DNA from: Niabella aurantiaca DSM 17617
GTDB taxonomy: Bacteria > Bacteroidota > Bacteroidia > Chitinophagales > Chitinophagaceae
Reading direction: 5' to 3'
Assembly: GCF_000374125.1 (NCBI RefSeq)
Contig: NZ_KB893625.1
Span: forward strand, 530,945-594,944
Length of the DNA stretch: 64,000 nucleotides
Shown here: in pieces, positions 1-64,000 of the stretch
Layout of the letters: the number at the start of each line of letters is the position of its first letter
Numbering within the stretch: the first letter of the stretch is position 1
The notes under the pieces: model-generated
What the model was told of the DNA's origin: nothing
The model's input: only the letters and a program-made list of their open reading frames with translations
Database searches by the model: none
Program-made: the position numbers and the translations under genes

Positions 1-630
1 CTTCGAATAGAATCCATAAGGCCATCAGCCTGCTCCCTGTTTCAACTCAGGAATCCATTCCGGAGATAGGACAAGTTAATAGGAGCCGGAGAGCCATAGG
101 CACGGTATATTTCAGGCTGCGGGATCTTCTGACCTGGTTGTATCTGCATCATAGCCGTTAGCCGATGGCTCTCTGTTTTGTGTTCTCTCCTATACAACGA
201 ACTGAAATCCGCAGTTGATGGTTGGTCGGGGCGATGCCTCTTGTCCTTCGAATAGATTCCCTAAGGCCATCGGCCTGCTCCCTGTTTCAGCTCCGGAATT
301 CATTCGGGAGACAAGGCAAGCTAATAGGAGATGGAGTGCCGTAGGCACGGTACATTTCAGGCTGCGGGATCTTCTGACCTGGTTGTATCTGCATCATAGC
401 CGTTAGCCGATGGCTCTCTGTTTTGTGTTCTCTCCTATACAACGAACTGAAATCCGCAGTTGATGGTTGGTCGGGGCGATGCCTCTTGTCCTTCGAATAG
501 ATTCCCTAAGGCCATCGGCCTGCTCCCTGTTTCAGCTCCGGAATTCATTCGGGAGACAAGGCAAGCTAATAGGAGATGGAGTGCCGTAGGCACGGTACAT
601 TTCAGGCTGCGGGATCTTCCGCCCTGGTTC
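1..630 (+). repeat. 245-bp tandem repeat array, about 2.6 copies, continuing beyond the left edge
   Basis: The decamer cttcgaatag recurs at 1, 246 and 491, giving an exact 245-bp period. Copies two and three are near identical until about 620-630, where the third breaks off. The 3' half of copy one equals the 3' half of copy two, which suggests recent unequal duplication. Each unit carries a small hairpin (stem gtgcc/ggcac, loop gta) at 336-348 and 581-593; in copy one the 5' arm is changed. Open frames of 63 and 75 codons inside the array share their first 50 or so residues only because the DNA is repeated, so they are not called genes. A diverged inverted copy lies at 10805-11050. Position 1 already lies inside a unit. 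The stretch 631-783 is AT-rich and shows nothing else recognisable. Confidence 0.93.
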
Positions 631-783
631 CTGCCCCCGGGAATCAGAGGAATACCATATACCGGTCCATCTGTTTTTTATAAATAAAATTTAATAAGAA
701 TACCCCCCTTTTTATTTCAGCCGGTGTCTTATAAATGAATGTTGTTGCAGCGTTTTGCTCAGACAGCATTATTAACAGGTTGC

Positions 784-2427
784 ATGGTGAAAATCAAATT
801 GTATTTATTGGTCGTATTATTCCTGCCGGTTTCTTTTACTGCGAAGGCCCAGGGTGTCGGCGGCGTTGTGCCGGTATCCACACAGACCTTATATAATCTA
901 ATCCCAAGGCCTGTGGAGCTGAGAACACGAAATGGGGAAGCCGTTCATCTGACACCGGCAACAAAAATCAATGCGGCGCCCTTCTTTGCGGAACAGGCCG
1001 TTTACCTGAAGGAGCAGCTTTTAAAACAATGTGGCCTGGCCCTTCCCGTAGAGACCGCGGCCGCGGCGGGCGGCGAAAACGGGATCTGGTTACAAAGGGA
1101 TGCTTCTGTAAATAAGATGCCCGGTGCTTACGTGTTGGAGGCAACAGAAGAAGGGGTGATCATCCGGGCGAATGACCGGCCGGGCATCATCTATGGCATA
1201 CAGACACTGCTGCAGGTGCTTCCGCTTTCAAAGGCCGGAAATATTGCGCTTCCGCTGTTCACGGTTACGGACCATCCCCGCTTTGCTTACAGGGGAATGC
1301 ATCTGGATGTGAGCCGGCATTTTTTTTCAGTGGCTTTTATCAAAAAGTATATTGATTATTTATGTCACTATAAATTCAATGTATTTCACTGGCACCTGAC
1401 CGACGACCAGGGCTGGCGCATTGAAATCAAAAGCTATCCCAGGCTGACACAAATAGGGGCATGGCGCGATTCAACCCTCCTGGGACACAGCAAGGACCGG
1501 CCTGCGCGGTATGATGGCAGGCGGTACGGCGGGTATTATACGCAGGAGCAGGTACGGGAAATCGTGCGCTATGCAGGCGTCCGGGGCATTACCGTCATTC
1601 CGGAAATTGATGTGCCCGGTCATTGCCGGGCAGCCATTGCGGCCTACCCGGAGCTGAGTACCGGCCCGGACAGCAGCTGGACCGTTGCCACCGAATGGGG
1701 CACCTTCAACCGGCTGAACAATGTTCTGGCGCCCACTCCGGCCACATTCCGGTTCTTGAAGCAGGTCTTTAACGAGGTGGCCGCCCTTTTTCCGGCACCA
1801 TATATCCACATAGGGGGTGATGAATGCAGTAAAAAATGGTGGCAGGCAGACAGCGCTACTCAGGCTTTTATCAGGGCGCATGGTTTAAAAGATGAGGCGG
1901 GGCTTCAGGCATATTTTGTAAAGCAGGTGGTCTGTTATCTTAAGGCCAGAGGCAAAAAAGCCATGGGCTGGGAAGAGGCGGCGGCGGGTGTGAACGATAC
2001 ATCGCTTGTTGTGATGAACTGGCAGGAGAAAAAAAAGAAAACCGGGCCGGGAAGGCATAAAATGATCATGACGCCCATCGCACCGCTGTATTTTAACTGC
2101 TATCAGTCGAAACGAAAAGACACCCTTGCCATATTCGGATATAACAGCCTGGAAGCGGTGTATGCGTATGAGCCGGTTCCCAAAAAAATGAACGGGCTGG
2201 ATAGCGCGGATGCTGTATTAGGGGCACAGGGAAACCTGTGGACGGAGTATATCCGGTATCCGAGCACGGCGGAGTATATGATCTTTCCAAGAATGACTGC
2301 ATTAAGCGAAGTGTTGTGGTCGGAACAGGGCCATAGAGATTTCCGCGATTTTAAAAAGCGTTTAAAGATGAACGCGCTGCCAAGGTATCGTTTCTGGGAT
2401 GCCGGTTATTTTGGCGGTGATGAATAG
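784..2427 (+). CDS. Beta-N-acetylhexosaminidase, glycoside hydrolase family 20
   Basis: This is a secreted exo-enzyme predicted to remove terminal beta-GlcNAc or GalNAc by substrate-assisted catalysis. Start 784 is preferred because it puts a clean signal peptide first (MVKIKLYLLVVLFLPVSFTAKA); the frame is open from an ATG at 739. An N-terminal GH20b-type domain covers about residues 30-165 and is followed by the TIM barrel, which opens with a YRGMHLDVSRHFF motif. The catalytic pair is Asp346-Glu347 in HIGGDE (Glu as general acid, Asp steering the acetamido group). HWHLTDDQGWRIEIK and the EIDVPGH loop are also present. At 547 residues it ends just after the barrel and lacks the C-terminal domains of the GH20 at 18995. 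It is the first gene of the + strand block with GH28 58 bp downstream. Family assignment is secure; the sugar is not determined. Confidence 0.93.
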   Translation: MVKIKLYLLVVLFLPVSFTAKAQGVGGVVPVSTQTLYNLIPRPVELRTRNGEAVHLTPATKINAAPFFAEQAVYLKEQLLKQCGLALPVETAAAAGGENGIWLQRDASVNKMPGAYVLEATEEGVIIRANDRPGIIYGIQTLLQVLPLSKAGNIALPLFTVTDHPRFAYRGMHLDVSRHFFSVAFIKKYIDYLCHYKFNVFHWHLTDDQGWRIEIKSYPRLTQIGAWRDSTLLGHSKDRPARYDGRRYGGYYTQEQVREIVRYAGVRGITVIPEIDVPGHCRAAIAAYPELSTGPDSSWTVATEWGTFNRLNNVLAPTPATFRFLKQVFNEVAALFPAPYIHIGGDECSKKWWQADSATQAFIRAHGLKDEAGLQAYFVKQVVCYLKARGKKAMGWEEAAAGVNDTSLVVMNWQEKKKKTGPGRHKMIMTPIAPLYFNCYQSKRKDTLAIFGYNSLEAVYAYEPVPKKMNGLDSADAVLGAQGNLWTEYIRYPSTAEYMIFPRMTALSEVLWSEQGHRDFRDFKKRLKMNALPRYRFWDAGYFGGDE

Positions 2428-2485
2428 CGGGCCTGCCGTACAGACGGGCAAAAAAGTATTATCGGATTTTAAAGTTTAAGATAGA

Positions 2486-4012
2486 ATGATAACTGCGTTA
2501 AAAAAAATGTTGTGGTGTTTGGGCATTTGCCTGGCTGCGAAGGCCGCAGGAGCAAAAGATTTTTTGATCACCGATTTTGGCGCCCGGAGCGGGGGCGGGT
2601 TTATAAATACGGTTGCCATCAACAAGGCGATTAGTGCCTGTTATAAAAATGGGGGTGGCCGGGTGATCATCCCCGCCGGGGTATTTAAATCCGGTACCCT
2701 GATCCTGAAGGATCATGTGGAGTTGCACCTCGAAAGCGGCGCTGTACTGCTGGCCGGCACTAACCGGGAAGATTTTCCGCTGCAGCCGCGCCCGGCCTAC
2801 CGCTCACAAAAGGATGCAGGAGGATGGCGGGCGCTGATCTATGCCAATGAAGCATCCGATATTGCCATTACCGGCACCGGCACGATTGATGGCAACGGTG
2901 CAAAGCAGGAGCCGGGCCCGGATGCAAAAGTAAAAAGCGATCTGGATGGCCGGCCCCGTAATATCCTGTTGATCTCCTGCCGCAGGGTAAAAGTAGAAGG
3001 CATAAGGATGCTGCATTCCGGTATCTGGAACCAGCATTACCTGGATTGTGAAGATGTACTGGTGAACCAGGTAAACGTGTACAACCATGCCAACCGGAAT
3101 AATGACGGCATCGACATCGACGGATGCCGGAGGTTCACGCTTTCCAATTCGGTTTTTGATACTGATGATGATGCCGTTGTATTGAAAAGCACCGGGCCGG
3201 CCGCGTGTGAAGATGTGGTGATCACCAACTGTATTGTTTCAAGCTTCTGCAATGCCATAAAAGCCGGTACCGAATCAACCGGGGGATTCAGGAATATCTC
3301 CATCTCCAACTGTATCATAAAACCAAGCCGGCATAACGCGCCGATATTTGGCATGCCCGGGGGGATAGCCGGCCTGTCGCTGGAGTTGGTGGATGGCGGC
3401 GTAATGGAAGGCATCAGCATCAGTAATATAACGATCGAAGGCGTACAGTGCCCCCTGTACATCCGGTTGGGAAACCGGGCGCGGAAGCATATAGAAGAGG
3501 CACCACAGCCGCCGGTGGGTAGGATGCGCAATATTGTGATCAGCAATGTTGTGGCGTACAATACCGGCAATTATTCCTCATCCATTACGGCGATTCCGGG
3601 GTACTATGTTGAAAATGTATCGCTCTCCAATATACAGTTCCATAACAAAGGAGGGCTAAGAGCAGGTGGCTTTATCGGGGATGCTGCAAAGGTGCCGGAA
3701 GATGAAAAAGGATATCCGCAACCTACGGTGTGGGAGGAGCTGCCTTCATCCGGCCTGTTCATCCGGCATGTAAAAAACATCCAGGTCAACGGGCTGATGC
3801 TCCGGTCAGAAGATCCGGATCCGCGCATACCGGTGATCGCTGTGGATGTAAACGGGATAGAGATCCGGAACACCGGCCAGATAGATACGCGGGAAACCCT
3901 GCCTTTTTTCAGGGGCTATGGTGTTACGGACGCGGCTATAGACCGGCCGCTGGGGTGGAAGCACCCGGTTGCCGAGCTTACAGGCATTGAAAAGAAAAAA
4001 AGAGGATCATGA
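2486..4012 (+). CDS. Glycoside hydrolase family 28-like (polygalacturonase/pectinase-type beta-helix) enzyme
   Basis: A right-handed beta-helix hydrolase, probably exported (MITALKKMLWCLGICLAAKAAG signal). The N-terminal part has the family opening (ITDFGARSGG... NTVAINKAI, GGGRVIIPAG). The acidic catalytic cluster is visible as NNDGIDIDG (Asp207) and DTDDDA (Asp227-229), followed by a CNAIKAGTES segment at the place of the canonical GHG region. That departure is common in Bacteroidota GH28-like proteins, so exact activity (galacturonan, rhamnogalacturonan or another uronic linkage) is uncertain. Length 508 residues is normal. The stop overlaps the next start in an ATGA (4009-4012), which indicates translational coupling with the sulfatase and a shared substrate. 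Confidence 0.85.
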   Translation: MITALKKMLWCLGICLAAKAAGAKDFLITDFGARSGGGFINTVAINKAISACYKNGGGRVIIPAGVFKSGTLILKDHVELHLESGAVLLAGTNREDFPLQPRPAYRSQKDAGGWRALIYANEASDIAITGTGTIDGNGAKQEPGPDAKVKSDLDGRPRNILLISCRRVKVEGIRMLHSGIWNQHYLDCEDVLVNQVNVYNHANRNNDGIDIDGCRRFTLSNSVFDTDDDAVVLKSTGPAACEDVVITNCIVSSFCNAIKAGTESTGGFRNISISNCIIKPSRHNAPIFGMPGGIAGLSLELVDGGVMEGISISNITIEGVQCPLYIRLGNRARKHIEEAPQPPVGRMRNIVISNVVAYNTGNYSSSITAIPGYYVENVSLSNIQFHNKGGLRAGGFIGDAAKVPEDEKGYPQPTVWEELPSSGLFIRHVKNIQVNGLMLRSEDPDPRIPVIAVDVNGIEIRNTGQIDTRETLPFFRGYGVTDAAIDRPLGWKHPVAELTGIEKKKRGS

Positions 4013-5466
4013 TAAGATACACACTGTTGATTTTTACAATTTGTATAACAGCTGGGCAGATACAGGCACAGCAGCAGTCCCGGAAGGGAGGTAAACCCAA
4101 TGTCATCATCATCAATATGGACGATATGGGGTATGGGGATACAGACCCGTATGGGGCCACGGGCTATACCACGCCCAATTTTGACCGCCTGGCAAATGAA
4201 GGGATGCGGTTTACCCATTTTCATGCAGCCCAGGGTGTCTGCAGTCCTTCCCGGGCGGCCTTGCTTACCGGGTGTTATCCAAGCCGGATCAGCATGGGCG
4301 GCGGCGCCATCATGCCCTGGAATAACAGGGCGCTCAATCCCGCTGAAGAAACCATTGCCAGCCTGTTGAAAAAAAACGGGTATGCCACCTGTATGCTGGG
4401 TAAGTGGCACCTGGGCAATAAAGCCCCGTTCTTTCCCATTCATTACGGGTTCGATTATTTTTACGGACTGCCTTATTCCAATGATATGTGGCCGGTAGAC
4501 TATAAAGGAAGACCGGTGACCGATACTTCCGATATGCGTCACCGGTTTCCCCCGCTTCCAGTACTGGAAGGCGATAAACAGGTAGGGACCATCCGCACGC
4601 TGGAAGATCAGTCGGCGCTGACTACGGTGCTGACCCAAAAAGCGGTGCAGTTTATTGAGAAAGCGAAAAATAAACCCTTCTTCCTTTACCTGGCGCATCC
4701 CATGCCGCATGCTCCCATTGCCGTATCGGCAAAGTTTAAAGGCAAAACGGAGGCCGGCTTGTTTGGCGATGTCATCAGCGAAATTGATTGGTCGGTTGGC
4801 CAGGTAATGGAGGTGCTGGAACGGACCGGCCTGGCAAAAAATACCTTGCTGATCGTTACCAGCGACAATGGCCCCTGGCTTTGCTTTGGTAACAATGCCG
4901 GGTCGTCGGGCGGCCTGCGCGAAGGCAAGGGCACGGCCTGGGATGGGGGTACCCGGGTGCCTTGTTTCATCCGCTGGCCGGGCAAGGTAGCAGCGGGCAG
5001 CATCTGCAACCAGCTACTGACCAATATGGATATTTTGCCTACTGTGATGGCAGCCACCGGTTCGGTGCTGCCGGAGAAAAAGATCGACGGGCTGAATTTC
5101 CTGCCCCTGCTTACCGGTAAATCACCGGTTACCCCAAGGGAGGTCTTCTATGTGTATTTTGATGTGAATAACTTAAAGCTGATCCGGTATAAGAACTGGG
5201 AGCTGGTGCTGCCGCATAAATCCCGGACCTACCAGGTACCTCATGGCAAGGATGGCGACCGCGGGCCAACGCCGGTGGTGGATGTGCCGATGGCCCTGTA
5301 CGACCTGGTGCATGATCCGGGTACCGTATATGATGTACAGGATCAATATCCCGAAATAAAAGAGAAGATGCTGCAATATGCAGAAGAAGCGCGGGCCGAT
5401 TTAGGCGATAACATCACCCACCGGAAAGGCAGGAACGTGAGGCCGGCAGCAGTGGTTCCTCATTGA
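4009..5466 (+). CDS. S1-family sulfatase (arylsulfatase / N-acetylgalactosamine-6-sulfatase type)
   Basis: Predicted exported sulfate-ester hydrolase. After a signal peptide ending near IQAQ, metal ligands appear as MDDMGYGD (Asp38, Asp39). The formylglycine-forming motif is CSPSR with Cys78, followed by AALLTG. GKWHLG and SDNGP, the usual S1 active-site segments, follow. The Cys must be matured by a formylglycine-generating or anSME enzyme, none of which is encoded in this window. Length 485 is typical. It overlaps GH28 by 4 bp and lies 76 bp before the SusC start, so it belongs to the GH20-GH28-sulfatase-SusCD operon. Which sulfated sugar is used cannot be told from the sequence. Confidence 0.93.
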   Translation: MIRYTLLIFTICITAGQIQAQQQSRKGGKPNVIIINMDDMGYGDTDPYGATGYTTPNFDRLANEGMRFTHFHAAQGVCSPSRAALLTGCYPSRISMGGGAIMPWNNRALNPAEETIASLLKKNGYATCMLGKWHLGNKAPFFPIHYGFDYFYGLPYSNDMWPVDYKGRPVTDTSDMRHRFPPLPVLEGDKQVGTIRTLEDQSALTTVLTQKAVQFIEKAKNKPFFLYLAHPMPHAPIAVSAKFKGKTEAGLFGDVISEIDWSVGQVMEVLERTGLAKNTLLIVTSDNGPWLCFGNNAGSSGGLREGKGTAWDGGTRVPCFIRWPGKVAAGSICNQLLTNMDILPTVMAATGSVLPEKKIDGLNFLPLLTGKSPVTPREVFYVYFDVNNLKLIRYKNWELVLPHKSRTYQVPHGKDGDRGPTPVVDVPMALYDLVHDPGTVYDVQDQYPEIKEKMLQYAEEARADLGDNITHRKGRNVRPAAVVPH

Positions 5467-5542
5467 TGCTTCCGGCGGAAAACAAAAACAGAAAATCTGA
5501 ATGATAAAAAACAAAAGCCGATCGGCGATCAAACCAATTGCA

Positions 5543-8500
5543 ATGAACAGAAAATCTTTTATCTTAATCGTCCTGCTTCTTTCCCTGTTTTGTGTCAAAA
5601 AGAGCATGGCACAGGCAGTGATCAGCGGGAAAGTGACATCGGCAGCAGGTCAGCAACCGCTTGCCGGCGCAACGGTTATCCTTAAGGGCACGGCTATCGG
5701 TACCCATACGGATGCCGCCGGCGCCTACAGCATACAGGTTCCGCAGGGAGGGGGAACGCTGGTCTTTTCATTTACCGGTTTTGAAATGCAGGAAGTTGTG
5801 CCGGGCAGCCGGACGGTGATCAATGTATCCTTAACGGCAACCGAAAGCCAGCTGAATGAAGTAGTGGTGATCGGGTACGGAGAAACCCGGCGGAAGGATC
5901 TGACGGGGTCCGTGGGTTCCGTTAAGATGGCCGATCTTCAAAAAGCGCCGGTCCGGTCCTTTGAGGAAGCGCTTGCCGGGCGTGTGGCTGGTGTTACCGC
6001 CAGCTCGGATGATGGCCAGCCGGGCGCATCGGTCAACATCGTGATCCGGGGAAATAATTCCCTTACCCAGGACAATTCCCCCCTCTACGTAGTGGATGGC
6101 TTCCCGATGGAAAACCCGGATAATAACGCGATCAATCCCGCGGAGATCGAATCGATCGAAGTGCTCAAAGACGCTTCGTCCACCGCTATCTATGGTGCCC
6201 GGGCCGCCAACGGTGTGATCCTGATCACTACCAAAAAGGGAAAGATCGGGAAGCCGGTCGTTAATTTCAATGCGTATTACGGGTTTCAGCAATACACCAA
6301 AACAATGGAATTGATGAGCCCTTATGAGTACATAAAATATGTTTCCGAACGGAACCCCGCTTATGCAGATTCTACGTATCTCACGGAGGGTAAGACCATC
6401 GAAGATTACCGCAATATAAAAGGTATTGACCTGCAGGATTCCCTGCTGGGCGCCCGGCCTTTCCGGAACTATTTTCTTTCTTTAATGGGCGGCTCCAATG
6501 CCACTAAGTACAGTGTTTCCGTTTCGGCATTCAACCAGGATGGTATTATTGTCAATTCGGGCTACGACCGGTACCAGGGCCGTTTAAGGCTGGATCAGAA
6601 AGTGAATAAGCACCTCAATACCGGTATCAATGTTAATTACAGTTACCTCAACCAGTTTGGCACCAGTCCATCCCTGGGGGGAAATGGTTTTTTCTCCGGC
6701 AACCTGCTCTACAGCGTTTGGGCGTTCCGGCCTGTAAGAAGGAACCATATGGATGAGGCGGAAGAGAACCTGGAAGATGAAGAATTTCTTGCTGTTTTGA
6801 GTGGGTTTGATCCCCTGAAAACCGCTAAAAACGAATGGCGCAAAAGAATATCGGAAGTACTCACGGCCAATGCCTATGCCGATTATTCGTTTGCCCGGTA
6901 TTTTAAATTGCGCCTCACCGGCGGGCTCACCAAAACAAAAGGCAGAAGGGAGACCTTTAATAATACCCAGACACCGCTGGGAAGCCCCCTCACCAAGTCG
7001 GGCAAGGATAACGGCGTAAGCGGTTCTGTGATCTATAATAGTTTAACAAGCTGGGTGAGTGAGAATACGCTTACATTTGACCGGATGTTAAGTGCGGCCA
7101 GCAAGCTGAATGTACTGGCCGGGTTTACGATGCAGGGCACCCGCATATCCAGTTACGGGGCAGCCGCCAACCATATACCCAATGAGAGCCTGGGCATATC
7201 CGGGATCGATGAAGGCATACCGGTTTCCATTACTTCCACATCCTCCGAATATACCCTTGCTTCCTTTTTGGGAAGGGTGAATTATGCCTACCGGTCAAAA
7301 TATTTGCTTACAGGGTCCTTACGGGCCGATGGTTCCTCAAAGTTTGCCGTACAGAACCGGTGGAGCTATTTCCCTTCCGGAGCGGCTGCCTGGCGCCTGA
7401 GCGAAGAGCCTTTCATGAAAGGAGCCGGCTTCATCTCCGATGCCAAAATAAGGGTCAGCTACGGAACAACGGGTAACAACAGGGTGTCGGACTTTGCGTA
7501 CCTGTCGCGCGTGATCCTTCCTCCCACCGGGGGCTACAGCTATAACAATACGCCCGAAAACGCAGCCGTACTTTCCGAGTTAGGGAATGTGAACCTCAAA
7601 TGGGAAACCACGGCACAAAGTGATATCGGCCTGGACCTGGAATTATTCAAAGGCCGGATCGCGCTGGCAGCAGATGTTTACAGGAAAATTACCTCCAACC
7701 TTCTTTTAGATGCAGCGGTGCCCGGGTCCATCGGTTTCACAACAGCGTTAAAGAATATAGGAAAGGTACGCAACCAGGGGCTGGAGCTGACACTGGGTAC
7801 AAAGAATATCGTCAGAAAAGATTTTAGCTGGAGCTCGGATTTTAATATCTCCTTTAACAGGAACCGGGTACTGGCATTATCGGACGGCGAAACCGACAGG
7901 AAAACAACGGCTGCCTGGAATACCCTCACCTCCAGTGTGCCGTTGTACATTGCAGAAGTTGGAAAACCCATTGCACTGTTCTACGGGTATATTTGGGAAG
8001 GCAATTACCAGCTGTCCGATTTTGACCAGGACAATGCGGGGGCTTATAAACTCAAAGCAGGCCTGCCGTCCTATGGGGCTGCAAATGCTATACAGCCGGG
8101 AAATATCCGGTACAAAGACACGAACGGGGATGGTGTGATCAATGCGGATGATGCTACGGTGATCGGTGATCCGAACCCTGACTTTACAGGGGGTTTCTCC
8201 AATAACCTGTCGTACAAGAATTTCGACCTCAATATATTCTTTAACTTTTCCGTGGGAGGTGATGTATTCAACGCAAACCGTATTATTTTTGAGGGAGGGG
8301 GATATAATAACGGTCAGAATATGTACGCTTCCTATGCAGACCGTTGGACGATCGACAATCCGGGCAACAAATATTTCAGGGCAGGTGGCGGCGGGCCGGA
8401 TAATCTTACCTACTCCAGCCGGCTGGTAGAGGACGGGTCTTATTTAAAACTCAAAACGGTGCAGCTGGGATATAATTTTTCACCCCAGCTGATCCGCAAA

Positions 8501-8680
8501 ATGAACCTGAGCGCATGCCGGCTGTATGTGTCGGCGCAGAACCTCTACACCTGGACGAAGTATGAAGGGTTCGATCCCGAAGTTTCAAAATTTGGCAGCT
8601 CAGCCCTACGCCCGGCCTTTGATTACTCCGTGTATCCCTACGCCCGGACAATAACATTTGGGTTAAATGTTTCATTTTAA
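5543..8680 (+). CDS. SusC/RagA-family TonB-dependent outer-membrane transporter
   Basis: A 22-strand-barrel type importer that pairs with the SusD lipoprotein to bring oligosaccharides across the outer membrane. I start at 5543, where a signal peptide begins (MNRKSFILIVLLLSLF... MAQA); an in-frame ATG at 5501 would add 14 polar residues. Next comes a carboxypeptidase-regulatory-like domain (VISGKVTSAAGQQPLAGATV), then the SusC plug signature VVVIGYGETRRKDLTGSV and LYVVDGFP, SIEVLKDASSTAIYGARAANGVILITTKKG. The protein ends in an aromatic residue (LNVSF), as expected for barrel assembly. At 1045 residues it has family length. SusD begins 9 bp after the stop. No sigma/anti-sigma pair or hybrid two-component regulator is adjacent. 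Confidence 0.96.
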   Translation: MNRKSFILIVLLLSLFCVKKSMAQAVISGKVTSAAGQQPLAGATVILKGTAIGTHTDAAGAYSIQVPQGGGTLVFSFTGFEMQEVVPGSRTVINVSLTATESQLNEVVVIGYGETRRKDLTGSVGSVKMADLQKAPVRSFEEALAGRVAGVTASSDDGQPGASVNIVIRGNNSLTQDNSPLYVVDGFPMENPDNNAINPAEIESIEVLKDASSTAIYGARAANGVILITTKKGKIGKPVVNFNAYYGFQQYTKTMELMSPYEYIKYVSERNPAYADSTYLTEGKTIEDYRNIKGIDLQDSLLGARPFRNYFLSLMGGSNATKYSVSVSAFNQDGIIVNSGYDRYQGRLRLDQKVNKHLNTGINVNYSYLNQFGTSPSLGGNGFFSGNLLYSVWAFRPVRRNHMDEAEENLEDEEFLAVLSGFDPLKTAKNEWRKRISEVLTANAYADYSFARYFKLRLTGGLTKTKGRRETFNNTQTPLGSPLTKSGKDNGVSGSVIYNSLTSWVSENTLTFDRMLSAASKLNVLAGFTMQGTRISSYGAAANHIPNESLGISGIDEGIPVSITSTSSEYTLASFLGRVNYAYRSKYLLTGSLRADGSSKFAVQNRWSYFPSGAAAWRLSEEPFMKGAGFISDAKIRVSYGTTGNNRVSDFAYLSRVILPPTGGYSYNNTPENAAVLSELGNVNLKWETTAQSDIGLDLELFKGRIALAADVYRKITSNLLLDAAVPGSIGFTTALKNIGKVRNQGLELTLGTKNIVRKDFSWSSDFNISFNRNRVLALSDGETDRKTTAAWNTLTSSVPLYIAEVGKPIALFYGYIWEGNYQLSDFDQDNAGAYKLKAGLPSYGAANAIQPGNIRYKDTNGDGVINADDATVIGDPNPDFTGGFSNNLSYKNFDLNIFFNFSVGGDVFNANRIIFEGGGYNNGQNMYASYADRWTIDNPGNKYFRAGGGGPDNLTYSSRLVEDGSYLKLKTVQLGYNFSPQLIRKMNLSACRLYVSAQNLYTWTKYEGFDPEVSKFGSSALRPAFDYSVYPYARTITFGLNVSF

Positions 8681-8689
8681 AATTACGTT

Positions 8690-10678
8690 ATGAATAGAAC
8701 GATGATAGCGGTGCTCATACTTCTTCTTGCAGGCGTTCCTTCCTGCAAGAAATTCCTGGACACCAAACCGACAGATTTTTTTGTACCCGAAGAGTATTAC
8801 AATACCGAACAACAGCTGAATGAAGCGCTGGCAGGGGTGTACAGCTCATTGACTACCGTGGCCACCTATGGCTTGTTTATGTCTTTTTACGAGGTGACCG
8901 GAACCGATGAAGGGTTTTATAAACTGAATACCGCCGTTCCGCACCCCGCGAATTATAATATTCTGGAATCAGAACCCAAGATCAATAATACCTGGAACAA
9001 TCTTTATGATGGGATCAACCGGGCCAACAACCTGCTGGCCAATATCAATAAGCCGGAGATGGATGAAGGCAGAAGAAATGTGATCAGGGGCGAAGCGCTG
9101 TTCCTGAGGGCCTTTATGTATTTTCACCTGGTGAGCCTGTGGGGAGACGTGCCCCTGCTTTTAGAGCCCACCGTGGACAGCCGGAAGGTGAACAACCCGG
9201 CAAGTCCTTCCAGGGATATATATGAGCAGGTGATAAAGGATATGAAAGAGGCACTGCCGCTGGTAAACGACTATACCACCAATGGCACACCGGTCCATAT
9301 CTCAAAGACCGCCATCCAGGCAATGCTGGCCAGGGTATACCTGAAAATGGCGGGAGAGCCGTTAAAAGATATTGCTAAGTATGCCGAAGCCAGGGCCTGG
9401 GCCGACAGTGTGATCCAGACGCATGTGCATAATCTGAACCCCGATTATCAGCAGGTCTTTATCAACGAGTCTGCCGATATTTTCGACAATGCCCATAAAG
9501 AAGTGTTATGGGAGATCGATTTTTATGGCAACAATATGGGCACCGAACGGCTGGGCGGGCGCTGGTCTATTTACATGGGGGTAAGAAATACGGATAAGGA
9601 TGTAGGGTATTCCTATGGCTATTGCGGTGCAACCGCTTACCTGTACCGGTTGTTTCAGCCCGGCGATCGGAGAAGGGACTGGGCGATAGCACCATATAGT
9701 TTGGTGGGCAATAAGGGAACGGTGCGGGCGATCATGCCACCCACAGATATCTATACGCGCACCGAAGGCAAATGGCGCCGGGAATACGAAACCGTGCTGC
9801 CCCTGAATACGGAGTACAGTCCCACCAATTTTCCGGTGATCCGGTATGCGGATGTGCTGCTGATGTTTGCCGAAGCCGACAATGAGTTGAACGGGCCCAC
9901 GGCGGAGGCCTACAATGCCGTAAATGCCTTGCGGAGGCGTGCTTATGGATTGTCGCCCAATGCGCCGGCCGCTTCCGTTTCAGTGGTCAGCAGGATCGAT
10001 CTTGCTGCAGCAGGCAATACGGGGTATCTCAAAACAGTTACTGTACTGCCCGTAACCCTCTCGGGGGGCGGAGGTACCGGGGCCAAAGCGATCGCATCGG
10101 TATCGCCCAATACGGGTAAGGTAACGGGTGTGGGCATTACCGATCCCGGGACGGGCTACACGGGCATTCCTTCTGTGACCATTGGTGAACCCTGGCAGGC
10201 TAATACGGCTTACCAGGCAGGAGTACAGGTATTTAACGGCAATAACCTGTACACGGTAACCACTCCCGGGAGCTCCACAACAACTCCGCCCACGCAAAAA
10301 TCGGGCGACTCCGATCCGGCCATTACCGGAGCTGTTTTCCGGTATGCCGGTCTGAAAGCCACCGGTACCGCAAGCATTGCTACCGGCACTGTAGATGTGG
10401 CAGGGCTGGACCAGGATTCCTTCCGGGACCTTATCCGGGATGAACGCGCCCGGGAGCTTTGCTTTGAAGGACTGAGAAAGGCAGACCTGATCCGTTGGGG
10501 AATCTTTATACCGCGCATGAAGGAGATCGAAGCGGACATGACAGCCACCATGCCCGGATCATTGAAATACGCGGTAAAAGCCTATACCAATGTGGCTGAA
10601 AAACATAAGTGGTTCCCGATCCCTTTGAACGAGTTAACCCTGAACAGGGCGATGGAGCAAAACGCGCTCTGGAAATAA
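8690..10678 (+). CDS. SusD/RagB-family glycan-binding lipoprotein with an internal insertion
   Basis: Outer-membrane lipoprotein lid of the SusC transporter. The lipobox is at GVPSC, with Cys19 the lipidated residue. Typical SusD features follow: KFLDTKPTD, YNTEQQLNEALAGVYSSL, TPR-like NNLLANINKPEM... RGEALFLRAFMYFHLVSLWGDVPL, and at the C-terminus RDERARELCFEGLRKADLIRWG. Between residues about 430 and 567 the SusD fold is interrupted by a Gly/Thr/Ser-rich insert. Its first half resembles the GSGYT...P.VTI repeat (VTGVGITDPGTGYTGIPSVTI). Its second half (from Trp502) resembles the W-x3-TAY-x-G-V-x5-NGNLYTVTT type domain found in phage tail proteins and near CBM5/12-like modules. At 662 residues it is longer than the usual 500-600. 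The insert is seen directly; a binding role is inference. Confidence 0.93.
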   Translation: MNRTMIAVLILLLAGVPSCKKFLDTKPTDFFVPEEYYNTEQQLNEALAGVYSSLTTVATYGLFMSFYEVTGTDEGFYKLNTAVPHPANYNILESEPKINNTWNNLYDGINRANNLLANINKPEMDEGRRNVIRGEALFLRAFMYFHLVSLWGDVPLLLEPTVDSRKVNNPASPSRDIYEQVIKDMKEALPLVNDYTTNGTPVHISKTAIQAMLARVYLKMAGEPLKDIAKYAEARAWADSVIQTHVHNLNPDYQQVFINESADIFDNAHKEVLWEIDFYGNNMGTERLGGRWSIYMGVRNTDKDVGYSYGYCGATAYLYRLFQPGDRRRDWAIAPYSLVGNKGTVRAIMPPTDIYTRTEGKWRREYETVLPLNTEYSPTNFPVIRYADVLLMFAEADNELNGPTAEAYNAVNALRRRAYGLSPNAPAASVSVVSRIDLAAAGNTGYLKTVTVLPVTLSGGGGTGAKAIASVSPNTGKVTGVGITDPGTGYTGIPSVTIGEPWQANTAYQAGVQVFNGNNLYTVTTPGSSTTTPPTQKSGDSDPAITGAVFRYAGLKATGTASIATGTVDVAGLDQDSFRDLIRDERARELCFEGLRKADLIRWGIFIPRMKEIEADMTATMPGSLKYAVKAYTNVAEKHKWFPIPLNELTLNRAMEQNALWK

Positions 10679-10804
10679 AACAGCAGGGAGATGGAATGGG
10701 GATGTTTAAGTACGGGAACAAAGCAGCAGGAGCAGGGGCCGTTATTACAGCTCCGGTCGGTGCCGCTGCCATAACCGTCAACTTAAGCGAAACGCAAAGC
10801 TTAC

Positions 10805-11050
10805 GACATTGATCCGTCTGCCTGAGATGTACCGTGCCTACGGCACTCTGTATGGTATTAGCGGGTTCTATCTCCGGAATGAATTCGGGAATTGAAAGAA
10901 GGATCAGACCGATGGCCTTGTGTGTTGCGTTCGAAGGGGTAAGAGACATCGACTCGACCAACTATCAACAGTGAACTTCAGTTCGCGGTATAGAAGGATA
11001 ACACGGAGCAAAGAGCCGTGGGCTTGGGCCATAAGTTGAAGGCTATGATG
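10805..11050 (-). repeat. Diverged inverted copy of the 245-bp repeat
   Basis: Read on the minus strand, this stretch aligns along nearly its whole length with the units at 1-630. Shared stretches include agttggtcg, aaggccatcgg, gaattcatt and gtgccgtaggcacggtacat. The hairpin stem is kept at 10834-10846 (gtgcc, tac, ggcac), the best conserved part. Sequence between matches differs by substitutions and short indels (by eye about three quarters identical). It sits in the 450-bp gap after susD (10679-11128). A 151-codon minus-strand frame over it is judged a by-product of the repeat. The rest of the gap shows no gene. Confidence 0.85.
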
Positions 11051-11128
11051 TCTTCACTGGCCGGAAAATAAGGTCTGCGGCGGGTTTGGATGGGGAAAAT
11101 AAAATGATTTTTAATGGAGCCTTAAATA

Positions 11129-12028
11129 ATGAGAACGATCAGCACTTCGATAATAGGGATCCGGGCAGCGGCCATTGTTGCAGCCTTGTTCTTTACAGGC
11201 GCTATCCACATATCCGGGCAGCGTGTAACGGACCGTGTATTGCGGGCGGATCTTGAGAATTGTCCCGGCCTTATTGCCCTGTGGGATTTTAAGGAAAAAG
11301 CGGGGCATGACCGGGTTTCTTCCGGCAGGAAAAAGTTCCGCCTGAAAGAACGGGGCGGCAGCATCCAAAGAGTACCGGAAGGTCCTTTGTCAGGATACGC
11401 CATCGCGTTAAACGGTGTCCGTTATTTATCGATCCCTTATACAGCAACCGGCGCGCTCAATGTGCGGAATAACGCGGTTACGGTGATCGCCTGGGTAAAA
11501 TGGTCGGGGTCAGGCGTCGGCTTTGTGGCTGGCATGTGGAATGAATACCTCGATGGCGGCAAAAGGCAATACGGATTGTTTGTAAACCTGCCGCATTACA
11601 ATGGGGGCAACCAGGTCTGCGGCCATATTTCCAAAACGGGAAAAGCGACCCCTCCGTTCCCATATTGTATTGAATATTCGGCAAGCAAGCAGCTGGTGCC
11701 CAAGGCGGAGTGGAGCTGCGTGGCGTTTACCTATGATGGCAAATACATCCGGTCTTATTTAAACGGGGTATTCGAACGCCGCGGGCCGGAGCAGATCCGC
11801 CATACCCGGGGATTTGAAGGGTATCCGGACGGACTGATACAGGTTAAAAATCCCTATTATTTCCCAGATGGGATCGGGGATAACGGTTCCGAATTTACCG
11901 TGGGGTCGGTTCAGCTGACCGGCGGAGCGGGCAACTTTTTTAAAGGATTGATAGGCGGCCTGGCGGTATTTGACCGGGCACTGACCAATCGTGAGATGAG
12001 CCGGTTGGCCATTGTTCCGGGAGATTAA
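11129..12028 (+). CDS. Secreted LamG/concanavalin A-like jelly-roll protein
   Basis: A 299-residue predicted exported protein with one LamG-type domain. The signal region is MRTISTSIIGIRAAAIVAALFFTGAIHISGQ. The domain starts at CPGLIALWDF and shows the family landmarks YAIALNG, AVTVIAWVKW, KAEWSCVAFTYDGKYIRSYLNG and a closing GLIGGLAVFDRALTNREMSRL. No catalytic glutamates of GH16-type enzymes are evident, so binding or structural presentation of a glycan is more likely than hydrolysis. It lies 26 bp before a sulfatase in the same direction and probably forms a small operon with it. The adjacency suggests the two act on the same polymer, but ligand is unknown. Confidence 0.8.
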   Translation: MRTISTSIIGIRAAAIVAALFFTGAIHISGQRVTDRVLRADLENCPGLIALWDFKEKAGHDRVSSGRKKFRLKERGGSIQRVPEGPLSGYAIALNGVRYLSIPYTATGALNVRNNAVTVIAWVKWSGSGVGFVAGMWNEYLDGGKRQYGLFVNLPHYNGGNQVCGHISKTGKATPPFPYCIEYSASKQLVPKAEWSCVAFTYDGKYIRSYLNGVFERRGPEQIRHTRGFEGYPDGLIQVKNPYYFPDGIGDNGSEFTVGSVQLTGGAGNFFKGLIGGLAVFDRALTNREMSRLAIVPGD

Positions 12029-12054
12029 AAAACAGGATTGAATGGTTAAAAATA

Positions 12055-13638
12055 ATGAGCTATATGCATTATAAAAAGAGAAAAAAAAGAACGGGTATTG
12101 TAAAAACTATTGTTTTTACTGCGGGGATCTGTAGCCTTGCTTTACCCGGATTACTAAATGCCCAGGGCGCCCGGAGGCTCCCTTATAAGACAATAGCCAA
12201 CGTAAAGCCGAGGAATATTATTTTTATTCTTTCGGATGATCACCGGTATGATTTTATGGGTTTTACCGGGAAGGTTCCGGGTTTGAAAACGCCCAATATG
12301 GACAAGCTGGCCGGCGATGGCGCGCAGTTTCAGAATGCTTTTGCAACGACCGCCCTTTGTTCTCCCAGCCGGGCCTCCATCCTTACCGGGCAGTACGCCC
12401 ACACCCATACGGTAGTGGACAATGCGGCCCCGGCACCCAAAAGCCTGATCTTTTTTCCGCAATACCTCCAGGAGCAGGGTTACCAGACCTCCTTTTTTGG
12501 AAAATGGCATATGGGCGGGGATAATGATGATCCCAGACCCGGGTTTGACCATTGGGTAAGTTTTCGCGGACAGGGGAAATACTACAATCCGCTGTTGAAC
12601 ATCGATGGAAAACATGTGCAGTATAAAGACAGCAGTTATGTTACCGATGTATTAACGGATCTGGCGCTTGACTGGCTGAAAAAAAGGGATCAGCAAAAGC
12701 CCTTCTTTCTTTACCTCTCGCACAAGGCGGTTCATTCAACATTCCTGCCGGCGGCGCGCGACAGGGGACGGTACCGTAACCTGCGCCCTGCCTACCCGGT
12801 ATCGATGTTCAGCACTACCACTGCGGCGAGCAAAAAGTTTTCCAAAGGCATCATGCCGGACACTGCGGGCACCATTTTTAATTATAAAGATATACCGCAA
12901 TGGGTGAGGGCACAGCGTTACAGCTGGCACGGGGTGGATTATATGTACCATGGCCAGACAGACTTTGATCAGTTTTACCAGGATTACCTGGAAACGCTGA
13001 TGGGGGTTGACAAAAGCATTGGTGAAGTGCTGGATTATTTAAAAGCGAATGGCCTGGATAAAGAGACTTTGGTGATCTATATGGGCGATAACGGTTTTGC
13101 ATTTGGAGAGCATGGGCTCATCGATAAACGGACGGCCTATGAAGAATCGATGCGCGTGCCGCTGCTGGCGCGCTGCCCGGGCCTGATAGCGCCCGGCACA
13201 AAAATAAAACAGATGGTATTGAACATCGATATTGGCCCCACCATCCTGGAACTGGCCGGCATCCGCGAGCCGGCGCAGATGCAGGGTGCTTCGTTTGTAC
13301 CGTTGCTCCAGGGAAAGCCGGTACATTGGCGCGATAAGATATTTTACGAATATTACTGGGAGAACGAATTCCCGCAAACGCCCACCCAGTACGCGGTCCG
13401 TACGGATGCGTACAAGTTCATCCGGAGCCAGGGTGTCTGGGACATTGACCAGCTTTATGATATTCAAAAAGATCCTTATGAGGTCAATAATCTGATCCGG
13501 GATCCGGGTTTGCAGGACCTGGCAAAAAAGCTGAATACGGATCTGTGGAACTGGCTCGACAGCTCCCGGGGTTTATACATCCCGTTAAAGCCCATAAAAC
13601 ATAAAAAGGCAGATCATTTATACAAAAATACATGGTAA
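12055..13638 (+). CDS. S1-family sulfatase
   Basis: Second sulfatase of the window, 527 residues. A basic N-terminus (KKRKKR) precedes a hydrophobic export segment ending near LLNAQG. Metal ligands are in ILSDDHRYD (Asp61, Asp62), and the formylglycine motif is CSPSRASILTG with Cys102. Downstream landmarks are FFGKWHMGG, SHKAVHS and MGDNGFAFGEHG, normal for S1 arylsulfatases of the choline-sulfatase/iduronate-sulfatase-like branch. It differs clearly from the sulfatases at 4009 and 26822, so they are not recent duplicates. A strong hairpin follows at 13695. Substrate position specificity cannot be assigned. Confidence 0.93.
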   Translation: MSYMHYKKRKKRTGIVKTIVFTAGICSLALPGLLNAQGARRLPYKTIANVKPRNIIFILSDDHRYDFMGFTGKVPGLKTPNMDKLAGDGAQFQNAFATTALCSPSRASILTGQYAHTHTVVDNAAPAPKSLIFFPQYLQEQGYQTSFFGKWHMGGDNDDPRPGFDHWVSFRGQGKYYNPLLNIDGKHVQYKDSSYVTDVLTDLALDWLKKRDQQKPFFLYLSHKAVHSTFLPAARDRGRYRNLRPAYPVSMFSTTTAASKKFSKGIMPDTAGTIFNYKDIPQWVRAQRYSWHGVDYMYHGQTDFDQFYQDYLETLMGVDKSIGEVLDYLKANGLDKETLVIYMGDNGFAFGEHGLIDKRTAYEESMRVPLLARCPGLIAPGTKIKQMVLNIDIGPTILELAGIREPAQMQGASFVPLLQGKPVHWRDKIFYEYYWENEFPQTPTQYAVRTDAYKFIRSQGVWDIDQLYDIQKDPYEVNNLIRDPGLQDLAKKLNTDLWNWLDSSRGLYIPLKPIKHKKADHLYKNTW

Positions 13639-13694
13639 GGTATAGCTGACGGGGCGGATGGTGCAACCCCGTGGTAATGGAGCATGACAAGGTT

Positions 13695-13726
13695 GTTTCT
13701 TCCCTTTTGCAAAAAAGGGAAGAAAC
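13695..13726 (+). terminator. Perfect 14-bp stem hairpin after the sulfatase gene
   Basis: gtttcttccctttt (13695-13708) pairs fully with 13713-13726 around the four-base loop gcaa. It lies 57 bp past the sulfatase stop. No T-run follows the 3' arm, so it may be a weak terminator, an mRNA 3'-end stabiliser or a processing site. Confidence 0.5.
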
Positions 13727-13886
13727 CCTGCGGGGGAGCTATATGCCGCGGGCAACGCTTTCTATCCGTTTTAACAGTCGGGATCCGGCCCTGGTCCGCT
13801 GGCTTATGCAGGCGCGGCGACTGTCAACTTAAGTAGTTCCTTTTGGCTGCAAAATCAATGTAATAATGACATATACGGTTACGGTC

Positions 13887-13907
13887 ATCCTGAACTTGTT
13901 TCAGGAT
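13887..13907. repeat. Short palindromic intergenic element (atcctgaa-cttgt-ttcaggat)
   Basis: An eight-base perfect inverted repeat with a five-base loop, in the context ggtcatcctgaacttgtttcaggatc. This matches a class of dispersed intergenic palindromes seen in many bacterial genomes. It lies in the 425-bp gap 13639-14063. Translating through it gives the spurious prefix LNLFQDP, a reason to reject the upstream start at 13866 for the next gene. Apart from the hairpin at 13695 the rest of the gap shows nothing I can name. Confidence 0.7.
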
Positions 13908-14063
13908 CCGATGGAATCATTCAAAAGACGCCGAAATAATTCCGATCGTCATCGGGGCGGCACGACCAGAGAAAGATTGATCCTCAAAATAGTAGCATAT
14001 CTGTCATTGGGAAATGAAGTTGTCAGACAGCAACCGTATTCATTAAAATTTAAACATACAAGT

Positions 14064-15077
14064 ATGAAAAAAATGAACAACCGGTTCAGCGCTATGGGAT
14101 ATATAGTGCTGAGCTTTTGTGCCGCTGCCTTTTTAATGGCATGCTCCCGCCCGGGAACCGTGGATGAGGGCCCGCAGCCGGACCTGCTGATCCCCGAGAT
14201 CTGGGTCAATGATGTAGGGGCTATCGGCTCGGACACCCTCAATGACACCTGGGCCTTTCAAAAAGCCATCGATTCCATGGCCGGCCTGGGTGGCGGGGTG
14301 GTACGGGTAAGAACCGGAAAATACTATATTGATGTGGACACATCAATAAAGATGAAGAGCAATGTAACGCTGTATATGTACGACACCACGCGCAAGCTGA
14401 TCGCGAAGCCTACCTATTCCGGCAAATATCATGTGATCCTGGTTGATACTGCGCATGCCGTAAAGATTATGGGTGGAATGATTATCGGTGAGCGTGATAT
14501 TCACCTGGGCGGTACCTGTCCCGGTAAATGTGAGCAGGGGTATGGTATAGCGATCAAGGGAAGCAATAATGTTAAGGTAACACGTACCCACATTACCAAA
14601 TGCTGGGGCGATGGTATGATCGTAAGCGGTTCTCCGACCGCAGCAAGCACGAATGTAACCTTAAAACGTGTTGTTTGTGACGGGAACCGCCGGCAGGGAA
14701 TGAGTATATTCCGGGTGAACGGGCTGGTCATTGACTCCTGTGCCTTTCTGAATACGGCCGGTACCGCACCACAGGACGGCATCGACATCGAGCCCGATAA
14801 GGACACGGCACAGAATATTACCATCACAAATTGTGAGTTCGGATACAACGCCGGCAATGGCATTGAAATGAATGCCAAGCTCACAACAACAGCGGTTATT
14901 AAAGATATTACGGTTCAATACAATACCATCCATCATTCCAAATACGCAGGCTATATCCAGCATACGGAGAATGTGGTGTTTGATAACAACACGTTCCGGA
15001 ATATTCAATATGGTCCGCACCTCAAGGCGAATGATTGCACGGGCTGTACCTTACAAACGACGGATGATCCGGAGTGA
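14064..15077 (+). CDS. Right-handed parallel beta-helix lipoprotein (pectate-lyase-like fold)
   Basis: I start at 14064 (MKKMNNRFSAMGYIVL...), which gives a lipoprotein signal with lipobox LMAC. The frame extends upstream to 13866 but there crosses a dispersed palindrome. After the Cys comes WVNDVGAIGSDTLNDTWAFQKAIDSMAGLGGGVVRVRTGKYYI, the standard opening of pectate-lyase-3/GH28-like helices. Successive coils contain NVTLYM, NVKVTRTHITKC, NVTLKRVVCDG, DSCAFLNT, DGIDIE, NITITNCEF and DITVQYNTIHHS. It has no clear polygalacturonase Asp cluster beyond DGIDIE, so whether it is an enzyme is open. Its surface location and beta-helix fit a glycan lyase, hydrolase or binding protein. A terminator follows the stop. 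Confidence 0.75.
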   Translation: MKKMNNRFSAMGYIVLSFCAAAFLMACSRPGTVDEGPQPDLLIPEIWVNDVGAIGSDTLNDTWAFQKAIDSMAGLGGGVVRVRTGKYYIDVDTSIKMKSNVTLYMYDTTRKLIAKPTYSGKYHVILVDTAHAVKIMGGMIIGERDIHLGGTCPGKCEQGYGIAIKGSNNVKVTRTHITKCWGDGMIVSGSPTAASTNVTLKRVVCDGNRRQGMSIFRVNGLVIDSCAFLNTAGTAPQDGIDIEPDKDTAQNITITNCEFGYNAGNGIEMNAKLTTTAVIKDITVQYNTIHHSKYAGYIQHTENVVFDNNTFRNIQYGPHLKANDCTGCTLQTTDDPE

Positions 15078-15099
15078 TAAGAAGCCTCCGGGCTTTTTG

Positions 15100-15138
15100 C
15101 CCTCCCTGCTATTGGCAATAAAAAGCAGGGAGGGTTTA
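15100..15138. terminator. Bidirectional-looking terminator between convergent genes
   Basis: ccctccctgct (15100-15110) pairs perfectly with agcagggaggg (15124-15134), loop of 13 bases, followed by tttatt; upstream ggcttttt lies on the other side. It is placed between the beta-helix gene (+, stop 15077) and chrA (-, stop 15166), as expected for a shared terminator. Confidence 0.8.
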
Positions 15139-15165
15139 TTCGTTTTCAGAACAGGGCCTCTGTTA

Positions 15166-16317
15166 TCACTGCTGTAGTAAGAACCCGGCGACGCTGCCGA
15201 TAACAATAATATAAACCGTGCTTAATCTTTTCATAAAGAGCGTCAATGCGAGGCAGAGCGCCAGGACCACCGCGCCGCGCCAGGTTTCGAGGGAGGCGCC
15301 CAGCAGATGCAGTCCTACTACGGCAATGATCGAAACCGAAGCAGCGCTTAATCCATCCAGGAAAACCCGGAGCCGCTGGCTTTTCCGGGCCGACGAAATT
15401 AACTTGTGAAGAAAGAAGGAAATGAAGAAAGAGGGCAGGAAGATGCCGGCAGTGGCCCACAGGCCGCCCGCTACCCCATGGACCAGGTATCCTGCGAAAG
15501 TAGCGCTGGACAGGATCGGTCCCGGCGTGATCTGTCCAACGGCAATGGCGTCCATCAGCTGCTGGTGCGTTAACCAATGATGTTTTCGGACAATGGATTC
15601 ATCCATATAGGCAAACAATACATACCCGCTTCCATAAAGGACTGCGCCGATCTTCAGGAAAATAAAAAAGAGCTTCTCGCAGGAATAGGCATCCCCAAGC
15701 CGGAGAAGAAAGGGGCTGAGCGGTAAGGCTGCAAATGAAAAAGACCGGTCTTTAGGGCGGTGGATAAAGTAATTCAGCGCCCCCGCTGCAAGGATCAGCA
15801 ATACTTCATTGATGCCGCAAAGCGATGCCGCAAACACCAGCAAACAAAGAAGCAGGAGTGTCCTGTTGCCGGCAAATGTGTTTTTGGAAAGCCGGATCAC
15901 CGTTCCTACAACCAGCGCAGTGGTGGCCGGCCGGATACCGAAAATAAAGTGCTGAACGTTGGGTAGCGCGCTGTACCGTTGGTACCAATACCCGAACAGC
16001 AGGCAGATCAGCATCGCCGGAAAGATGTAGCAAATACCTGCGATGATCAGTCCCGGCCGTCCTGCACGCTCCTTGCCACAGTGCATCATGATTTCTACCG
16101 CATTGGGGCCTGGGATGATATAAGAGGTGCTTAAAACATCCATGAAATGCTGGTGGTCGATCCATTTGCGCCTGACCACCATTTCATTTTCGATCGTAGC
16201 CGCCATTCCGGCGATGCCTCCAAAGCCGATCGTTCCCAGTTTCAGGCTGGAGCAGGCCACCTCCTTCAGGTTTTGCAAACGGATGCTGCGATGATGGTCT
16301 TTCTTTTTTATGCACAT
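15166..16317 (-). CDS. chrA: Chromate transporter, two-domain CHR family
   Basis: Inner-membrane protein of 383 residues predicted to export chromate. It contains two homologous CHR halves. The first has GTIGFGGIAG, ENEMVVRRKWI and YIIPGPNAVEI; the second has GAVLYGSGYVLFAYMDESIV, HWLTHQQLMDAIAVGQITPGPI and GGLWATAGIFLPSF. About ten to twelve hydrophobic segments are visible. The arrangement is that of long-chain ChrA proteins. No chrB regulator or other metal gene is adjacent, so this is a stand-alone gene inserted between glycan loci. In some bacteria the family is annotated without proven chromate activity; the family call is firm, the physiological substrate less so. Confidence 0.9.
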   Translation of the reverse strand: MCIKKKDHHRSIRLQNLKEVACSSLKLGTIGFGGIAGMAATIENEMVVRRKWIDHQHFMDVLSTSYIIPGPNAVEIMMHCGKERAGRPGLIIAGICYIFPAMLICLLFGYWYQRYSALPNVQHFIFGIRPATTALVVGTVIRLSKNTFAGNRTLLLLCLLVFAASLCGINEVLLILAAGALNYFIHRPKDRSFSFAALPLSPFLLRLGDAYSCEKLFFIFLKIGAVLYGSGYVLFAYMDESIVRKHHWLTHQQLMDAIAVGQITPGPILSSATFAGYLVHGVAGGLWATAGIFLPSFFISFFLHKLISSARKSQRLRVFLDGLSAASVSIIAVVGLHLLGASLETWRGAVVLALCLALTLFMKRLSTVYIIVIGSVAGFLLQQ

Positions 16318-16551
16318 ACAACAGACGGCGTTATGAGATCCGGTTTATAAAAATCATTATTGACGGTGCAAATGTATTTTTTTATCGCATAGAGCGATGA
16401 TCTGGTTGGATTACCAACGTGCAGCCATTAATCAGCAGTAATTGAATACGGCAGGATCGTAAAGCATGCCGGTTGATGCGTTTGTCCTGTGCAGCGCCCG
16501 GTTTTGTGATCGTACACAAGAAACGCAACGCATCCTGATCCGGCTGCAACC

Positions 16552-17607
16552 TTACGTCAATTGCGCTGCCAGCCTTTTTGCAGCAATGACCGCACCTTCC
16601 ATATACCCCGCAAACGCCGTGGCGGTTTCTGTTCCGCAAAAAAACAGCCGTTCTTCCATATAGGGAAGCTGCAATAACGGATGGCCGTTATGATGATGGG
16701 GACGTTGAAAAACGGGGTTTCCCTGCAGGACGAACGCATCCGCCCATACCTTATCAAAATAACCGGCAGGTCTTTGCACGTTTTGTCCCAGCAATGGTTC
16801 CAGTTGCTGCAGCACCAGTTCCTTTCTGATCGCCTGGGGATAGGCGGCGGCACTACTGTTTAAAAACCCGGTAAAACCAAATTTATCCTCTTCAAAATTG
16901 GTATGGTCGTACATTTCGGTAATGATGCCTGCATGACTGTACAGCATACCGGAATAGCCTTCGGTTCTCCAGAATGGTTCGGTATATTCCAGTGTGAATT
17001 TTAGGGCGCCGGCCATCCAGGTTTGTACTTCCGGTAAGACGCGCTGCACCGCTTCGGGTAGCGCGGGGGTGAATTTTATTTTTGATGCGGCCAGTTGCGG
17101 CGGCATACAAACAACAATGTTGCCTGCTGCGCGCATCCCGCCATCGGCAGTTTTGACGAAAAGCTCATGGCCCGATGCGGTAATGGCGGTAACGGGCGCG
17201 TTGGTGACTATGTTTTCCGCCGGAAGCCCTTGCAGCAGCGCCGCGATCAGCGCCCCCGTTCCTCCTGCGATCCTGTAAGAAGGGCTTTCAGATGCGGGTA
17301 CAAAAAAATGTTGCGGAGGTTCAAATGACCGGGTCTCAAACAGCGAGATGCCCTCCGAATATTGCGGGTACTTTTTCAGACCCAGGTTGTTGAGCAGCCA
17401 CAACAGGTTTGGGTGCAGATCCGAGAACCAGGTAGCTCCCAGTTCCAACGGCGTATCCAAATTCCCTTTTATAGTTTGTATTCTGCCGCCCAGTCTTGAT
17501 GAAGCTTCTAAAACCGTTGCAGGGATCCCCTTTTGAAATAATAACCAGGCCAGGGTAAGCCCACCCAGTCCGCCCCCTGCAATGATGATTTTTTCTCCCT
17601 TTTCCAT
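16552..17607 (-). CDS. Flavin-dependent amine oxidase / NAD(P)-binding FAD oxidoreductase
   Basis: A 351-residue FAD enzyme. The start at 17607 puts the dinucleotide-binding motif right at the N-terminus (MEKGEKIIIAGGGLGGLTLA); the frame is open to 17682 but that extension has no homology features. The Rossmann motif GGGLGGL is followed by EASSRLGGRIQT, then ELGATWF for flavin contacts, and the C-terminal FAD-binding segment FFCGTETATAFAGYMEGAV. This is the monoamine-oxidase/protoporphyrinogen-oxidase-like architecture, somewhat shorter than the usual 430-450 residues. There is no signal peptide, so it is cytoplasmic. No operon partner is evident; the 234-bp gap to chrA shows no gene. Substrate is unknown. 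Confidence 0.87.
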   Translation of the reverse strand: MEKGEKIIIAGGGLGGLTLAWLLFQKGIPATVLEASSRLGGRIQTIKGNLDTPLELGATWFSDLHPNLLWLLNNLGLKKYPQYSEGISLFETRSFEPPQHFFVPASESPSYRIAGGTGALIAALLQGLPAENIVTNAPVTAITASGHELFVKTADGGMRAAGNIVVCMPPQLAASKIKFTPALPEAVQRVLPEVQTWMAGALKFTLEYTEPFWRTEGYSGMLYSHAGIITEMYDHTNFEEDKFGFTGFLNSSAAAYPQAIRKELVLQQLEPLLGQNVQRPAGYFDKVWADAFVLQGNPVFQRPHHHNGHPLLQLPYMEERLFFCGTETATAFAGYMEGAVIAAKRLAAQLT

Positions 17608-17834
17608 CGTGCAAAGTTGCCGCGGGGATGTAAAAGGCCAATGGTAGATATCGGAAAAATCATGGTAATTATGCGCAATCACAAATATGCGGTATTTGCA
17701 GGGCGGTTTTGCCCGGCGGTATTTCGTATTTTAGCGGCGGAATGGCAAAAGGATCCGGGCAGGCCGTGTACCTGCCGTGGTAAACAGGAAGAACAGCAGG
17801 ATCTCTTTCGGATGCGATCGCCACCGCTTCAATT

Positions 17835-18734
17835 ATGGTAAAGAAAAAAGACCGGGTCATTACAGAGTATCACCTGAACCAGCACCGGCCCGATCAGCCA
17901 CAGCTGGCCATACACGATCTTCGCAGTTATCTGACGGAACATCAAAAGGATACGACCAGGCCGCATATTCATAGTTTTTACCAGGTCATCTGGTTTAAGA
18001 AAGGCTCAGGGATACACTTTGTTGATTTTAAAGGACACCGCGTGCAGGGAAGCCTGCTTTTTTTTATCGCCCGGGACCAGGTACATTATTTTGATCAGCG
18101 AACGGATTATGAAGGCGTGCTGATCCATTTTAACGAGTTGTTCGTGGGAAGTAAAGACGGTGGGGTTGGTTTTCCGGCAGGGCTTGACCTGTTTGGCAAT
18201 CCGTATCAGGCGCCTTTTTGCCCCGTTGATAAAGGAACAGCAATGCTGCTGGAAGCATATCTTCAGCTGATAAAAACAGAGCTGAACAATGAAGGGACCT
18301 TTGCCCGCGAAGCGTTATTGAGCATATACCTGAAAGCGCTTCTGATACAGGCGCAGCGCAGTAAAAATGAATTTGAGAAAAGGGCCGGCAACACTTCCTT
18401 TATGCCCGATGAAAAAAGACGACTGCTGAATCATTTTGTAAACCTGGTGGATCAGCACTATACAAAGGGGCTTACGGTGTCGGGGTATGCAGGCCTGTTA
18501 CATATTTCTGCCCGCACCTTATCGGATCTTACCCGCCAGATCCTGAACAAAACACCGTCGCAGATGATACAGGAGCGGATCACTCTGGAGGCCCAGCGGT
18601 TACTGCTGCATTCGGGACTGAATATAAACCAGATCGGTTACCGGCTGGGCTTCGACGATCCTTCTTATTTTGTAAAGTATTTTAAAAAACATATCCGCCG
18701 GTCGCCATCAGCGTTCCGGAAGTCGCTTTCCTGA
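17835..18734 (+). CDS. AraC-family transcriptional regulator
   Basis: A 299-residue cytoplasmic regulator with an N-terminal cupin-like sensor (RPHIHSFYQVIWFKKGSGIHFVDF... GSLLFFIARDQVHYFD) and a C-terminal pair of helix-turn-helix units (about residues 195-299). The latter shows GLTVSGYAGLLHISARTLSDLTRQILNKTPSQMI and LNINQIGYRLGFDDPSYFVKYFKKHIRRSPSAFR, the AraC signature. It lies 260 bp upstream of the GH20-GH2-GH97 block in the same direction, making it the best candidate regulator for that block (inference from position). It is divergent from the amine oxidase, which could equally be its target. The sensed ligand is unknown. Confidence 0.92.
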   Translation: MVKKKDRVITEYHLNQHRPDQPQLAIHDLRSYLTEHQKDTTRPHIHSFYQVIWFKKGSGIHFVDFKGHRVQGSLLFFIARDQVHYFDQRTDYEGVLIHFNELFVGSKDGGVGFPAGLDLFGNPYQAPFCPVDKGTAMLLEAYLQLIKTELNNEGTFAREALLSIYLKALLIQAQRSKNEFEKRAGNTSFMPDEKRRLLNHFVNLVDQHYTKGLTVSGYAGLLHISARTLSDLTRQILNKTPSQMIQERITLEAQRLLLHSGLNINQIGYRLGFDDPSYFVKYFKKHIRRSPSAFRKSLS

Positions 18735-18994
18735 ATCTACCATTTTTTTCGGATTTAACCATTTTTCAGAAGGGGCAGACCCTTGATTTTTGCAGGAGAC
18801 CGCATCACATTTATAAATTCCCGAACTTTATTGCCGTTGTCAGCAGCGATATGGAGATCTGCCCGGCAGAGGAACGGTTGCAAATGATTGCAGATGCCAT
18901 TCAGACCGGCCGGAAAATGAAAGATCCATCTCTGTAATGGACCGGGACAGACGTGATGAAGATCTGCCGGCAAGGCACCAGGTAAAAAAATAAT

Positions 18995-21331
18995 ATGAGT
19001 ACAATAATGACCAGTAAGCGGTTCCCATGGATGTTCCTGTTCCTTTTTTTGGCGCCTCTTACTGCCCCGGCGCAGACCGGTCCGTCGATCATTCCGCAAC
19101 CCGCGCACCTGCAGCTGACGGGCGGAAGTTTCCGGCTGGATCAAACGGTTGCCCTGATTGCCGGCTCCAGGGAAAAAGCGGTGCAGGACATCGTTCGTTT
19201 TTTCAGAACGGGCGTACGCCAGGTAAGCGGGCTTTCTTTAGCACCGGCAAACGGTGCTTCAAAGACCATCCGTTTTGAGATCGTAAAACAGGGAAACCTT
19301 CCGGAGGAGGGGTACCGGTTATCAGTAAAGCCTGCTGCCATTTTGGTTCAGGCGGCCGGTGCAAGCGGGTTGTTCTATGGAATGCAATCGCTGTTACAGA
19401 CGCTGCCGGCCATCCGTACCAACCAGGAGATAGCGATCCCCTGTATGGAGATCGAGGACGCTCCCCGGTTTCGATGGCGGGGAATGATGCTTGATGTAAG
19501 CCGTCATTTTTTTTCACCGGAATTGGTCAAAGCATTCATCGACCTGTTGGCCACCTATAAAATGAACGTATTCCACTGGCATCTGGTAGACGGTGCAGGC
19601 TGGCGCATCGAAATAAAGAAGTATCCCAAACTCACACAGCAGGCTGCCTGGCGGATCAGTGATTATAACAAACCCTGGAACTGGGCCGGCATTCAATTTG
19701 ATGCGGACCGCAGCAAAGCCACCTATGGCGGTTATTATACGCAGGAACAGATCCGGGAAATTGTAGCGTATGCAGCCCAGCGGCATATAACCATTGTTCC
19801 GGAAATTGAAATGCCCGGACATTCGGAAGCAGCATTGGCCGCTTATCCGGAATACTCCTGCCTGCCGCACCGGGCCTCTTTTCAGGACCCGGGCAGTTTT
19901 TATGGAAAAGATGCTGCCGCGAATTATTGTGCGGGCAATGACAGCGCTTTTGTATTTCTGCAGAATATTCTCAAAGAAGTGATGGCGCTCTTTCCTTCCA
20001 GGTACATACACATAGGCGGGGATGAGGTAGACAAGACCAGTTGGAAGCATTGTGTGCGGTGTCAGCGCCGGAAGCAGGTGGAAGGACTGAAGAATGAGGA
20101 GGAGCTGCAAAGCTATTTTATACGCCGTATGGAAAAATTCCTGTCGGCCCATGGGCGCAAGCTCATCGGCTGGGACGAGATCCTTGAAGGCGGGCTGGCG
20201 CCGGAGGCTACCGTAATGAGCTGGCGCGGTGAATCCGGTGGTATCAAGGCGGCACAGATGAATCATGATGTGGTTATGAGCCCGACCGGCCCGCTTTACT
20301 TTGACTACTACCAGGGCGACTCCGAAACAGAGCCCCCGGCGTTTGGCGGGTTCAATACGCTAAAGAAAGTATATAGCTATGAACCGGTTCCGGAAGAACT
20401 ATATGCCGGGAAAGCGAAATATATTTTAGGCGCCCAGGCCAATCTGTGGACAGAGCAGATCCAGACCTTTGACCGTGTAGAATACATGATCCTTCCCCGG
20501 ATGCTGGCCCTCTCCGAAGTGGTGTGGAGCCCGAAAACCGCCCGCAACTGGAAGAACTTTAACCAGCGGCTGCAGGCGCACCTGGTTACATTTGATCAAA
20601 AGGGGATCCGCTACTCCAAAGGCAATTTTAGGGTAGATATTAAACCGGAGATCAGCAACGGGAAGCTGATGGTACGGCTGGAAACCGAAAATGAGAACGG
20701 CACGATCTTCTATACCACGGACGGATCCGATCCCGGTACCGGCAGCCAGCACTATGAACAACCCTTTGCGGTAACCCGGTCCATCGTACTGAAGGCCGGC
20801 CTGGCCATCAACAACAGCATGGTACATGTGCAGCCGGCACAGCAGGTATTTACCTTTAATAAGGCAACCGGCAGAAAGGTGCAATACGCAATGGCCTATA
20901 GTAAGTATTATCCCGCCAACGGACCGGCAACGCTGACGGATGGCCTGCGCGGCACAAAGGATGCCGGCCGGCAATGGCATGCATTTAACGGCAGCGACCT
21001 GGAAGCAACGATCGATTTTGGCCAGCCCATAGAGGCCGGTCAGGTAAGCCTGGGTTGTCTCCAAAGCTATGGTCAATGGATCTTTTTTCCGCAATGGGTA
21101 AAGTTTGAAGTGTCCGGCGATGGCAGGAACTATACAGAACTGACTACGGTATCCAATACAGTACCGGTGGCCGATCCGGCGGTACAAACAAAAGATTTTG
21201 CCGCCCGCTTTGACCGGCGTTTATTCCGGTACCTGCGCATTACGGCAAAGAACCTGGGACTGTGCCCGAAGGGACACCCGGGCGAAGGCCAGGCTGCCTG
21301 GCTGTTCTGCGATGAGATCGTGGTGGAATAG
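18995..21331 (+). CDS. Beta-N-acetylhexosaminidase GH20 with C-terminal chitobiase-C and discoidin-like domains
   Basis: Exported exo-hexosaminidase of 778 residues. A signal peptide (MSTIMTSKRFPWMFLFLFLAPLTAPAQ) is followed by the GH20b domain (residues about 30-150). The catalytic barrel opens with WRGMMLDVSRHFF and holds HWHLVDGAGWRIEIKK and the catalytic Asp343-Glu344 in HIGGDEVDKTSW, ending with LSEVVWSPK. After residue about 550 comes a chitobiase/hexosaminidase C-terminal beta-domain (IFYTTDGSDP). It is followed by an F5/8-type-C (discoidin) module at about 630-778 (NGPATLTDG, FNGSDLEATIDFG, FFPQWVKFEVSGDGRNY, RYLRI), probably for glycan binding. An ATG at 19010 is an alternative start. 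GH2 follows 42 bp downstream, so the two are likely cotranscribed. Confidence 0.93.
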   Translation: MSTIMTSKRFPWMFLFLFLAPLTAPAQTGPSIIPQPAHLQLTGGSFRLDQTVALIAGSREKAVQDIVRFFRTGVRQVSGLSLAPANGASKTIRFEIVKQGNLPEEGYRLSVKPAAILVQAAGASGLFYGMQSLLQTLPAIRTNQEIAIPCMEIEDAPRFRWRGMMLDVSRHFFSPELVKAFIDLLATYKMNVFHWHLVDGAGWRIEIKKYPKLTQQAAWRISDYNKPWNWAGIQFDADRSKATYGGYYTQEQIREIVAYAAQRHITIVPEIEMPGHSEAALAAYPEYSCLPHRASFQDPGSFYGKDAAANYCAGNDSAFVFLQNILKEVMALFPSRYIHIGGDEVDKTSWKHCVRCQRRKQVEGLKNEEELQSYFIRRMEKFLSAHGRKLIGWDEILEGGLAPEATVMSWRGESGGIKAAQMNHDVVMSPTGPLYFDYYQGDSETEPPAFGGFNTLKKVYSYEPVPEELYAGKAKYILGAQANLWTEQIQTFDRVEYMILPRMLALSEVVWSPKTARNWKNFNQRLQAHLVTFDQKGIRYSKGNFRVDIKPEISNGKLMVRLETENENGTIFYTTDGSDPGTGSQHYEQPFAVTRSIVLKAGLAINNSMVHVQPAQQVFTFNKATGRKVQYAMAYSKYYPANGPATLTDGLRGTKDAGRQWHAFNGSDLEATIDFGQPIEAGQVSLGCLQSYGQWIFFPQWVKFEVSGDGRNYTELTTVSNTVPVADPAVQTKDFAARFDRRLFRYLRITAKNLGLCPKGHPGEGQAAWLFCDEIVVE

Positions 21332-21373
21332 GAGATCTTAAAAAAGATTTTTATAAACATAAACAATTTGCAC

Positions 21374-23911
21374 ATGCGTTCTCTTTCCCTGGCCCGCTGG
21401 TTGGCTGCTGTTTTTTTTACTTTACTGCTGTATCAGGCGGGGCTTGCACAACCGGCCTTCACCCGTTTGGGAAATGCACATACGCAGCCCTTTGACGACG
21501 GGTGGCTGTTTAAACGGTATGGGTTGCAGCCGGACGGTACACGGCTGGAAGAGCCATCGCAGGCCGAAACACCGGGCTTCGACGACCGGCACTGGCAACC
21601 GGTTTCTTTGCCGCACGATTGGGCCATTACAGGGCCCTTCCGCATAGAGCTGGCAGGTGAAACGGGAAAGCTGCCCTGGAGGGGCATCGGGTGGTATCGC
21701 AAATATTTTAACGTTCCTGCTGCGGACGCCGGTAAAAAAATATTTATCGATTTTGATGGCGCAATGGCCTACGCGGAGATCTGGCTCAATGGTCATTATG
21801 TGGGCACCTGGCCCTATGGTTATACTTCTTTCCGAATGGACCTGTCGTCGTATCTTTTATTTGGAAAGAAAAATGTGCTGGCGGTGAAGCTGAATACCGA
21901 AAAATGGGATTCCCGCTGGTACCCGGGTGCCGGCATTTACCGGCATGTATGGCTGGTAAAAACAGATCCGGTGCATGTGGATCATTGGGGTACCTATATT
22001 ACCACACCGCAAGTAACGGCAGCATCCGCCAATGTAGAGGTGTCCGTAACCGTTGCCAACGAAGGAAAGAAGGCCGTAACAGCAATGGTGCGGACCGATA
22101 TTTTTGAAGCGGGCAGGGGCAACGCGCTTCAAAAAAAAGTAGCTGTCGTTCCCAATAAGACATTGGTCCTTCAACCGGGAAAGAAAGATCCTGTAGCCAT
22201 GTCGGTTACAATAAAGCATCCCCGGTTATGGAGTCTTAAAGCACCCCATCGCTACTTTGCCGTGACCTCCGTATGGGTGAACGGCAAGAAGACCGATACC
22301 TATTATTCAACATTCGGCATCAGGACCCTGGAGTTTACGGCAAGGAACGGGTTCCTGCTAAACGGGAAAAGGGTGCCCATCCAGGGTGTTTGTAATCACC
22401 ACGACCTGGGAGCATTGGGCGCCGCCATCAATACCAGCGCGCTGCGGCGGCAGCTGGCATTGCTGAAAGAAATGGGGGTGAATGCCATCCGTACCTCCCA
22501 CAACCCGCCGGCTCCGGAGCTGCTGGCCCTGGCCGATGAAATGGGGCTCCTGGTTTGGGATGAAGCTTTTGATGCATGGAAGCATGGCAAGAAAAAGAAC
22601 GACTATAACCGGCTGTATGACGAGTGGCATGAGCGAGATCTCGTGGCCCTGGTGCGCCGCGACCGGAACCATCCTTCCGTATTTATCTGGAGCATCGGCA
22701 ATGAAGTAATGGATCAACGGGATGTAGCGATGACCAAAGAGCTGGCGGACATCATGCGCAGGGAAGATCCCACCCGACCGGTTTCCAATGGCTATAACGA
22801 TCCCGATGGAGGCAGGTCTTCGGGGGCGGTTCAGGGACTGGGCCTGATGGGGGTGAATTATTTTTTTGGACAACAGGCCAAATGGGATGCAGATCCGCGT
22901 TATGCCGGCATGCCCACTATCGGCAGCGAAACCTCCAGCTGCGTCAGCTCCCGGGGAGAATATTTTTTTGGAACGAACCGCAGGAACTGGCAGATCAGTT
23001 CCTATGACCTGGACCATCCGGGCTGGGGCTGCACGCCGGATGAGCAGTTCCGGACCAATGCAAAATACCCGCATCTTTTAGGTGAGTTTGTGTGGACCGG
23101 CTTTGATTATCTGGGTGAGCCGACCCCTTATGGTTCCGACGAAACCAATTTGCTGAACTTCAGGAATGATCCTTCAAAACGTGCTGAGCTGGAAAAGGCA
23201 CTGGCTGAACTGCAGAAAAATAAACCGCCCTCCCGCAGCAGTTATTTCGGGATCATTGACCTGGCTGGGTTTCCAAAAGATCGTTTTTATCTTTATCAGT
23301 CGCATTGGCGGCCGGACCTGCCGATGGCGCATATACTCCCGCACTGGAACTGGAAGGAGCGTACGGACTCGGTAGTGCCGGTGCATGTATATACTTCCGG
23401 TGATGAGGCGGAGCTGTTCCTGAACGGCAGGAGCCTGGGACGTAAAAAGAAAATGCCTTCGAAAGACTTTCGCCTGGTTTGGGACCAGGTCATTTATACG
23501 CCCGGCGAATTGAAAGTGGTGGCCTATAAGAACGGCAAACACTGGGCAACCGATGTGATGAAAACGACCGGTGCGGCGGCAAAACTCGCTTTAGCCGCCA
23601 ACGTAAAAAAAATAGCCAATGATGGAAATGACCTGGCTTTTATTACGCTGCGGGTGGAAGATCAGGAAGGGCTGACGGTGCCCGGCACGCATCCGAAGAT
23701 CCGGTTTGTGGTGGAGGGCCCGGGAGAGATCGTGGCTACGGATAACGGGGATGCTACCAGCTTCGAATCCTTTCAAAGTCCCGAAAGGAACACTTATAAT
23801 GGAATGGCACTGGTTATTGTAAAAGCAAAAAAAGGCGTTAAAGGAACGGTAACGGTAAAGGCCCTTTCAGACGGGTTGGTACCGGCAAAAACGACCCTTG
23901 CAGTGGAATAG
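21374..23911 (+). CDS. Glycoside hydrolase family 2 (beta-galactosidase-like)
   Basis: Exported GH2 enzyme of 845 residues. ATG 21374 (MRSLSLARWLAAVFFTLLLYQAGLAQ signal) is taken in preference to an in-frame TTG two codons upstream. The sugar-binding jelly roll has FDDGWLFKRYG, VSLPHDWAI, WRGIGWYRKYF and the Ig-like domain ends in FGIRTLEF. The TIM barrel has GVCNHHDLGALG, AIRTSHNPPAPELL, the acid/base Glu444 in WSIGNEV and the likely nucleophile Glu519 in IGSETSS. Further C-terminal domains include DUF4982-type (VPVHVYTSGDEAELFLNGRSLG) and an invasin-like end (DGNDLAFITLRVED). The arrangement is that of Bacteroidota beta-galactosidases. It lies between GH20 and GH97 in one transcriptional direction. 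Confidence 0.93.
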   Translation: MRSLSLARWLAAVFFTLLLYQAGLAQPAFTRLGNAHTQPFDDGWLFKRYGLQPDGTRLEEPSQAETPGFDDRHWQPVSLPHDWAITGPFRIELAGETGKLPWRGIGWYRKYFNVPAADAGKKIFIDFDGAMAYAEIWLNGHYVGTWPYGYTSFRMDLSSYLLFGKKNVLAVKLNTEKWDSRWYPGAGIYRHVWLVKTDPVHVDHWGTYITTPQVTAASANVEVSVTVANEGKKAVTAMVRTDIFEAGRGNALQKKVAVVPNKTLVLQPGKKDPVAMSVTIKHPRLWSLKAPHRYFAVTSVWVNGKKTDTYYSTFGIRTLEFTARNGFLLNGKRVPIQGVCNHHDLGALGAAINTSALRRQLALLKEMGVNAIRTSHNPPAPELLALADEMGLLVWDEAFDAWKHGKKKNDYNRLYDEWHERDLVALVRRDRNHPSVFIWSIGNEVMDQRDVAMTKELADIMRREDPTRPVSNGYNDPDGGRSSGAVQGLGLMGVNYFFGQQAKWDADPRYAGMPTIGSETSSCVSSRGEYFFGTNRRNWQISSYDLDHPGWGCTPDEQFRTNAKYPHLLGEFVWTGFDYLGEPTPYGSDETNLLNFRNDPSKRAELEKALAELQKNKPPSRSSYFGIIDLAGFPKDRFYLYQSHWRPDLPMAHILPHWNWKERTDSVVPVHVYTSGDEAELFLNGRSLGRKKKMPSKDFRLVWDQVIYTPGELKVVAYKNGKHWATDVMKTTGAAAKLALAANVKKIANDGNDLAFITLRVEDQEGLTVPGTHPKIRFVVEGPGEIVATDNGDATSFESFQSPERNTYNGMALVIVKAKKGVKGTVTVKALSDGLVPAKTTLAVE

Positions 23912-23964
23912 CAACCGGTTGTACTGCGGCAGGGGCTTTTCTATCTGTAAAAACAAGAAACGGC

Positions 23965-25869
23965 ATGCACATGAAGTCCTTATTTATATCTTACCGGCGA
24001 ATATTATTTTTGATGCTGGCCGGGCTTTCCGCGCCGGGTATATGGGCACAAAAAGGCCCGCTTGCATCACCCGACGGGAAAGTTGTTTTTGGATTGCAGC
24101 TCAATGACAATGGCAGCCCGGCGTACCGGTTAACCTATGAAAAGAAGGCGGTGCTCTTGTCCTCATCATTAGGCGTTGATGGCTGGGCAGATGGATTGGA
24201 TCTCAAAGACACCCGGTCCGTCCGGAACAATACGGATTGGAAACCGGTATATGGAGAGCGCAGCGTGATCCGGGATCATTACAATGCGAGGATCTACACC
24301 TTCGGGAAGAAGGAAGTGCCCAGTCAGCAGCTGCAGATCGAAGTGCGCGCCTATAATGAAGGTCTTGCTTTCAGGTATCTGTTTAAGGATTCGTTTCCGG
24401 ATAAGCGCCTGCGCATTGAAAAGGATCTGACCACCTTTCAGTTGCCCGAAGGCACACTTGCCTGGTTCGCGGGCAGAGCCCAGGCTGCCTACCAACTGCT
24501 GCCGTTGAACAAGTGGCCGGGAGAAGCAGAACGCCCGCTTACATTGCAGCTCCGTAACGGACTGTATGCAGCGCTGGCCGGGGCAGGGGTGGTGGATTAC
24601 TGCCGTACAAAATTTGTACTGGATGCCCGCAAGCCCAATACCATTGCCTGCGCCATGTTTGATGCGGTAGAACGCTCTATTCCGTTTTCCACACCCTGGC
24701 GGATGATCCTGCTGGCTGAAAAACCCGGGGCACTGTTGGAGAACAACGACCTGTTCCTGAACCTGAACCCGCCCAATGAAATAGCAAATACCTCCTGGAT
24801 ACGGCCGGGAAAAGTAATGCGCGAAATAACGCTGTCTACATCCGGGGCAAAGAAGCTGGTAGATTTTGCTGTAAAGCGGCATTTGCAATACATTCATTTT
24901 GATGCGGGCTGGTATGGCCATGAGTATGATTCCGCTGCCGATGCTTCCAGGGTCAATGTGGACCCCCTGCGCAACCCTGTAAATGAGCTGAACATGGAGG
25001 ACGTGATCCGCTACGCCCGGCAACGGGGCATTGGCGTTTTTTTATATGTGAACCAGATCGCGTTGGCAAAGCAATTGGACCAGCTGCTGCCCCTGTATCA
25101 CCAATGGGGGATCGCGGGGATCAAATTCGGTTTTGTAAACGTAGGCTCATATCGCTGGACGCGCTGGCTGCATGAGGCTGTAAAAAAATGCGCCCGGTAT
25201 CAGCTGATGGTCGATATTCACGACGAATACCGCCCCACGGGTTTTAGCAGAACCTACCCGAACCTGCTGACGCAGGAGGGCGTAAGGGGCAATGAAGAAA
25301 TGCCCGATGCTACCAATAACACCATCCTGCCCTTTACCCGGTTCTTATGCGGACCGGCAGACTATACCATTTGCTATTACCACCGCCCGGAATTAAAACC
25401 CAGCCTGGCGAAGACGCAGAATGCGCGTGTGCTAAAGACGACTTCCGCGCACCAGATCGCCTTGTCGGTGGTTTATTACAGCCCGTTGCAATTCATGTAC
25501 TGGTACGACCGGCCGGAAGATTCGCGGGACGAACCTGAGCTTGAATTTTTTGACCGGGTCCCTACTGTTTGGGATGATACAAGAGTGCTGGATGGCGCCA
25601 TTGGTCAATATGTGACGGTTGCCCGCAGAAGTAAAAAAGACTGGTTTGTGGGAAGCATTACCAACAACGATGCCCGGAAACTCCGGATCTCCTGTTCCTT
25701 CCTTCCTCCCGGAAAGAAATACCGGGCGAAGATCTACTACGACGATCCGGCATCGCCGGTGCGCACGAGGGTTTCTATAAAACAGGTAGTGGTAGATGCG
25801 GCATCCGTGATCGATACGCCGCTGCCGGCTTCCGGCGGACAGGCGATCTGGCTGCAGCCGGTAAAATGA
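23965..25869 (+). CDS. Glycoside hydrolase family 97, inverting-type
   Basis: Exported alpha-glycosidase of 634 residues (signal MKSLFISYRRILFLMLAGLSAPGIWAQ; start ATG 23965 or 23971). The N-terminal beta-super-sandwich (LASPDGKVVFGLQLNDNGSPAYRLTYE) precedes the TIM barrel (HFDAGWYGHEYD, GVFLYVNQIAL, LMVDIHDEYRPTG, TYPNLLTQEGVRGNEE) and a C-terminal beta domain (KDWFVGSITNNDAR). Retaining GH97 alpha-galactosidases carry an Asp nucleophile in a KVDF-like motif. Here the corresponding stretch reads KFGF with Gly389, as in the inverting SusB-like branch that uses Glu bases (family knowledge plus my alignment by eye). Activity on an alpha-glucoside or other alpha-linked sugar is thus likelier than retaining alpha-galactosidase activity. 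A decayed GH78 gene follows. Confidence 0.9.
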   Translation: MHMKSLFISYRRILFLMLAGLSAPGIWAQKGPLASPDGKVVFGLQLNDNGSPAYRLTYEKKAVLLSSSLGVDGWADGLDLKDTRSVRNNTDWKPVYGERSVIRDHYNARIYTFGKKEVPSQQLQIEVRAYNEGLAFRYLFKDSFPDKRLRIEKDLTTFQLPEGTLAWFAGRAQAAYQLLPLNKWPGEAERPLTLQLRNGLYAALAGAGVVDYCRTKFVLDARKPNTIACAMFDAVERSIPFSTPWRMILLAEKPGALLENNDLFLNLNPPNEIANTSWIRPGKVMREITLSTSGAKKLVDFAVKRHLQYIHFDAGWYGHEYDSAADASRVNVDPLRNPVNELNMEDVIRYARQRGIGVFLYVNQIALAKQLDQLLPLYHQWGIAGIKFGFVNVGSYRWTRWLHEAVKKCARYQLMVDIHDEYRPTGFSRTYPNLLTQEGVRGNEEMPDATNNTILPFTRFLCGPADYTICYYHRPELKPSLAKTQNARVLKTTSAHQIALSVVYYSPLQFMYWYDRPEDSRDEPELEFFDRVPTVWDDTRVLDGAIGQYVTVARRSKKDWFVGSITNNDARKLRISCSFLPPGKKYRAKIYYDDPASPVRTRVSIKQVVVDAASVIDTPLPASGGQAIWLQPVK

Positions 25870-25939
25870 TCTTCCGGCAGGCCTGACAACAAAGACGGAT
25901 GACCAGTGAGGGATGTCAGAAATCGCAACAGGATCCTTT

Positions 25940-26610
25940 TTAAATTTGTAGTGGCAATATCAATCGAGCTGTATACCGCCCTGTATCAGTCGCTGCTGAA
26001 CGCGGTAAGAAGGCAATGCTGGGAGGAGCCCAAACAATTGTTTGCAGATGATATCACCCATAGCAGTTTCAGCCGGCCTGCCAATATGATGGCCATCCTG
26101 TAGGATGCCCTGCCTGCGGAAAAGCAGGCAACGCTTTTTAATAAAATTATTACCGATACCAGCCTGGTGCGGGCCACCCTGTATTACCGCTTTTATTTGT
26201 TCCGGGCGTTAAAGAAAACAGGCCAAGGCAGTGATTATTTAAAAATGCTGCAACCCTGGAAGACATGTTGGCGCGGAGATTGACTACTTTTGCTGAAAAG
26301 CCGGGGCCGGCACGGTCCGATTGCCATGCCTGGAGCGCCAGTCCGAATTATGATCTGTTGGCACTTGTTTGCGGAATAGAGCCGGCCAGCCCGGGGTTCC
26401 GGTCGGTGCGTATTGCTCCTGTTTGGGCAACCTGGAATAAGTAAAAGCAAAAATGCCGCGTCCGGCCGGTGAAATATCAGTAGACCTGGCCCGGTCAGCA
26501 AAGGGAATAAAAGGTGAAGTAATGCTGCCCCAGGATTGAGCGGGGTGTTTGCATATAAAGGGAAAATGCAAAAACTGAACCCAGAAAAAAACAGTATTAA
26601 ATATGAATAA
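25940..26610 (+). pseudogene. Remnant of a GH78-type alpha-L-rhamnosidase (C-terminal quarter, multiply disrupted)
   Basis: Joining three frames reconstructs the end of a bacterial alpha-L-rhamnosidase. The (alpha/alpha)6 barrel part includes AVRRQCW, KQLFADDITHSSFSRPANMMAIL, TLYYRFYLFRALK, and the hallmark RSDCHAWSASPNYDLLALVCGI followed by PGFRSVRIAP. The C-terminal beta domain has MPRPAGEISVDLARSAKGIKGEV and GLSGVFAYKGK, ending at a TAA at 26608-26610. Damage seen: in-frame TAG at 26101-26103, one base lost near 26262, another near 26421, TAA at 26438-26440, and a further one-base loss near 26535. Everything upstream (catalytic core, signal) is absent. Product: none. The stretch 26611-26821 holds no gene; a small hairpin gggc-ttttc-gccc is near 26670. 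Confidence 0.85.
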
Positions 26611-26821
26611 GCAATATATTGAAGCGGGGAAATAATATTTATCCGCTTCGTGAGATACAAACGGGCTTTTCGCCCCTGGCCTGTGCGGACACAGAGAAAG
26701 GGATCTTATCGACGGTTAGCGGAGCTTCGCAGGTGTTTTGTATAACGGATCATTGGGAAGTTTAGCGTCATGTAACGACCTTCATTTCTTAACGGTTCAA
26801 TAAAAGCTTAATTAAAATTGT

Positions 26822-28723
26822 ATGAATCCATATTTGAAATATTGTCTTTTGCTAATGATTTGTTGCAGGGGCCTTACAGGGTGGGCGCAGCAAAAGCCAA
26901 ATATACTCTGGATCACCATTGAAGACACTTCGCCGGAGTTCATTGGCTGCTATGGCAATAAGACGGCACATACCCCCAATATAGACCAGCTGGCAAAACA
27001 GGGCGTCCGGTTTTCCAATGCGTTCTCAACGGGTACGGTTTGCTCTCCCAGTCGCACGGCGATCATTACCGGTGTAAAAACCTATTGTACGGGAACAGGG
27101 CATCACCGCAGCGCTTTCCCGGTGCCCGGGTTTATGAAAGGTTTTCCGTATTATCTGCAGCAGGCAGGCTATTACACCACCAATGCGGCTAAGACGGATT
27201 ACAATATAAGAGAAGAGCCCGCCTATATAAAAGAGGCCTGGAACGAAAGCAGCGGAAAAGCAGGCTGGTGGAACCGGAAACCGGGTCAACCCTTTTTCGC
27301 GGTTTTTAATTTCAATGCATCGCACCAGTCCAATACCATGACGAACCCTTACGATCGTTATGTAAAAGCCGTTTTGAGTAACCTTGATAAAGAAGCGATC
27401 ATTGCCGATGACGCGTTTGAAATGCCTCCTTTCTACCACGATACGCCGGAAATGAGAAGGGAAATGGCACGGGTGTACAATTCCCTTTCGCTCACCGACA
27501 AACAGATCGGGAAATTATTGGCGCGGCTGAAAGCAGATGGGCTGGCAGACAGCACCATTATCGTCTTTTATGGTGATCACGGGGAGGGCATACCCCGGGG
27601 AAAAACGAACGGTATCGACTTCGGTTTTCGGGTTCCTTTTGTGATCTGGTTCCCCGAGATGTACAAGCAGTTATCCCCCTGGGGCACGGGTATCGTTACC
27701 GATGAGCTGATCGATTTTACAGATCTTGCGCCAACCATGATCTCACTGGCCGGAGGCATAAAGCCCGCGCATATGACGGGAAGGGCTTTTTTGGGTGCCG
27801 ATAGAACAAAAGCGCCGGAATACCTGGTGCTTTCTTCAGACAGGTCGGACAATGGCCCGGACCTGGTGCGGGCCGTAACGGATGGCCGCTATTTCTATGC
27901 AAGGAATTTTATGTCCTGGATGCCGCAATTGCGTTATATCCGGTATATGGAGATCGGCGCCATCAAGCAGCTGATGAGAAGTGATCTGGAGAAAGGCGCT
28001 CTGGATCCGTTGCAAAAAAGCTTGTTTGAGCCGAGGCCCGCCGAATTTTTGTTCGACACAAAAACGGACCCCTGGGAGACGCGGAATCTTTCGGCAGCAA
28101 CGGATATGCGATCACGATTGCAGCAAATGCGTGGTCACCTGGAAGAAGAAATGCTTTCAGTCAAAGATATTCTGCTCCTGCCCGAAGGAGAGATGGATAC
28201 CCTTTCAACATATACCACGCCGTATGAATATCGTTTAGACGCAAATGCATATCCCTTTCATAAGATTTATGCCGCGGCTTCGCTGTCCGGGTTTCGCACT
28301 GCAGACGCGCTGAAAAAGCAGCTGGCATTGTTGAATGATACCGGCAGGATCGTTCGTTACTGGGCGGTGACCGGCCTGCGCGCGCAACCGCTGGCTGCCT
28401 TAAAATCCCGTAAGGCCCGGTTGCTGCCGCTGCTGGATGATGTGTATCCGCCGGTGGCGGTAACGGCTGCCGCCATACTCTACGAACTGGATCAGGATGC
28501 CAAAGCGAAGGATTGCCTGACCCGCTATCTGCTGGGCGAAAATCAGTATTGGGCGCTGATGAGCCTAAATTTTTTGCTTTATAGTCATGATAAGAAACCG
28601 TTTATTGAACCGGTTCAGCAATGCCGTGCAATGCCGGGCAGAAGTTACGCTGCCAAAGCCGCCTGTATGGATTTCCTGGGTAGCCTGGATTTAGTGCCCA
28701 ATGATTTCAATCACCGGGAATAG
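26822..28723 (+). CDS. S1-family sulfatase with C-terminal helical-repeat extension
   Basis: Third sulfatase, 633 residues, signal MNPYLKYCLLLMICCRGLTGWAQ. The formylglycine motif is CSPSRTAIITG with Cys74, and FYGDHGEGIPRGKTN supplies later metal ligands. The first metal motif reads IEDTSPEFIGCYG, with Glu-Asp instead of Asp-Asp. That variant is common in one heparan-N-sulfatase-like branch of S1, in which N- or 6-O-sulfoglucosamine is a known type of substrate. After the catalytic part (about residue 475) a HEAT-like alpha-helical extension runs to the end (YPFHKIYAAASLSGF, DTGRIVRYWAVTGLRA, YPPVAVTAAAILYEL). The GH2 gene at 28814 follows in the same direction. Substrate is inference. Confidence 0.9.
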   Translation: MNPYLKYCLLLMICCRGLTGWAQQKPNILWITIEDTSPEFIGCYGNKTAHTPNIDQLAKQGVRFSNAFSTGTVCSPSRTAIITGVKTYCTGTGHHRSAFPVPGFMKGFPYYLQQAGYYTTNAAKTDYNIREEPAYIKEAWNESSGKAGWWNRKPGQPFFAVFNFNASHQSNTMTNPYDRYVKAVLSNLDKEAIIADDAFEMPPFYHDTPEMRREMARVYNSLSLTDKQIGKLLARLKADGLADSTIIVFYGDHGEGIPRGKTNGIDFGFRVPFVIWFPEMYKQLSPWGTGIVTDELIDFTDLAPTMISLAGGIKPAHMTGRAFLGADRTKAPEYLVLSSDRSDNGPDLVRAVTDGRYFYARNFMSWMPQLRYIRYMEIGAIKQLMRSDLEKGALDPLQKSLFEPRPAEFLFDTKTDPWETRNLSAATDMRSRLQQMRGHLEEEMLSVKDILLLPEGEMDTLSTYTTPYEYRLDANAYPFHKIYAAASLSGFRTADALKKQLALLNDTGRIVRYWAVTGLRAQPLAALKSRKARLLPLLDDVYPPVAVTAAAILYELDQDAKAKDCLTRYLLGENQYWALMSLNFLLYSHDKKPFIEPVQQCRAMPGRSYAAKAACMDFLGSLDLVPNDFNHRE

Positions 28724-28813
28724 CAAATGACAGGATGATGAAACAGGGCGCGGGAACATGCGCCATGGCTGATGCTGAAATTTTTTGATGATGATCCGAA
28801 TAAAAAGATACAA

Positions 28814-31624
28814 ATGAAATTAACGCGTTCTGTTTGTTTTTTGTTTTTGACGTTTGCGGGCATGACCAGCCTGCGGGCACAGGAAACGCAGGTGAAATAT
28901 TTATCGGGCACCGGTGCGGATAACACCGTTGACTGGGATTTTCTTTGTTCGGCAGGACAGCGCAGCGGTAAGTGGACCACCATTGCGGTGCCTTCCTGTT
29001 GGGAGCAACAGGGATTCGGCGCTTACAATTACGGGCATGTTCCGTTAAAAGACCGGTTGAACGAAACCGGCACCTATCGGTACGCATTTACCGTTCCGGA
29101 AGACTGGAAGCACCGGGACGTCCATATCGTTTTTGAAGGCGTGATGACCGATGCCGCGGTCCGTATCAACGGGAAGCCGGCCGGCCCGGTGCACCAGGGC
29201 GCCTTTTATGAGTTCCGGTATGCGATCGGTGACCTGTTGAAGTTCGGAAGCAGGAATGAGCTGGAGGTACAGGTGAAAAAAAATTCGGATAATGCTTCGG
29301 TCAACGAAGCGGAGCGTACCGCAGACTTCTGGATGTTTGGCGGTATTTTCAGGCCGGTGTACCTGGAAGCGAAGCCTGAGGTAAATATCCGGCGCGTTGC
29401 GGTGGATGCCAGAGGGGATGGGACCTTTGCTTCCGATGTTTATTTGACCAATTTCCAAAAGGCGGCTCAGGTACGGGTGAAGCTGACCCCGTTGCCGGTA
29501 AAGCGGGGCAGCGTGATGAAAGCGTCTGTTCTGACCGCGGCGATCGATGGGGCAACGGTACGCGTTGCCGGTAAGGTCCGCAATGTGCTGTCCTGGACGC
29601 CCGAATTTCCCAATCGCTATCGTGCTGCGTTCGAGTTGTTGGACCGGAAGGGAAAATTGCTGCATCATTATGAAGAAACCATTGGCTTCAGAACGGTGGA
29701 GGTGCGCGCGGAGGACGGTATTTATGTGAACGGGAAGCGCGTCCGGCTAAAAGGGGTCAACCGCCACACGTTTCATCCGAAGTATGGCCGCACTTCTTCA
29801 AAAGCCCTGAGCATCCGTGATGTGAATACCATAAAGGACATGAACATGAATGCCGTGCGGATGTCGCATTACCCGCCCGAGAAACATTTTCTGGATGCCT
29901 GTGATTCGCTGGGGCTTTTTGTTCTGGATGAGCTGACCGGCTGGCAGAAGCCGCCTTATGATGATACGACCGGGTTGAAGCTATTGACGGAGATGGTCAC
30001 AAGAGATGTCAATCATCCCGGTATTATATTATGGGATAATGGCAATGAGGGCGGTAATAATTATAAGCTGGATGATGTGTTTGGTAAGCTCGATATCCAG
30101 CGGAGGGAGGTATTGCATCCCTGGCAGCAGTTCGGGAAATTCAATACTGCGCATTATATAAGCTACAATTACCTGGCACATGATAACCACAGCCGGCGAA
30201 AAATATTTTTACCTACGGAATTTTTGCATGGCCTGTATGATGGCGGCGCAGGAGCGGGCCTGGAAGATTACTGGCAGAAAATGTGGGATGATCCACTTTG
30301 TGCAGGGGGCTTTATCTGGGTCTATGCCGATGAAGCGTTAGAAAGAAGGGATCGGAAGGATAGCCTGGATACGGATGGGAACCATGCACCGGATGGCATC
30401 CTGGGGCCTTATCTTGAAAAGGAAGGAAGTTACTATACGGTCCGGGAAATATGGGCACCGTTGTTTTTTGAGAAACGATATATTACTCCGGATTTTAACG
30501 GGCAGTTTCATATTGAGAACCGGTACGATTTTACAAACCTGGATCAATGCCGTATAGAGGCCGGCTGGATCATCTATCCTTATCCCGGCCGGAAAGGAAA
30601 AACGACGACAAGCAAAACGGAACAGCTGCATGTCGTAGCCGGGCCGGGACAGAAAGCGGTGTTACAGGTGCCGCTTCCCCAGGACTGGCAGCAATATGAT
30701 GCGCTGTTTATAAAGGCGACGGATCCCTATGGACGGCTGATCAATAAATGGACATGGCCGGTAAAAAAAGCGCAGCAAAGCATTACTGCAATGCTTCCCA
30801 TAACCCATTACGGAGTCCCGCAGCTTTCGGATGCCGGCGATCACTGGCTGGCAACCATAGGGGCGCTTCAATTCCACTTTGATAAGAAGACGGCATTGCT
30901 CACCCGTGTAATGAGGAATGGTACGGTCATCCCGCTGTCGAACGGCCCGGTATTGATCAGCAGGGAGCAGATCTTGAAAAATGTAACGGGGTACAAACGG
31001 CAGGATACCGTGTACCTCTCGGCTTTATATGAAAGCGGCAACAATTTTCAATGGATCCTTACCGCCGATGGTCTGCTGCGGCTCGAAGTGAATTATGAGC
31101 CAAAGAACAATAACCTGTTTGCCGGTATTTCTTTTGATTTTCCTGAAAAGGAAGTGACCGGAATGCGCTGGCTGGGCAACGGGCCTTACCGTGTATATAA
31201 GAACAGGCTGAAAGGCGCTGCTTTCGGGCTTTGGGAAAAAGCATATAACAATACCATTACCGGCGAATCGGGTTTTGTATATCCGGAATTTAAAGGGTAT
31301 CATTCAGGCACATACTGGGCGGAGATCGGCGCGGCAGCTGGCAAAGGCTTTACTGTGTATGTGGCATCGGATGATATCTTCCTGCGCATGTTTACCCCGG
31401 GTGTACCAAAGTTTCCGGGTAAAACCGCAATCGAATACCCGCCCGGTGATCTTTCTTTTTTACACAGCATCAATGCGATCGGAACAAAATTCGATACCCA
31501 GCAGGGGCCGCAGGCTGCGCTAAATCCTTTTAATGCAAATAAGCTTTACGGCGATTTATTACAGTTGAAACTGATCTTTGATTTTAAAGAATATAATGAT
31601 GATAACGGACAAGCCCTTCAATAG
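28814..31624 (+). CDS. Glycoside hydrolase family 2 enzyme (large beta-galactosidase/glucuronidase-like)
   Basis: Exported GH2 protein of 936 residues. ATG 28814 begins a signal peptide (MKLTRSVCFLFLTFAGMTSLRAQ); an in-frame ATG at 28772 adds only polar residues. The jelly roll has WTTIAVPSCWEQQGFG, TGTYRYAFTVPEDW, VHIVFEGVMTDAAVRING. The barrel has GVNRHTFHPKYG, MNMNAVRMSHYPPEKHFLDACDSLGLFVLDE, acid/base Glu412 in DNGNEGG and a probable nucleophile Glu469 in LPTEFLHG. A long C-terminal part (from about 640) resembles the beta-galactosidase small-chain-like domain (MRWLGNGPYRVYKNRL). It differs from the GH2 at 21374, so the substrates are probably different. Its last 41 bp overlap the convergent kinase gene. 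Confidence 0.9.
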   Translation: MKLTRSVCFLFLTFAGMTSLRAQETQVKYLSGTGADNTVDWDFLCSAGQRSGKWTTIAVPSCWEQQGFGAYNYGHVPLKDRLNETGTYRYAFTVPEDWKHRDVHIVFEGVMTDAAVRINGKPAGPVHQGAFYEFRYAIGDLLKFGSRNELEVQVKKNSDNASVNEAERTADFWMFGGIFRPVYLEAKPEVNIRRVAVDARGDGTFASDVYLTNFQKAAQVRVKLTPLPVKRGSVMKASVLTAAIDGATVRVAGKVRNVLSWTPEFPNRYRAAFELLDRKGKLLHHYEETIGFRTVEVRAEDGIYVNGKRVRLKGVNRHTFHPKYGRTSSKALSIRDVNTIKDMNMNAVRMSHYPPEKHFLDACDSLGLFVLDELTGWQKPPYDDTTGLKLLTEMVTRDVNHPGIILWDNGNEGGNNYKLDDVFGKLDIQRREVLHPWQQFGKFNTAHYISYNYLAHDNHSRRKIFLPTEFLHGLYDGGAGAGLEDYWQKMWDDPLCAGGFIWVYADEALERRDRKDSLDTDGNHAPDGILGPYLEKEGSYYTVREIWAPLFFEKRYITPDFNGQFHIENRYDFTNLDQCRIEAGWIIYPYPGRKGKTTTSKTEQLHVVAGPGQKAVLQVPLPQDWQQYDALFIKATDPYGRLINKWTWPVKKAQQSITAMLPITHYGVPQLSDAGDHWLATIGALQFHFDKKTALLTRVMRNGTVIPLSNGPVLISREQILKNVTGYKRQDTVYLSALYESGNNFQWILTADGLLRLEVNYEPKNNNLFAGISFDFPEKEVTGMRWLGNGPYRVYKNRLKGAAFGLWEKAYNNTITGESGFVYPEFKGYHSGTYWAEIGAAAGKGFTVYVASDDIFLRMFTPGVPKFPGKTAIEYPPGDLSFLHSINAIGTKFDTQQGPQAALNPFNANKLYGDLLQLKLIFDFKEYNDDNGQALQ

Positions 31625-32435
31625 CGGAACGCAATATATTGCCCACCTTTAACCCGTACCGGGCAGCCACCTCAACAAAAACAGCTTTCAGGTGATAGGC
31701 TACGGATCCCACTGTGTTGATGGAATGGTTCTGATAGTCCGGATAATGGGTGATGATCTTTTTAAAGAAATCGTCGAAGTTGGCAATGACCAGCTCCCTG
31801 CAATAGGGATCGTCAATATGGTCACCGGCAAACTCCGCAAACCGGGCACAATACTGGTTGGGCGTTTTTGAAGTGTACACTTCATTGATCAGCTGTTCGG
31901 GTGCCAGCTTGTACCGGCCTTCAAAATTTTTTTTAAGACCGTCCGGCATATCGCCCCTGATAAAGCCGGTAATGACCATCTTTCCAAGATGGGCCCCGCT
32001 TCCTTCATCGCCCAGCAGGAACCCGCCGGATTCGATATTGCAGGTGATCCGGGTTCCGTCATAGAGCCCGCTGTTGCTGCCGGTTCCCAGTATGGCGGCA
32101 AGGCCCGCTTCTTTTTGCAGCAGCGCCCTGGCGGCCGCCAGCAGGTCCGTTTCAAGAGAAATACCGGCATTGGGAAATATTGCCGCGATCCCGTTCTCCA
32201 AAACCGCATCGGCTTCTTTTGAGTAACCGGAACCGGCGCTGTAAAAGCAAACCTCTTTTATTTGATCGCGCTGCAGGGCCAGTGTGTCCGGCAGCGCTTT
32301 TTCTAAAGATTGTGCCATATACCCCGCGTCTACAAAAAAAGGGTGGTATCCTTCTGTTTCAAAATTAAAGACCGCCCGGTCATTGAGAAAACTCCAGGAG
32401 GTCCTTGTGGCGCCTCCGTCTGCAATCAGGATCAT
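31584..32435 (-). CDS. BadF/BadG/BcrA/BcrD-type ATPase, N-acetylhexosamine (GlcNAc/MurNAc) kinase family
   Basis: A 283-residue cytoplasmic kinase of the ASKHA fold. The phosphate-1 loop is at the N-terminus (ILIADGGATRTSW), the second motif is AAILGTGSNSGLYDG, and GFLLGDEGSGAHLGKM is the signature of GlcNAc-kinase-like members. Proteins of this family phosphorylate GlcNAc, and Clostridium MurK phosphorylates both MurNAc and GlcNAc. With murQ in the same window, a MurK-like role supplying MurNAc-6-phosphate is plausible (inference). The 3' end overlaps the GH2 gene on the opposite strand by 41 bp. The upstream region shares sequence elements with that of murQ. Confidence 0.85.
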   Translation of the reverse strand: MILIADGGATRTSWSFLNDRAVFNFETEGYHPFFVDAGYMAQSLEKALPDTLALQRDQIKEVCFYSAGSGYSKEADAVLENGIAAIFPNAGISLETDLLAAARALLQKEAGLAAILGTGSNSGLYDGTRITCNIESGGFLLGDEGSGAHLGKMVITGFIRGDMPDGLKKNFEGRYKLAPEQLINEVYTSKTPNQYCARFAEFAGDHIDDPYCRELVIANFDDFFKKIITHYPDYQNHSINTVGSVAYHLKAVFVEVAARYGLKVGNILRSAIEGLVRYHHYIL

Positions 32436-32894
32436 TGTTGTAGGTATTTTGAAAATGAAATCATCCGGTAAACTGTCAATCCAGTTGCATATAAAAACCG
32501 CAAAAATTCATTTTTACAGCCCCTGTGTGATTGATTTTTCGTAAACAATTGATTTTTAAAAAATTAATTGTATTTCTTATGCGGTCTCTAAAAGAATCGT
32601 TTCCTTATTTAGTCGGTTTGTTTGCGTAAAATAAAATAAATATCCGCAAAAATTCCGCAAAATAATTGTTTTTTCTACCTTTTGCAATTATATTGCGTAT
32701 CGATTTTAGTTGAAAAAAGGACTAAAATACCACAAGATATAATGATTGCCGATATCACCGCTAAAATCTTATACTTAAACGGAAGCTGTAGTTTCTGTTG
32801 CCAAAAAATACTGCTTTGTGATCCGGAAAGAAGATCGCGCTGGTCTCCGGTTCCTGACTCCCTGGTCAAAAATTTATATTCAATATAGTAGTTT
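32436..32894. promoter_or_regulatory. AT-rich divergent intergenic region with repeated TTGCGTA / CCGCAAA elements
   Basis: This 459-bp gap separates the BadF-type kinase (-) from the TIGR02604-like lipoprotein gene (+) and contains no gene. Between 32621 and 32700 it has tttgcgtaaa, two direct copies of ccgcaaaa at 32644 and 32654 spaced exactly 10 bp, and attgcgtat at 32692. One helical turn of spacing suggests protein binding on one face. Similar elements, including a near-palindrome ttgcgaatatacgcaa, precede murQ at 62491. The binding protein is unknown. No clear TTTG/TAnnTTTG promoter is evident. Confidence 0.4.
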
Positions 32895-35060
32895 ATGAAA
32901 AGAAAGCTTAGTTTATTTTCAGTAGTATGTTCCCTTTGTTTGATCGTATTTTTTTCCTGTAAGAACAACGACGGAAAACAGGGTTCAAAACCGCTGTATG
33001 CGGAACCGCTTACTACCGATGAGGCGTTGAAAAAGTTTGAACTGGACCCGGATTTTGAGATACAGGTATTTGCGGCAGAGCCCTATATTACCGATCCGGT
33101 GGATCTTGCTTTTGATGAAAACGGGATCGCGTATGCCATTGGGATGCCCGACTATCCTTTTCCACCCAAGCCCGGAGAAGAAAAGGGGAATGTGCGGGTG
33201 CTGCTGGATCTGAATAAGGACGGACGTATCGATTCTTCCGTCGTTTTTGCTGATAAACTTTCTGAAGCGACCAGTGTACTACCCTGGAACGGCGGGCTGA
33301 TCGTAACAGCAGCGCCGGATATTTTGTTTTTGAAAGACACCAACAGTGATTATAAGGCCGATATAAAAGAGGTGTTGTACACCGGCTTTTACAAAGCCAA
33401 TTCGGAAGCGCAGATCACCAGCCTGCGTTACTCGGTTGATAACTGGATCTATGCAAATAATCGCGGACAGGCGGGGGAAGTAAGCGCTCCGGATGAGCCC
33501 AATGTGTCGCCCATCAATATGCAGGGGGCCGATTTCCGGTTCCGGCTGGATCAGAAAAAATTTGAGCAGGAAACAGGCCCGGGGCAGTTTGGACAAACCA
33601 TTAACGACTGGGGCCACCGGTTCTTTACGGAGAATTCCATCCACATCCAGGAGTCGGTGATCCCCTGGAGATACACGCATCGCATTGAATATTTAAAAAA
33701 TCCAAGGGCGATCATCAATATTTCAGATCACGATCCCATCATGTATCAAAGAACCGAAACGCCGTACTGGCGCCAGGCGCGTACCGATGCGCGCAATGTG
33801 AACTTTAAAAAACAGGGTTCCAAGCAGATCGAATATGCAAGAGATCATTTTACCGGCGCTTCCGGCGGAACTGTGTATGATGCTGATGCTTTCCCTAAAG
33901 AGTTTTACGGGAATGTGTTCACCGGCGATGTTGCGGGCAGCCTGGTGCACCGGGATATTTTAACCCTGGATATGCAGAGCCCGGTATATACGGCTAAGCG
34001 GGCGGCGGGCGAAAAGGACCGGGAATTCCTGGCGACCACCGACTCCTGGTTCCGGCCTGTTGGCTTTACCGTAGGACCCGACGGGTACTTGTACGTTATC
34101 GATTATTACCGGCAGCATATTGAAACGCCGATGTCGATCCCGGACAGCCTGAAAAAAGATATGGACTTTATGCGCGGCAGTGATATGGGAAGGATCTACC
34201 GGATCGTGCCTAAAGGGAAGAAACCGGTCACCGACTTTGCAAAATTGTCTTCGATGACCGCGGCCCAGCTTTTACCCTACCTGGGTAATGGTAACCAATG
34301 GTACCGGCTGCAGGCGCAGCGATTGATCATTGCAAAACAGGATCAAACGGTCGTCGATGCCTTAAAGCAAACGGTGAAAACCACCAATAATCCTTTGGAG
34401 CGGCTGCATGCCCTTTATACCCTGGATGGATTAAAAGCCCTGGATGCCGCTGCTGTAAAGATCGCCCTGGCAGATGCAACCCCGGGTGTGCGGGAGCATG
34501 GTGTGATCCTGGCGGAACGCTATCCCGAGCTGGCCCCGGAGATCGGGCAGATCGCCGTTAATGATCCCTCGACAAGGGTTTCTTTACAGGCTACGCTGAG
34601 TATCGGAAATGCAAAGAACAAACAGCTGGTCAGGGATGTTTTGCTGCAGGTTGCTGAAAAGTATGGCGGAAGCAACCCCTGGTACAAAACGGCCATATTG
34701 AGCAGCCCGGATGGCAGTACTACGGCGTTCTTCAACGCATTGATGGACCGTAAAACGTTTTTTAATGAGTTTGTTCCGGATAAAGGGGCGCTGGTAGAAG
34801 ATTATGCAAGCATCATTGCTGCGCGCAACAATTCCCAGGAAGTGGCATCACTGTTCAAGCAGATGGATGCCGCGGCACTGGCCGGTAACCCGGGATGGAA
34901 GTATGCCATCATCAAAGGTATGGGTAAAGTGTATCGTACCGGAAAAATCAAAGCAAGCCCGGCAACCTTATCCGCAATCGAAAAGCTGCGGACCAGCCCT
35001 GCAAAGGATGTTGCGGATACGGTAGCGAAATACCTGAAAATAAAGGAGGCAAAAAAATAG
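32895..35060 (+). CDS. Lipoprotein with TIGR02604-type (putative membrane-bound dehydrogenase) propeller domain and helical repeats
   Basis: A 721-residue predicted lipoprotein (lipobox VFFSC, Cys22). The N-terminal two thirds match the propeller domain named putative membrane-bound dehydrogenase (FELDPDFEIQVFAAEP, DPVDLAFDENGIAYAIGM, LLDLNKDGRIDSS, VTAAPDILFLKDTNSDYKADI, GFTVGPDGYLYVIDYYRQH). DLNKDGRID and DTNSDYKAD look like calcium-binding loops. From about residue 460 a HEAT-like helical region follows (LPYLGNGNQWYRLQAQRLI, LADATPGVREHGVILAE). Related PVC-group proteins end with a CxxCH haem domain; none is present here, so a redox function is doubtful. The next gene (propeller) is 263 bp downstream with remnants of an intergenic repeat between. 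Confidence 0.78.
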   Translation: MKRKLSLFSVVCSLCLIVFFSCKNNDGKQGSKPLYAEPLTTDEALKKFELDPDFEIQVFAAEPYITDPVDLAFDENGIAYAIGMPDYPFPPKPGEEKGNVRVLLDLNKDGRIDSSVVFADKLSEATSVLPWNGGLIVTAAPDILFLKDTNSDYKADIKEVLYTGFYKANSEAQITSLRYSVDNWIYANNRGQAGEVSAPDEPNVSPINMQGADFRFRLDQKKFEQETGPGQFGQTINDWGHRFFTENSIHIQESVIPWRYTHRIEYLKNPRAIINISDHDPIMYQRTETPYWRQARTDARNVNFKKQGSKQIEYARDHFTGASGGTVYDADAFPKEFYGNVFTGDVAGSLVHRDILTLDMQSPVYTAKRAAGEKDREFLATTDSWFRPVGFTVGPDGYLYVIDYYRQHIETPMSIPDSLKKDMDFMRGSDMGRIYRIVPKGKKPVTDFAKLSSMTAAQLLPYLGNGNQWYRLQAQRLIIAKQDQTVVDALKQTVKTTNNPLERLHALYTLDGLKALDAAAVKIALADATPGVREHGVILAERYPELAPEIGQIAVNDPSTRVSLQATLSIGNAKNKQLVRDVLLQVAEKYGGSNPWYKTAILSSPDGSTTAFFNALMDRKTFFNEFVPDKGALVEDYASIIAARNNSQEVASLFKQMDAAALAGNPGWKYAIIKGMGKVYRTGKIKASPATLSAIEKLRTSPAKDVADTVAKYLKIKEAKK

Positions 35061-35323
35061 GGGGGTAATATTTTTACCAGGGCTGACCAAAAGCCGCGAA
35101 CGAAAGATGAACCGGAAATCCGGAAAGTTATTGTTCGTCAGTCGTCGGGACTTGCTGTCTCATCACTTTATCAGGTAAAAAAGGACTGTTTAACGGCCCC
35201 CGGCGGCTCCAGGTTTTGGATGTCGTTCTGAGCTCCCGGTGGGACGGATGTTTCAGAACTCATCGACAGCGCCCCATCGCAAAATAGATAACCCGGTTCA
35301 TCATTGATCTTAATTTGTTTGAA

Positions 35324-37216
35324 ATGTATATAGGTCTTCGGTCCGTTTGCCTTTTTCTTTTTGGCCTTGTAGGCTGTTATTGCAGCAGCGCACAGGACCT
35401 GGGAAGCGGTTTTTATGATTATGGTGTTGCCTGCCCCGAAAGCAACGACAGGGGCGTAGTGGCCACCACCGGCGCCGGAGGAAAGAATGTTGTGCTGGCC
35501 TGGCTGTTTGATCACCGGGGCGGATATGGATTATTGTCCATCGATGTGGCTTCAGGGGCTTCACGCCTGTTTGATCTGCCGTTTCCTCCGGGCGATGCGC
35601 CCTATGCATCGATCTTATCTTCCGATAATAAATTTTATGCCTATTTCAACAATCATTTTGCGGCATTCGACCCGGTAAAAAATGAATTTACCTTTTCGCA
35701 AAAAGCTTTTGATGTTACGGCGATGGCTTTTACGGAGGACGATCAGGGCCTGATCTGGGCGGCCACCTATCCCAATGGCGGGCTGGTTGCCTACAATCCC
35801 AAGACCAGGCAGTTGGTGAATTATGGTTTTGTGAACAAAGAGCCCTGGAAGCAATATCCCAGGGCCATTGCAGCGGATGCGGATGGGTGGATATATATAG
35901 GGATCGGGTCTACGGAAACGCAGATCATTGCCTTTGATCCAAAAACAAAAGAGACCCGGAAGCTGCTGCAGGGAGATAAACGGCTGAAGGGATGGCCCTC
36001 CTTGTACCGGTCGCGGGATGGCGCCGTATATGGAACAGCATCGATGGAAGAAGGCGGGAAGCGCATAAAGCTCTCCGATGGAGTTGCGGTGTTTACCACT
36101 GAAGAATTTAAAGTGACCAACGAGAAACCGTATATCGCCGGAAGTCAATCTCTTTTTTATAAAAAGTTTCCGGACGGATCGGTTATCAAAAGCATCGATT
36201 TTGGTCTTCGCGAGCTGGTGGTGACCCATGGCGCCGGTGAAAAGAAAGTGAACTTTAAATATGCCAGCGAGGGAAGTCTTGTAATGGCGGTGGACGTAAC
36301 CTTAGGTGGAAAACTGATCGGCGGTACTACATTCCCCATGCGGTTCTTTGAGTTTGACCCGGCTGCAAATACATTTAAACGTCACAAGGCTTACGGGCAG
36401 TTCAATGCTTCTGCGGCATTTAAGAATGCTGTTTATTTTGCTTCGTATCCATATGGTGCGCTGGTACAATACAATACGGATCAGCCGGTAAGCAATGATG
36501 GCACAGCGGCAAACCCCGTGGTATTGGGCGCCGATAAACAAAATGTTCACCGGCCGCACCGTGTTTTGGTACTGGATCAGCTGGGCAAAGTATTGATGAC
36601 CGGTACGCCGGAGTATGGCTATACCGGAGGCGGCATGCTGATCTATAATAAGGGCGGGGGAACCATAAACACGCTGGCGGACAGCCAGCTGATCCCCGAT
36701 CAGTCTACCATGAGTATGGCCGCCCTGGACGACCATAGGGTACTTGCCGGCACTACGACTGCGCCCGGTACCGGCGGTTTGAAAAAGGCGAAAGAAGCAG
36801 TACTGTATCTTTTTGATGCAAAAACACTAAAACCCATCTGGCAGGAACCTGTTTTCCCGGGTACCCAAACCTATAGTGATCTACACAAGGCCGGTGCGGT
36901 TGTATTTGGAATTGCAGATAGTCGCCTGTTTTTTGTTTTCGACCCCATCAAGCGGAGCGTTATCTATAAAGAGACGCTACCGGATGCCCTGGGCCCGGTG
37001 GTAACCGTGCAATCGCCGAGGGTATTTGTGAAGGATCCTTCTACCGGGGAACGCTACCTGATCTGCAGAAAGGGGATCTTAAAAGTAAACAGATCCTCCT
37101 ATAAATTGGAAACCGTTGCCCTGTCGCCGGTGATGATCGAAGCTGGCGGCGCTTATTACAATAACAAGATCTATTTTGTGAGTAACTCCCATTTGTGCAG
37201 TTATCAATTAAATTAA
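35324..37216 (+). CDS. Secreted beta-propeller protein of unknown function
   Basis: A 630-residue exported protein. I use ATG 35324; the open frame also includes an upstream TTG at 35315. The N-terminus MYIGLRSVCLFLFGLVGCYCSSAQ is a signal peptide, with LVGC a possible lipobox. The body is made of repeated blades of the type NHFAAFDPVKNEF, GLIWAATYPNGGLVAYNPKT, GWIYIGIGSTETQIIAFDPKTKE, AYFASYPYGALVQYN-like, KVLMTGTPEYGYTGGGMLIYN. This gives two probable propellers in the NHL/PQQ-like group. No catalytic signature is visible. It is 7 bp from the HiPIP gene and so presumably cotranscribed with it. Preceding 35061-35323 carries a degenerate inverted element (gttctgagctc...ttcagaactc). Confidence 0.7.
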   Translation: MYIGLRSVCLFLFGLVGCYCSSAQDLGSGFYDYGVACPESNDRGVVATTGAGGKNVVLAWLFDHRGGYGLLSIDVASGASRLFDLPFPPGDAPYASILSSDNKFYAYFNNHFAAFDPVKNEFTFSQKAFDVTAMAFTEDDQGLIWAATYPNGGLVAYNPKTRQLVNYGFVNKEPWKQYPRAIAADADGWIYIGIGSTETQIIAFDPKTKETRKLLQGDKRLKGWPSLYRSRDGAVYGTASMEEGGKRIKLSDGVAVFTTEEFKVTNEKPYIAGSQSLFYKKFPDGSVIKSIDFGLRELVVTHGAGEKKVNFKYASEGSLVMAVDVTLGGKLIGGTTFPMRFFEFDPAANTFKRHKAYGQFNASAAFKNAVYFASYPYGALVQYNTDQPVSNDGTAANPVVLGADKQNVHRPHRVLVLDQLGKVLMTGTPEYGYTGGGMLIYNKGGGTINTLADSQLIPDQSTMSMAALDDHRVLAGTTTAPGTGGLKKAKEAVLYLFDAKTLKPIWQEPVFPGTQTYSDLHKAGAVVFGIADSRLFFVFDPIKRSVIYKETLPDALGPVVTVQSPRVFVKDPSTGERYLICRKGILKVNRSSYKLETVALSPVMIEAGGAYYNNKIYFVSNSHLCSYQLN

Positions 37217-37223
37217 AAGTTCT

Positions 37224-37607
37224 ATGCAAGACAGACGTAAATTTTTGAAGCGATTTCTTTTTTCAGCAACTACAACAGCTTTCGGTGCAGTGCTGCTACA
37301 GGGATGTGGCAATAATGAGCAACCTGCCGAAAAGCCGGCGGAAGCACCAAAGACAGGCGAACCTGCTACCGTACCCGAGCAGCAGGGCAGCGCGATCATC
37401 GACAGCTCTGAAATGACACAGGAGGATTTTGACAAAAGGAAGAATCTCGGGTATGTGGAAAAAACACCGATGGAGGATAACCGCTGCGACAATTGTGCCC
37501 TTTATTTAAAACCGGAGGGGGACAGTAAATACGGTGGTTGCCAGCTGCTGCGTGGTCCCATATCCCCGGGTGGCTATTGCCCGTACTGGGCCGCAAAACA
37601 GGGATGA
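37224..37607 (+). CDS. High-potential iron-sulfur protein (HiPIP)-like, Tat-exported
   Basis: A 127-residue protein with an N-terminal twin-arginine motif (DRRKFLKRF) followed by a hydrophobic stretch ending LLQGCG, so it may be a Tat-exported lipoprotein with Cys28 lipidated. A Pro/Glu/Ala-rich linker follows. The C-terminal domain has four cysteines at 88, 91, 106 and 119 (C-x2-C-x14-C-x12-C) in RCDNCALY, GGCQLLRG and GGYCPYW, the HiPIP 4Fe-4S pattern. It would carry single electrons in the periplasm. Partner is unknown; neighbours upstream are propeller proteins. A 31-bp gap separates it from the large lyase-like gene. Confidence 0.88.
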   Translation: MQDRRKFLKRFLFSATTTAFGAVLLQGCGNNEQPAEKPAEAPKTGEPATVPEQQGSAIIDSSEMTQEDFDKRKNLGYVEKTPMEDNRCDNCALYLKPEGDSKYGGCQLLRGPISPGGYCPYWAAKQG

Positions 37608-37638
37608 TTGGTAGGCTTAATTTAACTGTGATAAATTA

Positions 37639-40600
37639 GTGAAAAAGCTCTTTACACTGATATCGCTTGTGTTTTTCATTTCCTGCGATTGCGTTGTTGC
37701 ACAAGAAATAGATAAAAATACATATTTAGATGATCTTCCAAAGCGGAAGCCATTATTAGTTCAGACATTATTAGCGGACCAGGGCAGGCCTAACGGGATT
37801 ATTGTTACGCCAGCTATACCTGGGTTTTTGGAACTGGCCAAAAAAGTACAATCTGCCATCAAAACTGCTGCCGGCGCCACCTTGGAGATTATTCCTGTGG
37901 AAAAAATAGCAAATTTGCGTGGTGAGCTGAGGGGATCAACGCCTGATAAAAATATGGTCGTTCTTGGAAACCTTCAGACAAACGGGCTGGTTGCGCATCT
38001 CTATTTCCGTGGTTACTGTGCAGTTGACAATAACTATCCGGGTGCAAATGCATATGTAGTGCAAACTGTTTCAGATCCCTGGGGTACCGGTGCTAACGTA
38101 ATTGTTCTGGGCGGCAGCAATATAAACGGTATTAAAAAAGCTGCTACACGTTTCTGTGCAGACCTTCCTAAAGGAGCTACGTTGAATATATCCCGTATAC
38201 TGAAGGCAGAAGGCATCAGGGATCAATCTCCGGATCTGACTGACGATGATATTGCAAAAATACTTGATAGGTCTACTGTTGAATTTATTGCCGGTAAGCA
38301 TAACGGCCTCTTTCCTACTATTGCACAGGCGGCTAATGCCTACAATCTATATGGTAAAGAAGGACAGGCAAAGCTTTTTCGTGAACTGGTTTTTCTGGAA
38401 TATGATCTTAGGGTCAATAAGCCGAACGACTTTGACAGCCCCTGGGGAAGCGGGGCCGATATGCAGTTTGCACCATTTATGACAGCATGGGATAATGTAG
38501 AAGAAAGCGGCTCATTAAGCGATGAGGATCGCCGGAAAATAATGGGTATTATGCTGAACTACATTCACTATTATGAGAAGTATGCATATATCCCCGCTTT
38601 CAAAACATCAATTATAAGACATAATCATCACACTTTCCCCGGGCAGGGTTTTTCTGCCGCAGGCCGGTATTTCAGTAAATATTATCCCGGTTATGCCGGT
38701 GGACCGAAATGGTTAGGCATGGGTGATGATTGTTTTCGGATACAGATGAGATCATGGAAATCACAGGAAGATTGTGGCGCCTACCTCGGGCTTGCCATGC
38801 GGCATATAGGCTATTATACAACAACGAGACCTGATTTCAGCTGGTTTGATTCGGGCTATGCAAAAATTGCCGGTGACATTCCCATTATGACGATGGATAA
38901 CCTTGGGCGCCAATGTGCGTATGGAGATATGGCGGGTTCTAATCCGCAATCCCATTTTGCGTTATGGACCTTTCTGACTACCGTACAACGTGATGGCCGA
39001 TATTCCTGGGCGCTTCTCAAAAGCAGGGAGACTATCAGAAAATCGCTTACTGAAAGGGATAGCTTACCTGTTAATGTGATCCCTGTTGAGCCGGTTGATT
39101 TGTTAGGTACCAAATGCCTGCCATTAGATTCATTGTTTTATGTTTCACTGAATGGAAAAGGAACTGTTCCCAGAGAACAGACTTTTGATAAAATATCGTT
39201 CCGGTCGTCTTTCGATCCGCAAAAACAATATATGGTCATTGATGGCATCAATGTTGGTTACCATGGACATAAGGATGGAAATTCAGTTTTAAGGCTATCA
39301 GATCATGGCCGCATCTGGCTGGCCGATGGAGATTATATAAAGTCTTCTCCCAAATACCACAATACCCTGCTGATCTTCCGTGATGGCCAGGCAACGGAAA
39401 TGCCTCCATTCATTAAACGGGAACTGGTTGCCGATTTACCCCGCGTGGGTATGACACGCACCACCACCCCCGCTTATGGAGGTACTGACTGGACGCGTAG
39501 TATTATCTGGGACAAAGAACGCGCGTTTGTTTTTATTGACGAAGTAAAAGCAAACAGCGGGGAATCGTATAGTGTGCGCACATTATGGCATACGCTTGGA
39601 AAACCTTCATTTAAAAATAATACCTTTAGCCTGACACAACAGGGAGTGCAGTTTCATATTCAAAACCTGGATGGTTCCGGCTTGAGAAATTTCAGAGATG
39701 TTGCAGTAGGCAAAAATTGGACCGATTATCCATATGCGGATCCGATAGTTAATTCATTACAGCAAACCCGTACTGCTACCCTTAAGAAGGGGGATAAACT
39801 GTATGTGATGAATGTTATGAGCGCAGGCGCAGAAGGCAAAACCCCAATAAAGGCAGTAAGGGTAACCGAGGCGTCATTATTATTAGGTACCGGAAGTGCC
39901 CAGGCATTGATAGGAACAGGCTTTGTTAAACTGGCCGGTCTGAAAACAGATGCCAGGCTATACTGGATCACAAAAGAGCGCATTGTACTAGGTGGAGCCC
40001 GAACACTTATCCTGAAAGATAAACAAATATTTCAAGCTGCAGACTCCATATCAGCGGAACTCTCAGCGGACGGAATTACCCTGACAACAGATAAACAAAC
40101 ACAAATCACCTTTTATAATAATGCAAACGGTGGTATATTGCTGGATGGACAACCGGTTAGTGAGGTGAAAAGAGGCAGTAGCTTTATTGTTAGTATCGGT
40201 GCAGGAAAGCACCTTGTTAAAGGTATAAATTTGCCAAAACAATTTAATATACAGTTCCCCGAACCTTCACCGGTTACGGCTAAAGTTTCGGTTAACCTGG
40301 GCTCCGGCAAGATCGTTGAAAAGTATGCGTTCACTCCTGAAAAAGCAACTGTGTTCCGCCCTGCAGCTGCGGGTGAAGAAGGCTTGTATACTGCCGGAGG
40401 TGACGGAATGCTTTATGCCTTATCACCGGACCTAAAGGTGCGATGGAAATATAATGTGGGTGGCAATATTAGTGCAGTATGGGCCGGAAAACTGGAGAAG
40501 AATGCCGCTGAACGGATTGTTGCCGGAAATACCGACGGACGTTTTGTTGTGCTGGATCAGTCTGGCAAGGTTATATGGGAAGGTCAGATCCCTGTATACA

Positions 40601-41361
40601 GAAAAGAAAAGGCCGTTGTTTATTTTATGTCTGCCGATCTTAAAGGTGATAAAAACCGTTCACTGATCGTGGGTGCTGCCAACTGGTATCATTATGCTTA
40701 CGATAATAGCGGAAAGGTTTTATGGAAGTTCTTAAGCATTCATCCTTCTACCACTGGTGCTGCAGCAGACCTTGACGGAGATGGCAGAGAAGAAGTAATT
40801 GCCGGCACCAGTTATTACAGCTGGCCCGCCATTACTTCTGATGGAAAACAAAAATGGACCGTCCGTGGCGGCCCTGGTGCGAATGCCGTAGCTGCAGCCG
40901 ACCTATCAGGTATGGGAAAACTTACTACTTATATTGCCGGAGCTGACGGAAACCTTTATGCGGTAGAAGCCGATGGCAAACGCCGCTGGACCTATAGCAC
41001 AGGTGACGGCGCTACAGCCGTTGGATTTATGGATGTAGATGGCGATGGGGAAAAGGAAATCCTTGTGAGTACGCTGAGCTCAAATATTGTGGCACTTAAA
41101 CCTGATGGTAGACCGGTTTGGCGGCGTGACCTTGGCGAACCCGTTTTATCTATGGTACAAACTGATCTGAATAATGACGGCAGAATGGATATTGTAGTTG
41201 GAACTGATGACGGGCATGTTATAGCTCTGGATCAGAAGGGACAGCCCTTTGCACACTGGACTACCAGCGGGTCAATCAGCCAGTTGATAAGCCTTCCGAA
41301 AGGCGAGGTTGCTGTTAATACAAGCACCGGGAAAATGATTATATTGTCCATGGAGCGTTAA
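37639..41361 (+). CDS. Giant heparinase II/III-like (alpha/alpha toroid + beta-sandwich) protein fused to a C-terminal PQQ/FG-GAP propeller
   Basis: 1240 residues starting at GTG 37639 (MKKLFTLISLVFFISCDCVVAQ, signal or lipoprotein). Residues 40-190 look like the alpha/beta accessory domain found before some glycoside-active domains (NVIVLGGSNINGIKKAATRF). About 220-480 is all-helical (FPTIAQAANAYNLYG, HNHHTFPGQGFSAAGRYF, EDCGAYLGLAMRHIGYY). About 500-850 is beta-rich with GYHGHKDGNSVL (His542, His544, Asp546) and WLADGDY...YHNTLLI, resembling the HxHxD region of heparinase II/III-type lyases. From about 930 a propeller follows (LYTAGGDGMLYALSPDLKVRWKY) with FG-GAP calcium loops DLDGDGREE, DVDGDGEKE, DLNNDGRMD. 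Sampled lines are lower in GC than the PUL genes. Lyase activity is inferred, not shown. Confidence 0.72.
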   Translation: MKKLFTLISLVFFISCDCVVAQEIDKNTYLDDLPKRKPLLVQTLLADQGRPNGIIVTPAIPGFLELAKKVQSAIKTAAGATLEIIPVEKIANLRGELRGSTPDKNMVVLGNLQTNGLVAHLYFRGYCAVDNNYPGANAYVVQTVSDPWGTGANVIVLGGSNINGIKKAATRFCADLPKGATLNISRILKAEGIRDQSPDLTDDDIAKILDRSTVEFIAGKHNGLFPTIAQAANAYNLYGKEGQAKLFRELVFLEYDLRVNKPNDFDSPWGSGADMQFAPFMTAWDNVEESGSLSDEDRRKIMGIMLNYIHYYEKYAYIPAFKTSIIRHNHHTFPGQGFSAAGRYFSKYYPGYAGGPKWLGMGDDCFRIQMRSWKSQEDCGAYLGLAMRHIGYYTTTRPDFSWFDSGYAKIAGDIPIMTMDNLGRQCAYGDMAGSNPQSHFALWTFLTTVQRDGRYSWALLKSRETIRKSLTERDSLPVNVIPVEPVDLLGTKCLPLDSLFYVSLNGKGTVPREQTFDKISFRSSFDPQKQYMVIDGINVGYHGHKDGNSVLRLSDHGRIWLADGDYIKSSPKYHNTLLIFRDGQATEMPPFIKRELVADLPRVGMTRTTTPAYGGTDWTRSIIWDKERAFVFIDEVKANSGESYSVRTLWHTLGKPSFKNNTFSLTQQGVQFHIQNLDGSGLRNFRDVAVGKNWTDYPYADPIVNSLQQTRTATLKKGDKLYVMNVMSAGAEGKTPIKAVRVTEASLLLGTGSAQALIGTGFVKLAGLKTDARLYWITKERIVLGGARTLILKDKQIFQAADSISAELSADGITLTTDKQTQITFYNNANGGILLDGQPVSEVKRGSSFIVSIGAGKHLVKGINLPKQFNIQFPEPSPVTAKVSVNLGSGKIVEKYAFTPEKATVFRPAAAGEEGLYTAGGDGMLYALSPDLKVRWKYNVGGNISAVWAGKLEKNAAERIVAGNTDGRFVVLDQSGKVIWEGQIPVYRKEKAVVYFMSADLKGDKNRSLIVGAANWYHYAYDNSGKVLWKFLSIHPSTTGAAADLDGDGREEVIAGTSYYSWPAITSDGKQKWTVRGGPGANAVAAADLSGMGKLTTYIAGADGNLYAVEADGKRRWTYSTGDGATAVGFMDVDGDGEKEILVSTLSSNIVALKPDGRPVWRRDLGEPVLSMVQTDLNNDGRMDIVVGTDDGHVIALDQKGQPFAHWTTSGSISQLISLPKGEVAVNTSTGKMIILSMER

Positions 41362-41602
41362 CCAGGCGAATAAATATTATACGTGAACAATGTAGTCCCG
41401 TATAAGGAGTGATTATTAAATGATTAATTGGTACAAAGAATTTACTGTATTGTGGATGATATTTTAAAAGAAACAGGTTGTAAGAGGATCGCCGGAGAAT
41501 GATAAATGACAGTGTAGTAATGACAACAGCTAGGACTGGTAATGTTTATTTCCACATTTGCTTTGAATAAACCTCCAGTTTAACGATTAACTTGAATTAA
41601 TA

Positions 41603-42946
41603 ATGCAAAAGACCGTTGTACTGAATATTGTAGGCTTATCAAAATCTGTTCTTCATCTGCTCCCGTCGCTTAACAGGTATGCAGCGCAGAACAACCTGAG
41701 CATAATAAAGCCTATGCTGCCCGCTGTAACCACAGCTGTTCAATCTACCTACCTCACCGGAAAGTGGCCGTCTGATACTGGCATAGTAGGCAACGGCTGG
41801 TATGATCATATCGATAGCGAAATAAAATTCTGGAAGCAATCGAACAAACTGGTGCAGGCGAAAAAGATCTGGGAAGCAGCAAAGGAAAGGGATGCCGGTT
41901 TCACAACTAGCAATATGTTTTGGTGGTACAACATGTATTCATCGGTTGATTATAGCGCTACCCCACGACCCAACTATCTTGCAGACGGACGTAAGCTGCC
42001 TGATTGTTATACGCATCCGGCTTCTTTAAGGGATAGGCTGCAGCAGGAGTTGGGGCCATTTCCGCTCTTTCAGTTCTGGGGACCGGGTGCAAATATTAAA
42101 TCCTCACAGTGGATCGCTGAAGCATCAATAAAAACAGATCAGTTACACAATCCTACATTAACACTGATTTATTTGCCACACTTAGATTATTGCCTGCAAA
42201 AATTTGGTGCAGATGAAGCGCTCATAAAAGATGAATGCGGCAAAATAGATAAAGTGGCGATGCGGTTGATCAATTATTACCAGCAACAAAATGCGTCTGT
42301 CATTGTGTTGTCGGAATATGGCATTACCCCTGTTGACAACCCCATACATATAAACAGGATACTGCGCCGTAGCGGTTATATAGCTATAAGAAATGAACGC
42401 GGGCTGGAGTTGTTAGATGCCGGCGCTTCAAAAGCATTTGCAGTAGCCGATCACCAGGTAGCACATGTATACATTCAAGATAAAACACTGATAACCGAAA
42501 TAAAAGGCCTGCTTGAAACCACGAACGGAATCGCCTGTGTATTAGATAAAACAGAACAATTGAACTATCATATTCATCATGAGCGTTCCGGCGATCTGGT
42601 AGTAGTGGCAGACAACAGTAGCTGGTTTACCTATTATTTTTGGAACAACGATAAACTGGCACCTGACTATGCAAGATGTGTTGACATACATAAAAAACCC
42701 GGTTACGATCCCGTAGAAATGTTCATGACTTCAAAAGCAAGGGCAGCCTACAAACTGCTTAGAAAGAAACTGGGAATACGTTATGTAATGGACGTCATTC
42801 CTTTAGATGCCTCTTTAGTTAAAGGCTCACACGGAAGCCCTTTTATCGCAGATGAGTACAAACCAATATTGATTACAAAAGATCTTTCATCAAAACAAGA
42901 GGTGGAGCCAACGGCCATTTATGATATTATTTGGCAACATCTGTAA
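41603..42946 (+). CDS. eboF: EboF-like alkaline-phosphatase-superfamily (nucleotide pyrophosphatase/phosphodiesterase-type) protein
   Basis: A 447-residue protein without a clear signal peptide. It begins MQKTVVLNIVGLSKSVL, then MLPAVTTAVQSTYLTG, where a Thr would serve as the nucleophile in the metal site of NPP-type enzymes. LIYLPHLDYCLQKFG, VIVLSEYGITPVD, FAVADHQVAHVYI and VKGSHGSP supply the other expected Asp/His ligands. This is the EboF type of the ebo cluster, implicated in moving a secondary-metabolite precursor towards the periplasm. Unlike the compact operon of other taxa, it is on the opposite strand and converges on eboE across 546 bp. Codon use is AT-rich, like the preceding gene. 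The 241-bp gap before it shows no gene. Confidence 0.82.
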   Translation: MQKTVVLNIVGLSKSVLHLLPSLNRYAAQNNLSIIKPMLPAVTTAVQSTYLTGKWPSDTGIVGNGWYDHIDSEIKFWKQSNKLVQAKKIWEAAKERDAGFTTSNMFWWYNMYSSVDYSATPRPNYLADGRKLPDCYTHPASLRDRLQQELGPFPLFQFWGPGANIKSSQWIAEASIKTDQLHNPTLTLIYLPHLDYCLQKFGADEALIKDECGKIDKVAMRLINYYQQQNASVIVLSEYGITPVDNPIHINRILRRSGYIAIRNERGLELLDAGASKAFAVADHQVAHVYIQDKTLITEIKGLLETTNGIACVLDKTEQLNYHIHHERSGDLVVVADNSSWFTYYFWNNDKLAPDYARCVDIHKKPGYDPVEMFMTSKARAAYKLLRKKLGIRYVMDVIPLDASLVKGSHGSPFIADEYKPILITKDLSSKQEVEPTAIYDIIWQHL

Positions 42947-43492
42947 ACCCTGGGGTGAGATGATAATTAATAACATAGGAGCGACTTTAGAATTAGATCT
43001 CAAAGAAATATCATGCCGGGTAAAAAACTTGTGCGACACACAATCATCGCGGCCATAACGGATCTTTCATCTTTGAATAAATTACGACTTCATTTTGATC
43101 AAGTTGTATAAAACCAAAAATAGAAATTATACAGCTCAACGGTCCGCTAAAAGCGGAATCTGCAACTTTGTACTGAATCCAATAGAATTGCTTACCGGCA
43201 TCGTGCCGTAACCGATTCCGGGCGTCCTTTTTATAATAGACCGGTATCTGTTTTATTAAAATGGCTGTCCTGTTAAAATGGTTTGTGGAGACATAAACCC
43301 TGGCCCGCGTTCTGGGGCAGGGTCCTCATTGCCGGGCCCGTAAATTGATAAAAATAATTTTGATGCCGGTTCATTATCAGGTCCTTTTTTGGATGATACC
43401 ATTTTTAAGTGTACTTTAAATGTCCAATTAGTATGGGTTACACAAATTCATACAATTCAATTTGAATCAATGAGCGGGTGACTTTAGATTAA
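42947..43492. other. Convergent intergenic region, no gene recognised
   Basis: 546 bp between the stops of eboF and eboE. I see small hairpins at 43143-43157 (tccgct-aaa-agcgga) and 43298-43322 (ccctg...cccc type with a mismatch), plus a short direct repeat (tgttttattaaaatgg and tgtcctgttaaaatgg, 43250-43280). Either hairpin could end one of the two transcripts, but neither has a T-run. No protein remnant was recognised. Confidence 0.5.
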
Positions 43493-44704
43493 TTATGTGC
43501 TCAATTGTTTTATTACCCATTTCATTTCCCTGGTAATGGAGCCTGCGATGTCTTTTTTCAGAGAGGCCGGCAATACCTCCCATGTGTAGGTCTCAATTTC
43601 CAGGTGTTGAGTAAGCGGCATCTTTTTATGAATGTTTAAAACGGTCAGGATATCCTCCTGTGTAGTGGATAACGGTGCTATTCTTCTGGTAAAAATAGGT
43701 ACGTGGTAATGGATGCGCCATTCTTTAACCGGCGTAGTATCGATCTTTTTCAACGCCTCCGGCAGATCGGGATAGGATACCAGCTCATTGCCATCACGGC
43801 GGCCGATAACCTGGTGCAAATATGTGGGCTCCAAAAAATTCTTAACTGCGTTTACCAGGGCGCTTTTGTTTTCTTCTTTCCGGGTGAAAACCGCTTTCAG
43901 CGCAGCGCTGATCTGTATCTTCCCGACTTTGATCCCGGATCTTTGTAACAGGCGGATATTGGTAAAATGGTCTTCATAATTAACGGCGGCATGACATACA
44001 TCATAACAAAGCCGGATATATTTTCTTAAAACGGTACGTGCCTTTGAGACCGGTATATCCAGTTTTTGACCCAGCTGGCTTGCGCCGGTTTGCATTAATA
44101 CTTCTTTATACCAGTGGATAAAGGATTGGGTATTGGTTAAAATACCATCGGGCTCGGGCTCGATCGCGATAAAAATGGTTTTCCCGTATTTTTGATCCAG
44201 CAGTATCAAATGCTCCACAACGGCAACCAGGTTGGATGTTGACCGCTCTATGGCACGGGCAGTTGCTGCCTCTGTTTTATGCCAGTAGCGGTAGCTCAAA
44301 GGGGAGGTGGAAATGCTCCCTTCCATTTTTGCCGGTATCAATGCTGCCAATATGCCGGCCAGCCGTTTTGTGTAGGTTACCCGTTTTGCAGTGGTCCAGT
44401 CGGGAGCATGTACACTGTCTTTTACAACCGTTTGATGAAAGCCCCCGTAGGGAAATCCATTGATCGTGAATACATAGGCATTTTGCGCATCCAGCCATTG
44501 CTTAAACCGGGCGCATGCTCCTTTTTGGGAAAGCGTTTGGGCTGCCATTGCAGAAAGCCGCAGGCCGATACCCATAGCAGACCGGGGGCTGCATTTTTTT
44601 TTGACCTCCGGAAAATATTTTTGAAGCTGCTCAAAATGTGCAGCCCAATCTTCCCCGGAATGAATATTGCTGCAATAGGTAAGATGCCCGTAATCGGTGA
44701 TCAT
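43493..44704 (-). CDS. eboE: EboE, TIM-barrel metabolite-traffic protein
   Basis: A 403-residue cytoplasmic TIM-barrel protein related to xylose-isomerase-like sugar isomerases. ATG 44704 is chosen (MITDYGHLTYCSNIHSGEDW), which matches the normal beginning; the frame extends to a GTG at 44761. Landmarks are LTYCSNIHSGEDW, FTINGFPYGGFH, IAIEPEPDGIL, RLCYDVCHAAVNYED and KVGKIQISAAL, consistent with metal or sugar-phosphate binding at the barrel mouth. It starts 5 bp after the eboD stop and is the last gene of the minus-strand ebo operon. In cyanobacteria the ebo genes are needed for export of a scytonemin precursor; the equivalent metabolite in Bacteroidota is unknown. Confidence 0.88.
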   Translation of the reverse strand: MITDYGHLTYCSNIHSGEDWAAHFEQLQKYFPEVKKKCSPRSAMGIGLRLSAMAAQTLSQKGACARFKQWLDAQNAYVFTINGFPYGGFHQTVVKDSVHAPDWTTAKRVTYTKRLAGILAALIPAKMEGSISTSPLSYRYWHKTEAATARAIERSTSNLVAVVEHLILLDQKYGKTIFIAIEPEPDGILTNTQSFIHWYKEVLMQTGASQLGQKLDIPVSKARTVLRKYIRLCYDVCHAAVNYEDHFTNIRLLQRSGIKVGKIQISAALKAVFTRKEENKSALVNAVKNFLEPTYLHQVIGRRDGNELVSYPDLPEALKKIDTTPVKEWRIHYHVPIFTRRIAPLSTTQEDILTVLNIHKKMPLTQHLEIETYTWEVLPASLKKDIAGSITREMKWVIKQLST

Positions 44705-44709
44705 GCTGT

Positions 44710-45864
44710 TTATACTAAAGAAGTGGGTTGTGAAACGGCTGCTAATTTTTTTGCAGCACACCGCATGGTCGGTTCGTCTATAATGGAAACATTACAGGTT
44801 TCACCAATATCTCTTAATAAAGGGATGGTCAATACCCCTCCCAGATGCTCCCTGAATTCGTTGAGCCCGTTCAGTAATGCTTCTGTGTCCTCCAGCAGGG
44901 GATGGGTTACCGGCAGGTTCAGGCCGGATAAGAGATCAAGGATCCTGTTGAGTGCATCGCTGCTTAAATAGCCCATCATATTTGCATACGTACAATCCAG
45001 CGCCATACCTATGGCAACGGCTTCCCCGTGTAATAATTTATAACCCGACATATGCTCCAGCTTGTGTGCGCTCCAGTGTCCGAAATCCAGTGGCCTTGAT
45101 GAACCGGTCTCAAACGGATCGCCGCTTGCGATATGCTGTAAATGCAGTTTTGCACATTGGATAATGGTTTCCAGCATGGCGTCCTCGTTGCCTGCCGTTA
45201 AGGCAGGCGCTAACTGCTCCATCCGCTCGAAAAACCGGGCATCTTTGATCAGGGCTACTTTTATTGCCTCGGAGATCCCGGATATCCATACTCTTGAGGA
45301 AAGCGTTTTAAGAAATGCGCCATCATTGATCACCGCAACTGGCGTGGAAAAGGTGCCTAAGAAGTTCTTTTTGCCAAATGCATTGATGCTGTTTTTTACC
45401 CCAATTGCCGCATCATTCTGCGCCAACGTAGTGGTGGGAATGCGGATCAGTTTGATGCCCCTGTGTGCCACGGTTGCGGCAAACCCGGTTACATCACAAA
45501 CCGCTCCGCCGCCGATAGCCACCACAAATGAGTGCCGGTCAATATTGTATTGATGGATCGCGTTGAGTATGGCCTGGTAGGCGTTGCTGCTTTCCTTGGC
45601 TTTTTCGCCACCAGGTATAATAAGAAAATGCGGACTGTTGCTGCCAGGCATGTTTTGATACAGGTAGTTTTTTATAGCGGACAGCAGCTGCGGATGCTGC
45701 GCGCCTACATTGCTGTCAATTACAAACAGCAGGGAAGGTGAAAACCCGCTGTTGGAGTGGGCGGATAGTATGTCTCCAAATGTAGGGTTGTCTGCATTAA
45801 AAACACCGGTAATGAAGTGGATATTGTAATGATAGCGTATTGTAAATCGTTGTTCAATAATCAT
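44710..45864 (-). CDS. eboD: EboD, 3-dehydroquinate-synthase-like enzyme
   Basis: 384 residues from ATG 45864 (MIIEQRFTIRYHYNI). The NAD-binding part has FLIIPGGEKAKES and GGGAVCDVTGFAATVAHRG, and the metal-binding part has ISEAIKVALIKD, SRPLDFGHWSAHKLE and LLHGEAVAIGM, i.e. the Glu and two His ligands of the dehydroquinate synthase family are intact. It is the EboD branch rather than the housekeeping aroB, because it lies in order with eboA, B, C and E. Spacing is 8 bp from eboC and 5 bp to eboE. Its true substrate in the ebo pathway is not established. Confidence 0.9.
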   Translation of the reverse strand: MIIEQRFTIRYHYNIHFITGVFNADNPTFGDILSAHSNSGFSPSLLFVIDSNVGAQHPQLLSAIKNYLYQNMPGSNSPHFLIIPGGEKAKESSNAYQAILNAIHQYNIDRHSFVVAIGGGAVCDVTGFAATVAHRGIKLIRIPTTTLAQNDAAIGVKNSINAFGKKNFLGTFSTPVAVINDGAFLKTLSSRVWISGISEAIKVALIKDARFFERMEQLAPALTAGNEDAMLETIIQCAKLHLQHIASGDPFETGSSRPLDFGHWSAHKLEHMSGYKLLHGEAVAIGMALDCTYANMMGYLSSDALNRILDLLSGLNLPVTHPLLEDTEALLNGLNEFREHLGGVLTIPLLRDIGETCNVSIIDEPTMRCAAKKLAAVSQPTSLV

Positions 45865-45872
45865 ACATAAAG

Positions 45873-46760
45873 TTATGTAACGGCAAAGTATTTTCCTAAT
45901 AAGATTGAGATCGGCAGCAGGCAAAGAATGATGCCGCAAATAAGGAACTGGTGATGGATAGCGGCCCAGGTAGCATCTAAAAAAATGATGCTGAGCACGC
46001 CTGCTTTTACTGCTTTAATGATATTTTTTGCATAAGGATTCTGCCATGCCTTATATAACGGCCGCAGGATGCTGATGCAAAACGGCAGCAACAGCCAAAG
46101 CCCGGTATATACCCGGGTATAGCTGCTTTGGATGCACAGGATCATAAAAACGAGCAGGTAAAGAATAAAGGCAATGGCAAGGTTTTTCTTTTTACCGCCA
46201 TGTACTTCATCCCGGCTGATGGTGGTGACCGCAAAAATGTAAACGAGCGGACCGATGCCCAAATAAATATTGGAGTACAGGACACCGGGCACCAGCGAGA
46301 TGCCCAGCAACAGGTTCAGCCCCCTGCATGCCCCCATATTTAACGGACCCAGAATAGGGTGGTGCTTGCTTTTGTAGTCGTACAGCAGTGCACACGCAAC
46401 AATGGCGAAGGTGACCATAAATGCCGTCGCATTGACCTGTGCGCTGCTGATCAAAGCGATCGCAAATAAAAGGATCCCGAACAGGAGTGCCGCGTTTTTG
46501 GATATGATGCCGCTTGGAATAACGCGTTCCGGCCGTTCGACCCGGTCTGTGTCGGCATCAAAAATATCGTTGAAAACGATGCCCCCGGCGTACAGGGCTG
46601 CAGTTGTCAGTAGCAGCAATGCCGCCTTGAAATAAAAGTTGGCGGGTCCGTCACCGTTGCTGTAAAACAGTACAATGCTGATGCCTGCCAGCACATCCGC
46701 CATAGCGGTGATCACATTGGCCGGACGGCACAGTGTTATGTAATGAAATAGCCGCTTCAC
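45873..46760 (-). CDS. eboC: EboC, UbiA-family prenyltransferase-like membrane protein
   Basis: A 295-residue inner-membrane protein starting at GTG 46760; an ATG two bases upstream is in another frame and immediately stops. It has eight to nine hydrophobic segments. The two Asp-rich motifs of the family are present: NDIFDADTDRVERPERVIPSG and YDYKSKHHP. These bind Mg-prenyl diphosphate in UbiA enzymes. In the ebo context it may attach a prenyl anchor or act on a prenylated carrier (inference). Gaps are 12 bp from eboB and 8 bp to eboD, so it is firmly within the operon. Confidence 0.9.
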   Translation of the reverse strand: MKRLFHYITLCRPANVITAMADVLAGISIVLFYSNGDGPANFYFKAALLLLTTAALYAGGIVFNDIFDADTDRVERPERVIPSGIISKNAALLFGILLFAIALISSAQVNATAFMVTFAIVACALLYDYKSKHHPILGPLNMGACRGLNLLLGISLVPGVLYSNIYLGIGPLVYIFAVTTISRDEVHGGKKKNLAIAFILYLLVFMILCIQSSYTRVYTGLWLLLPFCISILRPLYKAWQNPYAKNIIKAVKAGVLSIIFLDATWAAIHHQFLICGIILCLLPISILLGKYFAVT

Positions 46761-46772
46761 ATTAAGGATGCA

Positions 46773-47753
46773 TTACTTTATAATGATGGAGTTTTTGTCA
46801 ATACGGGGCTGTTGTCCGCCTCTTAAAACCGAGTTGTTCTCAAATTTTTCGGCCTGGTTGATGGCCATGCCATCGGCGAAATCGTGGGGGTCTATTTGCC
46901 CGCTTTGTCCAAATGCCGCGATCGCATTGCTATAGGTGACCGCTTTTATGGTTGCTTCAGGAATGCCTTTTTTCTTCATGAGCATGGCCGTTTTGGGAAC
47001 AGCCAGGGGATCGCTGATTCCCCAGTCGGCAGCGGAATTGATCATGATGCGTTCGGCGCCATATTGTTTTACGATCTCCACCATACGTTCATTTCCCATT
47101 TTTGTAAACGGGTAAATGGTGAAAGCGGCCCAAAATCCCCGGTCTAATACTGCTTCCACGGTTTCTTCATTATTGTGGTCGATAATGACCATAGCCGGAT
47201 CCAGCTGGTGCTCTATTGCAATATCCATGCTTCGCTGCGTGCCTTTCTTTTTGTCGCGGTGGGGCGTGTGCACCTGTACCGGTAATGCGGCTTGTTTTGC
47301 CAGCTCTAATTGTAACCGGTAATATTTTTCCTCCAGCGCTGTCTGGTCGTCAAAGCCGATTTCCCCGATGCCCACAACGCCTTCTTTATAAATGAAATTG
47401 GGCAGCACCGCCATTACCTCCTCTGCCAGGGCCTCATGATTGGCTTCTCTTGAGTTCAACCCGATGGTGCAATAGTGTTTAATGCCAAACTGGCTTGAGC
47501 GAAAGCGTTCCCATCCTAACAGCGAACTGTAATAATCGTTAAAGGTACCTACATGGGTGCGTGGCTGGCCCAGCCAGAAAGAAGGCTCGATCAGCGCTAC
47601 GATCCCGTTATCCGCCATTGCCTGGTAATCGTCCGTGGTACGGGAGGTCATGTGTACATGGGGATCAAAAAAGCACATACCTTTTATCAGTTCCGTATCT
47701 ACAGCGTCCGGGAGCTCCGTCCGTTTTTCAATTTCATTATTTCCGCAGCACAT
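46773..47753 (-). CDS. eboB: EboB, TatD-family metal-dependent hydrolase
   Basis: A 326-residue TIM-barrel hydrolase. The metal-binding HxH is in FFDPHVHMTSRTTDDYQAM. VVGIGEIGFDDQT carries the bridging Glu; VQVHTPH, VIIDHNNEE and INSAADWG supply later His/Asp ligands. The frame opens at ATG 47753 and overlaps the end of eboA by 17 bp; a later ATG at 47678 directly precedes the HxH segment and is an alternative start. Ordinary TatD proteins are about 260 residues; this longer form and its position identify it as EboB. Confidence 0.88.
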   Translation of the reverse strand: MCCGNNEIEKRTELPDAVDTELIKGMCFFDPHVHMTSRTTDDYQAMADNGIVALIEPSFWLGQPRTHVGTFNDYYSSLLGWERFRSSQFGIKHYCTIGLNSREANHEALAEEVMAVLPNFIYKEGVVGIGEIGFDDQTALEEKYYRLQLELAKQAALPVQVHTPHRDKKKGTQRSMDIAIEHQLDPAMVIIDHNNEETVEAVLDRGFWAAFTIYPFTKMGNERMVEIVKQYGAERIMINSAADWGISDPLAVPKTAMLMKKKGIPEATIKAVTYSNAIAAFGQSGQIDPHDFADGMAINQAEKFENNSVLRGGQQPRIDKNSIIIK

Positions 47754-48477
47754 ATCCGTTTGTTTGTTCTAAGAATTTTGATTTTAAAGTTTCTGTCTCT
47801 CCCGGAAAAAAGGGAGTGGTCAATCCCCATATTTCCCCGTCGATATCCCTTCCGGCGGCCAGCCTTTCTTCGGCATAGCGGAACAGGGAAGTGGCCAATG
47901 CCGGATTGTTCCTTTGTTGCAGACCATATACCCGGGCGAGGTCCTTGCCGGTGAACACGGCTTTTAAGATCATCTGGTTCCATGCCGCCTCCGGCAGCTG
48001 TTCGGAAGGATAATTGTTTTCCTGCATGATGGCGTCCAGTACGGTCCCCATATTGCTCCGGATGCCTTCTGCACAACGCGGTATCCATTCCTCTGCATAA
48101 GCATAAAAGGGCAGTGCTTTGTATAAAAGGGTGAGCTCTCCCAGATCTGCCTGCCGGAACAGCGCTTCTATGAGAGGAATGTAATCCTGCCTGCTGATCG
48201 CTTCGAGTTGCAGCAGCTGGTACAGCCTGGCCATATCCAGTATGCTCCAGCTGTTCCAGTTGGTTTGGGGAAAGTTCCCGGTTATGTAAATGAAGTGATC
48301 AGGGGTACTATCCGGTTTTTTTCTGGAGAACTTTCTTCCCGCCAGGGAAAAATTCCGGTTGATATTTTGTGGGGTCACGTCCTGGGCGATCAGCCAGTCA
48401 AAACTTTCAGCACCGCTTTCTTTCTGCAACAGTTCCGACAGCGTTGTGCGCAACAGGGCAATATTAAAGGAAAACAT
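47737..48477 (-). CDS. eboA: EboA domain protein
   Basis: A 246-residue, mostly helical cytoplasmic protein. Landmarks are SILDMARLYQLLQL, EALFRQADLGELTLLYKALPFYAY, GIRSNMGTVLDAIMQENNYPSEQLPEAAWNQMILKAVFTGKDL and a C-terminal FRYAEERLAAGRDIDGEIWGL, which fit the EboA family. Molecular function is unknown; in other organisms its gene opens the ebo operon. It begins 10 bp after the TMEM220 gene and its 3' end overlaps eboB by 17 bp. Confidence 0.88.
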   Translation of the reverse strand: MFSFNIALLRTTLSELLQKESGAESFDWLIAQDVTPQNINRNFSLAGRKFSRKKPDSTPDHFIYITGNFPQTNWNSWSILDMARLYQLLQLEAISRQDYIPLIEALFRQADLGELTLLYKALPFYAYAEEWIPRCAEGIRSNMGTVLDAIMQENNYPSEQLPEAAWNQMILKAVFTGKDLARVYGLQQRNNPALATSLFRYAEERLAAGRDIDGEIWGLTTPFFPGETETLKSKFLEQTNGYVLRK

Positions 48478-48487
48478 CCGTACCTGG

Positions 48488-48856
48488 TTAACGTGTTATA
48501 AAATAGTTGACGAGCAGGACCGCCACAACGATCAGCAAGCCAAAAAACTCCCTTGCCTTTTCGATATAGGGCTTGCTCGCTTTCATCGATTCTACCAAAC
48601 TTGGTGCATTGTATTTTTGTATCCAGTCTTTTACGCCATCTTTTGAAAAGAAGATACTTACTGCATAACCAAAACAGAGCGCGGCGATTACGAGGTATGT
48701 TCCCGGAAAATATCTGTGAAATACAGCAAGTCCGCAAAGGATTGCCGGGATGCCATAAATGCTTACCCATAGCCAGGCATCCTTGTCGTTCAGGTTCACC
48801 CAGGCGAAGCCGATAAAGGCGATGCAGAAAAGAATATTAAAGATCAGTAAAAACAT
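48488..48856 (-). CDS. Small membrane protein, TMEM220-like
   Basis: 122 residues with four predicted membrane helices: MFLLIFNILFCIAFIGFAWV, WLWVSIYGIPAILCGLAVFH, YLVIAALCFGYAVSIFF and FFGLLIVVAVLLVNYFITR. NLNDKDAWLW after the first helix is typical of the transmembrane 220 family. Function is unknown. It lies 10 bp upstream of eboA and is presumably the promoter-proximal gene of the operon, so it may participate in the same export process; this is inference from position only. Confidence 0.75.
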   Translation of the reverse strand: MFLLIFNILFCIAFIGFAWVNLNDKDAWLWVSIYGIPAILCGLAVFHRYFPGTYLVIAALCFGYAVSIFFSKDGVKDWIQKYNAPSLVESMKASKPYIEKAREFFGLLIVVAVLLVNYFITR

Positions 48857-48875
48857 TTTTATAGAATTACAGCAT

Positions 48876-48908
48876 ACAAGATAAGATTTGACGGGGCAGT
48901 TTCCAAAA
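48876..48908 (-). promoter_or_regulatory. Possible Bacteroidota-type promoter of the TMEM220-ebo operon
   Basis: On the minus strand, TTTG near 48904-48907 is followed after 20 bp by TATCTTGT at 48876-48883, close to the TTTG/TAnnTTTG Bacteroidota consensus but one T short. The ATG at 48856 would lie only about 15-20 bp past the start site. Weak evidence. Confidence 0.25.
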
Positions 48909-49040
48909 GCGTCACAACATTTTTATTTCCCGGGTGGCGCGTGTCTCCACAGGTTCCGGCCAACCGCCCTGATCGCTGCCTGCAGGTCAGGGAATATCGG
49001 TGCGGAAAACAGGATATATCCTTCCGGAACAGCTTTGTCT

Positions 49041-52000
49041 TTATTTTTTTGAGCTCCACGAAGTATGGGTGGCGATCTTAAACCGTGCGCCCTCTTCAAA
49101 GTCGTAACTGCGTTTTTGCACGCTCCCCGGCGCTGTCAGGCCCTTCTCTTTGCCGCCATTCCTTATCGTACTTACAAAAGTTGCCGGACCAAAAAATATC
49201 CGGGTGAATGTTCCTTCCTTTTTGACGTTCCGGATCCGGTAGCTTGCGTCGCGCGCTCCCGTTGTCTCGATAACGATCTGCTCGCCGATCAGACGTTTAT
49301 CAATGGGCTGTTTTGCCGCTGCCAGTATCCATCCCTCGCCGCCAAGCCCCCGGTACATCTTTACAACCTTGCCCCCGATTGCACCGGCCGATTTGAGGTT
49401 TATTTTTTTATAGCTGAGCGATGCGCCGTTTACGAGAACAGCCCTGGCAGCATGGTTGTTTTGCTCCCGGATATAACCGATGGCACCGTTCATTGCAATG
49501 CCATTGGGCAGCTGCATCTCTTTTTTTGTGGAAGGATTGTATAACAGGTAGTCGGTAGCGCCGTTCATTTTCTCTACCCGGATGGCGATGGTTTCATCGT
49601 TGCCGGTATCCAGGCGCTGAACAGATCTGATAAATGGTTGATCCCGGTAAGGTTCAAGAACGGAGACAAAGCTGCTGTTCAGATCTGTGCCCGCTCGGTG
49701 CATCAGCACATAGCTGAGCTTTTTGGGGTTGCCCGGCTTATTTTGAGGAGGATCGCCGTCGGCCAGCGCCACATCATCGGCGGGGCTCATTGCGTGCATG
49801 CGGATATGAATATTGTCCCTGTCGGTTATTCCGCGGTATCCCGGTGCCGCTTTCCAGTCTACCATAAAACGGGCCGGCGGGCGTGTATCTTTTTTTATAT
49901 GGTACAGGAAAGAGTAGCCGTAAGGAAATCCGGCGGCCTTGGTGCCTTTGGCGATCTGCTCACCGGCGTAAGTGCCTTTTTCCTGAACCTGGAGCCGGAG
50001 CCCGTCGGTGTTGACGGTGCCCGGGGGGCCGTGAAAACTGAAGACATGATCGTGGCCTCCCTTTACCCTGAAGATGTCGACAACATAGGCATTGCTGTCG
50101 ACAGTGCCATTGCCGGTACCACCTACCAGGAACATGGTACGGCTGTATTCCTGTATATCGGGATAAGCTGCTTTCCCATCCAGCTCAAATACGCCAAACC
50201 CTTTTAACTGTTTAAACAGCCGGGTATGTCCTCCCCAAACGGCTTTTTGCGGCCGTTTGTTCACAAATACCAGATTGTGGGAAACAGAACTCCTGGTCCA
50301 TTCTGTAACGTTGGGTATATTGGTTGCAAATTCCGGATAGCCATGATCCGGCGTTAGCCAGTGCCCGAATGCAAACAGGTCAAAATTCAGCATATCGCTG
50401 TGGGCATGATGCATGGTGCGCCCATAATTATTGGCTAAAGCGATACCAGATGCACCTGCGTCCGATTCAAGCAGGGCCAGCCCGAACCCGCTCATAAGAT
50501 ATCCGCCGATGGGGCGTGCGCCTGCCTGCTCTCCTAATTTTTGTATCTCCCGGTTTATTGATTCGGGATCTTCTGAAAAAATATCCAGTCCCAGTCCTTT
50601 TGCCGAATGACCATTTACGCGATAAGCGGCAACAGCGATGGCCGGATCCCGGGTGTACAGGTATCCCTGTGCCATAAATTTAGGATCGGCGCCCTGCAGG
50701 CTTACCAGCCCGGTTGATCCGGCATCTCCGATATTGGGAACGGCTTTGCCAAGAGCGGCCATGCGATAGGCGGCGGTATACGCATTTTTGAATTGCGGAA
50801 AATCGCGGAAAATATTATGATTCGTGTACCCGGGATAGGTCAGGAGCAGCGCCGCCAGTGCGGAAACGTGCCGGCCCCAGATAAATGCATAGCCCGGCGC
50901 GCCTTCATCGGAAGTGCCATCCCGGTCGAAGCGGTTAATCATCAGTTCGGGGATCGCCCCTCCATCGGGTGCAAACAGCCAATCCAGCCACCTGGTGGTG
51001 AACGGCTCGGTATTCAGCGCCAGGGCACACAATGCCACCGTATGCTGGTACATTCCCTGGTTGCCACGGATCCGCTGGTCCAGCACCGCCTGGAACGTGG
51101 TTTTCAGGATGCCCTCGTCAACATTGGCAACAAACAATTCCCGTGTGCCTTTGGGATTCGGCAGTTTGTATCGCTCGCCCTGGTGTTTAAGGAATGCATA
51201 CAACGACGGATCATTTTGAGTGCCGCTCAGGATCTTATCATAAGCATCGGCAAATCCCTGTACGATTCCGGTTTCCCAGATAGAGCCTTCTATTTTTCCA
51301 CGGCCCGTTGATCCGTCTGAGTGATACCATCCCCGGTCGGCATAGGGCTTCCAATCCATAGAGGGATAGAGGTCAGCGATCCGGTCTAACAAAATGGCCG
51401 CCTTATGGGCATAACGCTGATCGCCGGTGTACAGGAAAGCGTTGGCAAGCGCCGTTAGCCCGCCGTGGATGTACCGCCAGTATTTCCAGGTATAGTATCC
51501 GATGTATTTATAAGCCCGGCCGTTGTGAACGTAGCCAAAGCCGTTATCCACGCCATATTTGTGTAACGGGTCTTTGGGATCCGGATGATCGGTATTGAAC
51601 AGCAGGCTGGTATCGCCTTTGGCGGGATCAAAGAGCCCGTGCTCATCCAGGGCGCTTTGATAATATTTGCCGAAATCGTTGGTCGGGAAAACGGATCCGC
51701 AGGAGGGACAGGTCAGTTTCCAGGGTTTTTTTTCGAAATCGGGATTGTAGGGGTAATTGCCGTATTGGAGGATCTGATCCCCGCAAACAACACATCCTAC
51801 AAATTTGGGGCCTTTGGCAAATTTATCATATCCTACATCGATGGTCCTTGGCAGATCCTGGCCCGGCACCATTGCCCACAGGGCTTCATCGGTTTTGGCC
51901 AGCCAGGGCCGGGCATTTTTAACGGCTTCATTGAGCTGCTGCCGCGCCCATTCATATTTGTGGCAATTGTTCCGGAGGTTGCGAATGCGCGCTTCTGAAT

Positions 52001-52100
52001 ACTGTCCCCCGAAGATGCGCGTGGCATGCGCATGCTGTGCCGGGGAAGGGAGCAATAATGCCAGTAATGCCAATTTTAGCAGGAATAGTTTTTTTGCCAT
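49041..52100 (-). CDS. Heparinase II/III family protein with N-terminal Cys4 knuckles
   Basis: 1019 residues, exported (MAKKLFLLKLALLALLLPSPAQHAHA from ATG 52100; the frame continues to 52211 without features). An N-terminal helical toroid follows, containing two Cys pairs (CVVCGD and CPSCGS) likely to bind zinc, as seen in several uronate lyase-like proteins. The toroid includes YKYIGYYTWKYWRYIHGGLTALANAFLYTGD and NQGMYQHTVALCALAL. The beta-sandwich has NNYGRTMHHAHSDMLNFDLFAFGHWLTPDHGYP, the His-rich catalytic signature of heparinase II/III, alginate and ulvan-type lyases. A further C-terminal beta domain ends the protein. It is last in the minus-strand block, 222 bp after an amidohydrolase gene. 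The polymer cleaved is unknown. Confidence 0.85.
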   Translation of the reverse strand: MAKKLFLLKLALLALLLPSPAQHAHATRIFGGQYSEARIRNLRNNCHKYEWARQQLNEAVKNARPWLAKTDEALWAMVPGQDLPRTIDVGYDKFAKGPKFVGCVVCGDQILQYGNYPYNPDFEKKPWKLTCPSCGSVFPTNDFGKYYQSALDEHGLFDPAKGDTSLLFNTDHPDPKDPLHKYGVDNGFGYVHNGRAYKYIGYYTWKYWRYIHGGLTALANAFLYTGDQRYAHKAAILLDRIADLYPSMDWKPYADRGWYHSDGSTGRGKIEGSIWETGIVQGFADAYDKILSGTQNDPSLYAFLKHQGERYKLPNPKGTRELFVANVDEGILKTTFQAVLDQRIRGNQGMYQHTVALCALALNTEPFTTRWLDWLFAPDGGAIPELMINRFDRDGTSDEGAPGYAFIWGRHVSALAALLLTYPGYTNHNIFRDFPQFKNAYTAAYRMAALGKAVPNIGDAGSTGLVSLQGADPKFMAQGYLYTRDPAIAVAAYRVNGHSAKGLGLDIFSEDPESINREIQKLGEQAGARPIGGYLMSGFGLALLESDAGASGIALANNYGRTMHHAHSDMLNFDLFAFGHWLTPDHGYPEFATNIPNVTEWTRSSVSHNLVFVNKRPQKAVWGGHTRLFKQLKGFGVFELDGKAAYPDIQEYSRTMFLVGGTGNGTVDSNAYVVDIFRVKGGHDHVFSFHGPPGTVNTDGLRLQVQEKGTYAGEQIAKGTKAAGFPYGYSFLYHIKKDTRPPARFMVDWKAAPGYRGITDRDNIHIRMHAMSPADDVALADGDPPQNKPGNPKKLSYVLMHRAGTDLNSSFVSVLEPYRDQPFIRSVQRLDTGNDETIAIRVEKMNGATDYLLYNPSTKKEMQLPNGIAMNGAIGYIREQNNHAARAVLVNGASLSYKKINLKSAGAIGGKVVKMYRGLGGEGWILAAAKQPIDKRLIGEQIVIETTGARDASYRIRNVKKEGTFTRIFFGPATFVSTIRNGGKEKGLTAPGSVQKRSYDFEEGARFKIATHTSWSSKK

Positions 52101-52322
52101 TATGCTTTTTGTTTTGCAGATGAATGAATGGGATCCTCTCCGTAATCCTGAAATGATCCGAAAATAATGTCTTTTTATTTGCAGCTCATGGTTCGTGGGG
52201 ACAGGAACCACGGCGGCGCGGTGGCAAACCCCTTTTTTGTTTTGTCCCGGTCAATGTCCTCACCGACTGTATTGGAAATAAGCTGGTCGCTATTTATAAT
52301 AAAAACTATTTTGCACGATCCG

Positions 52323-53129
52323 TTATAACCCCAGGAACTTTTTTGCATTACCGGACCGTAACAGCTCTTTTGTAACTGTACTGGCTTCGCTTTCCCGCAA
52401 GGCCTCGATCCGCAACATCCCGGTGAGGTAATCCAGTATGGGTGCATGGGTTCCAAAGGCAAAACGCCCGGTACCCTGTGTTTTTAAAAGATTCCCCAGG
52501 TCGTTGATCGTTCTTCCGGAAGTGTCCATCAGTACGTTGGCCTTGCGAAATAAGGCGGCGTCTGCTTCCTCCAGCTGCATGCTGTTGGTTACATTCAGGA
52601 TCATGTATTTTGCATCAGGAACCGCCTTAATGATCGGGAAGATATTTTTTAAGGACCATTCCGGTTTGGGCGTATACGCTACATAGTCGATGTCCATCCA
52701 GGATCGCTGGCGGCTGTCGACCATTTTATAATTAAAAGCCACCGGCAGATCCATATCCCGCGCCTTTTTCACCAACTCAACAAGCGATGGGTCGTTTATT
52801 TCGTAATCGTGGTATTTCGGATATACGCGCACGCCCTTCATACCGAATTTTTTCACGCACTCCTCCAGGTCATGCTGCCAGCCGGCATAGGTGGGGTTGA
52901 TAACGGCAAACGGAAGGAATCGGCTGCTGTGCTGCCCCAGTGACCTCAGCTCATCATACAGCTCCCGGTTGGCGGATTGAGTATTTTTATAAAAGATGCC
53001 ATTCAGGTTGCTGATCACTGATAGGTGCACTCCAAATTTATTCATCCTCGCAAGGAGCGTTGCGCAGGTACCATACTGCAGCTGCATAAAAGGCCAGTGT
53101 CCTGTGTATGCGTTAATATCAATCAACAC
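52323..53129 (-). CDS. Amidohydrolase-superfamily protein lacking the canonical HxH (copy 1)
   Basis: 268 residues without a signal peptide, starting at GTG 53129. The start MLIDINAYTGHWPF holds Asn-Ala-Tyr where amidohydrolase-2 enzymes have HxH. MKGVRVYPKYHDYEI, LPVAFNYKMVDSR, KYMILNVTNS and FAFGTHAPILDYLTG cover the remaining barrel strands; the usual later His ligands are mostly absent. It is homologous along its whole length to the protein at 54138. It overlaps the 3' end of the Tat-exported amidohydrolase by 11 bp, so the two are translationally coupled. A non-catalytic partner or an enzyme with altered metal use are both possible. Confidence 0.8.
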   Translation of the reverse strand: MLIDINAYTGHWPFMQLQYGTCATLLARMNKFGVHLSVISNLNGIFYKNTQSANRELYDELRSLGQHSSRFLPFAVINPTYAGWQHDLEECVKKFGMKGVRVYPKYHDYEINDPSLVELVKKARDMDLPVAFNYKMVDSRQRSWMDIDYVAYTPKPEWSLKNIFPIIKAVPDAKYMILNVTNSMQLEEADAALFRKANVLMDTSGRTINDLGNLLKTQGTGRFAFGTHAPILDYLTGMLRIEALRESEASTVTKELLRSGNAKKFLGL

Positions 53130-54069
53130 CTCTACCTCCTTTTTTTAAAAGATTATTATAATTATCGAAAAATATTTTTTGCTTTTGCCGCTCGGTTAGG
53201 TTGGCTGCCAGTATCTTCCCCACGCCCTGGTAGTAAGAATTGTCCGACGCAAAAAACAGGCGGTCTTCGCCAAGATGTTCAACGGCGAAGTCGATCATGT
53301 TTTCGGCATTGTTGCTTCCGGAAGTGTCTACATAGATGTTGGGGCAATCCCGGAATAGCTTACATTCATATTCCCAGTCGCCGCCCATACCGATATGGGC
53401 ATATTGAAAGATGCCTTCGGGATAGCGCCGGGCGATCGCCACAAAGTCTTCGGGGATGGAAGTATTCGGCTGCTTATGGCCATTGTATTTCATCCGGTAT
53501 CCGCCTACGCCGAGCTGGCACTCTCCGTGCGAATGGATGATCATCTTCAGGTCGATCAGCTTTTCGATGACGGGGTAATACCTGGGATCGTTGATCTTTA
53601 CCTGGTAGTAGAGCTCTCCGGGGCCAACCATTCCCGCGTCAGTGCATCTTTTGATCTCATCTAAGGATTCCTGTTTGTAAACGGGATTCAGCACAAAGCC
53701 GCCGATCAGGTGATCGGGATATTTTTTGATGGCCTTTATGGTAAGATCATTGAACTTCCTGAATTGATCCGGCGTGCCGGGCATCACATCCAGGTATCGC
53801 GAAATGACCTGCCGGTCGATGCCCAATCGGCGCCCGTAATCCAGCTGTGTTTCCGGGCTGTCGTCCGTCCAGTATATATGTGCATGGGTATCGATCTTCC
53901 GGTATTGCATTACTTCCTTCATCAGGTCGTATGGCTGGGGGCCTGAGGCAGGCGTTGCTGCTGCTGCGGGTATGCCGGCCGCGGATTTTCCCGTTAAGCT
54001 GCCGCCTATCAGCATGCCCGCCATACCGGCCGCGCCCCGGGTAACAAATTTTCTTCGGTCAATATTCAT
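53119..54069 (-). CDS. Tat-exported amidohydrolase-2 family protein (copy 1)
   Basis: 316 residues. The Tat motif is in MNIDRRKFVTRGAAGMAGML, followed by a long Ala/Pro-rich stretch. The barrel carries a complete ligand set: IDTHAHIYW, IIHSHGE, FQYAHIGMGGDWEYE and FFASDNSYYQG. It is therefore probably a periplasmic metal-dependent hydrolase or decarboxylase-type enzyme; substrate unknown. Its stop overlaps the start of the signal-less partner by 11 bp. It is a paralogue of the protein at 54913 (shared GELYxQVKIxDPxYYPVIEK and DWEYxCK-type segments). Confidence 0.87.
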   Translation of the reverse strand: MNIDRRKFVTRGAAGMAGMLIGGSLTGKSAAGIPAAAATPASGPQPYDLMKEVMQYRKIDTHAHIYWTDDSPETQLDYGRRLGIDRQVISRYLDVMPGTPDQFRKFNDLTIKAIKKYPDHLIGGFVLNPVYKQESLDEIKRCTDAGMVGPGELYYQVKINDPRYYPVIEKLIDLKMIIHSHGECQLGVGGYRMKYNGHKQPNTSIPEDFVAIARRYPEGIFQYAHIGMGGDWEYECKLFRDCPNIYVDTSGSNNAENMIDFAVEHLGEDRLFFASDNSYYQGVGKILAANLTERQKQKIFFDNYNNLLKKGGRGVD

Positions 54070-54137
54070 GAGTGATGATGATTATTATTAAAAACCTGCG
54101 GTTGCTCCTGTTTTCTAAATAAGGAAGCATCCACCTG

Positions 54138-54923
54138 CTAAGATCCGAGCAATCCTTTTATATTTCCGGACCGCAACAGCTCTTTTGTGTGTTCGTCTGC
54201 CTCGTTTTTTCTCAGCGATTCAATGCGCAGCAGGCCGGAGAAATAATCCAGGATGGGGGAGTGGGTACCAAAACAGAATTTACCGGTTCCAAACTGTTTG
54301 AGCAGGTCGCTCCAGTTGGTCATACTTCTTCCTGATGAATCCATCAGCAGATCTGCCTTTCTGAAAAGGCTCATTTCTTCCCCGCTCAGCGCCATGCTGC
54401 CGGCTACATTCACGATCATATATTTTGCGTCCGGAACCGCTTTGACAATGGGTACTATATTTTTTAATGTCCACTCTTTATCAAGATCCATCCATGAGCT
54501 TGTCCGGCTGTCTACCATTCTCAGGCAAAAGGCAACGGGTAAGCCTTTATCGCGGCACATTTTCACCAGTTCAATACAGGGGAGAGCAGCGATGTCATAA
54601 CCGTGGTACTGGGGATAGAGCCGGACCCCCTTCATCCCCATTGTGGTGGCGCATGTTTCAAAGTCATCGCGCCAGCCGCCGTATATGGGATTGATGACCG
54701 CGAAGGGAATGAACCGGTCGCGGTAAGCCCTTTTGCTGCGGATGGCATCCCGCAGCTCTTCGTTGGCGTGCTGCGTGTTCTTATAGAAAATGCCGTTCAG
54801 GTTGCTGATCACTGATACGTCCGTACCAAACTCCTGCATCCTGCCCAGCAGGGCTTCGGGTGTGTTGTATTCCAACTTCAGGAACGGCCAGTGGCCAATA
54901 TATGCATTGCTGTCAATCAACAT
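54138..54923 (-). CDS. Amidohydrolase-superfamily protein lacking the canonical HxH (copy 2)
   Basis: 261 residues starting at ATG 54923. It begins MLIDSNAYIGHWPFLKLEY, again with Asn-Ala-Tyr instead of HxH, and shares SVISNLNGIFYKNTQ, FIPFAVINP, MKGVRLYPQYHGYDI, MVDSRTSSWMDLD and FGTHSPILDYFSGLLRIE with copy 1 at 52323. No export signal, although its partner is Tat-exported; it could stay cytoplasmic or be co-exported by hitch-hiking on the partner. It overlaps the partner's 3' end by 11 bp, exactly as in copy 1. A 68-bp gap separates it from the next pair. Confidence 0.8.
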   Translation of the reverse strand: MLIDSNAYIGHWPFLKLEYNTPEALLGRMQEFGTDVSVISNLNGIFYKNTQHANEELRDAIRSKRAYRDRFIPFAVINPIYGGWRDDFETCATTMGMKGVRLYPQYHGYDIAALPCIELVKMCRDKGLPVAFCLRMVDSRTSSWMDLDKEWTLKNIVPIVKAVPDAKYMIVNVAGSMALSGEEMSLFRKADLLMDSSGRSMTNWSDLLKQFGTGKFCFGTHSPILDYFSGLLRIESLRKNEADEHTKELLRSGNIKGLLGS

Positions 54924-55836
54924 GGATACCTGCTTTTTTTAACCGTTTTGCAATATTTTCAAAAAAGATCTTTCTCCGTTGTGCATCCGTAAGGTTGGCG
55001 GAAAAAAGCTGGCCCACGCCCTGGTAAAAGCTATAGTCACAGCCAAACACCAGCCGGTCTTCACCCACATATTGCAGTGCAAAATCGATCATGCCGGCTG
55101 CGTTGTTGCTCCCGGACACTTCGATGAACACATTGGGTACGTTTTTCAGCACTTTGCAGGCATACTCCCAGTCAATGCCGCCGCCGATATGGGCAAACTG
55201 GAATAATGCTTCGGGATATCTTTTGGCAATGCGTGCGAAGTCTTCCGGCAGGGAAATATTCCTGGGTTCGGTAGGATATAGCTTTACGCGGGAGTGCCCC
55301 ACCGGGGAGTGCATCATGATGTTCCAGTTGAGGTCGATGCATTTTTCAATGACCGGGTAATAGAGCGGGTCATCAATCTTTACCTGGTTGTAAAGCTCTC
55401 CCAGGCCCGTCATGCCGGCATCCCGGCAGCGGTCGATCTCTTCGAGGGATTCCTTCTGAAAAGCCGGGTTCAGCGCCACCGTACCGATAAACCTGCCCGG
55501 GTGCTCCTTCATACACTTTATGATGAAATTGTTCTTCGATCTGAAATCGTCGGGCCTGCCTTCGCTGAAGGGCCGGACAAAGTTGGAGATCATCAGCTTG
55601 TCAATACCGAGCCGGTCTGCAAAATCCAGGTTCACCTCGGTTTTGTACTGGTTTTCGTCTGCGTGGGCATGTGCATCGATCTTCCGGTATTTCAGCACTT
55701 CCTGCATAAAATCTCTTGTCCGTGCCCCGGTATCCGTGGGAGGGGCTTCCCGGCCGGTCGATCCCATCAGGAGGCTGCCCAGCATAAGACCTGCACCTGA
55801 GGTGACCGTATCCGTCATGAATTTTCTGCGATTCAT
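54913..55836 (-). CDS. Tat-exported amidohydrolase-2 family protein (copy 2)
   Basis: 307 residues with MNRRKFMTDTVTSGAGLMLGSLL as Tat signal. Metal-ligand positions are complete: IDAHAHADE, IMMHSPVGHS, FQFAHIGGGIDWEYACK and LVFGCDYSFYQG. It is homologous to the protein at 53119 throughout. It starts 10 bp after the ceramidase-like gene and overlaps the next gene by 11 bp, so all lie in one operon. The presence of two diverged copies suggests two related substrates rather than simple dosage (inference). Confidence 0.87.
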   Translation of the reverse strand: MNRRKFMTDTVTSGAGLMLGSLLMGSTGREAPPTDTGARTRDFMQEVLKYRKIDAHAHADENQYKTEVNLDFADRLGIDKLMISNFVRPFSEGRPDDFRSKNNFIIKCMKEHPGRFIGTVALNPAFQKESLEEIDRCRDAGMTGLGELYNQVKIDDPLYYPVIEKCIDLNWNIMMHSPVGHSRVKLYPTEPRNISLPEDFARIAKRYPEALFQFAHIGGGIDWEYACKVLKNVPNVFIEVSGSNNAAGMIDFALQYVGEDRLVFGCDYSFYQGVGQLFSANLTDAQRRKIFFENIAKRLKKAGIHVD

Positions 55837-55846
55837 TGTTGTGCGT

Positions 55847-57721
55847 TTATTTTACAGGCACCAGCCTTAACTCTCTCAGATCAAACATGGAGCCAGTATC
55901 TGCTGCGGCACCGGATTGCAATACCAGGGTTGTTGTGCCCGGCTGCAGCCGCAGGGCGCCTATCTTTTTTGTACGGTAGGTGTACCAGGATCCTGTTTTA
56001 TCTACTTTGCCTTTTATGCGTTTCTTGCCTGCCGTCAGTTCGAACGATTTGCCTGCAACGGCATCCGCAACGGACCACACCTGGTAAACATCGTATTTGC
56101 CGGCTTTTGCAATATCTACGTTCCATATGGCTTTGTCCTTTGCGTCAAACCAGCCAAAGGCTCTCCATTCGGGCATGTATTTGATGCGGCTGCCTTCGGC
56201 GGCGGCCAGCCAGGATGATAAGCGATAGGACCCGTCTGCCTCCTGCTGAACCAGCTCCGGCTGATTACTGCCGGGTCTTTTGTCTTTGAATGCGCCGGGC
56301 ATTAAGGCACCCACGGCGGTTATGATCATGTCTTCTACCCCGGGATCAAAAGGCGAGGGCTTGTTGTACCAGTACATGCTGCTTTCTGCTTCGTAACCAC
56401 CTTCGCCGATCACACGGCGGGAAGCAATATAGGAGGGTACATCATTGGCGTAAGCGTTTACCCAAAGCCGTTCTGCACCATACTCGTTTTTAAGCCTTAT
56501 GGAATAATCGACCACTACTTCGCCCGCCAGGTTCACCATTGCCATCTTATTGTCGAAGTTCCATACCTGCAGGGGATAATCAACAACGGGGGGAATGGCT
56601 TCGCCTCTTTCGAGTCTTTCAAGCGCAAGGCGTGCATAGTACCCTTTCACCGATTCATCTTTTGTCCATTCCACCAGCTCGCTTGCAGAAGGCACTTTGG
56701 AGAAGGGTAACCGGATCCATTTCATAGAGCCGGATGGTGGCGTAAGGAGCGGTTGCAGCTGCGCTGTTAACAGCTTGTCGATATTGTCGGCAATTTCTTT
56801 ACCATGCTGCTGAACGTTTTCGAGGGCTCCGCGTGGCGAAGGGTTGGCGTCTCCGGCACAGCCCAATGCGATCAGCGCCGTTGTGCCGGGGTGTCTTGCC
56901 TCGATCAGCCGGTGTGCCTCCGCGATCCAGTCGCCGTGAATTTTGTGCTCCTCACCCCCCAGGGTTGTTCCATGACAGGCATAGTTGAGGAAAACGGCTT
57001 TCAATCCGCCGTTGGGGTCTGTTATTTTCAGTATGGGCAGCGCCAGGTCTACAGGGCCGTCTTTTGTGCGGCGGTTGGCGGCAAACTGCGCCTGTCCCTG
57101 CCCCCAGGATACGAGAGCGGGCTGGCGGTTGTTTAAGGCTGCTACCGCCAGGTCTTTCAGCTTTTGGGTAAGCAGTTCGGTATACCGGGTGATCTCGATG
57201 AGCTGCTTTAAGGCTAAAAGCGAATCGCTGAAGTGCCCGTTCCTGTATTGGAGGATATTGATCAGGTTGCCGACCTCGGGACCTCCGTGCGTGTGCGATG
57301 CATAAATCGCAATTTGTGCAGGATCGATCCCTTTTTCTTTTGCAAGGAAATCGGTGACCTTTTTAGTGATGCGCCATGGAATGCCTACCAGGTCTACGGT
57401 AATAAGGACGGTAGGGTGCTGCTCATCGCTGCCCAATGCGAGCGCCTTGGCGGATATGGGCTGCAATACGCTGTCGGCATCAGTGCTGAGCCGTGCCGCA
57501 TACCCGGCCATCCGAATGGGAAATGGCGGTGTGATATCGGTACTGGCCACCCCCGCGGCGACGGTTGCCTGGTTGCCGGCTTTCTGGGAAAAGGAATATT
57601 TCCCCGGCAGGAAAACGGCCGCCATTGCGAGCGCGATGGACAAGGTAGCGGTACTGTTACGGATCTGAAAAATGATTGGCGCAAACTTCATACGCCGGTT
57701 GTTGAATAGATTGTGCATCAT
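55847..57721 (-). CDS. Neutral/alkaline ceramidase-like protein with C-terminal carbohydrate-binding-like domain
   Basis: 624 residues; start 57721 or ATG 57691 (MKFAPIIFQIRN...), then a hydrophobic export segment. The ceramidase N-terminal domain is recognisable from VAAGVASTDITPP, HPTVLITVDLVGIP, YASHTHGGPE (zinc His), LNYACHGTTLGG (zinc His) and GCAGDANPSPRG. In true neutral ceramidases the last motif reads GDxSPN with a catalytic Ser; here Asn stands in that place, so ceramide hydrolysis by the standard mechanism is unlikely. The C-terminal 110 residues (IWNVDIAKAGKYDVYQVWSV, LQPGTTTLVLQSG) look like a CBM6/35-type sandwich. Related proteins are frequent in glycan loci; the substrate is unknown. 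Confidence 0.83.
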   Translation of the reverse strand: MMHNLFNNRRMKFAPIIFQIRNSTATLSIALAMAAVFLPGKYSFSQKAGNQATVAAGVASTDITPPFPIRMAGYAARLSTDADSVLQPISAKALALGSDEQHPTVLITVDLVGIPWRITKKVTDFLAKEKGIDPAQIAIYASHTHGGPEVGNLINILQYRNGHFSDSLLALKQLIEITRYTELLTQKLKDLAVAALNNRQPALVSWGQGQAQFAANRRTKDGPVDLALPILKITDPNGGLKAVFLNYACHGTTLGGEEHKIHGDWIAEAHRLIEARHPGTTALIALGCAGDANPSPRGALENVQQHGKEIADNIDKLLTAQLQPLLTPPSGSMKWIRLPFSKVPSASELVEWTKDESVKGYYARLALERLERGEAIPPVVDYPLQVWNFDNKMAMVNLAGEVVVDYSIRLKNEYGAERLWVNAYANDVPSYIASRRVIGEGGYEAESSMYWYNKPSPFDPGVEDMIITAVGALMPGAFKDKRPGSNQPELVQQEADGSYRLSSWLAAAEGSRIKYMPEWRAFGWFDAKDKAIWNVDIAKAGKYDVYQVWSVADAVAGKSFELTAGKKRIKGKVDKTGSWYTYRTKKIGALRLQPGTTTLVLQSGAAADTGSMFDLRELRLVPVK

Positions 57722-57902
57722 GTTTATAAAAACTTTTTTGAACCAATGTCGGATCCGGCTGTTTTACGGGCGCTCTGGTCTGCAATACAACCCTGTGATC
57801 AGGAACCGTTTTTCCCCGTATGTCTTTTTTTAAGCAGCACCTGCAGATCGTTATGAATGAAGGCTTTCCTTCTTTTTATTTCCGTTACCCCGGCGAGCCT
57901 GT

Positions 57903-58883
57903 TTATAATTTTAACCTGAATAATTTATTGGAATTGTCAAAAAATAGCTTTCGCTCAGCATTTTTATCCGGCACCAGTCTTTTGAGGGCCTGTATTGCCT
58001 GCCAGCCGGTGCAGGCTTTCCCGGTCCCTTCGGTATCCAGGCAATCGCTGCCGTATAAAAGCTTGTCCTGGTGGCGGTTTAAAAAGGATCTTGTAAAGTC
58101 CTCATCGCGTGTCAATGCAGCCAGTCCCGATCCGGCAGAGAGGTCGCCATAAACATTGTCGTACTTTGTCAGCAGCATATCCGTGATCCCTCCCGGGGTA
58201 ACCTTCCCTTTTGGGTAGAGTACGTTCTGATTTGTGTGGTCTTTGTCGATATTGGCCCACCATGTTTGTGCGTGGCCGATAAAGTTCACTTTTTTGTATT
58301 TGCGAAGCATTTTATGCAGCCGTTCCAATCCCCATGTGTACATTTTGTACTGGAAGTGCATCAACACAGGCACTTCGTAGTCCTGCGCCAGTTTGTAAAT
58401 GGCCTGCATCTCTTTTGAATCGCAATCCACATTGAATTTCAGCTCACCGATCACACAGGCTCCTAACTTTAAATATTTTTCTATTTCTTTTACGGCCCCC
58501 GGTGCATCGGGCACTTCATTGGCACCGAAGAAATAATGCTCCTTGTGCTGCTGGGCCAGCTGGTAGCAGGCTTCATTGGCTGTTGCCCTTACCTGGAGCC
58601 CGTTTGAAACACCATAATGAGTAGAACCCATACTTACGGGGTGGCCGGCGGGGAGCAGGATGGTATATGCGGCTCCCATTGTTTTCTGATGGGCCAGCAA
58701 TGCCGCATCGCTCCGGTCTCCATAATTGGTGTGCTGGTGAATGTCGATGATCTTTTCACCGGGCTCATTGCTGAAGATCTGTTGCAGTACCTCGGCCTTC
58801 GCGGAGGCCATGGTAAAAAGACCGGCGCCTATAACCGACGATCGCTTTATAAAATCCCTTCTGGTTGATTTTTCTTTTCCCAT
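57903..58883 (-). CDS. Tat-exported amidohydrolase family protein
   Basis: 326 residues from ATG 58883 (MGKEKSTRRDFIKRSSVIGAGLF, Tat motif TRRDFIKR); the frame reaches 58964 but the extension would bury the Tat signal. Metal ligands appear as IIDIHQHTNYGD, VLMHFQYKM, NFIGHAQTWW and LLYGSDCLDTEG. It differs from the paralogous pairs downstream and is a separate amidohydrolase-2 lineage. It lies 25 bp after the DegT-type gene. A 181-bp gap with no gene separates it from the ceramidase-like gene, perhaps with an internal promoter. Substrate unknown. Confidence 0.87.
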   Translation of the reverse strand: MGKEKSTRRDFIKRSSVIGAGLFTMASAKAEVLQQIFSNEPGEKIIDIHQHTNYGDRSDAALLAHQKTMGAAYTILLPAGHPVSMGSTHYGVSNGLQVRATANEACYQLAQQHKEHYFFGANEVPDAPGAVKEIEKYLKLGACVIGELKFNVDCDSKEMQAIYKLAQDYEVPVLMHFQYKMYTWGLERLHKMLRKYKKVNFIGHAQTWWANIDKDHTNQNVLYPKGKVTPGGITDMLLTKYDNVYGDLSAGSGLAALTRDEDFTRSFLNRHQDKLLYGSDCLDTEGTGKACTGWQAIQALKRLVPDKNAERKLFFDNSNKLFRLKL

Positions 58884-58908
58884 AAAAAAATTACAATGAA
58901 TGAACGGA

Positions 58909-60261
58909 TCAGGAAAGGTGGTCCCTGTTGGTATAGATCTTTTCCAATGCATGGACAATGTCATCCATGTCTTCTTTTGTACCCAGCAAAATGGCTCCGG
59001 CGCTGATCACAACAACCGTTTCCGTTACTCTGTCGCAGGCGGGTAATTGCAGGCTGTCCCTGAAAAGATTTAATTGTTGCTTCGTGTAGCTCTTTTTGTA
59101 GCTGCTCAGTTCTAAGATATTGGTGGCCCACAGATCGTGCTGCATGCCTTTTATATAGCCGCTTGCGGGGATGCCCTCTGCACTCAGCGCTTTAAGGAAT
59201 ACCTGGCGGTCAACGTTATTGAAGGATTTTTTGTCGTATGTAAAGGCATATAGATAGTAACCGGAGCTGTTGCTGCCCTCGTATTGGAGTTGGGGCGTCA
59301 GGCCGGGGATGTTCTTTATTTTGGCGCTCAGGTAATTTGCGTTCTCGTTGCGTTTTTCAAAACGCTCAACGGCCTTATCCAGCTGCGACAGGATAATGCT
59401 GCCTTCAAATTCATTCATACGCATCTTTTGGCCGATGGTGGTATTCTGGCCCTTGCGGTTGGTGCCGTGGTTTTGTATGGTATATACTTTATCCATCAAT
59501 GCGTCGTCGTTGCCGATGACCGCTCCGCCTTCGCCGGCGGCGATCTGTTTGCTGCCCTGGAAGCTGAAACATCCCAGCTGGCCGATGGTGCCTAATTGCC
59601 GGCCTTTATATTTGGCAAAATTTGCCTGGCAGGCATCTTCAATAACGGGTATCTTATGCTTGTTGGCTACGGCCATGATGGCGTCCATATTGCATGCGGA
59701 GCCCATGATATGCACCGGCATGATCGCTTTTGTGTTTGGAGTGATCTTTTGCGCGATCGCAGCCGCATCGATCTGGTAGCTCCGGTAATCCAGGTCTGCA
59801 AATATGGGCAAGGCCCTGGCGGCAAGTATTGCGGAGATGGTGCCAAAATCGGTGTAGGAGGAGGTAATGACCTCATCCCCGGGCTGTATGTTCAACGCAT
59901 CCACGCAAACGCCCAATGCCTGCGTTCCCGATCCGGTGCCTACGCAGTATTTTGCCCCGGTAAGCGCTGCATATTTTTTTTCAAAGGTGGCCACAGTACC
60001 ATGTACCGGGTTGCTGATCCTGCTCCAGGCACCGCTTTTTGTGGTGGCGGTGATATTGGCCAGCATATTGTCGTCAACGATCATTGCAGGCCAGTGTGGC
60101 CAGGGTTTTGTTCTGACGGGAGCCCCGCCGCTTATGGCCAACCCGGCGGTGCTGATTTTCGCATGCTGCCCGGCGAACGCAACGGGGGGGATGGAAAGTG
60201 CCGCTGAGCTTGCAGATAATACAGAAATAAATTTTCTGCGGGAGTATTGTTTTTTATTCAT
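58909..60261 (-). CDS. DegT/DnrJ/EryC1/StrS-type PLP-dependent enzyme with a Tat signal
   Basis: 450 residues. The N-terminus MNKKQYSRRKFISVLSASSAALSIPPVAFAG is a clear twin-arginine signal with a cleavage-like AFAG end. The fold-type-I PLP domain has GTGSGTQALGVCVDAL, DEVITSSYTDFGTISAI, PVHIMGSACNMDAIM, VIEDACQANFAKYKG and FSFQGSKQIAAGEGG, where the Lys in QGSK is the Schiff-base residue. Sugar aminotransferases of this family are normally cytoplasmic and use nucleotide sugars, so export with bound PLP is unusual. Gaps are 18 bp from the symporter gene and 25 bp to the next amidohydrolase gene. A periplasmic transamination, or a dehydratase-like step on a free sugar, can be imagined but is not shown. 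Confidence 0.9.
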   Translation of the reverse strand: MNKKQYSRRKFISVLSASSAALSIPPVAFAGQHAKISTAGLAISGGAPVRTKPWPHWPAMIVDDNMLANITATTKSGAWSRISNPVHGTVATFEKKYAALTGAKYCVGTGSGTQALGVCVDALNIQPGDEVITSSYTDFGTISAILAARALPIFADLDYRSYQIDAAAIAQKITPNTKAIMPVHIMGSACNMDAIMAVANKHKIPVIEDACQANFAKYKGRQLGTIGQLGCFSFQGSKQIAAGEGGAVIGNDDALMDKVYTIQNHGTNRKGQNTTIGQKMRMNEFEGSIILSQLDKAVERFEKRNENANYLSAKIKNIPGLTPQLQYEGSNSSGYYLYAFTYDKKSFNNVDRQVFLKALSAEGIPASGYIKGMQHDLWATNILELSSYKKSYTKQQLNLFRDSLQLPACDRVTETVVVISAGAILLGTKEDMDDIVHALEKIYTNRDHLS

Positions 60262-60279
60262 GGCAAGTTATTTTCAAAG

Positions 60280-61557
60280 TTATCGGGTTCGTATCTTATG
60301 ACCCCGGATGGAATAATAGAGTATCATTAAATAACAGGGTGCTACGATCCAGTACGCTTTCTGGGGGTTATAGCTGTCTGCAAAATGACCATAAGCCAGG
60401 GGCAATAAGGCACCGCCGCAGATGCTCATGATGAGTAAAGAGGATCCGGTTTTGGTGAACCGGCCCAGGTTTGAAATGGCTAATGGCCATATTGCCGGCC
60501 ACATCAGCGCATTGGAAAGCCCCAGCAGCGCAATGAACAGCACGGACAGATAACCCGTAGTAAACAAGGCGCAGAGCAAAAAGAGGATGCCTGTCAGTGC
60601 AGAATATTGCAACGCTTTTTCCTGCGACAGGAATTTTGGAATGCTGATGATGCCGATCAGGTACCCGATGAGCATGGCGGTTAATGTCATGCTCGTGAAA
60701 AATTTTGCGGTTACCATCGGGATCCCCTGGTATGATCCGTAGTCGATGATGGTATTGCCGGAAATGACTTCTACGCCAACATAGAGGAACAGGGTGAATG
60801 CGCCGATCAAAAGATGAGGGAATTGAAAAATGGACTTTTTACCCGTGGCGGCCTCCATGTCCTGTTCGTCCTGCTCCTCCTCAACCTCCGGCAGGCCGGA
60901 GTAATGGACCAGCAACGCCAGAATTAAAAGAACAATGGCCATGATCACGTAGGGGAGGATCACCCGGTGCGCCAGCGCGTTCAGCTCCGTCAGCTTCGTT
61001 ACAGGATCCAGTTGTGCTATTTTGTGGCTGAGGGCATCGGTGTCCTTTAAAATAACCGAACCCAGAACAATGGGCGCAATAATGCCGGCAACGCCATTGC
61101 ATACGCCCATAACGCTGATCCGCCTGGCCGCAGTCTTCCTCGGCCCCAGTATCGTTACATAAGGGTTGGAGGCTGTTTGTAAAATAGAAAGCCCGGCACC
61201 CTGCACAAATAAACCCGTTAAGAACACAGGGTAGGCGCGGGATAACGCCGCCGGGATAAAGAACAGCGAACCTACCGCCATTATCGCCAACCCCAGGGAG
61301 ATCCCTTTCTTGAACCCGGTCTTGCGCAGGATCCATCCTCCCGGAAGGGCCATTACAAAATAGGAAATATAAAGCGCAAAAGCGACCAGGTATGCCTGTG
61401 TGTTATTCAGCTCACAGGCTAATTTTAAATATGGGATCAACACAGAGCTCAGCCAGGTCACAAAGCCAAATACCGAAAATAAAAGGCCGATAATAACCAG
61501 CGATCTTTTTATCGATTGTTGTTCACCGGCGGTTATTGTTAACGTTTCATTCGACAT
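60280..61557 (-). CDS. FHS-family sugar:proton symporter (FucP/GluP/NagP-like MFS)
   Basis: 425 residues, 12 hydrophobic segments, starting at ATG 61557 (a TTG three codons upstream was rejected). Landmarks are LLFSVFGFVTWLSSVLIPYLKLACELN, GLSILQTASNPYVTILGP and LSNALMWPAIWPLAISNLG, the signature of the fucose:H+ symporter family to which NagP-type GlcNAc transporters of Bacteroidota-like bacteria belong. It is placed 58 bp after murQ, suggesting an amino sugar (GlcNAc or MurNAc) as substrate, although fucose- or glucose-type sugars are possible. The central loop carries an unusual acidic run (EVEEEQDEQDMEA). Confidence 0.88.
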   Translation of the reverse strand: MSNETLTITAGEQQSIKRSLVIIGLLFSVFGFVTWLSSVLIPYLKLACELNNTQAYLVAFALYISYFVMALPGGWILRKTGFKKGISLGLAIMAVGSLFFIPAALSRAYPVFLTGLFVQGAGLSILQTASNPYVTILGPRKTAARRISVMGVCNGVAGIIAPIVLGSVILKDTDALSHKIAQLDPVTKLTELNALAHRVILPYVIMAIVLLILALLVHYSGLPEVEEEQDEQDMEAATGKKSIFQFPHLLIGAFTLFLYVGVEVISGNTIIDYGSYQGIPMVTAKFFTSMTLTAMLIGYLIGIISIPKFLSQEKALQYSALTGILFLLCALFTTGYLSVLFIALLGLSNALMWPAIWPLAISNLGRFTKTGSSLLIMSICGGALLPLAYGHFADSYNPQKAYWIVAPCYLMILYYSIRGHKIRTR

Positions 61558-61615
61558 ATATTGCAATTATCTGTTGTGTTCGCTGATCTTTTGATGAGGA
61601 TCCTGCGCCGTGATT

Positions 61616-62443
61616 TTATGCACGGTGATTTTTCGAATTTAATGATTTCAGGGCATTTTGTACGCTGCCGTTCCGGAACAGCATTTCCTTTGCCATATCG
61701 TAATCACTGATGTCTCCCAGCCTCATGAGCATTTTTGTAGCCCTGTCGGTAATTTTATGATTGATGAGCTTTACATTCACCATTTGATTGTCGATGATCC
61801 GGCCCAGGCGTACCATTGTGGTGGTGCTGATCATATCGAAGATCATTTTGTGCGCTGTGGCGCATTTCATGCGGGTGCTGCCGGTGATGAATTCGGGTCC
61901 CGTGATCACTTCGATGGGGTACAGTGCCTGTGCGGCAATGGGGCTGCCGGGGTTGCTTACAATACACCCGGTTTCGATATGTTCCTTTCTGCATGTTGTG
62001 AGCGCTGCCAGAACAAAAGGAGTGGTGCCGCTTGCCGAAATACCGATCACAATATCTTTTTTGCTGATGCCTTTTTCGCGCAATTTCTCCCAGGCCTCGT
62101 TTTTGTCGTCCTCCATTTCTTCACGGGCCTCCACCAGGCGGTCTACGCCCCCTGCCAGGATCACCTGGAACAGGTCCGGACTAACGCCATAGGTAGTGGG
62201 TAGCTCGATCACATCCAAAACCGATAAGCGGCCACTGCTGCCGGCGCCAACATAAAACAGCCTTCCCCCGTTTTTTATTTTTTCCACGATCACTTCGATC
62301 AGGGCGTTTATCCGGGGAAGCTCTTTCTCTATGGCCGGCGCTACACTCTTGTCTTCACTGTTAATAAATCCTGTTAGCTCTTCAATGGACCTTGTTTCAA
62401 GATCCCGGTAGTTGGATGGCTGTTCGGTAATTCTATTCTGCAT
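61616..62443 (-). CDS. murQ: N-acetylmuramic acid 6-phosphate etherase
   Basis: 275 residues from ATG 62443 (MQNRITEQPSNYRDLE); an upstream in-frame start at 62506 adds a non-homologous stretch. The enzyme cleaves the lactyl ether of MurNAc-6-P to give GlcNAc-6-P and lactate. The SIS domain shows GGRLFYVGAGSSGRLSVLDVIELPTTYG (catalytic-site Glu in IELP), IVIGISASGTTPFV and GPEFITGSTRMKCATAHKMI, all diagnostic of MurQ. It lies between an upstream GH20 gene (94-bp gap with a near-palindrome) and a sugar symporter, a setting typical of peptidoglycan amino-sugar recovery. A MurNAc kinase is required; the BadF-type kinase at 31584 is a candidate. Confidence 0.95.
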   Translation of the reverse strand: MQNRITEQPSNYRDLETRSIEELTGFINSEDKSVAPAIEKELPRINALIEVIVEKIKNGGRLFYVGAGSSGRLSVLDVIELPTTYGVSPDLFQVILAGGVDRLVEAREEMEDDKNEAWEKLREKGISKKDIVIGISASGTTPFVLAALTTCRKEHIETGCIVSNPGSPIAAQALYPIEVITGPEFITGSTRMKCATAHKMIFDMISTTTMVRLGRIIDNQMVNVKLINHKITDRATKMLMRLGDISDYDMAKEMLFRNGSVQNALKSLNSKNHRA

Positions 62444-62490
62444 GAAAATCGTTTTGTCGGTTGAGTCTGCGGTTTTTGTGCGTTCTTTTA

Positions 62491-62506
62491 TTGCGAATAT
62501 ACGCAA
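62491..62506. promoter_or_regulatory. Near-palindromic operator candidate upstream of murQ
   Basis: ttgcgaatatacgcaa is a 16-bp element with perfect outer arms ttgcg/cgcaa and a near-symmetric AT core. It sits 47 bp upstream of the murQ start, flanked by tgcggttttt (62469) and tttgcggtttt (62527). The TTGCGTAT-like half-site and CCGCAAA-like flank also occur in front of the BadF-type kinase gene at 32621-32700. Symmetry suggests binding of a dimeric regulator; identity unknown. Confidence 0.4.
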
Positions 62507-62537
62507 ATTATAATTTGGAACTTTTTTTTGCGGTTTT

Positions 62538-64000
62538 TTATTCCGATAGATGCCTTTGCGGGATCAGGGGCGACGGCCGGGTACTTATGTACGTGGTCCT
62601 GCTGATGGCGCTGCGCCTGCCGGATGCGGTGATCACGATGGTTTTTAATATTCTTTTTTCTCCGTCCGGAACTTTTAAAATAAGGGGTTTTTCATACAGA
62701 TAGTCCGTTTCCCGCGGATCCGTGTCATCCAGCGTATAAAATATCCGGGCATCTTTTACCGTGGGTTTTAAAGTTACCGTAAAGCTTTTTCCCTGAAACA
62801 CGCGGTTATCCGCTGCGCCAATGGCCATCGGAACAAAGAAATGTGTATCGTTTTTTTTGTCGATCGCCCATAGATGCAGGGGAAGCCGGTCTTCGAGGAA
62901 CGGTTCGTATTGCTTTTGGGCCACGGGGGTCCAGCAGCCTTCTGCAAATGCCAGCATCCGGGGCAGGATCATGTATTCCACTTTAGCCGGAGTGGCCATG
63001 TATTCGGTCCATACACAGGCTTCGGCCCCCAGTACATATTTTTTTTGCTCCGCCGTCAGGGCGTCGGAGGCTGGATTGTACTGGTATACTTTATTTAAAT
63101 CGTTGAGACCCGGGAACCCGAGCGGCTCCTGTTCCGGTTTTGCCTGGTAATGGTCAAAATAGATATAGTCATTGGGAGCCATAATGACCTGGTGATGTTG
63201 TTGTGCAGCGGCAATGCCGCCTTTTTCGCCCCGCCAGCTCATGACAATGGCATTGGGCGCCAGGCCGCCTTCCAGGATCTCATCCCAGCCGATAATGGTG
63301 CGGCCCCTGCTGTTCACGAATTTTTCAATACGTTGTATAAAATAGCTTTGCAGTTCATGCTCGTCTTTCAGATGCTGGTCTTTTATGCGCTGTTGGCAGT
63401 ATTTGCAGGTTTTCCACCGGGTCTTTGGCACTTCATCCCCGCCAATGTGAATGTACCGGGAGGGGAACAGTTCCATCACTTCGGTCAATACATTTTCAAG
63501 GAAGGTGAAGGTGGATTCCTTTCCGGCGCAAAATACATCTTCATAGATCCCCCAGCTTTCTATTGTTTTAAACGGACCGGGATGATCGCCGCAGGCAAGT
63601 TCAGGATAGGCGACCAACGCCGATATGCAATGCCCGGGCATTTCTATTTCCGGGATAATGGTAACGTACCTGTCGGCCGCATACCGGATCAGCTCTTTTA
63701 CCTGCTCCCGGGTATAAAAACCGCCATGTGGAATGCTGTCATACCCCATGGGATTGTTCTGTGCGCTCCCCAGCAGTGTTTGAGCGCGCCAGGCACCTTC
63801 CCGGGTAAGTTTCGGATACTTTTTTATTTCCAGGCGCCAGCCCTGGTCCTCGGTCAAATGCCAGTGAAACGTATTCAGCTTGTATTGCGCCATCAGGTCG
63901 ATGAACTTCTTGAGGAACGTAACCGGGAAGAAGTGCAGCGCTACATCGAGGTGCATGCCCCGGTACCCGAATCTCGGCTGGTCCTTAACGGTACCGGCAG
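62538..64000 (-). CDS. Beta-N-acetylhexosaminidase GH20, 5' end outside the window
   Basis: The reading frame runs off the right edge (in-frame residues AGTVKDQPRFGYRG precede MHLDVALHFF), so the N-terminal GH20b domain and signal are not seen. The barrel shows FHWHLTEDQGWRLEIKKYP, EIEMPGHCISALVAYPE, the catalytic HIGGDEVPKTRW and WDEILEGGLAPNAIVMSWRG. The C-terminal part has a chitobiase-C-like beta domain (IFYTLDDTDPRETDYLYEKPL). It lacks the discoidin module of the GH20 at 18995, to which it is otherwise closest. Adjacency to murQ and a symporter suggests release of GlcNAc from muropeptide-derived or chitin-like oligosaccharides (inference). Confidence 0.93.
   Translation of the reverse strand, partial: AGTVKDQPRFGYRGMHLDVALHFFPVTFLKKFIDLMAQYKLNTFHWHLTEDQGWRLEIKKYPKLTREGAWRAQTLLGSAQNNPMGYDSIPHGGFYTREQVKELIRYAADRYVTIIPEIEMPGHCISALVAYPELACGDHPGPFKTIESWGIYEDVFCAGKESTFTFLENVLTEVMELFPSRYIHIGGDEVPKTRWKTCKYCQQRIKDQHLKDEHELQSYFIQRIEKFVNSRGRTIIGWDEILEGGLAPNAIVMSWRGEKGGIAAAQQHHQVIMAPNDYIYFDHYQAKPEQEPLGFPGLNDLNKVYQYNPASDALTAEQKKYVLGAEACVWTEYMATPAKVEYMILPRMLAFAEGCWTPVAQKQYEPFLEDRLPLHLWAIDKKNDTHFFVPMAIGAADNRVFQGKSFTVTLKPTVKDARIFYTLDDTDPRETDYLYEKPLILKVPDGEKRILKTIVITASGRRSAISRTTYISTRPSPLIPQRHLSE

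Follow-up and report, generated by a model that had tools for sequence, protein, structure and literature searches.

Overlapping genes for an amidohydrolase and its ligand-less homologue in Niabella aurantiaca: a probable functional unit

Why would a bacterium encode, twice and side by side, an amidohydrolase with a complete set of metal ligands and a homologue that has lost them, with the two reading frames overlapping by 11 bp? This arrangement is found in a stretch of 64,000 nucleotides (the window) from the 5.9-Mb genome of Niabella aurantiaca DSM 17617, a member of the Chitinophagaceae; the closest named match of one of the ligand-less proteins, B2, belongs to Niabella pedocola (83% identity). 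The gene series on the minus strand reads ceramidase-like–A2–B2–A1–B1–heparinase-like (Table 1), and all four A and B products score above the curated cut-off of 26.4 bits for PF04909 (Amidohydro_2), with 38.8 bits for B1, 67.9 for A1, 31.2 for B2 and 88.1 for A2. The original prediction read the locus as two modules, each consisting of a Tat-exported amidohydrolase and an inactive, signal-less partner made in a coupled manner. The four open reading frames and two overlaps are where it had placed them, all on the minus strand, and A1 and A2 have a complete HxH/H/H/D set, with Asn-Ala-Tyr (NAY) in place of HxH in the signal-less B1 and B2. The paired modules are confirmed as an observation, and the interpretation placed on them is partly supported.

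Table 1. Features of the paired modules and their neighbours (window coordinates; residues in protein numbering)
Feature	Coordinates	Strand	Remarks
A2, PF04909 amidohydrolase, RRKF signal	54913..55836	-	ligand positions H56, H58, H176, H216, D267
B2, PF04909 homologue without signal	54138..54923	-	N6, Y8, C133, N172, H221 at ligand positions
A1, PF04909 amidohydrolase, RRKF signal	53119..54069	-	HxH/H/H/D intact
B1, homologue without signal, GTG start	52323..53129	-	NAY replaces HxH
A2/B2 overlap, 11 bp	54913..54923	-	ATGTTGATTGA
A1/B1 overlap, 11 bp	53119..53129	-	GTGTTGATTGA
PF04734 ceramidase-like protein with CBM6	55847..57721	-	recurrent neighbour, homologue in 12/30 locus groups (E up to 1e-8)
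DegT/PF01041 aminotransferase-like protein, RRKF motif	58909..60261	-	recurrent neighbour, homologue in 17/30 locus groups
Heparinase II/III-like protein directly downstream of B1	49041..52211	-	homologue in 6/30 locus groups

Our best explanation, to which we assign a probability of roughly 0.55, is that each module encodes a heteromer whose subunits are synthesised in a coupled manner and exported together on one Tat signal. Here, A would be a PF04909 enzyme that depends on metal and carries a Tat-type signal at its N-terminus. B, a TIM barrel that has diverged and in which all five metal ligands are gone, would be the metal-less partner of A, and may complete or stabilise A, or shape the substrate site of A. 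A ribosome finishing A would restart on B within the 11-bp overlap, such that the subunits are made together; folding and assembly would take place in the cytoplasm, before the complex crosses the membrane on the single Tat signal of A. The overall probability is the product of those for two parts, a physical A–B complex being very likely and co-export, given such a complex, rather likely.

The HxH/H/H/D metal ligands are typical of PF04909, and were followed in 24 distinct pairs of A and B. The 17 genomes that supplied these pairs belong to the window's family, to another family within its order, and to Persicitalea (Cytophagales), and include one unplaced MAG (L009). Left out of this count were duplicates of the window genes (L001, L002, L012 and L021), repeat entries of genes already counted under other locus ids, a locus where the contig end cuts B (L010, in which A and the B start also overlap), the haloarchaeal fusions, loci with distant B-like proteins (L032, L033 and L068), and L048, where HxH is kept and the protein is not a B. 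The set is intact in 23 of the 24 A proteins; the canonical set is found in none of the 24 B proteins, with a replacement at each of the five positions in every one. A2 and B2 are hardly similar by BLASTP, and the relationship is evident between the A and B profiles (hhalign E 2.3e-13), with H176, H216 and D267 of A paired with C133, N172 and H221 of B. The equivalence of H56/H58 with N6/Y8 lies outside the hhalign alignment, and was drawn by eye from the common ID.[HN].[HY] start. At the sole locus with a degenerate A (L067), Y8, H11 and R101 of B are changed to K8, Q11 and C101. However, B residues have also changed next to an intact A, at L064 (F8) and L034 (K101), so changes at the two sites are not strictly linked.

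Loss of the metal ligands had been taken to mean that B is inactive. The loss is borne out, but the inference of inactivity is less secure, as a conserved polar cluster means that B could be another kind of enzyme. In seven of eight comparisons the dN/dS of B lies between 0.04 and 0.16, similar to that of A, the eighth comparison being saturated and several dS values exceeding 1; judged by these ratios, B is under strong purifying selection. An alignment of 14 B sequences, taken from both Bacteroidota and haloarchaea, shows no change at D4, N6, Y8, Y47, W84, D87, H107, Y109, D138 or R140, and in the 24 pairs N6, H107, D138 and R140 are kept throughout and Y8 is kept in 22. The invariance of D4, N6, Y8, H107, D138 and R140 suggests a retained pocket, perhaps a catalytic one. 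On this invariance in two domains, on the retention within the pairs, and on a constraint about equal to that on A rests the alternative that A and B do form a complex, but with B being an enzyme too, its active site metal-free or unusual, and with the unit or fusion being bifunctional and carrying out two steps of one pathway. We consider this doubtful, since every B departs from the canonical ligands at all five positions, and since haloarchaea have not retained H11 and H221, which could belong to a new metal site. On the latter ground, a candidate alternative metal site in B formed by H11, H107 and H221 is not supported across the family, and may exist within the Bacteroidota.

The search for the same pair in other genomes shows that the overlap is kept. 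With the B start set at a conserved MLID, which is the first barrel strand in all 24 pairs, every one of the 24 overlaps measures 11 bp, which is more than chance would give; at L036, L062 and L066 the longest B reading frame begins upstream of MLID, and the MLID start was used there too. The window overlaps had been called identical, which holds for length and not for sequence, 10 of the 11 bases being equal and the first base being the sole difference. The TGA stop of A falls within the Ile3-Asp4 codons of B (ATT GAY). The Ile3 codon is ATT in all 24 pairs, as against 144 of the 400 remaining B Ile codons, a bias that backs the proposed selection on the overlap, although the pairs share descent, such that the count does not represent 24 independent events and no formal probability is claimed.

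The overlap could instead be merely inherited, and held in place by the need of B for its MLID start, without selection for coupling. The trees show that the pairs are related by descent, and because ATT-GAY creates an out-of-frame TGA, the protein constraint on Ile-Asp would in itself favour the overlap. However, ATC or ATA could equally encode Ile, and do so at 256 of the 400 other B Ile codons, while Ile3 has stayed ATT throughout. Where B has been lost the loci differ, as the Ile3-equivalent codon has changed at L090, with A extending two codons more, whereas at L036 that codon is unchanged. Simple inheritance is in our estimate unlikely; the issue is independent of whether A and B form a complex. 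Same-direction overlapping gene pairs often encode subunits of heteromeric complexes, according to the title of one study (PMC10666635). Restart on B driven by a Shine-Dalgarno sequence was rejected, as AAAAAGGAGG is found upstream of 10 of the 24 B starts, where it derives in part from Lys-Lys codons of A. Shine-Dalgarno motifs are reportedly little used by Bacteroidetes (PMC6728339).

The partners co-occur elsewhere, as the original prediction required. A strong B is present in 8 of 244 genomes of the family, and A (E up to 1e-30) in the same eight, the source genome included, with none of the 244 holding only A or only a strong B; both searches covered 244 family genomes, and agreement of the genomes listed indicates that these are apparently one sample. 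A ninth family genome (G081) holds a distant form only. Beyond the family, B is found in 8 of 396 genomes of the order, the source genome included, and in 3 of 395 genomes of the phylum, these being the source genome, G398 and G407, the last with the distant form. In 14 genomes picked for having B, there are 21 A genes above 400 bits, of which 17 have a B partner and four have none. Two of the partnerless genes (L036 and L090) keep HxH and a remnant of the first codons of B, and two (L041 and L075) have lost HxH; the three genomes that hold the four also carry intact pairs. These four A genes count against the heteromer reading.

The two modules lie side by side, as expected of the tandem duplication that had been proposed, but the event was not a recent one. 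Identity is 49% between A1 and A2 and 61% between B1 and B2, and the modules fall into separate clades that each include other genera, which rules out a recent duplication and places it further back; on these trees, the two modules are old paralogues. They are also adjacent at L004, L005 and L036, with B1 lost in the latter. The A and B trees have 15 of 21 splits in common, as compared to at most two with shuffled labels, and two splits of A and two of B with support of at least 0.9 are missing from the other tree.

In haloarchaea, the partners are fused. A tblastn search of plasmids with B2 matched six records, five of them haloarchaeal, and eight haloarchaeal reading frames of 541 to 565 amino acids were read. 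Seven join A to B in the same order as the genes of the window; their A half carries HxH, and their B half carries DANAY in six cases and DANAF in one (Hrar1). The remaining one, Hrar3 (L047), looks like a fusion in the reverse order, B–A. No evident export signal was found at the start of any of the eight, the RRxM string in the first 40 residues of Hrar1 lying within the barrel; export therefore lies outside the core function. A 586-amino-acid protein at L032:8191-9951 has an RREF signal followed by two PF04909 stretches, of which the first was judged by eye to be B-like and the second contains HMH; like Hrar3, it counts as a reverse fusion.

For the Bacteroidota pairs, there is one signal-like N-terminus per unit. 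RRxF occurs within the first 40 residues of all 24 A proteins, whereas the RR pairs seen in three B proteins are located inside the barrel. At three loci with more distant relatives (L032, L033 and L073), the RRxF signal is instead on the B-like protein, and the one or two A-like proteins that come after it have none. The signal of A, first proposed to serve Tat export, is Tat-like by motif, with the Tat model TIGR01409 giving 16.6 bits for A2 and 11.8 for A1 against a cut-off of 16.7. Among ten signal-bearing N-termini, eight touch a Tat model, all below the cut-off, and two touch none; among ten partner N-termini, none matches an NCBIfam Tat model. TatC is encoded in the genome. That B stays in the cytoplasm and works on the product of exported A, the overlap setting dosage only and no complex being formed, would fit a B that begins at its first barrel strand (MLID) in every pair and the lack of Tat matches among the ten partners, but is highly improbable, as the two halves of a fusion must share a compartment, with a signal-like N-terminus on one of the fusions, and as the signal is on the other partner at the three distant loci. 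Co-occurrence, the overlap, the fusions and a single signal on either partner lend strong support to the pairing and to the idea of a physical unit, and A and B, paired across genomes and fused in haloarchaea, probably act as one.

AlphaFold2 monomer models, both of middling confidence, show the alternating strands and helices of a TIM barrel for B (mean pLDDT 75.7, pTM 0.80) and A (65.8, pTM 0.67); the B model is poorest at residues 1-18 and 137-146, the regions of the NAY motif and of D138/R140. Both models match PF04909 structures, including ACMSD-type decarboxylases, with TM-scores of roughly 0.5 to 0.7, and chains of AibH1H2 are among the 50 fold matches listed for B. A phmmer search of the PDB with B2 gave no match up to E 1. 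The A4 profile and the fold search recovered PF04909 relatives, and no relative was found in the viral contigs scanned with that profile.

The heteromer had been put forward as a new arrangement, but it is not entirely new. That PF04909 proteins can pair a catalytic with a noncatalytic member is reported for AibH1H2 (PMC7782822, PMC12141560, PMC10401708, PMC10811679), and the Rhodococcus wratislaviensis protein is described as a solved heterotetramer of one catalytic and one noncatalytic amidohydrolase-superfamily protein, both TIM barrels encoded by adjacent genes (PMC7782822), a gene arrangement like that of A and B. AibH1H2 is a 2-aminoisobutyric acid hydroxylase (PDB 6M2I, 8FUL, 8FUM, 8FUN and 8FUO). 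The likeness has limits, as AibH1 retains a metal site whereas B has none of the ligands, and as AibH2 is described with DxH, His, Glu and D..H.D ligands (PMC7782822, PMC12141560) in place of the HxH/H/H/D of A, whose Asp ligand sits in GCDYS/ASDNS. Neither a Tat signal nor a gene overlap is mentioned in the excerpted text of the AibH1H2 report (PMC7782822). A dinuclear oxygenase of the AibH1H2 type (ARO-type monooxygenase) was rejected for the pairs, because A lacks the ligand set and no credible Rieske reading frame lies near them; a Rieske motif scan of 993 reading frames of at least 80 amino acids, at 27 loci with limited flanks, gave one match, in a frame opposite A1 of L036.

Sequence and fold searches place ACMSD and the related gamma-resorcylate, 2,3-dihydroxybenzoate and 5-carboxyvanillate decarboxylases among the top matches of both A and B. 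ACMSD-related PF04909 decarboxylases act as homo-oligomers, and are not known to have a metal-less partner or to be exported by Tat. Such an arginine as that from a neighbouring subunit, which the title of PDB entry 4IFK calls essential, might by analogy be a model for how B helps A. Tat hitch-hiking likewise has precedents, in that HybOC and PaoABC of E. coli are described as having one subunit with a Tat signal and a partner without (PMC4273604). In the pairs, RRxF is seen near the N-terminus of A next to a signal-less partner, with the Tat models below their cut-offs; a difference is that the signal can sit on A or on the B-like partner, depending on the locus. HybOC and PaoABC belong to other enzyme families. 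A literature search of titles and abstract openings, of a coverage too limited to establish absence from print, did not find the A/B pair.

Extended beyond the window, the heteromer reading would describe an old, cross-domain class of obligate amidohydrolase heteromers in which one partner is wholly metal-less. Its members would be encoded by overlapping genes or fused in either order, and in Bacteroidota would be exported folded, on a single Tat signal that has switched subunits in the course of evolution; we place even odds on this broader view. PF04909 proteins are currently annotated singly, as hydrolases or decarboxylases. If the broader view is true, an A-type enzyme assayed alone could seem dead, and some 'amidohydrolase family proteins' would be half enzymes. 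The pairs would also be a natural experiment on Tat export, with the signal found on either subunit, and on the dependence of a metal enzyme on a partner stripped of metal.

As for substrate, the recurrence of the DegT and PF04734 neighbours (Table 1) hints, speculatively, at a role in the breakdown of amino- or amide-bearing sugars. One more PF04734-type match, a weak one, is present at L077.

The DegT/PF01041 homologue encoded in the window (see table) carries an RRKF motif, and export of this aminotransferase-like enzyme is therefore possible. Homologues are found close to 17 of the 30 groups of loci that encode the amidohydrolase A and its signal-less partner B, including two haloarchaeal groups. 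The additional PF04909 protein is scored by the Tat model at 17.4 bits (cut-off 16.7), and its homologues are present in the loci L005 and L078.

Additional genes of the window
Position	Product	Motif	Location
57903-58964	another PF04909 protein	DIHQH	flanked by the ceramidase-like gene and the DegT gene
58909-60261	DegT/PF01041 PLP-enzyme homologue	RRKF	

Outside the window, an A/B pair (L073:6947-8624) is found in which HxH is gone from A, and Y8, H11 and R101 are gone from B; approximately 4 kb from this pair lies a B-like gene with a signal, followed by two A-like genes without one. At locus L090 (G028:C43:179108-180058), an A gene has lost its B partner, of which a remnant of the first codons persists, and the A stop codon in the one-time overlap is gone, such that the reading frame extends two codons further. 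The A-like genes at L041:4008-4835 and L075:11842-12834 lack a B partner and have lost HxH, and both are adjoined by a gene similar, as judged by eye, to the gene in locus L033 that was called cupredoxin-like from Pfam.
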